Assembly (NCBI GenBank): GCA_011523425.1
Contig: WTGU01000062.1
Location: 1 to 58,136 of the forward strand
Reading direction: 5' to 3'
Length of the DNA stretch: 58,136 bases
Source of the DNA: Alphaproteobacteria bacterium
GTDB lineage: Bacteria > Pseudomonadota > Alphaproteobacteria > UBA828
Shown here: in pieces, positions 1 through 58,136 of the stretch
How positions within the stretch are numbered: the stretch's first letter is position 1
Layout of the letters: each line of letters begins with the position of its first letter
The notes under the pieces: model-generated
Told to the model about the DNA's origin: nothing
Databases searched by the model: none
What the model saw: the letters and a program-made list of their open reading frames with translations, nothing else
Program-made: the position numbers and the translations under genes

Positions 1-68
1 GGGACAGGGGGAGGTGGGAGTCGCTCAAGCCGTGGTGACCTCGTATGGTCGGATACGCGCCAAGCCCC

Positions 69-1061
69 CTATTCCGCCGCCGGCGCAGCCGGGCCGGCGT
101 CCAGCCGCGCCAGTGCCCGGGCGTAGACGCCCGGGTCCACGTTGCCGCCGGAGAGGATCAGCCCCACCTTCTTCCCCGCCATGGCGGCGCGCTCCTGCAT
201 GAGCGCAGCCAGCGGCGATGCGCCCGCGCCCTCGGCGAGGTTGTGGGTATCGGCGTGGTAGGCGGCGATGGCATCGAGCATCTCGTCGTCGGAGACGCTG
301 ACGATGCGGGCGCAGCCGGCGAGGATCACGTCCAGCGCCACGGGCGAGGGCTCGCGGGTGGCGATGCCGTCGCCCACGACGGTCGTGGCCCGGTTGATCG
401 AGACCGGCCGCCGCGCCTCGAAGCTGAGCGCATAGCAGTTGGCGCCCTCGGCGACGACGCCGATGATCTCGGTCTTGAGCCCGAGCGCGTCACGCACCCC
501 CATCAGCCCGCAGATGCCCGACCCCAGCCCCACCGGCACGTAGACGGCATCGAGGTCGGGCACGGCGGTGAAAAGCTCCAGCGCATAGGTGCCGACGCCC
601 CGGATGAGGCGCTCGTCGAAGGAGGGAACCATCGCCAGCCCCCGCTCCGCCGCCAGCGCTTCCGCGTGCGCGAAGGCCTCCTCGAAGTCCGCGCCGTGGA
701 TCACCAGCTCGCCGCCGAACGCGGCCATCGCCGCGTTCTTGCCCGCGGCGTTGCCCTCCGGCACGACGAGCGTCGCGGCGAGGCCGAGCCGGGACGCGGA
801 GAAGGCGATGCTCTGGCCGTGATTGCCCCTGGTCGCGGCGACGACGCCCGCGACCTGCCCGTGCCGGCGCAGATCGTCCATGAAGACGAGGCCGCCCCGC
901 ACCTTGAAGGCGCCGATGGGCGTGTGGTTCTCGTGCTTGACCCAGACCTCGGCCCCGGTCCGCGCCGCCAGCAGCGGCCAGGCGATCTGCGGTGTGGGGT
1001 CGAGAGTCTCGTGGACGAACGCGGCGGCGTCCTGGAACTGGGCAAGCGTCGGCAGGCGCAT
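69..1061 (-). CDS. Threonine dehydratase-like PLP-dependent lyase
   Basis: A fold-type II PLP enzyme of the serine/threonine dehydratase family, 330 aa. Lys53 in the motif GAFKVRGG is the expected Schiff-base lysine, and SGGNVDP near the C-terminus is the usual PLP-phosphate region. There is no C-terminal ACT regulatory domain, so it resembles the short catabolic or hydroxyaspartate dehydratases rather than biosynthetic IlvA. The likely reaction is deamination of a hydroxy-amino acid to a 2-oxo acid; the exact substrate cannot be read from the sequence. The ATG at 1061 was chosen over an upstream ATG because GGAGGGAG lies just before it. The gene is divergent from the carboxylase gene at 1181. 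Confidence 0.85.
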   Translation of the reverse strand: MRLPTLAQFQDAAAFVHETLDPTPQIAWPLLAARTGAEVWVKHENHTPIGAFKVRGGLVFMDDLRRHGQVAGVVAATRGNHGQSIAFSASRLGLAATLVVPEGNAAGKNAAMAAFGGELVIHGADFEEAFAHAEALAAERGLAMVPSFDERLIRGVGTYALELFTAVPDLDAVYVPVGLGSGICGLMGVRDALGLKTEIIGVVAEGANCYALSFEARRPVSINRATTVVGDGIATREPSPVALDVILAGCARIVSVSDDEMLDAIAAYHADTHNLAEGAGASPLAALMQERAAMAGKKVGLILSGGNVDPGVYARALARLDAGPAAPAAE

Positions 1062-1127
1062 GGCGGTCTCCCTCCGTCGGCGACGGCGCATGATAGCAGG
1101 CGTCCGCGATGCGAACGCTGCGGGCTG

Positions 1128-1155
1128 TTGCATCGGCGCGGGGCACCTGTACCTT
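1128..1155 (+). promoter_or_regulatory. Possible promoter of the carboxylase-hydratase operon
   Basis: TTGCAT at 1128-1133 and TACCTT at 1150-1155 are separated by 16 bases and lie 26 bases before the ATG at 1181. The match is only moderate, and the site was found by eye. Confidence 0.35.
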
Positions 1156-1180
1156 GACGGGGCCGCTCGGAGGAGAGGCG

Positions 1181-2785
1181 ATGGAGGTTCTGCGCTCGAC
1201 GGCCGATCCGGCCTCGGACAAGTTCAAGGCCAACGAGGCCGCCATGCGGGCGCTGGTGGACGACCTTGCCGAGCGCCACGCCCGCGTGCGCGCCGGCGGC
1301 CCGGCGCAGGCGCAGGAGCGGCACCGGGCGCGCGGCAAGATGCTGCCGCGCGAGCGGGTGGCGGCCCTGCTCGACGAGGGCACGCCCTTCCTGGAGCTCT
1401 CGGCGCTCGCGGCCGACGGGCTCTATGGCGCAGACGTGCCCGCCGCCGGCATCATCACCGGCATCGGCCGCATCGAGGGGCGCGAGTGCGTGGTGATCGC
1501 CAACGACGCGACGGTCAAGGGCGGCACCTACTACCCGATGACCGTCAAGAAGCACATTCGCGCCCAAGAGATCGCCGAGCAGAACCGCCTGCCCTGCCTC
1601 TATCTGGTGGATTCCGGCGGCGCCAACCTGCCGCACCAGGACGAGGTGTTCCCGGACCGCGAGCACTTCGGCCGCATCTTCTACAACCAGGCGCGCATGT
1701 CGGCGAAGGGCATCGCCCAGGTCGCGGTGGTGATGGGCTCGTGCACGGCCGGCGGCGCCTACGTGCCGGCGATGTCCGACGAGACCGTCATCGTCAAGGA
1801 GCAGGGCACGATCTTCCTGGGCGGCCCGCCGCTGGTGAAGGCGGCCACCGGCGAGGTGGTGAGCGCCGAGGAGCTGGGCGGCGCCGACGTGCACACCAGG
1901 CTCTCCGGCGTCGCCGACCACATGGCGGCGGACGACGCCGATGCCATCCGCCGGGCGCGCGCCATCGTCGCCCGCCTCGGCGCCGCGCCGGCAGGACCGC
2001 CCGCCCGCCCGGCGCCCGACCCGGTGCACGACCCCGCCGGGATCTACGGCGTCGTGCCGCCGTCGCTCCGGACCATGTTCAACGTGCGCGAGGTCATCGC
2101 CCGCATCGCGGACGGCAGCGAGTTCGACGAGTTCAAGGCCCGCTACGGCGCCACGCTGGTGACCGGCTTCGCCCGCATCGGCGGGCATCTTGTCGGCATC
2201 CTCGCCAACAACGGCATCCTCTTCTCCGAATCCTCGCTCAAGGGCGCGCACTTCATCGAGCTCTGCTGCCAGCGCGACATCCCGCTGCTCTTCCTGCAGA
2301 ACATCGTCGGCTTCATGGTGGGCAAGCGCTACGAGCAGGGCGGCATCGCCAAGGACGGCGCCAAGCTCGTCACCGCGGTCTCGTGCGCAGCCGTGCCCAA
2401 GCTCACGGTCATCATCGGCGGCAGCTTCGGCGCCGGGAACTACGGCATGTGCGGCCGCGCCTTCGGCCCCCGCTTCCTCTGGATGTGGCCGAACGCGCGC
2501 ATCTCGGTGATGGGCGGCGAGCAGGCGGCGAGCGTGCTGGCCCGCATCAGGCGCGACCGCATGGAGGCGGACGGCGCCGACTGGAGCGAGGCCGAGGAGG
2601 CCGAATTCAAGGCGCCGATCCTCTCCCAGTACGAGGAGCAGGGGAATCCCTACTATGCCGCAGCCCGGCTCTGGCACGACGGTGTGATCGACCCCGCCGA
2701 GACGCGCCACGTGCTGGCGCGCGCGCTCGGCATCGTCGCGCACGGCCCGGCGGCGGCCACGCGCTTCGGCGTCTTCCGGATGTAG
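1181..2785 (+). CDS. mccB: Methylcrotonyl-CoA carboxylase beta subunit (carboxyltransferase)
   Basis: Carboxyltransferase subunit of a biotin-dependent acyl-CoA carboxylase, 534 aa, the usual length for MCC beta. It moves CO2 from carboxybiotin to 3-methylcrotonyl-CoA in leucine degradation. Two crotonase-fold halves are visible. The C-terminal half carries the Gly-rich segment [18 protein letters not shown] followed by MGGEQAA, which is typical of MCC beta rather than PCC beta. The ATG at 1181 has AGGAGAGG directly upstream; a longer in-frame start at 1109 lacks this. An enoyl-CoA hydratase follows after four bases, as in liu operons. The biotin carboxylase (alpha) subunit that normally accompanies it is absent from this window. 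Confidence 0.92.
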
Positions 2786-2789
2786 GACC

Positions 2790-3575
2790 GTGACGGACGA
2801 CACCGTCCTGCTCGCCGTCGACGGCGCGGTCGCCACGGTCACGCTGAACCGGCCGGAGACGCACAACGCCTTCGACGACGCGCTGATCGCCCGGCTCACG
2901 CGCACGCTGGAGGACGTGGGGGCGCGCGACGACGTGCGCGTGGTGGTGCTCGCCGGGCGCGGAAAATCCTTCTGCGCCGGCGCCGACCTCGCCCACATGA
3001 AGAAGGCTGCCGCCTTCTCGCAGGAGCAGAACGTCGCCGACGCCCGGGCGCTGGCGCGCTTGCTCACGGTGCTGGGGGGCCTCCCCCGGCCGACCGTGGC
3101 GCTGGTTCAGGGGCCGGCTTACGGCGGCGGCGTCGGGCTGGTCAGCGCCTGCGACATCGCGCTCGCCGCCGAGCGCGCCTCCTTCGCGCTGACCGAGGTG
3201 CGCCTCGGGCTGATTCCCGCCGTGATCAGCCCCTACGTGATCCGGACTATCGGCGAGTCCCACGCCCGCCGCCTCATGCTCACCGGCGAGCGCTTCGACG
3301 CCGCGCACGCCCGGCGGATCGGGCTGGTGCACGAGGTCGTGCCCGCCGAGGCGCTCGGGGCCCGCGGCGCCGAGGTCGTGGCGATGCTGCTGCAGGGCTC
3401 GCCGGACGCCCACCGCCGGGCGAAGGCGCTGATCGACGCGGTCTCCGGCCGGCCCATCGACGAGGCGCTGGCCGACGACGTCGCCCGCCGCATCGCCGCC
3501 GCCCGCGCCTCCGAGGACGGCAGGGAGGGCATCGCCGCCTTTCTCGAGAAGCGGGCGCCAAATTGGCGCGCGTGA
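2790..3575 (+). CDS. Enoyl-CoA hydratase/isomerase, probably methylglutaconyl-CoA hydratase
   Basis: A 261-aa crotonase-family enzyme. The CoA/oxyanion segments CAGADLAHMK and YGGGVGLVSACD are present, as is the acidic pair region in FALTEVRLGLIPA expected of a hydratase. It starts at a GTG four bases after the MCC beta stop codon, so the two are co-transcribed. Position next to MCC beta suggests the next step in leucine degradation, hydration of 3-methylglutaconyl-CoA to HMG-CoA (LiuC role). Crotonases are hard to separate by sequence, so the substrate rests on context. Confidence 0.85.
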   Translation: MTDDTVLLAVDGAVATVTLNRPETHNAFDDALIARLTRTLEDVGARDDVRVVVLAGRGKSFCAGADLAHMKKAAAFSQEQNVADARALARLLTVLGGLPRPTVALVQGPAYGGGVGLVSACDIALAAERASFALTEVRLGLIPAVISPYVIRTIGESHARRLMLTGERFDAAHARRIGLVHEVVPAEALGARGAEVVAMLLQGSPDAHRRAKALIDAVSGRPIDEALADDVARRIAAARASEDGREGIAAFLEKRAPNWRA

Positions 3576-3576
3576 G

Positions 3577-4008
3577 GTGAGTCTCAACCTGCTGAAGCTG
3601 GCCGTCGGTATCGAGGGGGTCGACCACCTACGCTCGGTTCAGGCGCAGCGGCTGTGGCGCAAGGGCCGCCTGGTCCACGTCACCCGCTTCCGCCCGCGCC
3701 GCGCGGACGAAATCCTCGACGGCGGCTCCATGTACTGGGTCATCAGGCACCGCATCCGGGTGCGCCAGCGCATCCTGGCCCTCGACCGGCACGAGACGGA
3801 GGCGGGCGGCAAGCCCAAGTGCGCGATCGTCCTGGATCCGGAGCTGATCGCGACCGATCCGGTGCGCCGCCGCCCGCACCAGGGCTGGCGCTACCTGGAG
3901 GGTACGTCAGCGCCGCGCGATCTCGGCCCGGTGGGCGCGGTCACGGCGCGGGAAGACTCCTTCCCGCCCGAGATGGAGGCCGAGCTGCGCGATCTCGGCC
4001 TGCTCTGA
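3577..4008 (+). CDS. DUF1489 family protein
   Basis: A 143-aa protein recognisable as the DUF1489 family, found mainly in alphaproteobacteria. Function is unknown. It is soluble and basic, with no membrane segment or signal peptide; the pattern around GGSMYWVIRHRIRVRQ looks like a compact alpha/beta domain. The GTG start lies two bases after the hydratase stop codon, which implies translational coupling, although DUF1489 is not part of the usual leucine pathway. It ends six bases before the convergent folD stop codon. Confidence 0.85.
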   Translation: MSLNLLKLAVGIEGVDHLRSVQAQRLWRKGRLVHVTRFRPRRADEILDGGSMYWVIRHRIRVRQRILALDRHETEAGGKPKCAIVLDPELIATDPVRRRPHQGWRYLEGTSAPRDLGPVGAVTAREDSFPPEMEAELRDLGLL

Positions 4009-4014
4009 GCCCGC

Positions 4015-4896
4015 CTATTCGGGCTCGTCGATCCCGTGGCGCCGGCAGGCGGCGCTCAGCGTGTTCTTCAGGAGACACGCGATGGTCATCGGCCCGACGC
4101 CGCCCGGGACCGGGGTGATCCAGCCGGCGTTCTCCACCGCCTCCTCGAAGCAGACGTCGCCCACCAGCCTGGTCTTCTCGCCCGCCGGCACCCGGTTGAT
4201 GCCGACGTCGATGACCGCAGCGCCCGGCTTGACCCAGTCGCCGCGGATCATCTCCGCCCGCCCGACGGCGGCGATGAGGACATCGGCGCGGCGGCACTCG
4301 CCGGGCAGGTCCTGGGTGCGCGAATGGCCGATGGTGACGGTGCAGTGCTCGCGCAGCAGCAGCGCCGCCATCGGCTTGCCGACGATGTTGGAACGGCCGA
4401 CGATCATCGCCCGCTTGCCCTTCAGCTCGCCCACGAAGTGGCGCAGCATCAGCATGCAGCCGAGCGGCGTGCACGGCACCAGGCTCTCCTGCCCGGTGGT
4501 GAGCCGCCCCACGTTGGTGGTGTGGAAGCCGTCCACGTCCTTGTCCGGGTCGATGGCGTTGATGATCGCGTCGGACTCCACCTGATCGGGCAGCGGCAGC
4601 TGGACCAGGATGCCGTGCACGGAATCGTCCGCGTTCAGCCTCTCGACCGTCTCCAGCACCTCGGCATGGCTCGCGGTCGCGGGCAGGCGGTACTCCTGCG
4701 AATCCATGCCGGCGGCGACGGTGGCCTTACCCTTGTTGCGGACGTAGACGTGGCTTGCCGGATCGTCGCCCACGAGGACGACCGAGAGCCCCGGCACGAG
4801 CCCGTGCCGCTCCTTCAGCAGCGCCGCCCTGCGCCCGACATCGGCGCGCAGGTCGGCCGCGAATGCCTTGCCGTCGATGATGACCGCGTCGCTCAT
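4015..4896 (-). CDS. folD: Bifunctional methylenetetrahydrofolate dehydrogenase/methenyltetrahydrofolate cyclohydrolase
   Basis: Cytosolic one-carbon enzyme that interconverts 5,10-methylene-, 5,10-methenyl- and 10-formyl-tetrahydrofolate with NADP. Length is 293 aa, normal for FolD. Family signatures are YVRNKGKA (catalytic lysine region), [20 protein letters not shown], the NADP-binding [10 protein letters not shown] and the terminal [10 protein letters not shown]. It lies downstream of yggT on the same strand (77-base gap), an arrangement often seen in alphaproteobacteria. Confidence 0.97.
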
Positions 4897-4973
4897 GGAT
4901 GTTCCTCGCTCAGGCCTGGCTTCATCCGCTCCGGCGGGCGCGCGGGCGCCTCGCAGGCGGGCGGATCAGCGGA

Positions 4974-5255
4974 TCATGGGACGATGTTGTCCACGATGAG
5001 GTCGCGGACGAAGTAGAGGATGAGGATCAGGATGACCGGCGATATGTCGATGCCGCCGAGATTGGGGATGATGCGCCGGATGGGTCTCAGCGCCGGCTCC
5101 GTGATGCGGTGGAGGAAGCTCAGCAGCATGTACACGAAGCGGTTGCTGGTGTTGATCACGTTGAACGCCACCAGCCAGCTGATCAGCGCAGACGCGATGA
5201 GCAGATAGATGTAGATCGAGAAGACGGCGTGGATGAGGTCGGCCAGCGCGTTCAT
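4974..5255 (-). CDS. YggT family membrane protein
   Basis: A 93-aa inner-membrane protein of the YggT family. Two hydrophobic stretches flank a basic loop: residues about 8-30 (a long run of I, L, A and Y) and about 70-86 (ISPVILILILYFVRDL). The loop segment TEPALRPIRRIIP is a typical YggT signature. Members are linked to osmotic or cell-division functions in some species, but no reaction is known. It is upstream of folD on the same strand. Confidence 0.88.
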   Translation of the reverse strand: MNALADLIHAVFSIYIYLLIASALISWLVAFNVINTSNRFVYMLLSFLHRITEPALRPIRRIIPNLGGIDISPVILILILYFVRDLIVDNIVP

Positions 5256-5366
5256 CGACGGGCGCGTCTCGGTGATTGCGGGGCGGGCGGCGGAAATCCG
5301 GGGGCGGAGTATATCGCAGGGGCCGGGCTGCGCGAGTCCGTTATGCGCCGGACGAGGGCGCGTCCC

Positions 5367-6530
5367 TCAGACCGACCACGCGGCGCGGACGCGTTCGCGC
5401 AGGCCCGCGAGGCGCGCCCGGGACTCGTTGGCGAAGACGAAGCGCAGGTAGCGGCCGGCGATCTCCCCGCTGCCCCAGCCGGTCATCGGCGTCGCGGCGA
5501 TCTTCCCCTTCTCGAACAGGCGCCGGGAGGCCTCGGCCGGGTCCATCCCGAGGCTCGCCGTGTCGATCAGCAGCGACCAGCCGCCGTCGGGGCGAACCAC
5601 GGGCAGGTCCGCCAGCTCCGCGAGGATGACGTCCCGCCGCGCCTGCCATTCGGCGACCGCCGCGGCGATTCCGTCGTCTTCCGCGCTGAGTGCCGCCGCA
5701 GCCCCCGGCATGCCGATGCCCACCTGGCAGACCACGTTGGTCAGGCTGACCAGCCCGATGTCCTTCATGATCTCCGCCGGCCCCGCGATCCAGCCGACCC
5801 GCCAGCCGATCATCCGGTATTCCTTGGAGACGCTGCCGACGGTCACCATCCGCTCGGCGAGCGCCGGCATGCGGGCCGGATTGAGCGCCGGCGCGCCCGC
5901 AAAGAGAAGCCGCTCCATCGCCGCGTCGTGGAGGAGCCAGGCGCCGGTGCGCTCCACCACGGCGGCGATCGCCCGCCATTCCGCGGCCGTATGGACGATG
6001 CCGCTCGGCATGGACGGGCTCATGGTGAGCACGACCCTCGTCCGCCCGCTCGCGGCCGCAGCCAGCGCATCCAGGTCGAGGCGCCAGCCGCCGTCTGCGA
6101 CCCGCAGCGGCACCAGGCGGGGCACGCCGCCGGCGAGGCGGATGCGGTTGATGAGGCCGGCGTAGGCGGGATCGCTCATGATGACTTCGTCGCCGGGCTC
6201 CAGCATGGCGAGCAGGGCATTGAGGATGCCGGAGAGGCCGCCCGCCGAGATTACGCATTGCGAGCGCCAGTCGTAGGCGATGCCGGTGTCGGCCTCCAGC
6301 CGCGTGACGACCGCCTGCCTGAGCGCGTCCGTCCCGAGGAAGGGCAGGTAGCTGTTGGCGTCGTCGCGGCCGGCGGCGGCGCGGGTGGCGTCGATGGCGG
6401 CCTGCGGCGGCGGGATGTCGGTGTCCAGATTCTCCAGGCGGAGCATCTCGGGATCGCGCGCCGCATCCGCCGCGTCGCCCATGCGGTCCACGCCGATGCC
6501 GGGGATGGCGCGCAGCCGGGAGACCGTCAT
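5367..6530 (-). CDS. PLP-dependent aminotransferase class I/II with altered PLP pocket
   Basis: A 387-aa fold-type I enzyme. The Schiff-base lysine is Lys236 in SVSKEYRM, and the substrate-carboxylate Arg lies in GRYLRFVFANES near the C-terminus. Two normally invariant PLP contacts differ. The usual NPxNPTG motif reads SPSMPSG (171-177), so the cofactor-contacting Asn is Met174, and the DxxY motif reads DAAM, so the Tyr is Met205. The fold and lysine support an aminotransferase, but the changes make substrate and efficiency uncertain. It stands alone on the minus strand between the yggT gene and the VOC gene. Confidence 0.8.
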   Translation of the reverse strand: MTVSRLRAIPGIGVDRMGDAADAARDPEMLRLENLDTDIPPPQAAIDATRAAAGRDDANSYLPFLGTDALRQAVVTRLEADTGIAYDWRSQCVISAGGLSGILNALLAMLEPGDEVIMSDPAYAGLINRIRLAGGVPRLVPLRVADGGWRLDLDALAAAASGRTRVVLTMSPSMPSGIVHTAAEWRAIAAVVERTGAWLLHDAAMERLLFAGAPALNPARMPALAERMVTVGSVSKEYRMIGWRVGWIAGPAEIMKDIGLVSLTNVVCQVGIGMPGAAAALSAEDDGIAAAVAEWQARRDVILAELADLPVVRPDGGWSLLIDTASLGMDPAEASRRLFEKGKIAATPMTGWGSGEIAGRYLRFVFANESRARLAGLRERVRAAWSV

Positions 6531-6567
6531 GTCCCGTCTCTAGCCCGCACGACGGACGGCGGGACGC

Positions 6568-7104
6568 TCAGTCCCCGTGCCGCGGGATGAAGTTGGACCA
6601 GGCCATGACGTAGGGGTGGGAGCTGACCTCGATGATCGTGCCCCACGGGTCCTCGCAGTAGCAGACCTTGTAGGGCTTGTCCGGCCAGAGCTTCCACACC
6701 TTGCTGCGCTGGCGCCCGCCGCTCTCGTCGATCCGCTTCGCCAGGACCTCGATGTCGGGCTCCAGGATGCAGATGTGGAAGATGCCGGTCTTCCAGTAGG
6801 CGAAATGCTCCTCCTGCGGAGCGTTGGCGAGGAACTCGAAGAGCTCGATGCCGACGCCGTCGGCGGTCGCGAGATGAGCGATCTTCATGCCCTTGAAGTC
6901 GGCGCCGAAGATGTCGCCGACGATCTGCCCGAAATAGCTGTCGTCGGCATGGCCCTCGATCGGCTCCATCAGCACGTAGCAGCCGAGGATGTCGCGGTAC
7001 CAGGCGACGGCCGCGTCGATGTCCGGCACCGAGATGCCGACATGATCCAGCGTGCGCACCGGCCCTGAAGCCGGCGTCTCGGAGCCGCGCTCCCCTTCCG
7101 CCAT
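6568..7104 (-). CDS. VOC (glyoxalase/dioxygenase-fold) family protein
   Basis: A 178-aa vicinal-oxygen-chelate protein with two beta-alpha-beta-beta-beta modules. Candidate metal ligands are the His in DHVGIS, the Glu in GIELFEF, the His in GIFHICI and the Glu in TIIEVSSH. The family includes glyoxalase I, methylmalonyl-CoA epimerase and extradiol dioxygenases, and the sequence does not clearly choose among them. The ATG at 7104 is preferred to one at 7161 because GGAGAG precedes it. It is downstream of a carboxyltransferase and a CoA-transferase on the same strand, so a CoA-thioester substrate is possible. Confidence 0.8.
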   Translation of the reverse strand: MAEGERGSETPASGPVRTLDHVGISVPDIDAAVAWYRDILGCYVLMEPIEGHADDSYFGQIVGDIFGADFKGMKIAHLATADGVGIELFEFLANAPQEEHFAYWKTGIFHICILEPDIEVLAKRIDESGGRQRSKVWKLWPDKPYKVCYCEDPWGTIIEVSSHPYVMAWSNFIPRHGD

Positions 7105-7181
7105 CTGCTTCTCTCCGCTCGTGTTTCCTCTCCCCGGTCGGCGGACCCTAGCGAGCGCCACCCGGCATCACAACAGGGCGG

Positions 7182-8735
7182 TCAGGGGCGCATGGGGAAG
7201 CGCCGGGGCCCGGCGAGCGGAGGCAGCATCGGCTGGACCCGCTCGATCCACTCGCAGAGCAGGGGCCTGGTCTCGCGCGGGTCGATCAGCTCGTGGATCG
7301 AGAAGGCCTCGGCGCGGGGCTCGGGCGACTGGCGCGCCAGCATCTCCGCCTCCAGCCGCTCGCGCTCCGCCGCCGGGTCGTCGGCCTTGGCGATGGCGCG
7401 GCCGAAGGCGACGGCGACGCCGCCTTCCACCGGCAGCGCGCCCATCTCGGCGGACGGCCAGGCAAGCACGAAGGCGTCGGGACCGAAATGGGCGGCGGCG
7501 GCGACGCCGTGAGCCTTGCGCACGATCACCGAGGCCCAGGGCACGGCGCATCCCGCTACCGCCAGCACCGCCGCCGTGCCGAAGCGGATGGTGCCGGCCT
7601 GCTCGGCCTCGGTCCCGATCATGAAGCCCGGCTCGTCGATCAGGCTGACGACGGGCATGTGGAAGCTGTCGCAGAGCTCGACGAAGCGCCGCGTCTTCTG
7701 CGCGCCGGCGGCGGTCATGGCGCCGGCGAGGTGCCAGCAGTCGTTGGCGAGCACGCCGACCGGGTAGCCCGAGAGGCGGGCAAACCCGGTGATCAGGCCC
7801 GGCCCGTAGAGGCGGCCGATCTCGAAGAACGAGCCCTCGTCCAGCACCAGCGCGATCACGCGGCGCATGTCGTAAAGCTTGCGCCGGTTGCGCGGCACGA
7901 TGGCGATCAGCTCCTCGGCGCGCCGGTCCGCCGGGTCGTCGCCGGGCCCGCGCGGCAACGGCTCCCAGACATTGGCCGGCAGATAGCTCAGGAAGCGCCG
8001 GATCTCGGCGAAGGCCGCCTCCTCGTCCGGCGCCAGATTGTCGACCACGCCGTTCCGCGCATGCACCTGGGGGCCGCCGAGCGCCTCCTTGCTCGGCCGC
8101 TTGCCGAGCGCGCGCGCGACCAGCGCGGGTCCGGCGACCAGCACCTGGGCGGTCTCGGTCATGACCGAGAAGTGCGATGCCACCAGGCGGGAGGCCGGCA
8201 GGCCCGCCACCGGGCCGAGGGCTGCGGCGCAGACCGGCACCGTCGCCATCGCCTCGCCCACCGACTGGAAGCGCGGCGGCGCATAGACCGGCCCGCCGGA
8301 GGGCGCAGACTTCTTGGTGCCGGGGCCGCCGACGCTGCCGCCGGCGCCCTCGTGCAGGCGGATCAGCGGCACCCGGTGCGAGATGGCGAGCTGTTCGGCG
8401 TAGACGCTCTTGCGCAGCCCCGCCTCGTTGGGCGAGCCGCCGGCGAGCGTGAAGTCCTCGCCGCCGACCACGCAGCGGCGCCCCTCCACCCTGCCGAAGC
8501 CGAGGACGAAGTTGGCAGGCGTGAAGCCGGTGAGCGTGCCGTCCTCGCCGCGCTCCGCCTCGCCGGCGGCAGTGCCGAGCTCGCGGAAGGTGCCCTCGTC
8601 CACCATGGCGGCGATCCGCTCGCGGACGGTGAGGCGCCCCTTGCCGTGCTGACGCGCCACCGCCTCCGCGCCGCCCTGGGCCTGCGCGAGCGCCCGCTTT
8701 GCCGCGAGCTCGTCGGCTTCCGCCTGCCAGCTCAC
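7182..8735 (-). CDS. Acyl-CoA carboxylase carboxyltransferase subunit (PCC/MCC beta-like)
   Basis: A 517-aa carboxyltransferase of a biotin-dependent carboxylase. The N-terminal half carries LTVRERIAAMVDEGTF and RLHEGAGGSVGG; the C-terminal half carries VSLIDEPGFMIGTEAEQAG and WPSAEMGALPVEGG. The family is clear but the acyl-CoA is not: it is divergent from the MCC beta at 1181 and from canonical PCC beta. The CoA-transferase gene ends seven bases upstream, so the two form an operon in which an acid could be activated by CoA transfer and then carboxylated. No biotin carboxylase or biotin carrier is encoded nearby. Confidence 0.88.
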   Translation of the reverse strand: MSWQAEADELAAKRALAQAQGGAEAVARQHGKGRLTVRERIAAMVDEGTFRELGTAAGEAERGEDGTLTGFTPANFVLGFGRVEGRRCVVGGEDFTLAGGSPNEAGLRKSVYAEQLAISHRVPLIRLHEGAGGSVGGPGTKKSAPSGGPVYAPPRFQSVGEAMATVPVCAAALGPVAGLPASRLVASHFSVMTETAQVLVAGPALVARALGKRPSKEALGGPQVHARNGVVDNLAPDEEAAFAEIRRFLSYLPANVWEPLPRGPGDDPADRRAEELIAIVPRNRRKLYDMRRVIALVLDEGSFFEIGRLYGPGLITGFARLSGYPVGVLANDCWHLAGAMTAAGAQKTRRFVELCDSFHMPVVSLIDEPGFMIGTEAEQAGTIRFGTAAVLAVAGCAVPWASVIVRKAHGVAAAAHFGPDAFVLAWPSAEMGALPVEGGVAVAFGRAIAKADDPAAERERLEAEMLARQSPEPRAEAFSIHELIDPRETRPLLCEWIERVQPMLPPLAGPRRFPMRP

Positions 8736-8742
8736 GGGCGGC

Positions 8743-9927
8743 TCAGGCGACCACGCCGTCGCCGCGCAGCGTGGCGATGCCCTCGGCGGAGAACCCGGCT
8801 TCGCCCAGCAGCTCGTCGGTGTGCTCGCCGAGCAGCGGCGCCCCGCGGCGCACCGTCGCCGGGGTCGCCTCGAAGCAGGCCGCCGGCCCCGCCTGGCGCA
8901 GCCGGCCCGCTGCCGGGTGGTCGTACTCGACGAGCGTGCCGCCGGCGGCGACTTGCGGGTGCTCGACGAGCTGGCTCCGCGTCAGCACCGGCGCACAGGG
9001 CACGTCTTCCGCTTCCAGCCGCTCCATCCATTCGGCGGTGGTGCGGGTGCGGATCGCCTCCTGGGTCAGCGCGAGCCGCTCGTCGATGTTCTCGTCGCGG
9101 AGCGCAGGCGTCTTGAAGCGCTCGTCCTCCAGCCATTCCGGTCGCTCCGCGGCGCGCGCGAGGCCGCGCCATTCGCGATCGCTCATCACGGCGACGCTCA
9201 TGAAGCCGTCCTGCGTCTCGTAGATCAGGTCGATGAAGCTCGCCGCCCGCTGCCCGTCCGCAGGCTGATCGACAAACGTCAGCCCGCCCATGTCCGAGGC
9301 CCAGAGGAAGGCCACCACAGCGTCGAGCATGGAAAGGCGCACATGCTGGCCCTCGCCGGTGCGCGCGCGGGCGAGCAGGGCCGCGGTCACCGCCTGGGCC
9401 GCGGTCACGGCGGTGAGCTTGTCCGGCAGGATGGTGCGGATGAGGCGCGGGCGCGCATCGTCCGAGCCGCCCTGGACCGAGGCCAGGCCCGACGCGGCCT
9501 GGATGATGGGATCGTAGACGCGCTTCGTGGCGTAGGGGCCGGCCTCGCCGAAGCCGCTGATCGAGACATAGACGATCTGCGGGCTCGCCGCGCGGATCTC
9601 GGGCTCGCCGACGCCGAGGCGATCGACCACGCCCGGCCGGAAGTTCTGGATGAAGACATCGGCACCGGCGGCGAGGCGCCCCACCACCTCCCGCCCGCGC
9701 GGGTGCTTGAGATCGACGGCGATCGAGCGCTTGTTCCTGTTGGTGTTGATGAACTGGGTGGCGAGGCCGCCGGCGCGATTGCCGCCGGTGCGCACGTGAT
9801 CGCCGCCGCCGGGCGCCTCCACCTTGATCACGTCCGCGCCCTGGTCGCCCAGCATCATGGTCGCGAACGGGCCCGAGACCATGGTGGTCAGGTCGATCAC
9901 CCGAAAGCCGTCGAGCGGTCCCGGCAC
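8743..9927 (-). CDS. CaiB/BaiF family (class III) CoA-transferase
   Basis: A 394-aa class III CoA-transferase that moves CoA between carboxylic acids without ATP. The N-terminus PGPLDGFRVIDLTTMVSGP is typical, and Asp in RLSMLDAVVAF matches the aspartate that forms the acyl-anhydride intermediate. The GTG at 9927 is chosen because GGGGAGGAG precedes it and it matches family N-termini; the open frame upstream is a low-complexity Arg-rich read-through. It heads an operon with the carboxyltransferase. Donor and acceptor acids are unknown. Confidence 0.9.
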   Translation of the reverse strand: MPGPLDGFRVIDLTTMVSGPFATMMLGDQGADVIKVEAPGGGDHVRTGGNRAGGLATQFINTNRNKRSIAVDLKHPRGREVVGRLAAGADVFIQNFRPGVVDRLGVGEPEIRAASPQIVYVSISGFGEAGPYATKRVYDPIIQAASGLASVQGGSDDARPRLIRTILPDKLTAVTAAQAVTAALLARARTGEGQHVRLSMLDAVVAFLWASDMGGLTFVDQPADGQRAASFIDLIYETQDGFMSVAVMSDREWRGLARAAERPEWLEDERFKTPALRDENIDERLALTQEAIRTRTTAEWMERLEAEDVPCAPVLTRSQLVEHPQVAAGGTLVEYDHPAAGRLRQAGPAACFEATPATVRRGAPLLGEHTDELLGEAGFSAEGIATLRGDGVVA

Positions 9928-10046
9928 GGTTCTCCTCCCCGCTGATGCGGCGCGCCCGCATCGTGCGCTCCGCGCGCGTCCCGCGCGACGGCGCCGGGCG
10001 ATCCTATCGGCCCCGGACCTGCGGCGCCAGTTGGGCCGGCTGCGAT

Positions 10047-10075
10047 TTGACCGCGCCCGCGCCCTGCTATTCGAT
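10047..10075 (+). promoter_or_regulatory. Weak promoter candidate for the DSD1-like gene
   Basis: TTGACC at 10047-10052 is followed after 17 bases by TTCGAT (10070-10075), 44 bases before the ATG at 10119. The -10 match is poor; the -35 match is good. Confidence 0.3.
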
Positions 10076-10118
10076 GGCGCGCCCACGAACGACGCAGCAC
10101 GCAGCACGGGGAGCGGCG

Positions 10119-11264
10119 ATGAGTCCCACGGGAGAGCTTGGCCCCAACCAGGCGCTGATCGACCAGTCCGGATCGCGCGCCGCGCTCGAGACGCCGGCGC
10201 TGGTGCTCGACCTCGACCGGCTGGAGCGCAACATCGCCTATCTCGCCGGCTATCTCGCCGATGCCGGCCACGGGCTCCGGCCGGTCGCCAAGATCCACAA
10301 GTCGGTGGCGGTGGCGAAGCTCCAGGGCGCGGCCGGCGCGCTCGGCCAGTGCTGCGCGACGCTGGCGGAGGCAGAGGTCATGGCCGATGCCGGCATCCCC
10401 GGCGTGCTGCTCTTCTCCCAGGTGGTGACGGGGCCCAAGATCGAGCGCCTCGCCCGGCTCAACGCCCGGGCCGACGGGCTGCTGGTTGCCGTGGACGACG
10501 CGGCCGTGGCCAGCCGGCTCGCCGCAGCGGCGCGTGAGGCCGGCCGGCCGCTCCGCATGCTGGTCGACTTCGAGGTCGGCGGCCGGCGCACCGGCCTCGT
10601 CTCGATCGACGACGCTCTCGCGCTCGCGCGCCACGTCGCCGGGACGGACGGCGCGGTCTACGCAGGCGTGCAGGGCTACAACGGCTCGTTCCAGCGGGAG
10701 CCCGACATCGCCGCCCGCCGCGCCGAGCAGGAGCGCTGCACGGCACCGCTCGCCGAGTTGTGCGAGCGCCTCGCCGCCGAGGGCCTCGCGCCGGAGATCG
10801 TCTCCGGCGGCGGCACCGGGACCTATGCGATCGACGCCGCCGCCGGCCTCTTCACCGAGTGTCAGGCGGGCAGCTACATCTTCATGGACGTGAACTACAT
10901 CGACACGCCCTTCGAGCCCAACAACCCGCATCCCTTCGAGCCCGCGCTCTTCGTGCGCACCACGGTGATCAGCGCGCGGGACGAGTTCGCCGTCACCGAC
11001 GCGGGCATCAAGGAATTCGCGCGCGAGGAGCTCGCCCCCCGCGTCACCTCGGGCGCCGATCCGGAGTCGCGCTACGAGCTGGTGGGCGACGACATGGGCC
11101 GCGTCACGGTGCCGGCGGGCGCGCGGGTGCCGCAGGTGGGCGAGGCGCTGGAATGCCTCACGCCGCACTGCTACGGGACGCTCAACCTCTACGACGCCTA
11201 TCACTGCGTGCGCGGCGACACGCTGGTCGACATCTGGCCGATCGACGCCCGCGCCCAGTGCTAG
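10119..11264 (+). CDS. DSD1/D-threonine aldolase-type PLP enzyme (fold type III)
   Basis: A 381-aa alanine-racemase-fold enzyme of the D-serine dehydratase/D-threonine aldolase family. The PLP lysine lies in PVAKIHKS, followed by the usual CATLAEAEVMADAGIPG. At the C-terminus TPHCYGTLNLYD supplies the His/Cys pair that binds the catalytic metal in this family. The expected reaction is metal-assisted dehydration or retro-aldol cleavage of a D-beta-hydroxy amino acid. The start at 10119 has GGGGAG eight bases upstream and avoids an Arg-rich read-through. The gene is followed directly by an array of hairpins. Confidence 0.85.
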   Translation: MSPTGELGPNQALIDQSGSRAALETPALVLDLDRLERNIAYLAGYLADAGHGLRPVAKIHKSVAVAKLQGAAGALGQCCATLAEAEVMADAGIPGVLLFSQVVTGPKIERLARLNARADGLLVAVDDAAVASRLAAAAREAGRPLRMLVDFEVGGRRTGLVSIDDALALARHVAGTDGAVYAGVQGYNGSFQREPDIAARRAEQERCTAPLAELCERLAAEGLAPEIVSGGGTGTYAIDAAAGLFTECQAGSYIFMDVNYIDTPFEPNNPHPFEPALFVRTTVISARDEFAVTDAGIKEFAREELAPRVTSGADPESRYELVGDDMGRVTVPAGARVPQVGEALECLTPHCYGTLNLYDAYHCVRGDTLVDIWPIDARAQC

Positions 11265-11265
11265 A

Positions 11266-11364
11266 GCGCATCCGTCTTTGACGGATGCGCGACAGGCCGC
11301 GACTGCGGCCCGCCGCTTATGCGGCGCGCCCGCGCAGGCGCCGGCAGGCGCGCGAAATCGCGCG
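11266..11364. repeat. Array of four consecutive perfect stem-loops
   Basis: Four perfect inverted repeats follow the stop codon at 11262-11264. First, GCGCATCCGTC (11266-11276) pairs with 11280-11290 around a TTT loop. Second, GGCCGC pairs with GCGGCC (11295-11310, loop GACT). Third, CGCCGC pairs with GCGGCG (11311-11326, loop TTAT). Fourth, CGCGCG pairs with CGCGCG (11349-11364, loop AAAT). No T-tract follows the first hairpin, so it is not a textbook intrinsic terminator, though it could still end or stabilise the upstream transcript. Confidence 0.7.
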
Positions 11365-11421
11365 ACGGCCGGCTGCCGTGAGCGACAAAGAGGCGGGAGG
11401 CGGAGCCACCGGAACGACGCC

Positions 11422-11450
11422 TTGACCCGGTGAGGGAGCGGGCTTAGGGT
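11422..11450 (+). promoter_or_regulatory. Probable promoter of the ffh-rpsP operon
   Basis: TTGACC (11422-11427) and TAGGGT (11445-11450) are separated by 17 bases, about 100 bases before the ffh start. The TTAGGGT element also occurs in the putative cysK promoter at 50884-50912, which supports a shared housekeeping form. Confidence 0.5.
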
Positions 11451-11551
11451 CCGCCCGTTTCGAGAGGGTTCGAAAGGCTGCCCTTCGAGGAGGGACGCCG
11501 GTCCGCGAGTGTCGCGCACCGGCGCGAGGCCCGTTGGGGCGGGAGCGGTAC

Positions 11552-12907
11552 GTGTTCGACAGTCTGTCCGGCAGGCTAGGCGGGGTCTTCGAGGCGCTGA
11601 CGCGGCGCGGCGCGCTGAGCGAGGCCGACGTGGATTCGGCGCTGCGCGACGTGCGCATCGCCCTGCTCGAGGCCGACGTGGCGCTGCCGGTGGTCAAGGA
11701 CTTCGTCGCCGGCGTGCGCGAGAAGGCCGTGGGCGCCGACGTGCTGAAGAGCGTGGCGCCCGGCCAGCAGGTCATCAAGATCGTCAGCGATCACCTGGTC
11801 GAGATGCTGGGCGGCGAGACCGCCGAGATCGCCATCGCCGCCGCCAGCCCGCCCGCCGCCGTCCTCGTGGTCGGCCTCCAGGGCTCGGGCAAGACCACCA
11901 CCACCGCCAAGCTCGGCCGCTACCTGCGCGTGAGCCACAGGAAGCGCGTGCTGATGGCCTCGCTCGACACCCGCCGGCCGGCGGCCATGGAGCAGCTCGT
12001 CGTGCTCGGCATGCAGGCCGAGGTGGACGTGCTGCCGATCGAGTTCGGCCAGGGGGCGGTGGCGATCGCGAAGCGGGCGATGAAGGCCGGCGCACAGGAG
12101 GGCCATGACGTGGTCCTGCTCGATACCGCCGGCCGCTTGCACGTGGACGACGAGCTGATGGCCGAGTGCGCCGCCGTGCGGGATGCCGCCGGGCCGGCCG
12201 AGACCCTGCTGGTCGCCGATGCGCTCACCGGCCAGGACGCGGTCAACGTCGCCGGCGCGTTCCACGAGCGGATCGGCCTCACCGGGATCGCGCTGACCCG
12301 GGTCGACGGCGACGGGCGCGGCGGGGCGGCGCTCAGCATGCGCGCGGTCACCGGCTGCCCGATCAAGCTGATCGGCGTGGGCGAGAAGCTCGACGCCATC
12401 GAGCCCTTCCACCCGGACCGCATCGCGTCGCGCATCCTCGGCATGGGCGACGTGGTCTCGCTCGTCGAGAAGGCGCAGGAGACGATCGAGCAGGAGGAGG
12501 CCGAGCGGCTCGTCCGCAAGGCGAAGAAGGGCGGGTTCGACATGAACGACCTCGCCCAGCAGCTCCAGCAGGTGCGGAAGATGGGCGGCATGGAGGGCCT
12601 GCTCGGCATGCTGCCCGGAGTCGGCAAGGTCAAGCGCCAGCTCGCCGAGGCGAACCTCGATCTCTCGCTGCTCGACCGCCAGCAGGCCATCATCAACTCG
12701 ATGACGCCGCTGGAGCGGCGCAACCCGAAGCTGCTGAACAGCTCGCGCAAGCGGCGCATCGCCGGCGGCTCGGGCACCTCCGTGCAGGACGTGAACCGCC
12801 TGCTCAAGCAGGTCAAGCAGATGAACATCATGATGAAGCGGGCCGGCAAGCTGGGCGAGAAGGGCCTCATGCGGGCCGGGATGCCTGGTCTAATACCGCC
12901 CCGCTGA
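11552..12907 (+). CDS. ffh: Signal recognition particle protein Ffh
   Basis: The SRP GTPase that binds signal peptides and SRP RNA and delivers nascent membrane proteins to FtsY; 451 aa. The N domain begins [19 protein letters not shown]. The G domain has the P-loop [14 protein letters not shown] (G108 onward), [20 protein letters not shown] and [10 protein letters not shown]. The Met-rich M domain includes MLPGVGKVK, the RNA-binding [12 protein letters not shown] and [10 protein letters not shown]. The start is taken as the GTG at 11552, with GGGAGCGG upstream, because it gives the standard N-terminus. It leads the ffh-rpsP-rimM-trmD-rplS cluster. SRP RNA was not found here. Confidence 0.97.
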
Positions 12908-12959
12908 AAGGACGTCAAGACACAACCAGACACACCCGGACAAGGAGAGTAACGAGACC

Positions 12960-13544
12960 ATGGCACTGAAGATTCGCCTGTCCCGTGCCGGCGCCAAGAA
13001 GCGCCCGTTCTACCGCGTGGTGGTGGCCGACAGCCGCAGCCCGCGCGACGGCCGCTTCCTCGAGCGGCTGGGGACCTACGACCCGATGCTGCCCAAGGAC
13101 CATCCCGAGCGCGTGCGCCTCAACGTCGAGCGCGTGCGCCACTGGCTGGACGTCGGCGCGCTGCCGTCCGACCGTGTCGCCCGCTTCCTCGGCGCCGCCG
13201 AGATCATCCCGATGCCGGCGCAGCGCAACAATCCCCAGAAGGGCCAACCCAGGGCGAAGGCGCTGGAGCGCGAGGCGGCACGGGCGGAAAAGGCGGCGGC
13301 AGCCAGCGCCGCCGAGGAAGCCGCTCCCGAGGAGGCCGTCGCCGAGGAGGCAGCTCCGGAAGAGGCCGTCGCCGAGGAGGCAGCTCCAGAGGAGGCCGTC
13401 GCCGAGGAGGCAGCTCCAGAGGAGGCCGTCGCCGAGGAGGCCACGCCCGAAGAAGCCGCCGCCGACGAGGCCGCTCCCGAGGAGGCGGCACCCGACGAGG
13501 CCGCTGCAGACGATGGCGGAGAGGAAGAGAAAGCCGGCGACTGA
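12960..13544 (+). CDS. rpsP: 30S ribosomal protein S16 with repetitive Ala/Glu extension
   Basis: The S16 core occupies about residues 1-85 ([20 protein letters not shown], then [16 protein letters not shown] and [14 protein letters not shown]). S16 is normally around 80-90 aa. This one is 194 aa because of a C-terminal tail of about 105 residues, basic near the core ([17 protein letters not shown]) and then strongly acidic, made of 10-residue units of the form [10 protein letters not shown]. The ATG has AAGGAGAG upstream. The last 32 bases overlap rimM. Shorter Ala/Glu tails on S16 occur in some alphaproteobacteria; no function is established for them. Confidence 0.96.
13321..13500 (+). repeat. 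Six in-frame 30-bp tandem repeats in rpsP
   Basis: Six 30-base units lie end to end. The first four (13321-13440) differ at only a few positions and units three and four are identical; the last two (13441-13500) are degenerate. Each unit keeps the reading frame and encodes one Ala/Pro/Glu/Val decapeptide, so copy number can change by slippage without a frameshift. Confidence 0.9.
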
Positions 13545-14109
13545 GGCCGCGGCCTGCGCGGGCGCCACGGCCACCCCGGCCGCGCCGGAGCCGGCCGGGC
13601 CGGAGCGGGCGCGGACGGTCTGCGTCGGGCGCATCGTCGGCGCCCACGGCGTGCGCGGCATCGTTCGCGTGCGCAGCCACACCCAGAACCCGGACGATCT
13701 CGCCGCCTACGGCCCGCTCGCCGACGCGGACGGGTCGCGGCGCTTCGCTCTCGCGCTGACCGGGCACGTCAAGGGGCTGCTGCTCGCCCGGATCGAGGGC
13801 GTGGACGATCGCGACGCGGCGGACGCCCTGCGCGGGACCGACCTCCACGTCGCCCGCGACCTGCTGCCGCCCACCGAGGGCGACGAGTACTACCACGTGG
13901 ACCTTCTCGGGCTGCGGGCGGAGAGCGCGTCGGGCGCCGCGATCGGCCGGGTCAGCGCGATCCACGATCACGGCGCCGGCCCCATCGTCGAGATTCAGCC
14001 GGCCGACGGCCCCTCCACCCTCGTCCCCTTCACGCGCGAGCACGTGCCGGCCGTCGACATCGAGGCCGGCCGCATGGTGGTTGCCGCCACGGCGGAGGAG
14101 GGCTCGTGA
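13513..14109 (+). CDS. rimM: Ribosome maturation factor RimM
   Basis: A 30S assembly factor that binds S19, 198 aa. The N-terminal RimM domain starts at about residue 35 with [20 protein letters not shown]; the PRC-barrel domain follows from about residue 110 ([15 protein letters not shown] through [15 protein letters not shown]). The chosen ATG at 13513 adds a low-complexity Ala/Pro/Arg leader and overlaps the end of rpsP by 32 bases. No in-frame ATG or GTG was seen between it and the domain, so the overlap may be real. It overlaps trmD by four bases. Confidence 0.92.
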
Positions 14110-14870
14110 CCGCAGGTAGGCACGCGGACGGGCGGACGGGCGCGCCGTGGTGCGCTCATGTGCTCACGCTCTCTCCTGAGGTCTTTCCCGGCCCTCTCGG
14201 CGCCGCGCTGGCGGGCCGCAGCCTCGAATCCGGCCTCTGGCGGCTGGAAACGGTGGACATCCGCCGCTTCGCGCGCGATAAACACGGCACCGTCGACGAT
14301 CACCCGTTCGGCGGCGGGGCGGGCATGGTCATGCGCCCCGATGTCCTGGCAGCGGCCATCGATTCGGTGCAGCCGGCGGCGGGCGATGTGCCGCGCTTCC
14401 TGCTCTCGCCGCGCGGTGCGCCGCTCGCTCAGGACCGGGTGAAGGAATTGGCGAACGGCCCCGGCATCCTGCTGGTCTGCGGCCGTTTCGAGGGAGTCGA
14501 CGAGCGTGTGCTGGAAGGCCGTGGCGTTGCCGAGCTCAGCGTCGGCGACTACGTGCTCTCGGGCGGGGAGATCGCGGCGATGGCGGTGATCGACGCCTGC
14601 GTGCGGCTTCTGCCCGGTGTGGTGGGCCGGCCCGACTCGCTGGTCGAGGAGAGCTTCGAGGACGACCTGCTGGAGTATCCGCACTACACCCGCCCGCGCC
14701 TCTTCGAGGGCCGCGCCGTGCCGGAGGTGCTCCTCTCCGGCGACCATGCCGCCGTCGATGCCTGGCGGCGGGCGCAGGCGGAGCATGTGACCAGAACGCG
14801 ACGCGCCGATCTCTGGGCGCGTCACCAGGCGCGGCGCTGTGCGGGCGCGCCCACAGGCGCGACGCGCTAG
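14106..14870 (+). CDS. trmD: tRNA (guanine-N1)-methyltransferase TrmD
   Basis: A SAM-dependent SPOUT (trefoil-knot) enzyme that makes m1G37 in tRNAs and prevents +1 frameshifting; 254 aa. Signatures are [12 protein letters not shown] at the N-terminus, [24 protein letters not shown] and the knot sequence [15 protein letters not shown]. It starts at a GTG overlapping the rimM stop codon (GTGA), so translation is coupled. rplS follows after a 19-base gap. Confidence 0.96.
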
Positions 14871-14889
14871 GATACGCGAGGATAGTGCC

Positions 14890-15306
14890 GTGAACATGAT
14901 CGAGCAGTTGAACGCCGAGGCCGTGGAGAAGCTCACGGAGGCGCGGGAGGTCCCCTCGTTCGCCCCCGGCGATACCCTCCGCGTCCACGTCAAGGTGGTG
15001 GAAGGCTCGCGCGAGCGGGTGCAGGTGTTCGAGGGCGTCTGCATCGCGCGGCGCAACCGCAGCCTCAACTCCTCCTTCACGGTCCGCAAGATCTCCTACG
15101 GCGAGGGGGTGGAGAGGGTCTTCCCGCTCCATTCGCCGCGCATCGCGAAGATCGAGGTGGTGAAGCGGGGGGCGGTGCGTCGCGCCAAGCTCTACTACCT
15201 GCGCGGCCTGCGCGGCAAGGCGGCGCGGATCCGCGAGAAGCGGGACGACCGCGGCGCCAGGAAGGCCGCTGCCCGGACGAGCGAAGAGGCCGCACCCACC
15301 GAGTGA
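14890..15306 (+). CDS. rplS: 50S ribosomal protein L19
   Basis: Ribosomal L19, 138 aa, located at the 30S-50S interface. The core reads [20 protein letters not shown], then [17 protein letters not shown] and [19 protein letters not shown] short charged tail rich in Ala, Arg and Glu follows. The GTG at 14890 gives the family N-terminus MNMIEQL and sits six bases after GAGGAT; an ATG at 14896 is an alternative. It ends the ribosomal group and is followed 29 bases later by leuC. Confidence 0.95.
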
Positions 15307-15335
15307 CCGCGCGCCGCCGGCGCCGGAGGATGCCC

Positions 15336-16754
<1,419 letters not shown>

Positions 16755-16766
16755 GGAGGGCCCGTC

Positions 16767-17402
16767 ATGCGCACATTCACGACCCTCTCGGGCCCGGCGG
16801 CGTCGCTGCCGATGATCAACGTCGATACCGACCAGATCATCCCCAAGCAGTACCTCACCGCGATCAGCCGTGCCGGGCTCGGCAAGGGCCTCTTCCACGA
16901 CTTCCGCTACGACATGGAGGACCGCCCGGTTCCGGACTTCGTCCTCAACCGGGCGCCCTGGAACGAGGCCTGCATCCTCATCGCCGGCCAGAACTTCGGC
17001 TGCGGGTCGAGCCGCGAGCACGCCCCCTGGGCGCTCGAGGACTTCGGCATCCGCTGCGTCATCGCGCCGAGCTTCGCCGACATCTTCTTCAACAACTGCG
17101 TCAAGAACGGCATCCTGCTCATCGCGCTGCCCGAGGACGACGCGAACACGCTGACGGCCGACGCCGGCAACGCGCAGACCTGCCGGATGGCGGTGGACCT
17201 GGACGCACAGACCGTCACGCGCTCGAACGGCGAGACCGTCGCCTTCGAGATCGAGCCCTTCCGCAAGCACCGGCTGCTCAAGGGGCTCGACGATATCGGC
17301 ATCACGCTCGCGAGAGCCGCCGAGATCGACGCCTTCGAGGCGCGGCAGAAGGCCACCCAGCCATGGCTCTACGGGGCGCGTCTCCCCGACCCCGGCGCCT
17401 GA
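16767..17402 (+). CDS. leuD: 3-isopropylmalate dehydratase small subunit
   Basis: The swivelling small subunit of isopropylmalate isomerase, 211 aa, normal length. Signatures are NVDTDQIIPKQYL and FGCGSSREHAPWAL. It is co-transcribed with leuC. leuB, which often follows in alphaproteobacteria, is replaced here by the molybdenum hydroxylase operon, which begins 96 bases downstream. Confidence 0.97.
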   Translation: MRTFTTLSGPAASLPMINVDTDQIIPKQYLTAISRAGLGKGLFHDFRYDMEDRPVPDFVLNRAPWNEACILIAGQNFGCGSSREHAPWALEDFGIRCVIAPSFADIFFNNCVKNGILLIALPEDDANTLTADAGNAQTCRMAVDLDAQTVTRSNGETVAFEIEPFRKHRLLKGLDDIGITLARAAEIDAFEARQKATQPWLYGARLPDPGA

Positions 17403-17498
17403 CGCAGCCGCGCCGAGCCTCGCCCCGGCCGGACACGGCCGCCGGGCGTGGAGAGCCGGCATTTCCGGTATCATGGAAAGCGAGATGAGGCTGCCGTG

Positions 17499-18344
17499 AT
17501 GCCGGACTATCTGCGTCCCACCGCCCTCGACGATGCGCTGGCGGCGCTCGGCAGCCGGCGGCTGACGGTGCTGGCTGGCGGCACCGACTTCTACCCGGCG
17601 CGGGTGGGCAAGCCGCTCGACGAGCCCGTCCTCGACATCACCGCGCTCGAATCCCTCCGCGCGATCGAGAAGCGTGCGGACCATTGGCGCATTCCCGCGC
17701 TCGCGACCTGGAGCGACATCGTCCGCGCCGACCTGCCCCCCTGGTTCGACGGCCTCAAGCTGGCGGCGCTCGAGATCGGCGGCCGCCAGGTGCAGAACGC
17801 CGGCACGCTCTGCGGTAATCTCTGCAACGCCTCGCCCGCCGCCGACGGCGTGCCGGTGCTGCTCAGCCTCGGCGCCGAGGTGGAGCTCGCCTCGCACGAG
17901 CGGCGGGAGACCATGCCGCTCGCCGCCTTCATCCGCGGCAACCGCGAGACGGCGATCGCGCCGGACCAGCTCATGCTGGCGGTGCGCGTGCCCAGGCCCG
18001 CGGCGGAACGGGCGCGTGGGCACTTCCTCAAGCTCGGCGCCCGGCGCTACCTGGTGATCTCGATCGTCATGGCGGCGGCGGCGCTGGAGGCGGGCGCGGA
18101 CGGCCGCATCGTGCGCGCAGCGGTCGCGGTCGGCGCCTGCTCGCCGGTGGCGCGCCGCCTGCCGGCGCTGGAGGAGGCGCTCCTCGGCCGCGCTTGCGAC
18201 GAATCGCTCGGCGAGGCCGTGACGGACGCGCACGTGGCGCCGCTCGCGCCGCTCGACGATGCGCGCGGCTCGGCCGCCTACCGCCTCGATGCGGCGCGGA
18301 CGCTGACGGCGCGCACGCTCGCCGAGCTCGGGAGCATGATATGA
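17499..18344 (+). CDS. Molybdenum hydroxylase FAD-binding subunit (XdhB/CoxM-like)
   Basis: A 281-aa FAD subunit of a xanthine-dehydrogenase-family enzyme that passes electrons from the [2Fe-2S] clusters onward. LAGGTDFYP (about residues 26-34) and the segment GTLCGNLCNASPAADGVP are the two flavin-binding motifs. The C-terminal CO-dehydrogenase flavoprotein domain follows (GARRYLVISIVMAAA). The ATG at 17499 is preceded by GATGAGG. The stop codon overlaps the start of the next gene (ATGA). A TATCAT at 17469-17474 could be a -10 element, but no good -35 is visible. It is the first gene of a six-gene operon. Confidence 0.9.
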   Translation: MPDYLRPTALDDALAALGSRRLTVLAGGTDFYPARVGKPLDEPVLDITALESLRAIEKRADHWRIPALATWSDIVRADLPPWFDGLKLAALEIGGRQVQNAGTLCGNLCNASPAADGVPVLLSLGAEVELASHERRETMPLAAFIRGNRETAIAPDQLMLAVRVPRPAAERARGHFLKLGARRYLVISIVMAAAALEAGADGRIVRAAVAVGACSPVARRLPALEEALLGRACDESLGEAVTDAHVAPLAPLDDARGSAAYRLDAARTLTARTLAELGSMI

Positions 18345-21109
18345 GCGGGAACGGGCCTTGCGCCGCGAGCGCCGGCGCCACCGCATTCACGGTCAACGGG
18401 CGCGAGGTCGCCGTCGCCGCGCCTCCGCTCCGTCGCCTCGCCGATGCGCTGCGCGACGATCTCGGCCTGACCGGGACCAAGGTCGGCTGCAACGCCGGCG
18501 ACTGCGGCGCCTGCACGGTGCTGCTCGACGGCGAACAGGTCTGCAGCTGCATGGTTTCGCTGGCCCAGGCGCGGGGGCGCCACGTGACCACGGTGGAAGG
18601 GCTTGCCGCGAACGGCCGGCTGAACCGCCTGCAGCGGGCCTTCCTGCGCCACGGCGCGGCGCAGTGCGGCGCGTGCACGCCCGGCATGCTGATCGCCGCG
18701 ACGGAACTGCTGCGCGCCTCTCCCCGCCCCCGCCCGGCGGAGGTGATGGACGGCCTCGGCGGCGTCCTCTGCCGCTGCACGGGCTATCGCAAGATCGTGG
18801 CGGCGGTGCTGGACGCGGCGGGCGACGGCCCGCTGCCGCTCGCGGCACCCCCTGCCGGCGCCGCCGTCGGCGCCCGCATGCCGAAGCCGGACGGCATGCC
18901 CAAGCTCACCGGCGCCGAGCGCTACGGCGCCGACACCGTGCCGGCCGACGCGCTCTGGCTCAGGATCGTCCGCTCGCCTCATGACTCGGCGCGAGTCACC
19001 CTCGGCGACCTGGAGGCGGTGGCCGCCGCCCGGCCCGGCGTGGAGCGCGTGCTTACCGCCGCCGACGTGCCCTACAACCGCGTCGGCATCTACCCCGACC
19101 TGCGGGACCAGCCGGTGCTGGCCGAGGGCGTCGTGCGCTACCGGGGCGATCCTGTGGCGGCACTGGTGGGCACGCGCCAAGCGGTGACGGCCGTCCGCGA
19201 CGAGGACCTGCCGATCCGTTACGAGCCGCTGCCGCCGGTGCGCGGCCTGGACGAGGCCCGCACGCCGGGCGCGCCCCTGGTCCACGACGAGACCGAGGGC
19301 AACAAGCTCATCGAAGGCGGGGTCGAGCGCGGCGACGCGCAAGAGGCGCTCGCGGACTGCGCGGTGACGGCGCAAGGGCGTTTCGAGACCGCCTTCGTCG
19401 AGCACGCCTATATCGAGCCCGAGGCCGGCTGGGCGCGGCGCGTCGGCGACCGCGTCGAGCTCTTCGTCTCCACCCAGACGCCGGTGATGAACCGGGACTC
19501 GACGGCCGAGGTGCTGGGCCTCGCGCCCACGCAGGTGCGGATCGTGCCGAGCGCCTGCGGCGGCGGCTTCGGCGGCAAGCTCGACGTCTCGGTCCAGCCG
19601 CTCACGGCGCTCGCCGCCTGGCTCACGGCCAAGCCGGTCGCCTGCGTCTACGAGCGGCCCGAGAGCATGATGGCGAGCCCCAAGCGCCATCCCACAGCGA
19701 TCGAGGCGCGCTTCGGCTGCGATTCCGACGGCAGGCTGCAGGCGGTCGCGTTCGATGCCACCTTCGACACCGGCGCCTACGCCTCCTGGGGGCCGACGGT
19801 GGCGAGCCGCGTGCCGATCCACGCTTCGGGCCCCTACGCCGTGCCTCACGTCTCGGCGCGCGGCCGGGCCTTCTACACCAACGGGCCGCCCGCCGGTGCC
19901 TTCCGCGGCTTCGGCGTGCCCCAGGCTGCGATCGCCCACGAGGCGCTGATGGACGACCTCGCGGACGGGCTCGGCATGGACCGGCTGGAGATGCGCCTCA
20001 AGAACGCGATCCGTGTCGGCGATGCGACCGCGACCGGCCAGGTGCTGGAGGCGAGCGCCGGGCTCGCCCCCTGCCTGGAGGCGCTCGCGGCCCGCTGGCA
20101 GCGCGCGCTCGAGGACGCCACGCAGACCAACCGGCAAGACGGCCCGCTGCGGCGCGGCGCGGGCATCGGCTGCATGTGGTACGGCATCGGCAACACCGCG
20201 CTCAGCAACCCGTCCTCGATGCGCGTCGCCCTCGACCGCGAGGGCCGGCTCACCCTCTATAACGGCGCGGTCGATATCGGCCAGGGCTCGACCACGATCC
20301 TCGCTCAGATCTGCGCCGATGCCCTCGGCGTGGCGGCGGACCGGATCGCCCAGGTGATCGGCGACACCGACTGGACCGAGGACGCCGGCAAGACGTCCGC
20401 CTCGCGCCAGACCTTCGTCTCCGGCAAGGCGGCCGCGCTTGCCGGCGCCGCGCTCCGCGCGGCGATCCTGCGCGAGGCCAATGCCGGCGACGGCGCGCGC
20501 ATCGAGCTCGCGGGCGGGCGCGTGACGGTGCGGGACGGCGCGCGGCGGACGGAGATCGACCTCGGCCGGCTGGAGGCCGATGCGGCGGGCGTGGTGCTGG
20601 AGGGCACGGGCCGCTTCGACCCGCCGACCACGGCGCTCGACGCGAGCGGCCAGGGTACGCCCTACGCGACCTACGCGTTCGGCGCGCAGATCGCCGTCGT
20701 CGACGTGGACACCGAGCTCGGAACCGTGACGCCCGTCCGCATCCACGCCGCGCACGATGTCGGCCGCGCCATCAACCCGACCCAGGTGGAGGGCCAGATC
20801 GAGGGCGGGATCGCCCAGGGCATCGGGCTCGCGCTGATGGAGGAGTATCTGCCGGGCCGGACCGAGAACCTGCACGACTATCTGATCCCGACCATCGGCG
20901 ACGTGCCCGAGATCGAGGTCATCATCGTCGAGGACCCCGAGCCTCTCGGTCCCTTCGGCGCCAAGGGCGTGGGCGAGCCGGGCCTGGTGCCGACCGCGCC
21001 GGCCATCCTCGGCGCCATCCGCCACGCCACCGGCGTGCGGGTCACCAGGGTCCCTGCCCTGCCCCACCGGCTGCGCCGGGCGCTCAGGGAACGGGGGACC
21101 GGGCGGTGA
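18341..21109 (+). CDS. Fused [2Fe-2S]/molybdopterin subunit of a molybdenum hydroxylase
   Basis: A 922-aa fusion. Residues about 12-160 form the two-cluster [2Fe-2S] subunit (Cys50, 55, 58, 70 and Cys109, 112, 144, 146). Residues about 178-922 form the large Mo-cofactor subunit, with GGGFGGKLD, AFRGFGVPQ and the catalytic-glutamate motif KGVGEPG (Glu879). In most relatives these are separate genes. With the upstream FAD subunit it forms a complete hydroxylase that inserts a water-derived oxygen next to a ring nitrogen. The downstream reductase suggests a nicotinate-like or other azine substrate, but this is inference. It overlaps both neighbours by four bases. Confidence 0.92.
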   Translation: MSGNGPCAASAGATAFTVNGREVAVAAPPLRRLADALRDDLGLTGTKVGCNAGDCGACTVLLDGEQVCSCMVSLAQARGRHVTTVEGLAANGRLNRLQRAFLRHGAAQCGACTPGMLIAATELLRASPRPRPAEVMDGLGGVLCRCTGYRKIVAAVLDAAGDGPLPLAAPPAGAAVGARMPKPDGMPKLTGAERYGADTVPADALWLRIVRSPHDSARVTLGDLEAVAAARPGVERVLTAADVPYNRVGIYPDLRDQPVLAEGVVRYRGDPVAALVGTRQAVTAVRDEDLPIRYEPLPPVRGLDEARTPGAPLVHDETEGNKLIEGGVERGDAQEALADCAVTAQGRFETAFVEHAYIEPEAGWARRVGDRVELFVSTQTPVMNRDSTAEVLGLAPTQVRIVPSACGGGFGGKLDVSVQPLTALAAWLTAKPVACVYERPESMMASPKRHPTAIEARFGCDSDGRLQAVAFDATFDTGAYASWGPTVASRVPIHASGPYAVPHVSARGRAFYTNGPPAGAFRGFGVPQAAIAHEALMDDLADGLGMDRLEMRLKNAIRVGDATATGQVLEASAGLAPCLEALAARWQRALEDATQTNRQDGPLRRGAGIGCMWYGIGNTALSNPSSMRVALDREGRLTLYNGAVDIGQGSTTILAQICADALGVAADRIAQVIGDTDWTEDAGKTSASRQTFVSGKAAALAGAALRAAILREANAGDGARIELAGGRVTVRDGARRTEIDLGRLEADAAGVVLEGTGRFDPPTTALDASGQGTPYATYAFGAQIAVVDVDTELGTVTPVRIHAAHDVGRAINPTQVEGQIEGGIAQGIGLALMEEYLPGRTENLHDYLIPTIGDVPEIEVIIVEDPEPLGPFGAKGVGEPGLVPTAPAILGAIRHATGVRVTRVPALPHRLRRALRERGTGR

Positions 21110-22581
21110 GCGAACGGACAGCGGGGCGTGGGGCCGGGGACGGCGCCTCCGTCATCCGCTGCGACGCCTGCCCGGTGCTCTGCCGCATCCGCGAGGGCAA
21201 GGTCGGCGCCTGCGACCGCTACGCCAATGTCGGCGGCACGCTGACGCGCGTGGACCCGCTGCTGGTCACCGAGCGCGCGGACGCGCTGGTGCCTTTCCTG
21301 GACGGGGCAGAGGACTGGGACGGCGGCGTGGTCGCCCCGCGCGAGCGCTTCGTGACCGGCATCGGCTCCGGCACCACCTATCCCGACTACAAGCCCGCCC
21401 CCTTCATCATCGCGAGCGAGGCGGCGGGCGTGGACATGGTGACCGTCGTCTCGGAGGGAATTTTCAGCTACTGCGGCGTGAAGGTGAAGATCGACACCGA
21501 CCGCCACGTCGGCCCCGAGCAGGCCTCGGTGCGGGCCGACGGCGAGCCCATCGGCCACGTCACCACGGCCGAGTACGGCTCGCAGATGCTCTCGCTGGGC
21601 GGCGTGCGGCACTTCACCGGCGGCACCAAGCGCGAAGGCACCGTCACCTGCGCCGCCCTGCTCGATCTCTGCAACGGCAGGCCGGCGACGCTCACCGTGG
21701 ACGGCGGCGCGGAGCTCGTCGTCCAGGCGGGCGCGGCGCCGGTGGTGGACGGCCAGCGCGAGGAGCGCATGCGGGCCGGCTGCGGCTCCGCCGCCATGGG
21801 CATGTTCGCGCGCCAGTGGCACAGCCACGCCGACGAGGTGATCGTGGTCGACGACCAGATCACCGGCGTGCTCACCGAGCACCAGGCCGGGCGCTTCCTC
21901 GACATGCCGCCGTCGGGCATCCGCGTGCGGGGCCGCCGGTCGACGCCGGGGCGCTACTTCCAGGTGGCGCGCAAGGGGCGCGGCTGGGCCGCCACCGACA
22001 TCGACGACCCGCTGGAGATCATCGAGAAGATCGACCCGAAGAAGGCCTGGCCGGGGCTCAGGCTGCACATGGTCTCCACCACCGGCGAGGACGCTGCCTG
22101 GTTCGAGCTGGACGAGACGCTGACGCCGAGGCCCGCGTCGATGCCGGCGGCGATCGAGACCGTGGTGGAGCGCATCGCCGAGAACTGCGAGCCCGCGCTC
22201 TGCACCGTGCTCTTCATGGCCGGCGCGGGCGGGAGCCTGCGCGCGGGCGTCACCGAGAACCCGGTGCGGCTCACCCGCTCGATCAAGGATGCGCTCACCC
22301 GCGTCACCGCCGGCGGCGCGCCGGTCCACGTCTGGCCCGGCGGCGGCATCACCTTCATGGTGGACGTGACCCGCATGCCGGCCGATGCCTTCGGCTACGT
22401 GCCGACGCCGGCGCTGGTCGCGCCCATCGAGTTCACGCTCAGCCTGGCCGAGTTTGCGGCCCTCGGCGGCCATGTCGACCGCGTCGTGCCGCTGGCGGAC
22501 GCGCTGGAGGATGCCGACCACCGGGCCGAGCCGTGGCCCGCCGCGAACCCCTGGCCGCTGCCGGAGCGCCGGCCGCGATGA
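21106..22581 (+). CDS. 6-hydroxynicotinate reductase-like iron-sulfur protein
   Basis: A 491-aa protein that I recognise as resembling 6-hydroxynicotinate reductase, the enzyme that reduces 6-hydroxynicotinate to a tetrahydro-6-oxo product in anaerobic nicotinate catabolism. The N-terminus carries Cys19, Cys22, Cys26 and Cys36 (CDACPVLC, then GKVGAC), a [4Fe-4S]-type set. The rest is soluble with many Gly-rich turns. The GTG start overlaps the stop codon of the hydroxylase. Its place right after a molybdenum hydroxylase matches the order of reactions in that pathway. The name rests on recalled family resemblance; the substrate may differ. Confidence 0.72.
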   Translation: MSERTAGRGAGDGASVIRCDACPVLCRIREGKVGACDRYANVGGTLTRVDPLLVTERADALVPFLDGAEDWDGGVVAPRERFVTGIGSGTTYPDYKPAPFIIASEAAGVDMVTVVSEGIFSYCGVKVKIDTDRHVGPEQASVRADGEPIGHVTTAEYGSQMLSLGGVRHFTGGTKREGTVTCAALLDLCNGRPATLTVDGGAELVVQAGAAPVVDGQREERMRAGCGSAAMGMFARQWHSHADEVIVVDDQITGVLTEHQAGRFLDMPPSGIRVRGRRSTPGRYFQVARKGRGWAATDIDDPLEIIEKIDPKKAWPGLRLHMVSTTGEDAAWFELDETLTPRPASMPAAIETVVERIAENCEPALCTVLFMAGAGGSLRAGVTENPVRLTRSIKDALTRVTAGGAPVHVWPGGGITFMVDVTRMPADAFGYVPTPALVAPIEFTLSLAEFAALGGHVDRVVPLADALEDADHRAEPWPAANPWPLPERRPR

Positions 22582-23453
22582 GCGGCACGGCCCGCATCGC
22601 GATGCTCGGCGACGGCCGCAGGCTGCACCTGCAGCACGGGCCGATCGACATCGTGGCCGAGGCCTTCGGCGAGACGGCGGAGGTGGGCGCCGCCTACCGC
22701 CAGGCGGGCGCCTGCTTCGCCGCGATCCTGGGCGAGCTGGTGGCCGAGCTCGCCCTGCTGCGCCGCCCCCTCGGCCCGGCGCGGCCTGCACCGCGCGGCC
22801 CGGTGGCGCAGCGCATGGTGGGCGCCTGCTGGCCCCACCGGGCGCGCTTCGTCACGCCCATGGCGGCGGTGGCGGGCGCCGTCGCCGACGAGGTGCTGGC
22901 CGCCATGACGGCTGGGCGTCAACTGTCGCGCGCCTACGCCAACAACGGCGGCGACATCGCCGTGCACCTCGGCCCCGGAACCGCGCTCGCCGCGGGCGTG
23001 GTGAACGACCCGGATCGGCCGGGACTCGATGGCCGGATCACCCTCGGCGCGGACGGGCCCGCGCGAGGCCTGGCGACGTCGGGCTGGCGCGGGCGCTCGC
23101 TCTCGCTCGGCATCGCCGATGCGGTGACGGTGCTGGCGCGGACGGCGGCTGCGGCGGACGCCGCGGCGACGCTGATCGCCAACGCGGTCACGCTCGACCA
23201 TCCGGCCGTCGAGCGCGCGCCGGCCGCGTCGCTGCGGGAGGACAGCGATCTCGGCACGCAATCGGTTACCGTCGCGGTGGGACCGCTCCCCGCCCATGCC
23301 ATCGCGGCGGCGCTGGACGCCGGGCTTGCGGAGGCGCGGGCAATGCAGCGCGCCGGTCTCGTCGAGACGGCCCGCCTCGCGCTCCAGGGCGAGACCCGCG
23401 CGCTCGCGCCGGCGGAAGCCGGCGGCGCAGCCTGCGCTGCCGTCGCCGCATGA
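22578..23453 (+). CDS. UPF0280 (ApbE-like) family protein
   Basis: A 291-aa protein of the UPF0280 family, related in fold to ApbE flavin transferases. Family features are the segment SRAYANNGGDIAVHLGPG and ATSGWRGRSLSLGIADAVTV, which resemble the nucleotide/flavin region of ApbE. No signal peptide is present. The ATG overlaps the reductase stop codon, so it is translationally coupled to it. A role in flavin attachment or cofactor handling for the reductase is plausible but not shown by the sequence. It ends seven bases before hyuA. Confidence 0.8.
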   Translation: MSGTARIAMLGDGRRLHLQHGPIDIVAEAFGETAEVGAAYRQAGACFAAILGELVAELALLRRPLGPARPAPRGPVAQRMVGACWPHRARFVTPMAAVAGAVADEVLAAMTAGRQLSRAYANNGGDIAVHLGPGTALAAGVVNDPDRPGLDGRITLGADGPARGLATSGWRGRSLSLGIADAVTVLARTAAAADAAATLIANAVTLDHPAVERAPAASLREDSDLGTQSVTVAVGPLPAHAIAAALDAGLAEARAMQRAGLVETARLALQGETRALAPAEAGGAACAAVAA

Positions 23454-23460
23454 GCGTTCC

Positions 23461-25500
23461 ATGAGCGGCGCGGTCGTCGGCGTGGATGTCGGCGGAACCT
23501 TCACCGATCTCATCCTCATGGAGCCGGACTCGGGCGCGGTCAGGCTCGCCAAGGTGCCGTCGACGCCGGCGAACCAGGCAGCGGGCGTGCTCGCGGCGCT
23601 CGACCGGGCCGCCGCCTCCTTCGCCGATATCGCCGCCATCGTTCACGGCACCACGGTCACCACCAACGCGCTGCTCGAGCGCAAGCTCAGCCGCTGCGGC
23701 CTGATCACGACCCAGGGCTTCCGCGACATCCTCGAGCTCGGCCGGCGCACGCGGCCCCACGCCTACGGGCTTATCGGCAGCTTCACGCCGCTGATCCCGC
23801 GCGAGCTGCGCATCGAGGTGCCGGAGCGCATGGACGCCGCCGGCGAGGTGCTGGTGCCGCTGGACGAGGACGCGGTGCGCGCCGCGCTGGCGACGCTGGA
23901 GGCCGCCGGCTGCGATTCGCTGGTGATCCACTTCCTGCACAGCTACAAGAACCCCCGGCACGAGGAGCGCGCGCTCGCCATCGCCCGCGAGTGCTGGCCC
24001 GGCGGCCACGCCACCGCCGGCCACGCGATCCTCTCCGAGTTCCGCGAGTACGAGCGCGGCGTCGCCGCGGCGGTGAACGCCTGCGTCCAGCCGCTGCTGC
24101 ACCGCTATCTCGACCAGCTCGAGAGCGAGCTGGGCGCGCGCGGCTACGGGCGCGAGCTGCTGGTGATCCAGGGCAACGGCGGCAGCGTCTCCGCCCGCTC
24201 GGCCGCGGCGAAGGCGGTCAACACCGTGCTCTCCGGCCCAGCCTCGGGCGTCATGGCCGCCGCCGCCATCGGCCGCGCCGCCGGGTGCCGCGACCTGATC
24301 ACCTTCGACACCGGCGGCACCAGCGCCGACGTGGGCCTGGTGCTGGAGGGCGTGCCGGCGGTCACGGCCGAGATGGAGCTGGAGCACGGCATGCCGATCC
24401 ACGTCCCCATGGTGGACGTGCACACGGTCGGCGCCGGTGGCGGCAGCATCGCGCGGATCGACGAGGCCGGCCTGCTCCAGGTGGGGCCGGAGAGCGCCGG
24501 CGCCCAGCCGGGGCCGATCTGCTACGGCCGGGGCGGCGCGCGGCCGACGCTCACCGACGCCAACCTGATCCTCGGCCGGCTCGATCCGGACTCGCTGCTG
24601 GCGGTGGACTCCCCGATCGCGGCGGGCGCCGTGCGGGCCGTGTTCGCGGAGACCGTCGGCGGCCCGCTCGGCCTCGATGCCGAGGATGCTGCGGCCGCGG
24701 TGATCCGCATCGCCAACGACCGCATGGCCGGCGCGATCCGCATGGCGACGCTCGCGCGCGGCCACGACCCGCGCGATTTCGTGCTGTTCGCCTTCGGCGG
24801 TGCCGGCCCGATGCACGCCGCAGCGCTTGCTGCCGAGCTCGGCATCCCGCAGGTGATGATCCCGGCCCGGCCGGGGATCACCAGCGCCGTCGGCTGCATC
24901 ACCGCCGACATCCGCCACGACTTCGTGAACACGGCGAACGCGCCGCTGGCCGACGTCGACATGGCGGGCGTGCGCGAAATCCTCGAGTGCCAGGCGGCGC
25001 AGGGGCGCGAGGCCATCGCGGACGAGGGCGTCGCGGTCGGCGCGATCGCTTGCCACCACAGCGCGGACATGCAGTTCGAGGGGCAGACCCACCTGCTGAC
25101 GGTACCCGTGGAGCGACCCGATGCGACGCGCGAAGCGCTGCAGCAGGCCTTCGAGGCGGCATACTGGGAGCGCTTCGCCGTCGCGCTCGACACGATCCGC
25201 CCGGTGCTCGTCAACCTCCACACCGCCGTGATCGGCGCCCGGCCGGCCGTGCCGCTGGCGGCGCTCGCAGGCGCGCGCCAGGCCGCCACCCTCGACGAGG
25301 CGCTGATCGGCTCCCGCCGCGTCTGGTTCCCCGCCGGCTGGCAGGAGACGCCCGTCTACGACCGCGAGAGGCTCCCTGCCGACGCCAGCTTCGAGGGCCC
25401 GGCGATCATCCAGCAGACCGACTGCACCAGCGTCGTCGAGCCGGGAAACCGGGCCGCCCTCGACGCCATCGGCAACCTGATCGTGGAGATCGGCCCGTGA
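23461..25500 (+). CDS. hyuA: Hydantoinase/oxoprolinase subunit A (HyuA)
   Basis: A 679-aa ATPase-fold subunit of the N-methylhydantoinase/5-oxoprolinase family, which uses ATP to open a cyclic amide or to carboxylate a substrate. The N-terminal phosphate-binding motif is VVGVDVGGTFTDLIL, and the second nucleotide motif FDTGGTSADVG lies in the central domain. HGTTVTTNALLER is another family signature. The last four bases overlap the GTG of the B subunit. In this operon the likely job is hydrolysis of the lactam formed by the reductase. Confidence 0.92.
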   Translation: MSGAVVGVDVGGTFTDLILMEPDSGAVRLAKVPSTPANQAAGVLAALDRAAASFADIAAIVHGTTVTTNALLERKLSRCGLITTQGFRDILELGRRTRPHAYGLIGSFTPLIPRELRIEVPERMDAAGEVLVPLDEDAVRAALATLEAAGCDSLVIHFLHSYKNPRHEERALAIARECWPGGHATAGHAILSEFREYERGVAAAVNACVQPLLHRYLDQLESELGARGYGRELLVIQGNGGSVSARSAAAKAVNTVLSGPASGVMAAAAIGRAAGCRDLITFDTGGTSADVGLVLEGVPAVTAEMELEHGMPIHVPMVDVHTVGAGGGSIARIDEAGLLQVGPESAGAQPGPICYGRGGARPTLTDANLILGRLDPDSLLAVDSPIAAGAVRAVFAETVGGPLGLDAEDAAAAVIRIANDRMAGAIRMATLARGHDPRDFVLFAFGGAGPMHAAALAAELGIPQVMIPARPGITSAVGCITADIRHDFVNTANAPLADVDMAGVREILECQAAQGREAIADEGVAVGAIACHHSADMQFEGQTHLLTVPVERPDATREALQQAFEAAYWERFAVALDTIRPVLVNLHTAVIGARPAVPLAALAGARQAATLDEALIGSRRVWFPAGWQETPVYDRERLPADASFEGPAIIQQTDCTSVVEPGNRAALDAIGNLIVEIGP

Positions 25501-27244
25501 GCAGCCTCGATCCCATCACCCTCGGCGTGGTGCAGAGCGGCCTGCAGCAGGTCTGCAACGAGATGGACCTCGCCTTCGTGCGCTCCGCCTTCAGCCCGGT
25601 CATCTCCGAGGGGCTCGACCGCTCGGACGGCATCTACGCGAAGGAGGACGGCAAGCTCATCGCGCAAGGCGAGCTCGGGCTGCCGGTCTTCGTCGGCACG
25701 ATGCAGTTCTCGACCGAGCATCTGATCGCCACGAAGCCCAGCGTGCGCGAGGGCGACATCTTCGCCGTCAACGACCCCTATCTCGGCGGCACCCACCTGA
25801 TGGACGTGCGCTTCGCCATGCCCTTCTTCTACAGGGGCGCGCACTTCGCCTGGCTCTCCAACACGGGCCACTGGCCGGACACCGGCGGCATGGTGCCGGG
25901 CGGCTTCTCGGCGCGCGCCACCGAGGTGGTGCAGGAGGGTCTGCGCTTCCCGCCGGTCAAGCTCTACAAGGAAGGGAGGATCGACGAGGAGCTCCTCTCC
26001 ATCATCCTCTCCAACATCCGTGTGCCGGAGCAGCGCATCGGCGACATCGAGGCCCAGTCGTCGGCGCTGCTGGTGGGCGCGCGGCGGATGACGGCGCTGC
26101 TCGACAAGTACGGCGCGGCGCTCGTCGAGGACGTGATCGCCGAGATGCGCCGGCGCGCGGCGCAGCAGATGCGGGCCAAGATCGCGACCATCCCCGACGG
26201 CACCTATCGCGGCCACGCCCAGGTCGATTCCGACGGCGTGGTGAACGAGCCGCTCACCATCGACATGCGGGTGCGCGTGGCGGGGACCGAGCTCCACTTC
26301 GACATGGCGCGCTCGAGCCCGCCCTGCGCCGGCCCCATGAACAGCGTGGCGGCGACCACCAAGTCCTCGATCTATCTGGCGATCCGCCATGTCTTCCCCG
26401 ACGTGCCGATCAACGCAGGCATGTTCGAGCCGCTGCACATCGACGAGCCCAGGGGCACCTTCCTCCATGCCGAATATCCGCGCCCGGTCTCGGGCTGCGC
26501 GGCGGAGGTGAGCCAGCGCATCGCCGAAGCCGTATTCGACGCGCTGGCCCAGGCGATCCCCGAGCGCCTCTTCGCCGCGCCCGCCGGCACCTCCGGCAAC
26601 TTCGCCGTAGGCGGGACCGACCCCGCGCGGGCGCGGGATTTCGTGATGTACCTCTTCACCGGCGGCGGCTACGGCGGCTCGCCGGCGGGCGACGGGCTCA
26701 CCAACGGCTGCTCGACCATCGGCATCTCCAAGTCGCAGCCGATCGAGGTGATGGAGCAGAAGTACCCGGTGCTCTTCCAGGAGTATTCCCTGCACGAGGG
26801 CTCGGGCGGGGCCGGCCGCTGGCGCGGCGGCTTCGGCGTCACCTACGCGTGTACGCTCCGGCGGGGCGCCGCCAACGCCTCAATGGTGATGGACCACGGC
26901 CGCACCGGGCCGAACGGCGCCCAGGGCGGCGAACCCGGCGGGGTCAACACCGTGGACGTCATCCGCGCCGACGGCACGAGCTATAGGCCGCCGCATCTCT
27001 CCAAGGACCAGGAGATCGCGCTCCGCCCCGGCGACACGGTGCGCGTCTCCACGCCGGGCGGCGGCGGTTACGGGGATGCGAGCGAGCGCGACCCGGCGCT
27101 GGTGCTGCGCGACGTGATGCGGGGCTACTACACGGCGGACGAGGCGGCGCGCCTCTTCGGCGTGGTTTTCCGGGGCGACCCCCTGCAGGTGGACGAGGCC
27201 GCGACAGCAGCGCGCCGGGAAGGCGCGCGCGTGCCGCCGAAACC

Positions 27245-28867
<1,623 letters not shown>

Positions 28868-28897
28868 GGGTCGCCTCCGCGTGCGCGCCGTCGGCGC

Positions 28898-28926
28898 ATG
28901 ATGCCGAAGGCCCGCCCGCCCTTCAA
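28898..28926 (-). promoter_or_regulatory. Probable promoter of the acyl-CoA synthetase gene
   Basis: Read on the minus strand, TTGAAG (28921-28926) and CATCAT (28898-28903) are separated by exactly 17 bases and lie 31 bases before the start codon at 28867. Confidence 0.5.
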
Positions 28927-29006
28927 TCGACGCGGCACGCGGGCGCGCCGCGCGCCTTGCGGCGGGCGGCCTCTGCCGTCTACCTTTGGCGCAAGGGTGC
29001 GAGACG

Positions 29007-29648
29007 ATGGACGGGCACTTTCAGGGGGCGGACCCCGTTACCCTGCCGGAACGACGGCGGCCTCCGCAGCCAGCCGAGGCGGCGGCATTCCCCGCCCTGC
29101 CGACGGGGCGGTTCGAGATCATCTATGCCGATCCCCCCTGGGACTATCGCGGGCAGCTTCAGCACGCCGGGCCCGGCAGCGGGGACACCGGCGGGGCCGC
29201 GCGCCACTACCCCACCGTGACGCTGGAGGCGCTCGCCGGGCTCGACATCCCCCGCATCCGGGCGCGCGACAGCCTGCTCTTCATGTGGTCGTCGAGCCCG
29301 CATCTCGACCAGGCGATCGCGCTCGGCAAGCACTGGGGCTTCGCCTGGGCCACGGTCGCCTTCGTCTGGGACAAGCAGCGCGTCAACCCCGGCTTCTATA
29401 CGCTCAGCCAGTGCGAGCTCTGCCTCGTCTTCAAGCACGGGCGGATTCCGGCGCCGCGCGGCGCCCGCAACGTCCGCCAGCTCGTGAGCGAGAAGCGCGG
29501 CAATCATTCGCGGAAGCCCGACGAGGTGCGCCACCGCATCGAGGCGATGTTCCCGGACGCGCGCCGGATCGAGCTGTTCGCGCGCGACCGCGCGGACGGC
29601 TGGACCCCCTGGGGACTGGACGCGATCGGCGCCGGCGAGGGAGCGTGA
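29007..29648 (+). CDS. MT-A70 family N6-adenine methyltransferase
   Basis: A 213-aa SAM-dependent methyltransferase of the MT-A70 family, whose bacterial members methylate adenine in DNA. The catalytic motif DPPW lies in [12 protein letters not shown] (about residues 40-51). [13 protein letters not shown] and [15 protein letters not shown] are typical of the family, and the C-terminus ends in the usual [10 protein letters not shown]. The ATG at 29007 has AAGGGTG upstream; a TTG at 28986 is less likely. No restriction enzyme or phage gene adjoins it. It ends four bases before the mutase start codon. Confidence 0.88.
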
Positions 29649-29652
29649 GCGC

Positions 29653-31812
<2,160 letters not shown>

Positions 31813-32090
31813 CGCCCCCAAACTGTATCTCCTCCACTCGCCGCCGGGATTATACTAACAGTGTCGGACGACGGGAACGAGATCGCTTTGTCGGATGGTC
31901 ATCGGCAGAGCACAATCGGGTTGTTCCACGTGGACAGCCTACGCGGTGTGATCCGGGCTCTAGCATGTCGCAACGTTTCAGCTACAAGCCAGGATGGAAG
32001 AATCTGCGGCATCGTTCGGCTGCTAAGCCCTTCAACCGAAAAATCGCTGTTGAGAATGGATTCCGGCGAGCAGATTGACACGAGGGCAGA
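31813..32090. other. Left part of low-GC island, no convincing gene
   Basis: These 278 bases after the mutase drop in GC toward the orphan gene. A GTG-started open frame from 31861 (140 codons) overlaps the orphan gene in another frame and looks unlike a protein. The perfect 10-base palindrome TCCACGTGGA lies at 31925-31934. No tRNA, integrase or clear terminal repeat was found. Confidence 0.5.
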
Positions 32091-32834
32091 ATGGGACGAA
32101 CCAAGAGCGCTGAAGGGACCGAAACCGGAGGGTTGCGATTCGAACTTGAGCGGCAACGTGCTGAGTACGAAAAGCGCTCTCAACGAAATATCCGGCTCGG
32201 GATTGTATTGTCAACCATGTTTATTGCATTGGTTGTTGCGGGATACACGTACTACCAGCAACTGGAAAGGGAACTTGAATTAGACAGACTATTGCGGCAC
32301 GAAGTTGAATTTATGAGCGCAGACTTACGAGAGCGTACCGATGAAACAAGAACGATTGCTGAGCAGGTTATCATGGAGCTGGAAAATCAGCGTGAACGGC
32401 TTGCCAGCCTTTCGGTTACTTCTGAAGGAAACATCAGCCAGAACGTGGAACTGAGACTGGCCGCCTTAGATTCTCAAGTGACGAGCGTACAAACTGAACT
32501 GGCAAAAATTCGTTCCGCTAATGTCGTTGAGAAACTTTCAGAAATTGAAAAAACAATGGAAGGTGACGTAATGAAGCTGTTGAGTGTACCAATTCTGACA
32601 CACAAATTCGACAGCTTCCGCGTTGTGACAGAAAAACAGATATTAAGTCTGGAGAAAAACATTGAAAAGCTCGAGTCACGGATTAATTTCTTTATGACCA
32701 CAACCGTGACACTCATCCTTGGCATCGTCACCGCTGTGTTGACACCTCTGTTTATATCCTTCTTGCGGCGCAGAGCAGCACATCGGTCTGCTGCAGGAAG
32801 CGCGGCCAACGAACAGCTCCCGCCTTCGCCGTGA
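32091..32834 (+). CDS. Orphan membrane protein with coiled coil (atypical composition)
   Basis: A 247-aa protein I do not recognise. Residues 1-33 are charged. A first membrane segment spans about 35-54 (LGIVLSTMFIALVVAGYTYY). Residues about 55-195 are rich in Glu, Leu, Gln and Arg with heptad character, suggesting a long coiled coil. A second membrane segment spans about 203-222 (TTVTLILGIVTAVLTPLFIS), followed by a basic tail. The layout suggests a membrane hairpin with the coiled coil on one side. Codon use is AT-rich: sampled 60-base lines are 33-48% GC against 73% nearby, so recent transfer is likely. GAGGG lies five bases before the ATG. Confidence 0.7.
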   Translation: MGRTKSAEGTETGGLRFELERQRAEYEKRSQRNIRLGIVLSTMFIALVVAGYTYYQQLERELELDRLLRHEVEFMSADLRERTDETRTIAEQVIMELENQRERLASLSVTSEGNISQNVELRLAALDSQVTSVQTELAKIRSANVVEKLSEIEKTMEGDVMKLLSVPILTHKFDSFRVVTEKQILSLEKNIEKLESRINFFMTTTVTLILGIVTAVLTPLFISFLRRRAAHRSAAGSAANEQLPPSP

Positions 32835-32914
32835 ACTGAGCAGGGTTGTTTCCCGCAACATGGTGTAGCAGCTCTCACTTCCCTGATGGCTGACGCGGGT
32901 TCGGACGCCGGCAT

Positions 32915-32943
32915 TTGATCCGCCGCCGCATCGTGCTTATGTG
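32915..32943 (+). promoter_or_regulatory. Probable promoter of the ABC exporter gene
   Basis: TTGATC (32915-32920) and TATGTG (32938-32943) are separated by exactly 17 bases, 65 bases before the ATG at 33009. The site is on the right edge of the low-GC island. Confidence 0.55.
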
Positions 32944-33008
32944 ACACGCGCACCCAACGCGCTCTGAGCCCCACCGCCGGGGGGGCGAGCCACCGGACCC
33001 ACGGCTCC

Positions 33009-34901
33009 ATGGTTTCTCTCGATCGCGAGGCCCGCGTGCAGGCTGCGGGGGAACGCTCGCACCTGCACACCATCCGCACGCTGCTGCCCTATCTCTGGCC
33101 GCGCGGCTCGCTGGAGATGCGCGGCCGGGTCGTGCTCGCGGTGCTCCTCCTCGTCGGCGCCAAGGTGGCGAACGTCTATGTGCCGATCCTCTACAAGGAT
33201 GCGGTCGACATCCTCTCGGACGACACCGCGGCGGTCATCGTGGTGCCGGTGGCGATCCTGCTCGCCTACGGCGCGCTCAGGGTGCTCACCGTCGCCTTCG
33301 GCGAGCTCAGGGACGCGGTCTTCGCCAAGGTGGGCGAGCGCGCGATCCGCACCGTGGCGCTCCAGGTCTTCAACCACCTGCACCGGCTCTCGCTCCGCTT
33401 CCACATCGAGCGGCGCACCGGGGGCTTGAGCCGCGCCATCGAGCGCGGCATCAAGGGGATCGAGTTCCTGCTCACCTTCATGCTGTTCAACATCCTGCCG
33501 ACCCTGGTGGAGGTCACCATGGTCTGCGGCATCCTCTGGTTCCTCTACGGCATCGCCTACGCGGCGATAACCTTCGTCACCATCGGCTCCTTTATCGCCT
33601 TCACGCTGACGGTCACCGAATGGCGGCTGAAGTACCGCCGGCGCATGAACGAGAAGGACAGCGAAGCGAACACCAAGGCCATCGACAGCCTGCTCAACTA
33701 TGAGACGGTCAAGTACTTCGGCAACGAGGTGCACGAGGCGCAGCGCTTCGACGTCTCGCGCCGGCAATACGAACGAGCGGCGGTGCAGAGCAAGACCAGC
33801 CTCTCGCTGCTCAACATCGGCCAGGGGGTGATCATCGCCACCGGGCTCACCGGCATCACCATCATGGCCGGCTACGAGGTCGCCGCCGGCACCATGACCA
33901 TCGGGGACTTCGTGCTGGTCAACACCTACCTGCTGCAGCTCTACATCCCGCTCAACTTCCTCGGCTTCGTCTATCGCGAGATCAAGCAGTCTCTCACCGA
34001 CATGGAGTCGATGTTCGGCATCCTTTCGGTGGAGCGCGAGATCGAGGACGCCCCGGACGCCGCCCCGCTGCGGGTGACGGCCGGCGCCATCGAGTTCGAG
34101 GACGTGCGCTTCCGCTACGAGGAGCGGCGCGGCATCCTCGACGGCATCTCGTTCAGCGTGGCGCCCGGCACCACCACCGCCATCGTCGGCGCGAGCGGCG
34201 CCGGCAAGTCCACCATCTCGCGCATCCTCTTCCGCTTCTACGACATCGAATCCGGCCACGTCAGGATCGACGGCCAGGACGTGCGCACGGTCAGCCAGGA
34301 CAGCCTGCGCGCGGCCATCGGCATCGTTCCCCAGGACACGGTGCTCTTCAACGACACGATCTACTACAACATCGCCTACGGCCGGCCCGAGGCGACCACG
34401 GCGGAGGTGGAGGAAGCGGCGCGGCTCGCCCATATCCACGACTTCATCGCGGCGCTGCCCGACGGCTACGAGAGCGTGGTCGGCGAGCGCGGCCTCAAGC
34501 TCTCGGGCGGCGAGAAGCAGCGGGTCGCGATCGCGCGCACCATCCTCAAGAATCCGCGTATCCTGCTGTTCGACGAGGCAACGTCTGCCCTCGATTCGCA
34601 GACCGAGAAGGAAATCCAGGCGAGCCTCAAGGAGGTCAGCCGCGACCGCTCCACGCTGATGATCGCCCACCGCCTCTCCACCGTCATCGACGCCGACCAG
34701 ATCCTTGTGCTGGAGGCAGGCCGCATCGTCGAGCGCGGCCGCCACGCGGAGCTCCTGGTGCGCGACGGCCGCTATGCCGAGATGTGGTGGCGCCAGCAGG
34801 AGACCGCCGAGCTTCGCGAGGAGCTGGCGCAACGGCTCGCCGACGAGGAAGGAGGCGCAGAGGAGACGCCCCTCGTGCCCGGAAGCGAGAGCGCGCCATG
34901 A
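33009..34901 (+). CDS. Atm1/HMT1-type ABC exporter (permease-ATPase fusion)
   Basis: A 630-aa half-transporter that would act as a homodimer in the inner membrane. Residues about 40-330 carry six membrane helices. RFHIERRTGGLSRAIERG and NYETVKYFGNE are hallmarks of the ABCB7/Atm1 group, which exports glutathione-linked sulfur or metal conjugates. The ATPase domain has Walker A GASGAGKST (394-402), the signature LSGGEKQRVAIAR, Walker B ILLFDEATSALD and the His-loop MIAHRLST. It overlaps meaB by four bases. Confidence 0.92.
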   Translation: MVSLDREARVQAAGERSHLHTIRTLLPYLWPRGSLEMRGRVVLAVLLLVGAKVANVYVPILYKDAVDILSDDTAAVIVVPVAILLAYGALRVLTVAFGELRDAVFAKVGERAIRTVALQVFNHLHRLSLRFHIERRTGGLSRAIERGIKGIEFLLTFMLFNILPTLVEVTMVCGILWFLYGIAYAAITFVTIGSFIAFTLTVTEWRLKYRRRMNEKDSEANTKAIDSLLNYETVKYFGNEVHEAQRFDVSRRQYERAAVQSKTSLSLLNIGQGVIIATGLTGITIMAGYEVAAGTMTIGDFVLVNTYLLQLYIPLNFLGFVYREIKQSLTDMESMFGILSVEREIEDAPDAAPLRVTAGAIEFEDVRFRYEERRGILDGISFSVAPGTTTAIVGASGAGKSTISRILFRFYDIESGHVRIDGQDVRTVSQDSLRAAIGIVPQDTVLFNDTIYYNIAYGRPEATTAEVEEAARLAHIHDFIAALPDGYESVVGERGLKLSGGEKQRVAIARTILKNPRILLFDEATSALDSQTEKEIQASLKEVSRDRSTLMIAHRLSTVIDADQILVLEAGRIVERGRHAELLVRDGRYAEMWWRQQETAELREELAQRLADEEGGAEETPLVPGSESAP

Positions 34902-35896
34902 CGGGCAGCAAGGGCACCGCCGACCGTGCGCCGTCTGCCGACGCGGTTCTCGCGGGCGACCGGCGGGCGCTCGCGGCGGCGATCACCCTCCTCGAATCGA
35001 CCAGGGAGGCCGATCGCGCCGAGGCCGAGGCGCTGCTCCAGGCGTTGCTGCCGCATTCCGGCAAGGCCGTCAGGCTCGGCATCTCGGGCGCGCCGGGGGT
35101 GGGCAAGTCGACCTTCATCGAGGCCTTCGGCACCCGGCAGATCGCGGCCGGCCGCCGGCTTGCCGTGCTCGCGATCGACCCCTCCAGCACGCGCTCGGGC
35201 GGCTCGATCCTCGGCGACAAGACGCGCATGCCGGAGCTCGCCCGGAGCGAGCAGAGCTTCATCCGCGCCTCGCCCGCCGGCGGCACGCTCGGCGGCGTCG
35301 CGCGGCGCACGCGCGACGTGATGCTCGCCTGCGAGGCGGCGGGCTTCGACCTGGTGATGGTGGAGACCGTCGGCGTCGGCCAGTCCGAGGCCGCCGTCGC
35401 TGACATGGTGGACCTCTATATGCTTCTGGTGCAGCCCGGCGCCGGCGACGAGCTGCAGGGGATCAAGCGTGGCGTGGTGGAGCGCGCCGACATCGTCGTC
35501 GTCACCAAGGCCGATGGCGCGCTGGCGGGCCCTGCCGCCCACGCCACGGCGGACTTCGAGGCTGCGCTCTCGCTCCACGCCGGCGAAGGGCCGTGGACCC
35601 CCTGCGTCATCGCCTGCTCGTCGCTGGAGGGACACGGCCTCGACGAGATCGCGCACGCCGTGGAGCGGCACCGGGCGGTGCTGACCCAGGCGGGCGCGCT
35701 GGAGGCGAAGCGGGCCGCGCAGGCCCGGGCCTGGCTCTGGCGCGAGGCCGAGGACACGCTGATGGCGACGCTCCGCGCCGACGAGCGGCTGGCGCCTGCG
35801 GTGGACGCGCTGGAAGCGGAGGTCGCAGCCGGGACGCTCACGCCCGGCGCCGCCGCGCGCCGCATCGTCCGGCGCCTTCTGGGACGCGACGCGTAG
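34898..35896 (+). CDS. meaB: Methylmalonyl-CoA mutase-associated GTPase MeaB
   Basis: A G3E-family P-loop GTPase that gates cofactor loading and protects methylmalonyl-CoA mutase; 332 aa. The P-loop is GAPGVGKST (64-72), followed by AIDPSSTRSGGSILGDKTRM, the switch/Walker B region ETVGVGQSE and the base-recognition segment VTKADGA. It starts at an ATG overlapping the exporter stop codon. Its natural partner, mcm, is 3.1 kb upstream on the same strand. Confidence 0.95.
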   Translation: MTGSKGTADRAPSADAVLAGDRRALAAAITLLESTREADRAEAEALLQALLPHSGKAVRLGISGAPGVGKSTFIEAFGTRQIAAGRRLAVLAIDPSSTRSGGSILGDKTRMPELARSEQSFIRASPAGGTLGGVARRTRDVMLACEAAGFDLVMVETVGVGQSEAAVADMVDLYMLLVQPGAGDELQGIKRGVVERADIVVVTKADGALAGPAAHATADFEAALSLHAGEGPWTPCVIACSSLEGHGLDEIAHAVERHRAVLTQAGALEAKRAAQARAWLWREAEDTLMATLRADERLAPAVDALEAEVAAGTLTPGAAARRIVRRLLGRDA

Positions 35897-35960
35897 AGCG
35901 GCGCCGGGCCGGAGGCGAGAAAGCGGGAGACCGGGCGGCGCAGACAAGGGGGGAGACGAC

Positions 35961-37271
35961 ATGGCGATGGACTTGATCGTGCGCGGGGCCACTCTGCCCG
36001 ATGGACGACGCGGCGTGGACATCGGCGTGCGGGACGCGCGCATCGCTGCCGTGGAGCCCGCGCTGCAGGCCGAGGCCCGGCAGGAGATCGACGCCACGGA
36101 CCGGCTGGTCACGCCGCCCTTCATCGACGCTCACTTCCACATGGATGCGACGCTGGCGCGCCCTCTGACCGACGCTCTGCCGCGCCCCGACCAGTCCGGT
36201 CTCCTCTTCGAGGGCATCTATCTGTGGGATGAGCTGAAGCGCCAACTGACTCCGGAGGCGGTCGCCGAGCGGGCGATGACCTATTGCGACATGGCGATCG
36301 CCCAGGGAATCCAGGCGATTCGCAGCCATGTCGACGTCTGCGACGAGAGGCTGACCGGCGTGGAGGCGCTGCTCGAAGTCAAGCGCCGGGTCGCGCCCTA
36401 CATCGACCTGCAGCTCATCGCCTTCCCGCAGATGGGCTACTACCGCTACGCGGGCGCGCAGGACCACCTGCGGCGGGCGCTCGACATGGGCGTCGAGGTG
36501 GTCGGCGGCATCCCGCACTTCGAGCGCACGATGGCCGACGGCACCGCGTCGGTGACCGAGCTGTTGGAGATCGCCGCAGAGCGCGGGCTGCTCGTCGACA
36601 TGCACTGCGACGAGACCGACGACCCGATGTCGCGTCACATCGAGACGCTCTCCAGAGAGACCCATCGCCTCGGCCTCCAGGGGCGGGTGACGGCGTCGCA
36701 CCTGGCTTCCATGCACGTCATGGACAACTACTACGTCAGCAAGCTGATTCCGCTGATTGCGGAGTCGGAGATCGGCGTGACTCCCAATCCCCTGACCAAC
36801 ATCGCGGCGTGGGGACACAACAACGGCAGCTATCCGAAATGGCGCGGCATGACGCGCGTGCCGGAGCTGAGGGAGGCCGGCATCACGCTGGCCTTCGGCC
36901 AGGATTGCATGATGGACCCGTGGTACGTCTACGGCAGCGCCGACATGCTCGAGGTCGCGCACATGGGCTCGCACGTGGCGGGCATGTTCGGGGCGGACGA
37001 GGTGAAGGCCTGCTTCGACGCCATCACCGTGAACCCCGCCAGGATCATGCACCTGGAGGGTTACGGACTGGAGCCCGGCTGCCATGCCGACATGGTCGTG
37101 CTCCAGGCCGCGGACCCGCTGGAGGCGATCAGGCTGCGAGCGACGCGGCTCGCGGTGATCCGCCGCGGCGAGGTGGTCGCACGCACCCCGCCGACGGTGA
37201 CGGCGCTCTCCCTGCCGGGAAGGCCCAACAGTGTGGCCCTGACCCACAAGCCGGCCGAGGGCCAGGACTGA
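35961..37271 (+). CDS. Amidohydrolase, cytosine deaminase-like
   Basis: A 436-aa metal-dependent hydrolase close to CodA in layout. Metal-site motifs are DAHFHMDAT (His58, His60), DMHCDETDD, TASHLASMH and FGQDCMMDPWY (Asp315). The C-terminal beta-sandwich closes the fold. CodA deaminates cytosine to uracil, but relatives act on isoguanine, creatinine and other cyclic amidines, so the substrate is open. Close relatives usually have GHDDVFDPWY where this protein has GQDCMMDPWY. AGGGGGGAGACG precedes the ATG. It is 64 bases after meaB and on the same strand. Confidence 0.82.
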   Translation: MAMDLIVRGATLPDGRRGVDIGVRDARIAAVEPALQAEARQEIDATDRLVTPPFIDAHFHMDATLARPLTDALPRPDQSGLLFEGIYLWDELKRQLTPEAVAERAMTYCDMAIAQGIQAIRSHVDVCDERLTGVEALLEVKRRVAPYIDLQLIAFPQMGYYRYAGAQDHLRRALDMGVEVVGGIPHFERTMADGTASVTELLEIAAERGLLVDMHCDETDDPMSRHIETLSRETHRLGLQGRVTASHLASMHVMDNYYVSKLIPLIAESEIGVTPNPLTNIAAWGHNNGSYPKWRGMTRVPELREAGITLAFGQDCMMDPWYVYGSADMLEVAHMGSHVAGMFGADEVKACFDAITVNPARIMHLEGYGLEPGCHADMVVLQAADPLEAIRLRATRLAVIRRGEVVARTPPTVTALSLPGRPNSVALTHKPAEGQD

Positions 37272-37290
37272 CGCGGGCCACCGGGCGGGC

Positions 37291-37319
37291 TGGATATTCG
37301 CCAGGGCAGGGACTATGTA
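37291..37319 (+). promoter_or_regulatory. Possible promoter of the thiolase operon
   Basis: TGGATA (37291-37296) and TATGTA (37314-37319) are separated by 17 bases and lie 49 bases before the ATG at 37369. Confidence 0.45.
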
Positions 37320-37368
37320 ATGTGCCGCGGTGCAGCATGCGCCCACGGAACGCGGGAGAACACGGAAC

Positions 37369-38556
37369 ATGATGGATGATCCGATCGTCATCGTTGGCAT
37401 GGCGCGCACGCCCATGGGCGGGTTTCAGGGAGCGCTGAAGGATGCGCGAGCGCCCGAGCTCGGCTCTGCGGCGATCGAGGCGGCGCTTTCCCGCGCGGGC
37501 GTCGAGGCGCACGAGGTCGACGAGGTGATCATGGGCAACATCCTCTCGGCCGGCCAGGGCCAGGCGCCGGCGCGCCAGGCCGCCATCGGCGCCGGCATCC
37601 CCGACCATGTCGGCTGCACCACCATCAACAAGATGTGCGGCTCCGGCATGAAGGCCGCGATGTTCGCCCACGACCTGATCGCGGCCGGCTCCGGCGCGAT
37701 CGTCGTCGCCGGCGGCATGGAGAGCATGACCAACGCGCCCTACCTGCTGGATCGCGCCCGCGGCGGCTATCGCATGGGCCACGGCAAGGTGCAGGACCAC
37801 ATGTTCCTCGACGGCCTGGAGGACGCCTACGACAAGGGCAAGCTGATGGGCCACTTCGCCGAGGAGACGGCGCGCACCTACCAGTTCACCCGCGAGCAGC
37901 AGGACGAGTTCGCCATCACCTCGCTCACCCGCGCGAAGACGGCGATCGAGGACGGCTCCTTCGACGGCGAGGTCGCGCCGGTCACGGTCACGCACCGCAA
38001 GGGCGAGACGGTGGTGGCCCAGGACGAGCAGCCGCTCACAGCCGACCTCGACAAGATCCCGACGCTCCGGCCCGCCTTCGCCAAGGACGGCTCGGTGACC
38101 GCCGCCAATTCCAGCTCGATCTCGGACGGCGGCGCGGCGCTGGTGCTGATGCGGCGCTCCGAGGCGGACGCGCGCGGGCTCGCGCCGGTCGCCGTCATCC
38201 ACGGCCACGCGACCCACGCGCAGGCGCCGGCCTGGTTCACCACCGCACCGGGGCCGGCGCTCCGCAAGCTCTTCGAGAAGATCGGCTGGGACGCGGACGA
38301 CGTGGACCTCTACGAGATCAACGAGGCCTTCGCCGTCGTCGCCATGGCGGCGATGCGCGATCTCGACCTCGACCACGAGAAGGTGAACGTGCACGGGGGC
38401 GCCTGCGCGCTCGGCCATCCGGTCGGCGCGTCCGGCGCGCGCATCGTCATCACCCTCCTGGCCGCGCTGGAGAAGTACGGCCTCGAGAAGGGCGCGGCCG
38501 CGCTCTGCATCGGCGGCGGCGAGGCCACGGCGCTCGCCGTCGAGCGCCTGCACTAG
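37369..38556 (+). CDS. Acetyl-CoA acetyltransferase (thiolase)
   Basis: A 395-aa thiolase. The acyl-accepting Cys90 lies in [10 protein letters not shown]; the catalytic His350 in [10 protein letters not shown] and Cys380 in [10 protein letters not shown] complete the active site. Length and motifs fit a degradative/biosynthetic acetoacetyl-CoA thiolase (thiolase II), with beta-ketothiolase use in catabolism. The start at the first of two adjacent ATGs (37369) follows GGGAG. A DUF1989 gene, an acyl-CoA dehydrogenase and a DsbA-fold isomerase follow closely in what is probably one operon. Confidence 0.93.
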
Positions 38557-38566
38557 GGCCGCCGCC

Positions 38567-39166
38567 ATGGCGGGCGGGCACGGGACGATACCGGCGAGAA
38601 GCGGCCACGCGCTCAGGCTCGGCGCGGGCAAGGCGCTCAGGCTCGTCAACACCCACGGCACCCAGGTGGTGGACACCTGGGCCTTCAACGCCGACGACAT
38701 GACCGAGTTCATGTCGATGGAGCATTCGCGCGTCGCCATCGGCGGCATCTTCCCCCGGGCCGGCGACACCATGGTCACCAACAGGCGGCGCGCGATCCTC
38801 ACCCTCGTGGAAGACACCTCGCCTGGCATCCACGACACGCTGATCGCCGCCTGTGACCGCTGGCGCTACATCCTGCTCGGCGCCGGCGACGATCACGACA
38901 ATTGCGAGGACAATCTCCATGCCGGCCTCGCGGCGATCGGGCTCAAGTCGGCGGAGACGCCGTCCCCCTGGAACATGTGGATGAACATCCCCGTGGGCAG
39001 CGACGGCTCGGTCTCCTTCGAACCCACCGTCTCCAGCCCCGGCGACCACGTGGTGCTGCGGGCGGAGATGGACATCGTGCTGGCGTTCTCCTGCTGCCCG
39101 CAGGACATCCTGCCCATCAACGGCGTCGCCTGCACGCCGGTAGACGCCGCCTACGAGCGGCTCTGA
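38567..39166 (+). CDS. DUF1989 (urea carboxylase-associated) family protein
   Basis: A 199-aa protein of the DUF1989 family, often found beside urea carboxylase genes. Recognisable segments are NTHGTQVVDTWAFNADD, MSMEHSRVAIG and DDHDNCEDNL, the last with possible metal ligands. The motif SCCPQDILPINGV near the C-terminus is typical. No urea carboxylase or allophanate hydrolase is present here. Tight spacing (10 bases after the thiolase, 11 before the dehydrogenase) shows it belongs to this operon. No enzymatic reaction can be assigned. Confidence 0.82.
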   Translation: MAGGHGTIPARSGHALRLGAGKALRLVNTHGTQVVDTWAFNADDMTEFMSMEHSRVAIGGIFPRAGDTMVTNRRRAILTLVEDTSPGIHDTLIAACDRWRYILLGAGDDHDNCEDNLHAGLAAIGLKSAETPSPWNMWMNIPVGSDGSVSFEPTVSSPGDHVVLRAEMDIVLAFSCCPQDILPINGVACTPVDAAYERL

Positions 39167-39177
39167 GAGCGCACGCC

Positions 39178-40329
39178 ATGACGGCCAACGGCCTCTTCCT
39201 CAGCGACGAGCAGCGGATGATCCGCGACATGGCGCGCGACTTCGCCGAGGGCGAGCTCGCCCCCCATGCCGGCAGGTGGGACCTGGAGGGTGGCTACCCC
39301 GACGACCTCCTCTCCCGCATGGGCAGGCTCGGGCTGATGGGCATGCTGGTGCCGCCGGAATGGGACGGAGCCGGCGCCGACCACGTGGCCTACGCGCTCG
39401 CCATGGAGGAGATCGCGGCCGGCGACGTCGGCACGTCGACGGCGATGAGCGTCAACAACTCGCTCGTCTGCGCGGGCATCCTCAAGGCCGGCTCGGAGGC
39501 GCAGAAGGAGCGCTTCCTCCGCCCGCTCGCGCGCGGCGACATGCTCGGCTGCTTCTGCCTGACCGAGCCGCAGGCGGGCTCGGACGCCTCCAACCTGCGC
39601 ACCCGCGCGGTGCCGGACGGCAACGGCTACCGCCTGAGCGGCACCAAGCAGTTCGTCTCCAGCGGCTCCAGGGCGGACCTCGCGATGGTCTTCGCCGTCA
39701 CCGACCCGGACGCCGGCAAGAAGGGGATCAGCTGCTTCCTGGTGCCGACCGATACGGACGGCTACCGGATCGCGAGCCACGAGACCAAAATGGGCCAGCG
39801 GGCGCACGACACCTGCCAGATCGTCTTCGAGGAGGTCCGCCTCACCCCCGACCTGATGCTGGGCGAGCCCGGCCAGGGCTACGCCATCGCGCTCGGCAAC
39901 CTCGAGGGCGGGCGCATCGGCGTCGCCGCCCAGGCGACCGGCGCCATGCGGGCCGCCTACGAGGCCGCGCTCGCCTACGCCAGGGAGCGGGAGAGCTTCG
40001 GCAAGCCGCTGATCGAGCATCAGGCGGTGGGCTTCCGGCTCGCCGACATGGCGACGGAGATCGAGGCGGCGCGCCTGCTGACGCTGCAGGCGGCGCGGCT
40101 GCGCGATGCCGGCGAGCCCTGCCTGAAGGAAGCCTCCATGGCCAAGCTCTTCGCCTCGGAGACTGCGGAGCGGGTCTGCTCGAAGGCGATCCAGACCTTG
40201 GGCGGCTACGGCTACCTGAGCGACTTTCCGGTGGAGCGCATCTATCGCGACCAGCGCGTCTGCACGATCTACGAGGGCACGAGCGACGTCCAGCGGCTGG
40301 TCATCAGCCGGGCGCTCGCGCGGGAGTGA
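39178..40329 (+). CDS. Acyl-CoA dehydrogenase
   Basis: A 383-aa FAD enzyme that oxidises an acyl-CoA to the 2-enoyl-CoA and passes electrons to ETF. FCLTEPQAGSDASNL binds the flavin/CoA, and Glu366 in IYEGTSDVQR is the usual catalytic base. The profile fits short- or branched-chain members. It is in the operon with the thiolase, so beta-oxidation of a short acyl-CoA is likely, although hydratase and hydroxyacyl dehydrogenase genes are not adjacent. Confidence 0.92.
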   Translation: MTANGLFLSDEQRMIRDMARDFAEGELAPHAGRWDLEGGYPDDLLSRMGRLGLMGMLVPPEWDGAGADHVAYALAMEEIAAGDVGTSTAMSVNNSLVCAGILKAGSEAQKERFLRPLARGDMLGCFCLTEPQAGSDASNLRTRAVPDGNGYRLSGTKQFVSSGSRADLAMVFAVTDPDAGKKGISCFLVPTDTDGYRIASHETKMGQRAHDTCQIVFEEVRLTPDLMLGEPGQGYAIALGNLEGGRIGVAAQATGAMRAAYEAALAYARERESFGKPLIEHQAVGFRLADMATEIEAARLLTLQAARLRDAGEPCLKEASMAKLFASETAERVCSKAIQTLGGYGYLSDFPVERIYRDQRVCTIYEGTSDVQRLVISRALARE

Positions 40330-40334
40330 CGGCG

Positions 40335-40937
40335 ATGAGCGAGAGCATCGACTTCTACTTCGACTTCTCCTCGCCCTACGGCTATCTCGCGGCCGAACGC
40401 ATCGACGGCATCGCGGAGCGGCACGGGCGCACGGTCGCGTGGCGGCCCTTCCTGCTCGGCGCCGTCTTCCAGAAGATCGGCGGCAGCCCGCTGGTGGACC
40501 AGCCCATGAAGGGGCCCTACTCGCGCCACGACATGCTGCGCTCGGCCCGCCTTCACGGCATCGCCTTCAGCGTACCCGACAACTTCCCGGTCAACAGCAT
40601 CGCCGCCTGCCGCGCCTTCTACTGGCTGGCGGAGAGCGACGCGGGCGCCGCCCACGACCTCGCGCTCGCGCTCTACCGCGGCTACTTCACCGGGAACCGC
40701 GACCTGAGCCGGCCCGAGACCGTGGTCGAGGCGGCGCAGGCGCTCGGCGTCGACGGCGATGCGCTGGTGGCGGCGCTGCAGGACCAGGCGGTGAAGGACC
40801 GGCTGCGCGTCGAGAACGATCAGGCGCTCGATCGCGGCGTCTTCGGCTCGCCCACCGTCTTCGTCGGCGACGAGATGTTCTGGGGCCACGACCGGCTGGA
40901 GCAGATCGACCGCTGGCTCGAAACCGGCGGCTGGTAG
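40335..40937 (+). CDS. DsbA-fold 2-hydroxychromene-2-carboxylate isomerase-like protein
   Basis: A 200-aa thioredoxin/DsbA-fold protein of the kappa-class GST/HCCA isomerase group. IDFYFDFSSPYGYLAAERI gives the active-site serine region, and FGSPTVFVGDEMFWGHDRL is the conserved cis-Pro and C-terminal segment. Members catalyse glutathione-dependent isomerisation in naphthalene breakdown, but many are of unknown role. It starts six bases after the dehydrogenase, so it is probably co-transcribed. Confidence 0.88.
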   Translation: MSESIDFYFDFSSPYGYLAAERIDGIAERHGRTVAWRPFLLGAVFQKIGGSPLVDQPMKGPYSRHDMLRSARLHGIAFSVPDNFPVNSIAACRAFYWLAESDAGAAHDLALALYRGYFTGNRDLSRPETVVEAAQALGVDGDALVAALQDQAVKDRLRVENDQALDRGVFGSPTVFVGDEMFWGHDRLEQIDRWLETGGW

Positions 40938-41331
40938 CGGGCTCCACCGACCCGACTCCGGTTCCTGACGCTGGCGCCCTCGCCGGGCGCCACCCTGCGG
41001 GCGCGGATTCTCCATTCCGCGCTCGCGACCTTTCAGGCGCGAGCGACTCAGGCGCGAGCGACTCCCCGGACCATGGTGCGGTGGACGGCGCGGGGCGCGG
41101 GCGCGACGATCGCGCCATGCAGCGGGCGAGAGAACGGATGGGGGCAGCCGGGGCGACGGGGGGAATCGCCCCGCGCCAGCTCGCGGTCGTGGGATTCATC
41201 GCAGGAATCCCACTTGATATCTCCGCGGAATCCCTTGCTATCCCACGGAATCCCGCATGGGGGCCCCGGCCGGAATCCCACTTCGCCTCCCGTCTCGTCG
41301 GGCTCCGGCCTCGCCGCCCGGTGCGCGCGGC
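40938..41331. repeat. Non-coding convergent region with repeats and clustered GANTC sites
   Basis: This 394-base gap between convergent genes shows no believable gene. It contains a hairpin GGCGCCC/GGGCGCC (40973-40991), which may end the upstream operon. A 15-base unit is directly repeated at 41034-41048 and 41049-41063. GGAATCCC occurs four times (41204, 41227, 41247, 41272; spacing 23, 20 and 25). A perfect inverted repeat GTGGGATTC/GAATCCCAC spans 41189-41213. GANTC, the CcrM methylation site, occurs six times in 41163-41277 and once more at 41006. Confidence 0.75.
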
Positions 41332-42114
41332 TCAGTCGCCGGCGGCGCCTTCGAGCGCGACCTCGTCGTCGTACACCCCTTCCGGCAGCGGCAGGCCGTC
41401 GAGCTCGGCGTCGCCGAGAGCGCGGTTGGGCGCGATGCCGCGCTGCTCCAGGAGCGCCATGAGCTGGCGCGCGTGCTGCGCCGCATGCCACGCGGTCCGC
41501 TCCAGCACGCGCTCCGCCGGGTGGACGCCGTAATAGGTGTCGAGCGTGCCGAGGCGCGCCGCATCGGCCTGCCCCCACCACGCCCGGAGCGCGTGGCGCA
41601 CGGTCTCGCCATAGGCCGAGACCTGCGCGGCGCTCCGCATGTCGGGGCCGGGCGTGCGCTCGAAGTAGTCGAAGGTGAGCCGCGCGCCGCGGGCGGCATC
41701 GAGGAAGGCCGCGGGAATCACGAAGATGTGGTAGCCGAGGTCGAGGATAGTCCTCTCCCGCCCCGGCAGCCCCTCCTCGAGGGCGGCGGGCGGGAACTGG
41801 GCGAGGTAGCGCTGCGTCGCCGCGAGGATCAGGTCGAGCCGTTGCACCAGCTCCGCCGGCGGCAGCGGCTCCCTCTCCAGCCTGACGCCGACGAAGCGCG
41901 CGAGATCGCCCAGGTCCTGGGCGAAGACGAAGCGGCGCCCCTGGACCACCACCGGGATCGATTGCGCGCCGAGCGCGGCCAGCTCCTCCATCGCCTCCGG
42001 CTTGGCGCGGACGTTGATGGATTCGTAGGCGATGCCGCGCGCGGCCAGGAACTCCTTGGCCCTGAGGCAGCTCGAGCATCCCGGCTGCCAGTACACCTTG
42101 AAGTCGTCCGCCAT
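41332..42114 (-). CDS. Glutaredoxin-DinB domain fusion protein
   Basis: A 260-aa two-domain protein. Residues 1-80 form a glutaredoxin-like domain with the redox pair Cys13-Cys16 (PGCSSCLRAK) and the cis-Pro motif SIPVVV. Residues about 85-250 look like a DinB/YfiT four-helix bundle, with His residues in LGYHIFVIP and RTAWHAAQHARQL that could bind a metal. DinB-fold proteins include thiol-dependent S-transferases such as maleylpyruvate isomerases, so joining one to a glutaredoxin is chemically sensible. GGAGAG precedes the ATG. It is downstream of an SDR gene (34-base gap). Confidence 0.78.
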   Translation of the reverse strand: MADDFKVYWQPGCSSCLRAKEFLAARGIAYESINVRAKPEAMEELAALGAQSIPVVVQGRRFVFAQDLGDLARFVGVRLEREPLPPAELVQRLDLILAATQRYLAQFPPAALEEGLPGRERTILDLGYHIFVIPAAFLDAARGARLTFDYFERTPGPDMRSAAQVSAYGETVRHALRAWWGQADAARLGTLDTYYGVHPAERVLERTAWHAAQHARQLMALLEQRGIAPNRALGDAELDGLPLPEGVYDDEVALEGAAGD

Positions 42115-42148
42115 GGCTCGTCTCTCCGCTAGCGGCGCGCGAGCGCGC

Positions 42149-42922
42149 CTATTCCGCCGTGTAGCCGCCGTCGATCACCAGCTCGGTGCCGGTGACGAAC
42201 TTCGCCTCGTCCGAGGCCAGATAGACCACGCCGTTGGCGACGTCGTCGGGCTCGCCGACATGGCCCACCGGGTGCAGCTTGCCGAACTCGCGGAAGCCGG
42301 CCTCGGCGTCGCCGAACATGCGGATCGCCGTCTCGTCCATCATCGGCGTGGCGATGAAGGCGGGATGGATGGAGTTGACGCGGATGCCGCTGCCGTCGCG
42401 GGCGCATTCGAGCGCCACGCACTTGGTGAAGTAGCGGACCGCGCCCTTCGACGCCGTGTAGGCGGCGAGATGCGCCGTGCCGACCAGGCCGAGCACCGAC
42501 GACATGTTGATGATGGAGCCGCCGCCCGAGCGCCGCATGGCGGGGATCGCGCTCCGCGTGCCGAGGAAGACGCCGTCGGCGTTGACCGCCATGATCCGCC
42601 GCCAGGTCTCGAGCGTCACCTCGGCGATGGGCTCGGCACGGGTGGTGCCGGCATTGTTGAAGAGGATGTCGAGGCGGCCGTGCGCCGCCATGACGCCATC
42701 GACTGTCGCCTGCCAGGCGGCCTCGTCGGTCACGTCGAGCGGCTGGAACGAGGCCTCGCCGCCCGCAGCCGCGATGGTCTCGGCAACCGCGCAGCCGCGC
42801 CCTTCGTCCCGCCCTGTCACCAGCACCGTCGCGCCTTCTCCGGCCATGCGCGCCGCCGCCGCCGCGCCGAGCCCGCTGGTCGCCCCGGTCACGATCGCCA
42901 CCTTGCCGGCCAGCCGCGCCAT
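42149..42922 (-). CDS. Short-chain dehydrogenase/reductase
   Basis: A 257-aa classical SDR that uses NAD(P) to oxidise or reduce an alcohol/ketone. The cofactor motif TGATSGLG, the NNAG segment and the catalytic YTASK are present, and VTGTELVIDGGYTAE is the usual C-terminus. The ATG at 42922 follows GAGGCGG and gives the normal N-terminus MARLAGKVAIVTG; an upstream start would add an Arg-rich leader. Substrate unknown. It is divergent from the AidB-like gene. Confidence 0.92.
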   Translation of the reverse strand: MARLAGKVAIVTGATSGLGAAAAARMAGEGATVLVTGRDEGRGCAVAETIAAAGGEASFQPLDVTDEAAWQATVDGVMAAHGRLDILFNNAGTTRAEPIAEVTLETWRRIMAVNADGVFLGTRSAIPAMRRSGGGSIINMSSVLGLVGTAHLAAYTASKGAVRYFTKCVALECARDGSGIRVNSIHPAFIATPMMDETAIRMFGDAEAGFREFGKLHPVGHVGEPDDVANGVVYLASDEAKFVTGTELVIDGGYTAE

Positions 42923-43041
42923 GATCCGCCTCACCCGGCACGCCCGCGCCACACGGGCCGGGCGTGCGCCTGCCAAATCGGAGTAACATCGCGGACTATA
43001 CCCCCGCAGGCGCCCCCTGCGTACCAGGAGGTCGCGCGCGC

Positions 43042-44739
43042 ATGACCGAGAGGAACGGCGCTCACGGCGGCAACTACTACCGGGCGGACCGGAACCTCCA
43101 GGCCCTGCTGCGGCGCAGCACGCCGTGGCTGACCGAGGCGGATGCCGAGCGCCTGGACGACTTCGGTGCCTGGGCCGCGACCACGGTCGACGAGCAGGCC
43201 GACTACACCAACCGCTTCGCCCCGCCGGTGCTCGAAACGCTGGACGACGGCGGCCGCCCCCGCTCGGTGGTCCGCCACAATCCGCTCTACGCGGCAGTTC
43301 ACCGCGAGGTCTACGAGCGCGGCATCGTGGGGCTCAACTACGGCCCCGCCCGGCGCCCGTTCACGCTCACCTTCGCGATGGGCTATCTGCTCTCGCAGGC
43401 CGACATCTCCGTCCACTGCCCGGTGACGCTCACCGGCGCCGTCGCCCACGTGCTGGATCGCTTCGCGCCCAAGGCCTTGCGGGAGGCCCACTTGCCGGCG
43501 CTCGTGCGCATGGACGGCAGCGCCGCGACCGGCGGCACCTGGGCCACCGAGAAGCAGGGCGGCAGCGACGTCGGCGCCACCGCCACGACCGCGCGCGGCA
43601 CAAATGGCGGGTTCGCGCTCAGCGGGCTCAAGTGGTTCGCCAGCAACGTCGACTGCGATCTCGCGCTCGCGCTGGCGAGGCCGGAGGGTGCGGCTCCGGG
43701 CGGCGCCGGCCTCGGCCTCTATCTGGTGCCCGCGCAGGCTCCCGACGGCAGGCCCAACCGCTACCGCATCAGGCGGCTGAAGGAGAAGCTCGGCACCCGC
43801 GGTCTCGCCACCGGCGAGATCGAGCTGACGGAGGCGCACGCGCTGGAGGTGGCGCCGCCGCCGCACGGGCTCAGGGCGATGATGGCGGCGCTCGGCTACA
43901 GCCGCATCCACAACGCGATGGCGTCGGCCGGCATTCAGCGTCGCGCTTTTGCGGAGGCGCTCGCCCATGCGGGTGCGCGCCGCGCCTTCGGTCATCGGCT
44001 TCTCGACTATCCCATGGTGCAGGACCAGCTCGTCGAGATGCTGGTGCGTCTGGAGGCGAGCGTGGCGCTGGCCTTCGCCGCGGCCTGCGCCTTCGACGCG
44101 GCCGAGCAGGACCCTGCGGCGCAGTCCTGGATGCGCCTCGTCACGGCGCTCGCCAAGTATCTCACCGCCGCGTGGGCGATCATGACGACCAGCCGGGCGA
44201 TCGAGATCCTCGGCGGCAACGGCTACACCGAGGAGTACCCGACGGCCAGGCTCTTCCGCGATGCCCAGGTGCTGACCGTGTGGGAGGGGCCGCCCAACAT
44301 CCAGGCGCTGGAGGTGCTGCGCCTGATCGGCGCCGGGCCGGAGGGGCTCTCGGCCTTCGACGCGCGGCTTGACGCCGCGCTCGGCCTGCCCGTCGTCGCC
44401 AGCCATGCGGCGTTCGAGCGACCGCGCGGGCTGATCGCGCACGCGAGGCAGGACGCCGCAGCGCTGGTCGCCCTCGTCCAGGGCGACGAGGCCGAGGCCG
44501 CCCGTCAGGCCCACCGGCTGATGGACTGCATGGCGCGAGGGCTGGCCGGCGCCCTCCTGCTCGAGGAGGCGGCGATCGACTGGGCCGCAGGCGACGCCCG
44601 CAAGGCGGTGGTCGTGCGCCTCTTCGCGGCCCAGGAGCTGGCCGCGCCGGAGCCGCCGCGAGCGGGCGCAAGCGAGGGGCAGCGGTTCTTCCCCGCACTC
44701 GCCGGATGCGAGGCGATCGACACGTCTCACCTCGACTGA
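43042..44739 (+). CDS. AidB-like acyl-CoA dehydrogenase family protein
   Basis: A 565-aa member of the acyl-CoA dehydrogenase family, closer to AidB and DmdC-like large members than to beta-oxidation enzymes. GGTWATEKQGGSDVGA is the flavin segment, and TVWEGPPNIQALEVLR the C-terminal active-site region. About 120 residues beyond the core form an extra C-terminal helical domain. E. coli AidB binds DNA and protects against alkylation; this protein could instead be a dehydrogenase, and the sequence does not settle it. AGGAGG precedes the ATG by about 11 bases. TATACC at 42997-43002 may be its -10 element. Confidence 0.85.
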   Translation: MTERNGAHGGNYYRADRNLQALLRRSTPWLTEADAERLDDFGAWAATTVDEQADYTNRFAPPVLETLDDGGRPRSVVRHNPLYAAVHREVYERGIVGLNYGPARRPFTLTFAMGYLLSQADISVHCPVTLTGAVAHVLDRFAPKALREAHLPALVRMDGSAATGGTWATEKQGGSDVGATATTARGTNGGFALSGLKWFASNVDCDLALALARPEGAAPGGAGLGLYLVPAQAPDGRPNRYRIRRLKEKLGTRGLATGEIELTEAHALEVAPPPHGLRAMMAALGYSRIHNAMASAGIQRRAFAEALAHAGARRAFGHRLLDYPMVQDQLVEMLVRLEASVALAFAAACAFDAAEQDPAAQSWMRLVTALAKYLTAAWAIMTTSRAIEILGGNGYTEEYPTARLFRDAQVLTVWEGPPNIQALEVLRLIGAGPEGLSAFDARLDAALGLPVVASHAAFERPRGLIAHARQDAAALVALVQGDEAEAARQAHRLMDCMARGLAGALLLEEAAIDWAAGDARKAVVVRLFAAQELAAPEPPRAGASEGQRFFPALAGCEAIDTSHLD

Positions 44740-44846
44740 TCGCGCCGGGGGCGCGGCCACGGAAAGCGCCTATCCGGCCAGTGCCGCCGCATGCTATGTG
44801 CTGAGGCGGCCGGCGCGCCGGGGTGTCGTCACGGGAGTCGCGAGCG

Positions 44847-45620
44847 ATGGAGATCAACGGCAAGGAGATCGCGGTCGAGCAGCAGGGCGACGGCGACGCG
44901 GTGGTGATGGTCCACGGCCTCGGCGGCACCAGCAATAGCTGGTACCCGCAGGTCGGCCCGCTCGCCCGCTCCTTACGGGTCGTGCGGCTCGATCTCGAAG
45001 GCTCGGGCCGCTCGCCCGCCGCGGGCGCGCTGTCGATCGCATCCTTCGTCGCCGACGTGATCGCGGTGATGGACGAGCTCGAGATCCCGACCGCCCACCT
45101 CTGCGGCCATTCGATGGGCACCATCGTCTGCCAGCACATCGCCGCCGACCATCCCGAGCGGGTGAAGAGCCTCGCGTTGCTCGGCCCCCTCGCGGAGCCG
45201 CCGGAGCCGGCGCGCCAGGCGATCCGCGACCGTGCTGCCGCGGCCCGCAACAGCGGCATGGCGCCGATCGCGGATACCCTGGTGGAGGTCGCGACCTCGG
45301 CCGAGACCAAGGCGCACTACCCGGCGGCGGCAGCCTTCGTCCGCGAGATTCTCATGCGCCAGGATGCCGAGGGCTATGCGCGAACCTGCGAGGCGCTCGC
45401 CGCCGCCACCAGCGCGAACCTGGCCGACATCGCCTGCCCGACCTTTCTGGTCACCGGCGACGAGGACGGAGTCTCGCCGCCGCCGGCGGTCAAGGCGCTC
45501 GGCAGCCGGATCGCCGGATCGCGCGTCGTCGTGCTTCCCGGATGCGGGCATTGGACCCCGATCGAGAAGCCGACGCAGGTCAACGGCATTCTTCTCAACT
45601 TCTACTACAGCTTCGGATAG
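44847..45620 (+). CDS. Alpha/beta hydrolase
   Basis: A 257-aa alpha/beta-hydrolase. The nucleophile Ser89 lies in GHSMG, the acid Asp in TGDEDGVSPP and the His in PGCGHW; the oxyanion HGLGGTSNSW is present. It resembles 3-oxoadipate enol-lactonase and related esterases, but the substrate is unknown. The ATG at 44847 is preferred because GGGAG lies about ten bases upstream. DUF1636 follows after seven bases. A TATGTG at 44795-44800 may be a -10 element, without a convincing -35. Confidence 0.88.
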   Translation: MEINGKEIAVEQQGDGDAVVMVHGLGGTSNSWYPQVGPLARSLRVVRLDLEGSGRSPAAGALSIASFVADVIAVMDELEIPTAHLCGHSMGTIVCQHIAADHPERVKSLALLGPLAEPPEPARQAIRDRAAAARNSGMAPIADTLVEVATSAETKAHYPAAAAFVREILMRQDAEGYARTCEALAAATSANLADIACPTFLVTGDEDGVSPPPAVKALGSRIAGSRVVVLPGCGHWTPIEKPTQVNGILLNFYYSFG

Positions 45621-45627
45621 GCGACCC

Positions 45628-46122
45628 ATGGCGGCGCGAACGCCGGCGAGACGAGAGGGCGGGAAGGCGCGCGCCGGCGGCGCGGGCAAGTCCCGGCCGG
45701 CCGGGACCAGGCGGAGCACCCGGAGCAAGGCGCCCGCGCCCCCGGCGGCGGCAGGGGCGACGACCTTCTACGTCTGCCGCTCCTGCGTCTGGTCCGAATC
45801 CGCGCGCGAGCGCGACGGCAAGCGCCAGGGCACCTTTCTGCTGGAGGCGGTGCGCGACCTGATCGAGGCGAATCCCATGCCGGAGACCCTCAGCCTGCGC
45901 GCGGTCTATTGCCTGAACGGCTGCAAGAGCCCGTGCAACGTGGGCTTTCGCGCCGGTGGCAAGCACCATGTGCGCTTCAGCCACCTGACGCCGGAAAACG
46001 CGGCGGATGTCATCGCCTTCGCCCGCGCCTACCAGGCGAGCGCCGGCGGCGAGGTGCCGGAGGCCGACACGCCGGCGGCCATGCGCGGCAAGATGACGGT
46101 GCGCACCCCGCCGATCGGCTGA
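45628..46122 (+). CDS. DUF1636 predicted metal-binding protein
   Basis: A 164-aa protein with a low-complexity basic N-terminus (about residues 1-45, rich in Ala, Arg, Pro and Lys) followed by the DUF1636 domain. Cysteines lie in FYVCRSCVWS and in YCLNGCKSPCNVGF, a spacing like that of thioredoxin-fold [2Fe-2S] proteins. Function is not established. It is close behind the alpha/beta hydrolase on the same strand and ends eight bases from the convergent DUF2244 gene. Confidence 0.82.
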   Translation: MAARTPARREGGKARAGGAGKSRPAGTRRSTRSKAPAPPAAAGATTFYVCRSCVWSESARERDGKRQGTFLLEAVRDLIEANPMPETLSLRAVYCLNGCKSPCNVGFRAGGKHHVRFSHLTPENAADVIAFARAYQASAGGEVPEADTPAAMRGKMTVRTPPIG

Positions 46123-46130
46123 GCCCGGCC

Positions 46131-46712
46131 TCAGCCGGACTCGGGAGCCGCCCCCTCCCCCTGCAGGTCCTGCCGCACCTCCTGAGCGCCGTCGTAGCGC
46201 CGGTTGGCCTCGCCGAGGGCCTCGCGCAGCGCCTGCACCAGGCTCGCCCGTTCCTCCGGCGCGAGAAAGGGGCCGATGACCAGCGACCGGCCGTGCGACG
46301 AGAGCGTGATCTGGCTGTGGTGCTCGACCGGCTCGTCGAGGGCGACGCGCAGCCAATACGGGTTGAAGCGCCACTCTGTCGTCCGCCCGTTGGGCGCGAT
46401 GCGCCGGATCACGACCTCGTTCGCGGTCACGCATATGGTCTCGCGCAGGCGACCCGACCGGTAGCTCAGGCGGAAGGCGAGATAGAGCAGCGCGATGTCG
46501 AGGCCGAAGAAGCCGAGCACCGGCCAGGCGCCCTGGAGCAGGAAATAGGTGCCGAGGCCGACGCTGACCACGATCACGCCGCCCATGACTGCGACGAAGC
46601 CCATGCGCCCGAGCGAGCGGTTCGGCGCGAGCACCGCGTCGAAGATGACCGGCGTGCCGGGCCCGTCGCGATCGACGGACTCGCCCGGCGGGGGCGACAA
46701 GGGTCCGTCCAT
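46131..46712 (-). CDS. DUF2244 family membrane protein
   Basis: A 193-aa inner-membrane protein of the DUF2244 family, typical of alphaproteobacteria. The segment FDAVLAPNRSLGRMGF is followed by two adjacent membrane helices at about residues 38-59 and 64-82, then a soluble domain (ETICVTANEVVIRRI, then WRFNPYWLRV). Function unknown. The ATG at 46712 has no strong ribosome-binding site. A 14-base perfect palindrome lies 18 bases upstream. Confidence 0.85.
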   Translation of the reverse strand: MDGPLSPPPGESVDRDGPGTPVIFDAVLAPNRSLGRMGFVAVMGGVIVVSVGLGTYFLLQGAWPVLGFFGLDIALLYLAFRLSYRSGRLRETICVTANEVVIRRIAPNGRTTEWRFNPYWLRVALDEPVEHHSQITLSSHGRSLVIGPFLAPEERASLVQALREALGEANRRYDGAQEVRQDLQGEGAAPESG

Positions 46713-46730
46713 GGGAGAAGAGTAGCCGCT

Positions 46731-46744
46731 CCGGCACGTGCCGG
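46731..46744. promoter_or_regulatory. Perfect 14-bp palindrome upstream of the DUF2244 gene
   Basis: CCGGCACGTGCCGG is fully self-complementary and sits just upstream of the DUF2244 start codon. It could be an operator for a dimeric regulator or part of a hairpin. No T-tract follows on the plus strand. Confidence 0.4.
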
Positions 46745-46816
46745 CAAAAACGCAGTCCCCCGGCTCTTCTATTTGAAGATAATTCGTTCCAATGGCGGCT
46801 ATTCGGGAGAGGCGGC

Positions 46817-46845
46817 TTGACACAATTGAGCGAATCGCCTCAACT
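46817..46845 (+). promoter_or_regulatory. Possible promoter of the lipoprotein gene
   Basis: A consensus -35 TTGACA (46817-46822) is followed after 17 bases by TCAACT, a weak -10. It lies 32 bases before the lipoprotein ATG. Confidence 0.35.
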
Positions 46846-46877
46846 CCGCCGCGTTCTATCGGACTCAGGAGGAGGCT

Positions 46878-47207
46878 ATGCTCAACAAGACGTGGGCGCT
46901 GCGGATCGCGATTCTCGCCCTTCCGCTGGCGGTTGCTGCCGGGTGCCAGTCGGCCGCAGAGCAGGAACAGGCAGCGGCTGCCATAGCCGGCGCCGAGGCG
47001 ATAGCGAACCAAGCCCTGCAGACCGCCAATCAGGCCCTGGTGGCCGTGGACGAGCTGCGGGCCGCAGTGGACGAGGCCAACGCCAACGCCCAGGCGGCGG
47101 CAGCGGCGGCGGGCGACGCGGCAGGCGCAGCCGAGGCAGCGGCCGAGGCGTCGCACATGGCTGCCGACAAGGCGGATCGCATCTTCCAGAAGATGAACAG
47201 CAAATAG
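46878..47207 (+). CDS. Braun-type (Lpp-like) alanine-zipper lipoprotein
   Basis: A 109-aa lipoprotein. Residues 1-22 form a signal peptide ending in the lipobox AVAAGC, with lipidated Cys23. The mature part is a long helix rich in Ala, Gln, Asp and Glu with regular Ala spacing, like the trimeric alanine-zipper of Lpp/OprI. The protein ends in MNSK, so the last residue is a lysine, as in E. coli Lpp where that lysine is joined to peptidoglycan. CAGGAGGAGG precedes the ATG. The convergent neighbour is an L,D-transpeptidase. Confidence 0.85.
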   Translation: MLNKTWALRIAILALPLAVAAGCQSAAEQEQAAAAIAGAEAIANQALQTANQALVAVDELRAAVDEANANAQAAAAAAGDAAGAAEAAAEASHMAADKADRIFQKMNSK

Positions 47208-47246
47208 GCCGGGTGGGCGGCCGTCGCGGGCTGCCCGATGGGAGAG

Positions 47247-48236
47247 CTATCCGGAGGCTGAGGTGCGGTCCTCGGTAACCCTGACGGGGACGCCGGACCG
47301 CTCCTCCAGCGCCTTGCGGATGAGGCTCCAGTTCAGCCTGTCCTGGGAGTCGCCGGCCCGAGACATGATCCGGTAGAACACGTCGGCGAGCGAGTCGGCG
47401 CCGGCGCTCTCGATGCGGCCGGTGGCGGACAGCTCGTCGGCCTGGGCCGCTTCGGGATGGGCCTCGACGAAGAGCTCGCCGTCGGCCCAGCCCACCTTGA
47501 CCACCTGGTCGATGACGTGGACCGGCGTGCCGATGGGGACCATCGCGTAGAGGCGCGCGATATCCTCCGGGTAGAGGCGGATGCACCCGTGGCTCACCCG
47601 CCGACCGATTCCCCACGGCCTGTTGGTGCCGTGGATCAGGTAGGTGGGCCAGGCGAAGTAGAGCGCGTGGCTGCCGAGCGGATTGTCGGGGCCGGGCGGC
47701 ACCACCTTGGGCAGATGGGGCTTCTCCTCGCGGATCGACTCCGGCGGATACCAGGTCGGCCTTTCCTTCTTGCGGACGATCTCGGTGGTGCCGAGCGGCG
47801 TCGTCCATCCCTCCCGGCCGACGCCGAGCGGGAAGGTCACCGGCTCCGTGCCGGGCGCGCCGAAAAAGTAGAGACGATGCTCGGCCAGGTTGACGACCAG
47901 GCCCTCTCGCGCGGTATCGGGCAGGATGTGCGCGGTCGGCAGGGTGACGGTCGTGCTTTCGCCGGGCACCCACGGGTCGACGCCGGGATTGGCCGCGATC
48001 ATTTCGACATAGCCGAGACCGTTGGCGCGGGCGAGGTCGAGCAGGGTGTCCTCGTAAGCGGTCACGACCTGGCGGAACTCGCCGATCATGTCGCTGACCG
48101 GGGCTTCGACGGCAGCGGCACTCGCCACGGCCCCCTCGGAAGGAGGGTCGCTGGCGGCGGCACCGTCCGCCAGCGCGAACGCCAGCAGCGCCACCATCAC
48201 GGCTGAGACGAGGGGCGCGTTCCGTCGCCGTCGCAT
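47247..48236 (-). CDS. L,D-transpeptidase (YkuD) with LysM-like domain
   Basis: A 329-aa periplasmic enzyme. Residues 1-29 are a signal peptide (cleavage near AAAS-D). Residues about 60-103 look like a LysM peptidoglycan-binding module (DTLLDLARANGLGYVEMIAANPG in sense, split by loops). The YkuD domain follows, with His202 in IHGTN and the catalytic SHGCIR (Cys218). Such enzymes form 3-3 crosslinks or link lipoproteins to meso-diaminopimelate. The ATG at 48236 lies ten bases after AGGAG. It is 12 bases downstream of sseA on the same strand. Confidence 0.9.
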   Translation of the reverse strand: MRRRRNAPLVSAVMVALLAFALADGAAASDPPSEGAVASAAAVEAPVSDMIGEFRQVVTAYEDTLLDLARANGLGYVEMIAANPGVDPWVPGESTTVTLPTAHILPDTAREGLVVNLAEHRLYFFGAPGTEPVTFPLGVGREGWTTPLGTTEIVRKKERPTWYPPESIREEKPHLPKVVPPGPDNPLGSHALYFAWPTYLIHGTNRPWGIGRRVSHGCIRLYPEDIARLYAMVPIGTPVHVIDQVVKVGWADGELFVEAHPEAAQADELSATGRIESAGADSLADVFYRIMSRAGDSQDRLNWSLIRKALEERSGVPVRVTEDRTSASG

Positions 48237-48248
48237 CGTCAAGCGCTC

Positions 48249-49115
48249 CTAGGCTGGCTCCCCGCTCTCGACCGGCGCGTCCGCGCGGCTGCCCCAATCG
48301 GTCCATGAGCCGTCGTAGACGGCAACCTGCTCGGCACCGATGGCGGCGAGCGCGAGCGCCAGCGTACACGCGGTGATGCCCGACCCGCACGTGGCGATGA
48401 CCGGGCTGGCGGGGTCGACGCCCGCGTCGGCGAACGCGCGGCGGATCGCCGCCGCCTCGCCCAGCGCGGCGGCGTCATCGTCGAGCACCGCGTCGAAGGG
48501 CACGTTGCGACTGCCGGGAATGTGGCCGCGCGGAAGGTCGGGCCTTGGCCCCGGATCCTCGCCGCTGAAGCGCGCGGCGGCACGCGCGTCCACGATTTGC
48601 GCGTCGCCAGACTCGAGGGTGGCGCGGACCTGCTCGAACGAGCGGACCAGCGTTCCGTCGTAGGTCGCCGCGAACGCTCCCGCCGCGATCGCGGGATCCC
48701 CTCTCTCCACGGGCCGGCCCTCCGCCCGCCAGCGCGGCAGGCCGCCCGCGAGCACCGAGACGCGCCCGTGCCCGAAGACGCGGAACATCCACCAGACGCG
48801 CGCGGCGCTGTAGAGCCCCACCGTGTCGTAGACGACGACGTGCGAGGCGTTGCCGATCCCGAGCGCCGAGACGGCGGCGGCGAAATCCGCCGCCCGGGGC
48901 AGCATGTGCGGCAGCGAGGAGTCGGGATCGCAGATGCCGTCGATATCGAAGAAGGCGGCGCCCGGAATGTGCGCCTCGCGGAACTCTGCGGCCGGGTCGC
49001 GCGCCAGCGGCGGCAGGTGCCAGGAGCCGTCGAGGATCCGCACGTCGCTGCCGGCGGCGGCATTGGCGGCGAGCCAGGCGGTGCTTACGACGAGCGGTGC
49101 GTCGCCTGCGCTCAC
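48249..49115 (-). CDS. sseA: 3-mercaptopyruvate sulfurtransferase
   Basis: A two-rhodanese-domain sulfurtransferase, 288 aa. The active-site loop CGSGITA (Cys243) is the mercaptopyruvate type rather than the thiosulfate type CRxG. HIPGAAFFDID and HIPGSRNVPFD mark the two domains. It transfers sulfur from 3-mercaptopyruvate, a cysteine breakdown product. It overlaps alaX by four bases and lies two genes downstream of cysteine synthase. Confidence 0.93.
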   Translation of the reverse strand: MSAGDAPLVVSTAWLAANAAAGSDVRILDGSWHLPPLARDPAAEFREAHIPGAAFFDIDGICDPDSSLPHMLPRAADFAAAVSALGIGNASHVVVYDTVGLYSAARVWWMFRVFGHGRVSVLAGGLPRWRAEGRPVERGDPAIAAGAFAATYDGTLVRSFEQVRATLESGDAQIVDARAAARFSGEDPGPRPDLPRGHIPGSRNVPFDAVLDDDAAALGEAAAIRRAFADAGVDPASPVIATCGSGITACTLALALAAIGAEQVAVYDGSWTDWGSRADAPVESGEPA

Positions 49116-49843
49116 GATGCGTCCCCGAAGACGAGAACGACGCGCCGGTTGTGGCGGCCCTTGCTCTCGATCTTGCGCACGACGACCGGCCCGATCTCGC
49201 CCGTTCGCGCCACATGGGTGCCGCCGCAGGGCTGGAGGTCGACGCCGTCCACGTCGATCAGCCTCACCCGGCCCTGGCCGGCGGGCGGCTTCACTCGCAT
49301 GGTCTTCACCAGCTCCGGCTGCGCGGCGAGCGATTCGTCGCTGATCCAGCGTGCCGCGACCGGCAGGTCTCGTGCGATGAGCGCGTTGAGCGCCTCCTCG
49401 ACGGCCGCCTTCTCCAGCCTGGTGTCGAGATCGAAGTCGAGGCGCCCCTTCTCCGCCGTGAGCTGCCCGCCGGTCACCGGCGCGTCGATCACGGCGCTCA
49501 GCAGATGCAGGCAGGTATGCATGCGCATGTGGCGGTGGCGACGCTCCCAGTCGAGCTCGGCGATCACGCTGCTCCCCGGGGCGGGCACGGCTGCATCGGG
49601 ATCGACGAGGTGCAGGATGTCGCCGGCGGCCTCGCCCTTGCGCGTGCCGTGCACCGCGAGCTCGCTGCCGTCGGCGGCGCGCAGGACCCCGCTGTCGCCC
49701 GGCTGGCCGCCGCCCTCGGGATAGAAGACCGTGCGGTCCAGCCGCACCGCGCCGGGGGCCGGCGTGCCGACCTGCGCCTCGCAGGTGCGCGCGTAGGGGT
49801 CTGTGCGAAAGAGCGGCTCAGTCGGCGGCGTCACGGGCGTCAT
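49112..49843 (-). CDS. alaX: AlaX-type alanyl-tRNA editing protein
   Basis: A free-standing editing domain that hydrolyses mischarged Ser- or Gly-tRNA(Ala); 243 aa. It starts with a beta-barrel domain (FYPEGGGQPGDSG). The zinc-site residues lie in MHTCLHLLSA, and the second motif is CGGTHVARTGEIG, both as in the AlaRS editing domain. No synthetase domain is present. It overlaps cysteine synthase by 26 bases and sseA by four, so all three are co-transcribed. Confidence 0.93.
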   Translation of the reverse strand: MTPVTPPTEPLFRTDPYARTCEAQVGTPAPGAVRLDRTVFYPEGGGQPGDSGVLRAADGSELAVHGTRKGEAAGDILHLVDPDAAVPAPGSSVIAELDWERRHRHMRMHTCLHLLSAVIDAPVTGGQLTAEKGRLDFDLDTRLEKAAVEEALNALIARDLPVAARWISDESLAAQPELVKTMRVKPPAGQGRVRLIDVDGVDLQPCGGTHVARTGEIGPVVVRKIESKGRHNRRVVLVFGDAS

Positions 49844-50840
49844 CGAGCCAAGGCGGCACCGGCAGGCCGCGCTCGCGCAGGAATGCGGGGTTGAAGAGCT
49901 TGCTGAAGTAGCGGGTTCCGTAGTCGCAGAGCACGGTGACGATGGTGTGGCCCGGGCCCATCTCCCTGGCCAGTCGGATCGCGCCGGCCACGTTGATTCC
50001 GGTCGAGCCGCCCATGATGTGGCCCTCGTTCTGCGCCAGATCGAAGATCGCCGGCAGCGCCTCCTCGTCCGGAATCTGGAAGGGCACGTCGATCGGCGCG
50101 TCTTCCAGATTGGCGGTGATCCGGCCCTGGCCGATCCCCTCGGTGATCGAGCTGCCCTCCGCCTTCAGCTCGCCGTGAGCGTAGTGGTTGTAGAGCGCAG
50201 CCCCCATGGGATCGGCCAGGCCGATCGTCACCGAGGGCTTGCGCTCCTTGAGCGCCATGCCGACGCCGGCGAGAGTGCCGCCGGTGCCGACCGCGCAGAT
50301 GAAGCCGTCGATCCCGCCGCCGGTCTGCTCCCATATCTCGGGCCCGGTCGTCTCCACATGGCCCTGGCGGTTGGCCACATTGTCGAACTGGTTGGCCCAG
50401 ATCGCGCCGTTCGGCTCCGTCTCGGCGAGCTCGTCGGCGAGCCGGCCCGAGTACTTCACGTAGTTGTTCGGGTCGCGGTAGGGAACCGCCGGCACCTCGA
50501 TGAGCCTGGCGCCGCAGAGCCGCAGCATGTCCTTCTTTTCCTGGCTCTGGGTCTCCGGAATCACGATCACCGAGCGGTAGCCGAGGGCGTTGCCGACCAG
50601 CGCGAGCCCGATGCCGGTGTTGCCGGCGGTGCCTTCGACGATGGTGCCGCCGGGCCTGAGGACGCCGCGCTTCTCGGCGTCGCGCACGATGAAGAGCGCC
50701 GCCCGGTCCTTCACCGAGCCGCCGGGATTCAGGAACTCGCACTTGCCGAGGATCTCGCAGCCGGTCGCCTCGGAGGGGCCGTGCAGACGGATCAGCGGCG
50801 TCTTGCCGATCAGCTCGACGAAACTCGGTTCGGCTGTCAT
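49818..50840 (-). CDS. cysK: Cysteine synthase (O-acetylserine sulfhydrylase family)
   Basis: A fold-type II PLP enzyme that makes cysteine from O-acetylserine and sulfide; 340 aa. The PLP lysine is in NPGGSVKDR, the substrate loop in EGTAGNTGIGLA and the phosphate loop in GTGGTLAGVG. The length is somewhat more than typical CysK, and TAGNTG replaces the common TSGNTG, so a related cysteine-synthase subgroup is possible. It is the first gene of the cysK-alaX-sseA group. Confidence 0.88.
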   Translation of the reverse strand: MTAEPSFVELIGKTPLIRLHGPSEATGCEILGKCEFLNPGGSVKDRAALFIVRDAEKRGVLRPGGTIVEGTAGNTGIGLALVGNALGYRSVIVIPETQSQEKKDMLRLCGARLIEVPAVPYRDPNNYVKYSGRLADELAETEPNGAIWANQFDNVANRQGHVETTGPEIWEQTGGGIDGFICAVGTGGTLAGVGMALKERKPSVTIGLADPMGAALYNHYAHGELKAEGSSITEGIGQGRITANLEDAPIDVPFQIPDEEALPAIFDLAQNEGHIMGGSTGINVAGAIRLAREMGPGHTIVTVLCDYGTRYFSKLFNPAFLRERGLPVPPWLDDARDAAD

Positions 50841-50883
50841 GTCCTCTCACCCGCCCGCCACAACGCGGCAAGAACGCGCCGCA

Positions 50884-50912
50884 CCCTAAACCGCGACTCC
50901 CGCCCGGATCAA
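50884..50912 (-). promoter_or_regulatory. Probable promoter of cysK-alaX-sseA
   Basis: On the minus strand, TTGATC (50907-50912) and TTAGGG (50884-50889) are separated by 17 bases, 44 bases before the cysK ATG. It is back to back with the CDGSH promoter. Confidence 0.5.
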
Positions 50913-50931
50913 GCAGACCGAGCCGGCAGCC

Positions 50932-50960
50932 TTGTCCGCCCGCGTAGCGGCGGCTAGATT
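50932..50960 (+). promoter_or_regulatory. Probable promoter of the CDGSH gene
   Basis: TTGTCC (50932-50937) and TAGATT (50955-50960) are separated by exactly 17 bases, 44 bases before the ATG at 51005. Confidence 0.55.
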
Positions 50961-51004
50961 GAGGCCGTCCAATCCAGCGCTGCAGACTGCCGAGGCATCC
51001 CACC

Positions 51005-51244
51005 ATGAGCGAACCCGTCGTCGCCCAGGCGGAACCCTACGAAACCGAGCTCGTCGCCGGAGAGAAGTATTTCTGGTGCGCCTGCGGCCTGAGCAGTACC
51101 CAGCCCTTCTGCGACGGCTCGCACAAGACCACCGACATCCGCCCCGTCGTCTTCACCGCCGAGGAAAGCGAGACCGCGTGGCTCTGCGGTTGCAAGCGGA
51201 CCGGGAGCGGGCCGCACTGCGACGGCACGCACAACACGCTCTGA
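51005..51244 (+). CDS. Double-CDGSH iron-sulfur protein
   Basis: A 79-aa protein with two CDGSH-type [2Fe-2S] motifs: CACGLSSTQPFCDGSH (about residues 25-40) and CGCKRTGSGPHCDGTH (about 61-76). Each gives three Cys and one His ligand. There is no membrane anchor, unlike eukaryotic mitoNEET. Such small tandem-CDGSH proteins are thought to act in electron or Fe-S transfer. It has its own promoter, divergent from the cysteine synthase operon. Confidence 0.93.
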   Translation: MSEPVVAQAEPYETELVAGEKYFWCACGLSSTQPFCDGSHKTTDIRPVVFTAEESETAWLCGCKRTGSGPHCDGTHNTL

Positions 51245-51270
51245 CCTCTCCCTTTCGCGGCGGAGTTCCC

Positions 51271-51840
51271 GTGAGTACCGGAACGGGCAGGCGACAGCGT
51301 AGCCCGGCGGCCCTCGCTGCGCCGTTGCTCGGCGCGGCCATGCTGGGCGCGCTCGCCGGATGCGGCATCCTGGACGACCCTCCGCCGTGTCCCCGCGTCA
51401 GCGTCCTCCAGCAGGCACGCGTGCTCACCCTCTACGGCGAGGGGCCGGGGCGCGAGGAGGCCGACGTGGCCTTCGAGGTGGAGCTCCGCGAGGCGAGCGG
51501 GCGCTGCGATTACGCCATCGACGAGGACGGCAGCGGCAGCGTCGAGGTGGCGTTCTCCCTGCCCATCCGTGCGACGCGGGGGCCGGCCGCAACCGCGGAC
51601 CGCGTGAGCGCGCCCTATTTCGTCGCGCTGACCGACGGCGGGCGCCGCATCGTCGCCAAGGAGATCTTCACGGCGGAGATCGCCTTCGACGACGAGGCCA
51701 CGGGCGCCGAGACGGTGGAGTACGTCGCTCAGTGGATCCCGCTCAGGCCCGGCGAGAGCGCGCTCGCCTACGAGACGCTGATCGGCATCCAGTACACCGA
51801 GGCCCAGCTCGAGGAGGCCCAGCGCCGGCAGGCGCGCTAG
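51271..51840 (+). CDS. Lipoprotein of unknown function
   Basis: A 189-aa predicted lipoprotein starting at a GTG with GGAG six bases upstream. The signal peptide ends in the lipobox ALAGC, giving lipidated Cys31. The mature part is a soluble, acidic, mostly beta domain with two more cysteines (PPPC and SGRCDY) that could form a disulfide. I do not recognise a characterised family. It is 26 bases after the CDGSH gene, so it may share its transcript. Confidence 0.78.
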   Translation: MSTGTGRRQRSPAALAAPLLGAAMLGALAGCGILDDPPPCPRVSVLQQARVLTLYGEGPGREEADVAFEVELREASGRCDYAIDEDGSGSVEVAFSLPIRATRGPAATADRVSAPYFVALTDGGRRIVAKEIFTAEIAFDDEATGAETVEYVAQWIPLRPGESALAYETLIGIQYTEAQLEEAQRRQAR

Positions 51841-51895
51841 GCGCTCCCGCCTCCCCCCGGAGAGTCGCACGCTTCGCCGGACAGGGAACCGGATC

Positions 51896-53347
51896 ATGAC
51901 GGTACTCGTGGAAACCCGTGCCGACTTCACGCTCGAAGCCGCCCGCCGGGTGGCGTGGGAGGGCGAAGGCGTGGAGCTCGGCGCCGGCGCTCTCGCGGCC
52001 ATGGCGCAGGGCCGGGAGCGCCTGGAGCGCATCATCGAGCACGACCCCGAGGTCACCATCTACGGCGTGACGACGGGGCCGGGCCAGCTCGCGCGGCAGG
52101 CGCTGACGCCCGAGCAGCGCGAGCGGTGGGCCGGCATGTCGCCGGCGCGGGTAGCCACGTCGTGGGGCGATCCGCTGCCCGAGCGCGTCGTGCGCGCGAT
52201 CGTGCTCGCGCGGCTCACCAACTTCGTGGAAGGCGAGGCCGCCGTGTCGCCGGAGATCGCGCGGCGTGTCGCCGCCATGCTGGACGGGCGCCCGATGCCC
52301 GTGGTCCCGGCGCGGGGCCAGGGCGGCGCGGGCGAGATCCTCTCGCTGGGGCACCTGTTCACCGATCTGGCGGAGAAGGCGGAGCCCGCGATCAAGGACG
52401 TGATGTGCCTGCTCAACGGCTCGCCGGCGGCCACGGGCCTCGTGACCGATGCAGCGCTCGTCGCGGAGAGCCGCCTCGACGTGGCGGCGAGCGTATTCGC
52501 GCTCTCCTTCGAGGCCTTCAACGCGCCGCTCTGCCATCTCGACGCCGCCCTTGGCGCGTACTGGAACAACCCCCACGACCGCTGGGCGCTCGATCGCCTG
52601 CGCGCGCTGGTGGGGGACGGTCACGGCGGCGAGCGGCGCCCCTACCAGGCGCCGGTCAGCTACCGCATCCTTCCGCGCATGCTCGGCCAGGCCCGGCGCG
52701 CGGCCTCCCTGGCTGCGGAGGTCGCCGCGGAATCCCTCCAGGCCGTGACCGACAACCCGGTCTGGGTCGAGGATGCGGGCGAGGATCACCCCTTCGGCCG
52801 CTTCGTGACGAACGGCGGCTATCACAACCCCCACGCGGTGCTCGCCATGGACGCGCTGAGCGCCGCGTGTGCCAATCTCTGCGTCCTTGCCGAGCGGCAC
52901 GGCGCTAAGCTCCTGGACGGCAACGTCTCGCTGCTTCCCGATCAGCTACGCGATCCGGACGGCGGCGACGATGCGCCCCGCACCTACCTGGGATGCGTGC
53001 CGATGGCCCAGACCGGCTACGAGGAGGAGGCCCGTCTCTACGCCCAGGCGACGCTGCTCCCCGGCAGCGAATCGGGCGGCTTCGGCCAGAACGACGTGGC
53101 GAGCCCCGTGTTCATGGCATGGTCCAAGCAGGATCGCGCCGGCCACTGCCTCGACATGGCGCTCGCCAGCCTCGTGCCGATAGCGCTCCGCGCGCTCGAC
53201 GTCACCGGCCGGCCGGCTCCGCCGCCGCTGGCCGGGCTCGAGGCGGAGGTCCGGGAGATCGTGCCGGATCCGGGCCAGTGCCAGGCCTTCGGCCCGGTGG
53301 TGGGCGCGATCGCCGACACTTTGCGCCGCGCCATCTATCCGTCGTGA
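51896..53347 (+). CDS. Histidine/aromatic ammonia-lyase homologue lacking the MIO triad
   Basis: A 483-aa member of the HAL/PAL superfamily by fold. It keeps IYGVTTGPG (Tyr56), LLNGSPAATG, PVSYRILPRMLGQA, AVTDNPVW and NGGYHNPHAV, each aligning with HAL. However, the segment where HAL has GSVGASGDLAPLAH reads GQGGAGEILSLGH (141-153), so the Ala-Ser-Gly that cyclises to the MIO cofactor is missing. The conserved QEDHVS region is also changed (GFGQNDVAS). It is therefore probably not a classical ammonia-lyase. The gene is intact with no sign of a frameshift. A cupin gene follows. Confidence 0.82.
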   Translation: MTVLVETRADFTLEAARRVAWEGEGVELGAGALAAMAQGRERLERIIEHDPEVTIYGVTTGPGQLARQALTPEQRERWAGMSPARVATSWGDPLPERVVRAIVLARLTNFVEGEAAVSPEIARRVAAMLDGRPMPVVPARGQGGAGEILSLGHLFTDLAEKAEPAIKDVMCLLNGSPAATGLVTDAALVAESRLDVAASVFALSFEAFNAPLCHLDAALGAYWNNPHDRWALDRLRALVGDGHGGERRPYQAPVSYRILPRMLGQARRAASLAAEVAAESLQAVTDNPVWVEDAGEDHPFGRFVTNGGYHNPHAVLAMDALSAACANLCVLAERHGAKLLDGNVSLLPDQLRDPDGGDDAPRTYLGCVPMAQTGYEEEARLYAQATLLPGSESGGFGQNDVASPVFMAWSKQDRAGHCLDMALASLVPIALRALDVTGRPAPPPLAGLEAEVREIVPDPGQCQAFGPVVGAIADTLRRAIYPS

Positions 53348-53389
53348 GGCCGGCGCGGCGCCGCGTCGCGCGCACCGGCGTCGATCGGC

Positions 53390-53418
53390 TTGTCAGGCCG
53401 GGCGGCGCTTCCTACCAT
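53390..53418 (+). promoter_or_regulatory. Probable promoter of the cupin gene
   Basis: TTGTCA (53390-53395) and TACCAT (53413-53418) are separated by exactly 17 bases, 32 bases before the ATG at 53451. Confidence 0.6.
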
Positions 53419-53450
53419 GACGCCTCCCCCGGCGGAGAGGAGCGAGCGCC

Positions 53451-53891
53451 ATGACCAAGGCTCAGGCGGCGACGGCGCCAGGCCCGGACGAGCGGCAGCC
53501 ACCCTTCACACTGGTCAGGAGGGACGACCCCACCTTCATGCCGGGAAGGCGCGACTTCCTCACCTACCGCGACCTCGGCATCACGGCGGCGAGCGACGGA
53601 CGCATCCGCGCCCAGATCACCTCGGCCAAGGCCGGGCTCACCCGGCCCACGGGCTGGCACACGCACATCTGCGAGGGGCAGATCGTCTACATGCTGAGCG
53701 GCTGGATCGACCTCGCCTTCGAGGACGAGACCATCCGCATCGAGGAAGGGGATTCCCTCTACATCCCCGGCGGCACGCCGCACAACGAGATCGCCACCTC
53801 CGACACGTTCGACCTGATCGAGATTTCCGTGCCCGCCGACATGGGCACCGAGCCCTGCGAGCCCCCGCCGGGACGGCGCGGGGAGGGTTAA
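53451..53891 (+). CDS. Cupin domain protein
   Basis: A 146-aa single-domain cupin. The first cupin motif includes GWHTHICEGQIVYMLSG, whose His-x-His and Glu could bind a metal; the second includes YIPGGTPHNEIAT. Cupins include dioxygenases, isomerases and binding proteins, and no reaction can be assigned. It is 103 bases after the HAL-like gene, with its own promoter candidate between them, and convergent with the monooxygenase. Confidence 0.85.
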   Translation: MTKAQAATAPGPDERQPPFTLVRRDDPTFMPGRRDFLTYRDLGITAASDGRIRAQITSAKAGLTRPTGWHTHICEGQIVYMLSGWIDLAFEDETIRIEEGDSLYIPGGTPHNEIATSDTFDLIEISVPADMGTEPCEPPPGRRGEG

Positions 53892-53966
53892 CCCGCCTGC
53901 CGTTGGCCGGAATTCCTCCCGCGCCCGTGACCCGTTTTCGCGCGTGACCGTGCGGCCACGCGGGAC

Positions 53967-55613
53967 TCAAGCGGCGGACAGCGTGAACCCCTCGTAGCCG
54001 TTGGCGGCCACCGCGTCGCACGTCTCGACATAGTCCGGAAAGCCCCCGGTGTAAGGCATCACGCGGCGCGGCTTGCCGTCGACGTTGGCGCCGACGTACC
54101 AGGAGTTGCAGGAGGGGAAGAGGGTGCCCCCCGCCACCTCCTCATGGTGGGCCATCCATGAGTCCTCCGCCGCGCGGCTCGCCTCGATGCACGGGCGGCC
54201 CGTGCCGCGCGCGTGCGCGATGCAGCCGGCGATCCACTCCACATGCTGCTCGATGGCCGGGACCATGTTGGTGAGCACCGAGGGGCTAGTGGGGCCTGTG
54301 ATGGTGAACAGGTTGGGGAAGCCCTCGACGGCGAGCCCGAGATAGGTGCGGGGGCCGTCGGCCCACGTCGCCTGCAGCGGCCTCCCGCCCCGGCCGCGGA
54401 TGTCGATCCTGAACAGGGGCCCCGTCATCGCGTCGTATCCGGTCGCGAAGACGATCGCGTCGAGAGCGTAGTCCCTGCCACCGGAGCGCAGCCCGGTGGG
54501 CGTGATCTCCTCGATCGGAGCCTCGCTGATGTCCACCAGCGTCACGTTGGGCCGGTTGAAGGTGGCGTAGTAGTCGGTATCGAGGCAGATGCGCTTGCAG
54601 CCGACGTAGGAGCGCGGCGAGAGCAGCGCCGCCACCTCGGGATCGCGGACCTGGGCGCGGATCTTGTCGCGGATGAACGAGGCCGCGATGTCGTTCGCCT
54701 CGCCGTTGACCAGCACGTCCTTGAAGACGCCGTACATGCGGAGCCCGCCGACCTGCCAGCGGTCTTCGAGCTCCCGCTCTCGTTCCTCGGCGCTCATCTC
54801 TTCCGCCGCCGCCGGGTTCACGGCCCACCAGCAGCCGGTCGGCGTCTCGCTCGCCTGGCGCCGCAGCTCCCCGTAGCTCTCCCTGATGGCGGCGTACTCG
54901 GCCTCGTCCAGCGGCGCGTTGCGGGCGGGCACGGTGTAGTTCGCCTGGCGCTGGAAGACGGTGAGGTGGCGCGCCTCCGCTGCGATCAGCGGGATCGCCT
55001 GGATGGCCGACGAGCCGGTGCCGACGACGCCGACGTGCTGGCCGGCGAAGGATACCTCCTCGTGGGGCCAGGCGCCGGTGTGGTACCAGGCGCCGGCGAA
55101 GCGATCGAGCCCGTCGAACGCCGGCCGGTTGACGGCAGAAAGGCAGCCGGTGGCCATGACGCAGTAGGTGGCGGAAAGCCTGGCGCCGTCGTCGGTGACA
55201 ATCCGCCAGCATCCCGCCGCATCGTCGAACGCCGCCTCGGTGACGGTCGTCCCGAACGCGATGTCGCGGCGGAGGTCGAAGCGGTCGGCGACATGCTCCA
55301 GATAGCGCAGGATCTCCGGTTGCGTCGCGAAGCGCTCGGTCCAACGCCACTCCTGCTGCAGCGCGTCGGAAAACTGGTAGGAGTATTCGACGCTGTCGGT
55401 GTCGCAACGGGCGCCGGGATAGCGGTTCCAGTACCAGGTGCCGCCGACCCCGTCGCCCTTCTCGAAGACGCGCACCCGGAGCCCCATCGCGCGCAGCCGA
55501 TGGAGCATGTAGAGGCCCGCGAAGCCGGCGCCGACGACGACCGCATCGACGTCCGCCTCCGCTGCGGCGTGCCGGGGGCTTCCGGGCGCTCCCTGTGACG
55601 ACGGCGTGGCCAT
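53967..55613 (-). CDS. Flavin-containing (Baeyer-Villiger-type) monooxygenase
   Basis: A 548-aa class B flavoprotein monooxygenase. It has the FAD Rossmann motif VVGAGFAGLY (residues 28-33 core), GGTWYWNRYPGARCD, the Baeyer-Villiger fingerprint FAGAWYHTGAWP and the NADPH Rossmann motif VGTGSSAIQ. It is closest in pattern to cyclohexanone- or phenylacetone-type enzymes, which insert oxygen next to a ketone. The substrate is unknown. It stands alone on the minus strand. Confidence 0.92.
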   Translation of the reverse strand: MATPSSQGAPGSPRHAAAEADVDAVVVGAGFAGLYMLHRLRAMGLRVRVFEKGDGVGGTWYWNRYPGARCDTDSVEYSYQFSDALQQEWRWTERFATQPEILRYLEHVADRFDLRRDIAFGTTVTEAAFDDAAGCWRIVTDDGARLSATYCVMATGCLSAVNRPAFDGLDRFAGAWYHTGAWPHEEVSFAGQHVGVVGTGSSAIQAIPLIAAEARHLTVFQRQANYTVPARNAPLDEAEYAAIRESYGELRRQASETPTGCWWAVNPAAAEEMSAEERERELEDRWQVGGLRMYGVFKDVLVNGEANDIAASFIRDKIRAQVRDPEVAALLSPRSYVGCKRICLDTDYYATFNRPNVTLVDISEAPIEEITPTGLRSGGRDYALDAIVFATGYDAMTGPLFRIDIRGRGGRPLQATWADGPRTYLGLAVEGFPNLFTITGPTSPSVLTNMVPAIEQHVEWIAGCIAHARGTGRPCIEASRAAEDSWMAHHEEVAGGTLFPSCNSWYVGANVDGKPRRVMPYTGGFPDYVETCDAVAANGYEGFTLSAA

Positions 55614-55682
55614 GATCGCTCGCGCGTTGCCTGCGAGGTCCGAGTCTAGCCCGGAAGGGTCGGGCTCCGCACCCGGCGTCGC

Positions 55683-56594
55683 TCAGGCATCCTCCAGCAT
55701 GAGCGCCGCGGCGCCGACCATGCCGGCGTCGTTGCCGAGCGTGGCCTTGACTACGCGGATCGCACCGACGGGCGCGAGCACGGCCCGCGCGACGGCGCGC
55801 CCGGCAGCGTCGCGATAGAGCGCGAAGTGCCGCTCTCCCATGCCCCCGCCGAAGAGGATCACCTCGGGCAGGAAGGCGTGGATGAGGCTCCAGACGGCCA
55901 TTTCCATCGCGTCAGCACTACGGGCGACGATGGCCTCGGCAGCGGCCGCGCCTGCCGCGGCGGCGGCGAAGACGGCCTCGGCATCCGCATAGCCGAGCCC
56001 CGCGCCCGCCCGCGCCAGCGCCGGCCCTGCGGCGAGCGCCTCGAGGCAGCCGCGCTGCCCGCAATAGCATTCCGGGCCGGCCGGATCGACGACCAGGTGG
56101 CCGATCTCGGGATGGGCGCCGGCCGCACCCCGCAGGATCGCGCCGTCGATCAGCGCCGCCCCGCCGATGCCGGTGCCGACGGTCAGCATGACGGCGATAC
56201 GCGCGCCGCGTGCAGCGCCCGCCAGCGCCTCGCCGAGCAGCGCCGCATCGGCATCGTTGACGAGGCGCACGGGCGTGCCGTAGTGGGCAGCGAGCGGGCT
56301 CACGATGTCGTTCCCCTCCCAGCCGGGGAGCGTGTAGAAGTTCTCGATCCGCCCGCTCGCTTCGTCGAAGGGGCCGGGGCAGCCGAGGCCGATGCCCGCG
56401 AGCGCGGCCGGATCCGTGCGGGCCTCGGCCATCGTCTCGTCGATGGCCTGCACCAGCCGCGCGAGGCCTGCATCGAAACCGGCCTCCACGTCCGTCGCGA
56501 CGGTCCGCCGCGCGCGTATCGCGCCCGCCGCATCGACCGCGCCGACCGCGATCTTGGTGCCGCCGATATCGACGCCGAGCGCAAGCCGGCTCAT
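55683..56594 (-). CDS. ROK family sugar kinase
   Basis: A 303-aa ROK-family kinase. The N-terminal ATP motif is LGVDIGGTKIAVG, VNDADAALLGEA holds the catalytic Asp, EIGHLVV binds sugar and CYCGQRGCLE is the zinc site. Glucokinases, N-acetylglucosamine kinases and N-acetylmannosamine kinases share this pattern. The neighbouring glucosamine-6-phosphate deaminase-like gene favours an amino sugar. It overlaps that gene by four bases. Confidence 0.9.
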   Translation of the reverse strand: MSRLALGVDIGGTKIAVGAVDAAGAIRARRTVATDVEAGFDAGLARLVQAIDETMAEARTDPAALAGIGLGCPGPFDEASGRIENFYTLPGWEGNDIVSPLAAHYGTPVRLVNDADAALLGEALAGAARGARIAVMLTVGTGIGGAALIDGAILRGAAGAHPEIGHLVVDPAGPECYCGQRGCLEALAAGPALARAGAGLGYADAEAVFAAAAAGAAAAEAIVARSADAMEMAVWSLIHAFLPEVILFGGGMGERHFALYRDAAGRAVARAVLAPVGAIRVVKATLGNDAGMVGAAALMLEDA

Positions 56595-57319
56595 GGCCCG
56601 GCGCCCTCGAGCCGGGCGCCCGCCGCCGCTGCCGCGTCGCAGAGGCAGGTCGCGTTCCCGTGCAGCCAGAGAAACGAGGCCGGGAGCTGCGGCGTGACGC
56701 GGCCGGCCGCGAGCCGGGCGAGCGGCTCCCGCTTGGCCGGGCCGGCGACCAAGAGAAGGATGCGCCGTGCGCGCAGGATGTCGCCGAGTCCGAGCGTCAG
56801 TCCCTGCCGCACCGGGCCGGCGGTTCCGGCCAGCATGGGATGCGCGCGCGACTGCTCGGCAAGCGTCGCAACGTGGCAGAAGGGATCGAAGCTCGCCGCC
56901 GGCTCGTTCAGCGCGAGATGTCCGTTGCGCCCGAGGCCGAGGATGCAGAGGTCGATGGGGCCCGCCGCCCTCAGCGCCTCTTCGATGCGGCGGCACTCCG
57001 CCGCACTATCGGGTGCCGCACCGCGAAAGCCGATCCAGCGCTTCGCCGGCACCGCAAGGGGACCACGCACCGTGCGCTCCAGGTAGGCGGCGCAGCTCGC
57101 CGGATCGTCGGCACCGAGGCCGGCCCACTCGTCGAGCTGGATGAAGCGCGCGCTCGCGAGCCGTTCCGGGGCGCCGGCGAGCAGCGCGTAGGTCCCTGTG
57201 GGCGTCTCCCCGCTGGCGAGGCAGATCAGGAGGTCGGGCCTTGCGCCGACCGCCTCCCAGACCAGCGCCGCCGCCTCCCGATCCAGCGCCTCCCGATCCG
57301 GCAGGACGGCAAACCGCAC
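56591..57319 (-). CDS. nagB: Glucosamine-6-phosphate deaminase-like (NagB family)
   Basis: A 242-aa NagB/RpiA/SOL-fold enzyme that converts glucosamine-6-phosphate to fructose-6-phosphate and ammonia. LASGETPTGTYALL is the phosphate loop, QLDEWAGLG carries the catalytic Asp region, and GLGRNGHLALNEP is close to the family motif GIGxDGHIAFNEP (Asn replaces Asp before GH). Length fits the short bacterial form. It overlaps the ROK kinase gene, and the oxidoreductase ends four bases upstream, so all three are one operon. Confidence 0.85.
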   Translation of the reverse strand: MRFAVLPDREALDREAAALVWEAVGARPDLLICLASGETPTGTYALLAGAPERLASARFIQLDEWAGLGADDPASCAAYLERTVRGPLAVPAKRWIGFRGAAPDSAAECRRIEEALRAAGPIDLCILGLGRNGHLALNEPAASFDPFCHVATLAEQSRAHPMLAGTAGPVRQGLTLGLGDILRARRILLLVAGPAKREPLARLAAGRVTPQLPASFLWLHGNATCLCDAAAAAGARLEGAGP

Positions 57320-57323
57320 CGCC

Positions 57324-58136
57324 TCACCCCGCGCCGCCCCGCCAGAGGTCCCAGGGCTTGGCCGCGTCGGTCCTGAACGGGAGCCGGACCTTGGCGCCGG
57401 TGCGGGCGGATTCGTAGGCCGCGAACAGGACCTCCTGCACCGCGCGGGCGTCCTCTCCGGTCACCAGCGGGGCCGTGCCGTTCTGCACGCAGTCCACGAA
57501 GTGGTCAAACTCGCCCCAGAAGCCGTAGTTCCACTCCTCCTCGTAGATGGTGAAGCTCCAGCCCTGGGTGCTGCCGGCCTTCTCCACCGCGTAGTCGTAG
57601 CCCGCGCGGCTGTAGGTCTCGATCGAGTTGCCGTGCAGCAGGTCGGCGTAGGCCACGCCCTCGGAGCCGTGCACCTCGGCCCGGTCGTCCATGCCGCCGG
57701 GCTTGGTCCAGCTCGTCTCGTTCAGGAAGAGGCAGTCCCCCTCGAACTCGAGGATGAGCAGCGCGTTGTCCTCGCCCCTGGTCTTGTCGCCGTGCACCTG
57801 GGTCGAGAGCTGGGCGTAGACCGAGACGATCGGCGCCCGGTCGAGCATCCAGCGAGCGAAGGCGATGCCGTGGCAGCCCATGTCGGCGAGCACGCCGCCG
57901 CCGGCGCGATCGACGTCCCAGAAATGGGGCGCGTGGGGACCGTCATGCTTCTCCGACTGCTTGACGAGGGTCGGCCGGCCCAGCGCACCGGAGTCGAGCA
58001 GCGACTTCATGCGCACGTACTTGGGCGCGAAGCACACCTCCTCGGCATACATGAAGAGCACGCCGGCATCGGCGCAGGCGGCGACCATGCTGTCGGCCTC
58101 GGCCAGGCTCAGGCACATCGGCTTCTCCAGCACGAC
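57324..58136 (-). CDS. Gfo/Idh/MocA family oxidoreductase (5' end outside window)
   Basis: The C-terminal 270 or so residues of an NAD(P)-dependent sugar oxidoreductase; the N-terminal Rossmann motif lies beyond the right edge. The open frame begins at the edge with VVLEKPM, the classic EKP motif of the family. DMGCHGIAFARWML contains the conserved HxxD-like helix region, and the rest is the open-faced beta-sheet domain. It is first in the operon with nagB and the ROK kinase, so a sugar or sugar-phosphate substrate is likely. Confidence 0.88.
   Translation of the reverse strand, partial: VVLEKPMCLSLAEADSMVAACADAGVLFMYAEEVCFAPKYVRMKSLLDSGALGRPTLVKQSEKHDGPHAPHFWDVDRAGGGVLADMGCHGIAFARWMLDRAPIVSVYAQLSTQVHGDKTRGEDNALLILEFEGDCLFLNETSWTKPGGMDDRAEVHGSEGVAYADLLHGNSIETYSRAGYDYAVEKAGSTQGWSFTIYEEEWNYGFWGEFDHFVDCVQNGTAPLVTGEDARAVQEVLFAAYESARTGAKVRLPFRTDAAKPWDLWRGGAG

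Follow-up and report, generated by a model that had tools for sequence, protein, structure and literature searches.

In E. coli, the Braun lipoprotein Lpp is an alanine-rich coiled coil of 58 mature residues with a C-terminal Lys, of the PF04728 type and produced in a LolB-bearing host; its gene is convergent with ldtE, 63 nt away. LdtE is a cross-linker, and the genes for the Lpp-anchoring L,D-transpeptidases (LDTs) LdtA, LdtB and LdtC lie elsewhere in the genome. For OprI of Pseudomonas aeruginosa, LdtPae2 (PA14_27180) is the sole anchoring enzyme in strain PA14 (PMC10434034). The recorded distribution of Lpp is narrow: in a 2021 survey, PF04728 recovered Lpp-like proteins from no group other than a subset of Gammaproteobacteria (PMC8263019); a 2024 review gives Lpp a very narrow range, E. 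coli and its LolB-producing cousins, and raises the possibility that LolB let Lpp emerge (PMC11784454); and a 2023 paper says in one passage that Lpp homologues are not known from Rhodobacter sphaeroides or other Alphaproteobacteria and in another that most Alphaproteobacteria lack them (PMC10470522). The same paper measured an orphan Tri-Lys-Arg muropeptide in R. sphaeroides and reports that DalA (RSP_1200) adjoins the genes of the predicted LDTs RSP_1199 and RSP_1201 (PMC10470522).

Here we analyse a 58,136-nt stretch of alphaproteobacterial DNA (the window; contig WTGU01000062.1), in which a gene for an Lpp/OprI-family lipoprotein and an LDT gene are likewise convergent, their stop codons being 39 nt apart. 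The features of the pair are as follows.

46878..47207, + strand: Lpp/OprI-family alanine-zipper lipoprotein gene, 109 aa (PF11839 match; single copy in the genome)
46878..46943, + strand: type II lipoprotein signal peptide MLNKTWALRIAILALPLAVAAG (lipobox AAG/C; Cys23 invariant in 21 diverse homologues)
46944..47162, + strand: predicted lipidated Cys23 and alanine-zipper helix (heptad register, indel sizes)
47163..47204, + strand: conserved C-terminal tail ADKADRIFQKMNSK, whose last residue is the predicted attachment Lys (Arg101 and Lys109 invariant)
47247..48236, − strand: YkuD L,D-transpeptidase of the LdtA/B/C/E (ErfK/YbiS/YcfS/YnhG) type, with an export signal (YkuD domain, structure and sequence matches)
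47577..47594, − strand: catalytic motif SHGCIR, with the nucleophilic Cys and the transpeptidase-type Arg (both invariant in alignment A1)

The lipoprotein gene runs from an ATG at 46878, just downstream of AGGAGG, a strong ribosome-binding site, to a stop codon at 47205-47207, with the terminal Lys codon at 47202-47204. Its product consists of MLNKTWALRIAILALPLAVAAG, followed after the cleavage site by CQSAAEQEQ and ending in AADKADRIFQKMNSK; the mature protein has 87 residues and a C-terminal Lys. It scores 30.3 bits against PF11839 (Alanine_zipper, major outer membrane lipoprotein; cut-off 23.1), a family matched by all 21 diverse homologues. The NCBIfam Lpp/OprI model NF040598, to whose end residues 8-109 align, gave 26.7 bits, below its cut-off of 43, and PF04728, enterobacterial Lpp proper, matched neither the window lipoprotein at E ≤ 10 nor any of 21 homologues at E ≤ 0.01. 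A lipoprotein profile run against solved chains matched best to 9tz4, a chain of OprI-type sequence, and aligned to its last residue. Across the 21 diverse homologues (alignment A2), the lipid Cys23, Arg101 (position −9) and Lys109 were the only invariant residues, the middle of the protein being poorly conserved; the window protein has SK at its end where most homologues have RK. In its best heptad register, 91% of the a/d positions of the window lipoprotein are hydrophobic (mostly Ala) as compared to 45% elsewhere, and an indel of seven residues is the commonest between homologues (by pairwise counts, which are not mutually independent), both as expected of a coiled coil. In E. coli, Asp at position +2 keeps lipoproteins in the inner membrane; the residue at +2 after the lipid Cys of the window lipoprotein is Gln, not Asp. 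When genome contigs were scanned with the lipoprotein as a single sequence, no homologue was returned, probably because Ala-rich sequence was filtered out, whereas profile searches did find homologues.

The LDT reading frame extends from an ATG at 48236, with AGGAG upstream (TTG at 48242 is a possible alternative start), to a stop at 47247, and its export signal was judged by eye. It scores 96.6 bits against YkuD (cut-off 23.4), and its top NCBIfam models are LdtE (183.7 bits) and related enterobacterial LDTs, each under its equivalog cut-off. Among solved chains, 9tyw is nearest by sequence (E = 5e-75; 4lzh, E = 3e-51), while the AlphaFold model (pLDDT 91.9) found the Klebsiella LDT 4lzh as its best Foldseek match (TM 0.78/0.86). 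The Arg of SxGCxR marks true transpeptidases, whereas Lpp detachases (DpaA) carry Ala or Asn there (PMC8263019, PMC10434034). The window LDT carries Arg, rather than the Ala or Asn of a DpaA-type detachase, two residues after the catalytic Cys, and this Arg is kept in nearly all LDTs adjoining an Lpp gene. One further YkuD gene is present in the genome (G000:C91:36908-37348), with the motif TAGCVA, in which Ala stands at the position of the transpeptidase Arg; its reading frame shows no obvious export signal, and the product is perhaps an L,D-carboxypeptidase or DpaA-like enzyme. The window LDT is the only exported SxGCxR-type LDT found in this genome, which is 99% complete. The first-pass annotation had proposed an alanine-zipper lipoprotein ending in Lys, convergent with a gene for the enzyme class that bonds Lpp to peptidoglycan, and both parts are borne out: the former by the PF11839 score and the position of the Lys codon, the latter by the YkuD domain, the SHGCIR motif and homology to the group that holds the Lpp-anchoring LDTs of E. 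coli and the OprI-linked LDTs of Pseudomonas.

The rest of the neighbourhood is housekeeping, with a DUF2244 membrane protein gene upstream. The LDT gene is the last of an apparent operon (47247-50840, − strand) with genes for a rhodanese, an alanyl-tRNA-synthetase-related editing-type protein and a PALP-family (cysteine-synthase-like) enzyme, and starts 12 nt after the rhodanese gene. At the locus, no sigma-70-type promoter was found, the sole terminator-like site was within chance, and folding of the spacer between the two genes was not unusual (z −1.4).

We then consider how widely the pair is kept. In the window's order, the LDT profile matched 19 of 22 genomes, and in all 19 a Lys-ended lipoprotein adjoins the LDT; PF11839 alone recovered the lipoprotein in 16 of the 22. 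The three genomes lacking the LDT had no detected lipoprotein either, which is weak evidence because the genes adjoin and the genomes are bins. Across the class, 385 evenly drawn Alphaproteobacteria were searched with the lipoprotein profile from alignment A2 (strong matches, E < 1e-9), and 29 genomes, from 15 family groups, carry the lipoprotein. It is Lys-ended in 28 of these 29 and has an LDT within 1.5 kb in 28. One exception, G115, shows no LDT within about 4 kb of the lipoprotein and was retained in the counts. The arrangement is convergent in some families, with the lipoprotein upstream on the same strand in others, so the linkage has survived rearrangement. Among the 80 nearest named LDT relatives in genome_contigs (including Rhodospirillales bacterium RHO3_bin_80 and Rhodospirillaceae bacterium RS434), an Lpp-type gene lies alongside in 50, all Lys-ended, a proportion favoured by a query alignment built from Lpp-linked LDTs. 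Tistrella mobilis and Nitrospirillum are among the carriers of the pair, and the two Rhodospirillales names support an alphaproteobacterial origin of the window.

Terminal Lys is present in 109 of 112 unique mature lipoproteins, Arg at −9 in 100 and Phe at −7 in 78, part of this set having been gathered with a profile from Lys-ended seeds, while the PF11839-based order and class matches were not chosen for their ends; as a control, a terminal Lys is rare among the neighbouring LDT proteins (4 of 136). The three homologues with other ends include an alphaproteobacterial one adjoining an LDT (L216 in G198, 2311-2655, + strand; retained in the counts), whose end, RKPAR, either breaks the tail rule or extends it. 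The other two, with E and S ends, are apparently L193 and L195, both seemingly unrelated coiled-coil matches. As judged from these genomes, conservation of the Lys end and of the neighbourhood over 15 alphaproteobacterial families is more than chance.

A quick, unrooted tree of 119 LDTs placed the alphaproteobacterial enzymes mostly together and apart from the gammaproteobacterial ones, with a few misfits, mostly metagenome bins. Recent import from Gammaproteobacteria was considered as an origin of the pair and is disfavoured, since the two sets of enzymes cluster largely apart in this tree. Separately, in two bins labelled Deltaproteobacteria (Myxococcota), L075 and L079, the lipoprotein gene lies upstream of an LDT gene whose product clusters with the alphaproteobacterial enzymes; these may be mislabelled bins or may reflect transfer.

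It had been suggested that the locus may represent an alphaproteobacterial Lpp system, and that homologues without a terminal Lys would speak against it. That search was run, and the proposal was not refuted: Lys is the last residue in all 19 proteins from the order and in 109 of the 112 unique homologues. The conserved end, the linkage, the SxGCxR motif and the status of this LDT as the sole exported one of its kind found in the genome point the same way. The accompanying contrast, in which Braun-type attachment was best known from Gammaproteobacteria and several Alphaproteobacteria tether barrels instead, holds for Brucella and Agrobacterium; the Lpp-type pair, however, is no single oddity, since it recurs in many other alphaproteobacterial lineages.

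What may be a reduced form of this arrangement occurs in a Micavibrio-like branch, where at ten loci an Lpp-type LDT is convergent with a gene for a short lipoprotein of 58-70 aa before processing.

L057:4115-4297, − strand: short Lys-ended lipoprotein; further such loci are L058, L061, L064, L074, L076, L085, L090, L091 and L096

All ten proteins end in Lys, as ...VF...QTK or similar (...[VM]F...K); besides this Lys, the positions invariant among them are the lipid Cys, a Phe and an Arg-Thr pair. None of the ten has an alanine zipper or coiled coil, or matches a Pfam family above cut-off. From gene position and sequence, on which this reading rests, the short lipoproteins are possible minimal Braun-type tethers, reduced to lipid and tag.

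Taken together, this analysis suggests that the window pair is an alphaproteobacterial Braun-type OM tether, a reading to which we assign a probability of roughly 85%, and that it very probably constitutes a functional Braun lipoprotein system. We infer the following course. The lipoprotein would be lipidated on Cys23 and delivered to the OM; no LolB is detectable in the host, so delivery would have to follow a LolB-free route. The alanine zipper would trimerise into a rod of up to about 130 Å, given 87 residues, as against about 87 Å for 58. The neighbouring LDT, as the putative attaching enzyme, would act on a tetrapeptide stem, releasing D-Ala4 and passing the tripeptide as an acyl group to the terminal Lys side chain, in the manner known from E. 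coli and Pseudomonas. This Lys would then be bonded to the meso-DAP alpha-carboxyl, and the OM would thereby be fixed to peptidoglycan. In favour of this reading are the family matches, the near-invariant Lys end and Arg at −9 despite a variable middle, the conserved linkage and the SxGCxR motif; against it are the NF040598 score under its cut-off, the SK rather than RK end, and the fact that the LDT adjacent to lpp in E. coli is a cross-linker.

This last point is the basis of the alternative that deserves most attention, in which the Lpp/OprI homology is genuine but the neighbouring LDT, like LdtE, works mainly as a 3-3 cross-linker, leaving the lipoprotein mostly free or attached only secondarily. 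Both the convergence of lpp with ldtE in E. coli and the rank of LdtE as best NCBIfam match of the window LDT are in keeping with it. However, E. coli has LdtA, LdtB and LdtC for anchoring, whereas the search of the window genome turned up no second exported LDT with SxGCxR, so that anchoring would have no enzyme. The OprI-anchoring enzyme of Pseudomonas, moreover, belongs to the same type as the window LDT, and a terminal Lys that went unused would need no conservation. We regard a neighbour that mainly cross-links as unlikely. The same conservation bears on a different proposal, that the LDT serves N-terminally attached beta-barrels in the style of Brucella and Agrobacterium, the lipoprotein being a non-covalent structural protein. 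Alphaproteobacteria with barrel tethers have been described (PMC8263019, PMC11527210), and the window genome encodes one clear OMP_b-brl barrel together with OmpA-domain proteins; the nearest barrel in the genome has a mature N-terminus near ...AQA/EDGNWY. Such tethering is, however, often found in species with many LDT homologues (review, PMC12729407), whereas this genome has one exported LDT, and across 15 families the LDT is linked to a lipoprotein gene whose C-terminal Lys is conserved, making the barrel proposal very improbable.

Finally, the lipoprotein itself might be a low-complexity artefact, an Ala-rich reading frame in a GC-rich genome that mimics Lpp; the composition of protein and genome, the poorly conserved middle and the empty single-sequence scan would all fit. 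Against this, the lipid Cys, Arg at −9, Phe at −7 and the Lys end are kept across distant genomes together with the linkage, the gene has a strong ribosome-binding site, and the profile follows the OprI chain 9tz4 to its last residue; we find an artefact scarcely credible.

With a Braun-type tether as the preferred reading, the mechanism and the family are both known, and it is the distribution that looks under-recorded in the literature surveyed. The presence of the pair in at least 15 alphaproteobacterial families contradicts the view that Lpp is confined to Gammaproteobacteria, and a PF04728 search misses the window lipoprotein because it belongs to PF11839. LolB scored above cut-off in none of the 385 alphaproteobacterial genomes, and carriers without detectable LolB challenge the suggestion that LolB allowed Lpp to emerge. 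We tentatively posit, at somewhat less than even odds, that lpp-ldt is an ancestral proteobacterial tether predating LolB, which may have been kept vertically in many Alphaproteobacteria beside or instead of barrel tethers; in one branch the coiled coil would have been replaced by a short lipoprotein with only the lipid Cys and a Lys-ended tag, in which case the enzyme would recognise the tag and not the rod. Our results also suggest Lpp-type lipoproteins as a class of candidates for the source of the R. sphaeroides Tri-Lys-Arg muropeptide. A host with a single exported LDT opens anchoring to study free of redundancy, and a well-known OM anchor looks broader than recorded.

Compared with described systems, the window pair shares with the barrel tethers of Brucella and Agrobacterium (e.g. 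Omp25 with Ldt4) an alphaproteobacterial setting and an LDT of the kind that covalently links an OM protein to meso-DAP; there, the barrel N-terminus is attached and LDT paralogues are many, whereas here the predicted attachment site is the C-terminal Lys of a lipoprotein. With E. coli Lpp it has in common an alanine-rich coiled coil ending in Lys and an LDT homologous to LdtA, LdtB, LdtC and LdtE, and it differs in its PF11839-type lipoprotein. By sequence, the closest solved structures to the pair are 9tz4 for the lipoprotein and, for the LDT, 9tyw, which we infer to be LdtPae2; at 550 bits, 9tyw closely resembles the LDT whose gene adjoins OprI-type genes in Pseudomonas-like genomes. The window lipoprotein is longer than OprI, at 87 mature residues, and its host is without detected LolB; peptidoglycan attachment has been demonstrated for OprI and is predicted for the window lipoprotein. 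In OprI-bearing, Pseudomonas-like genomes the LDT gene is convergent with the neighbouring OprI-type gene, as in the window, and the P. aeruginosa OprI tail ANERALRMLEKASRK follows the same logic as that of the window lipoprotein.
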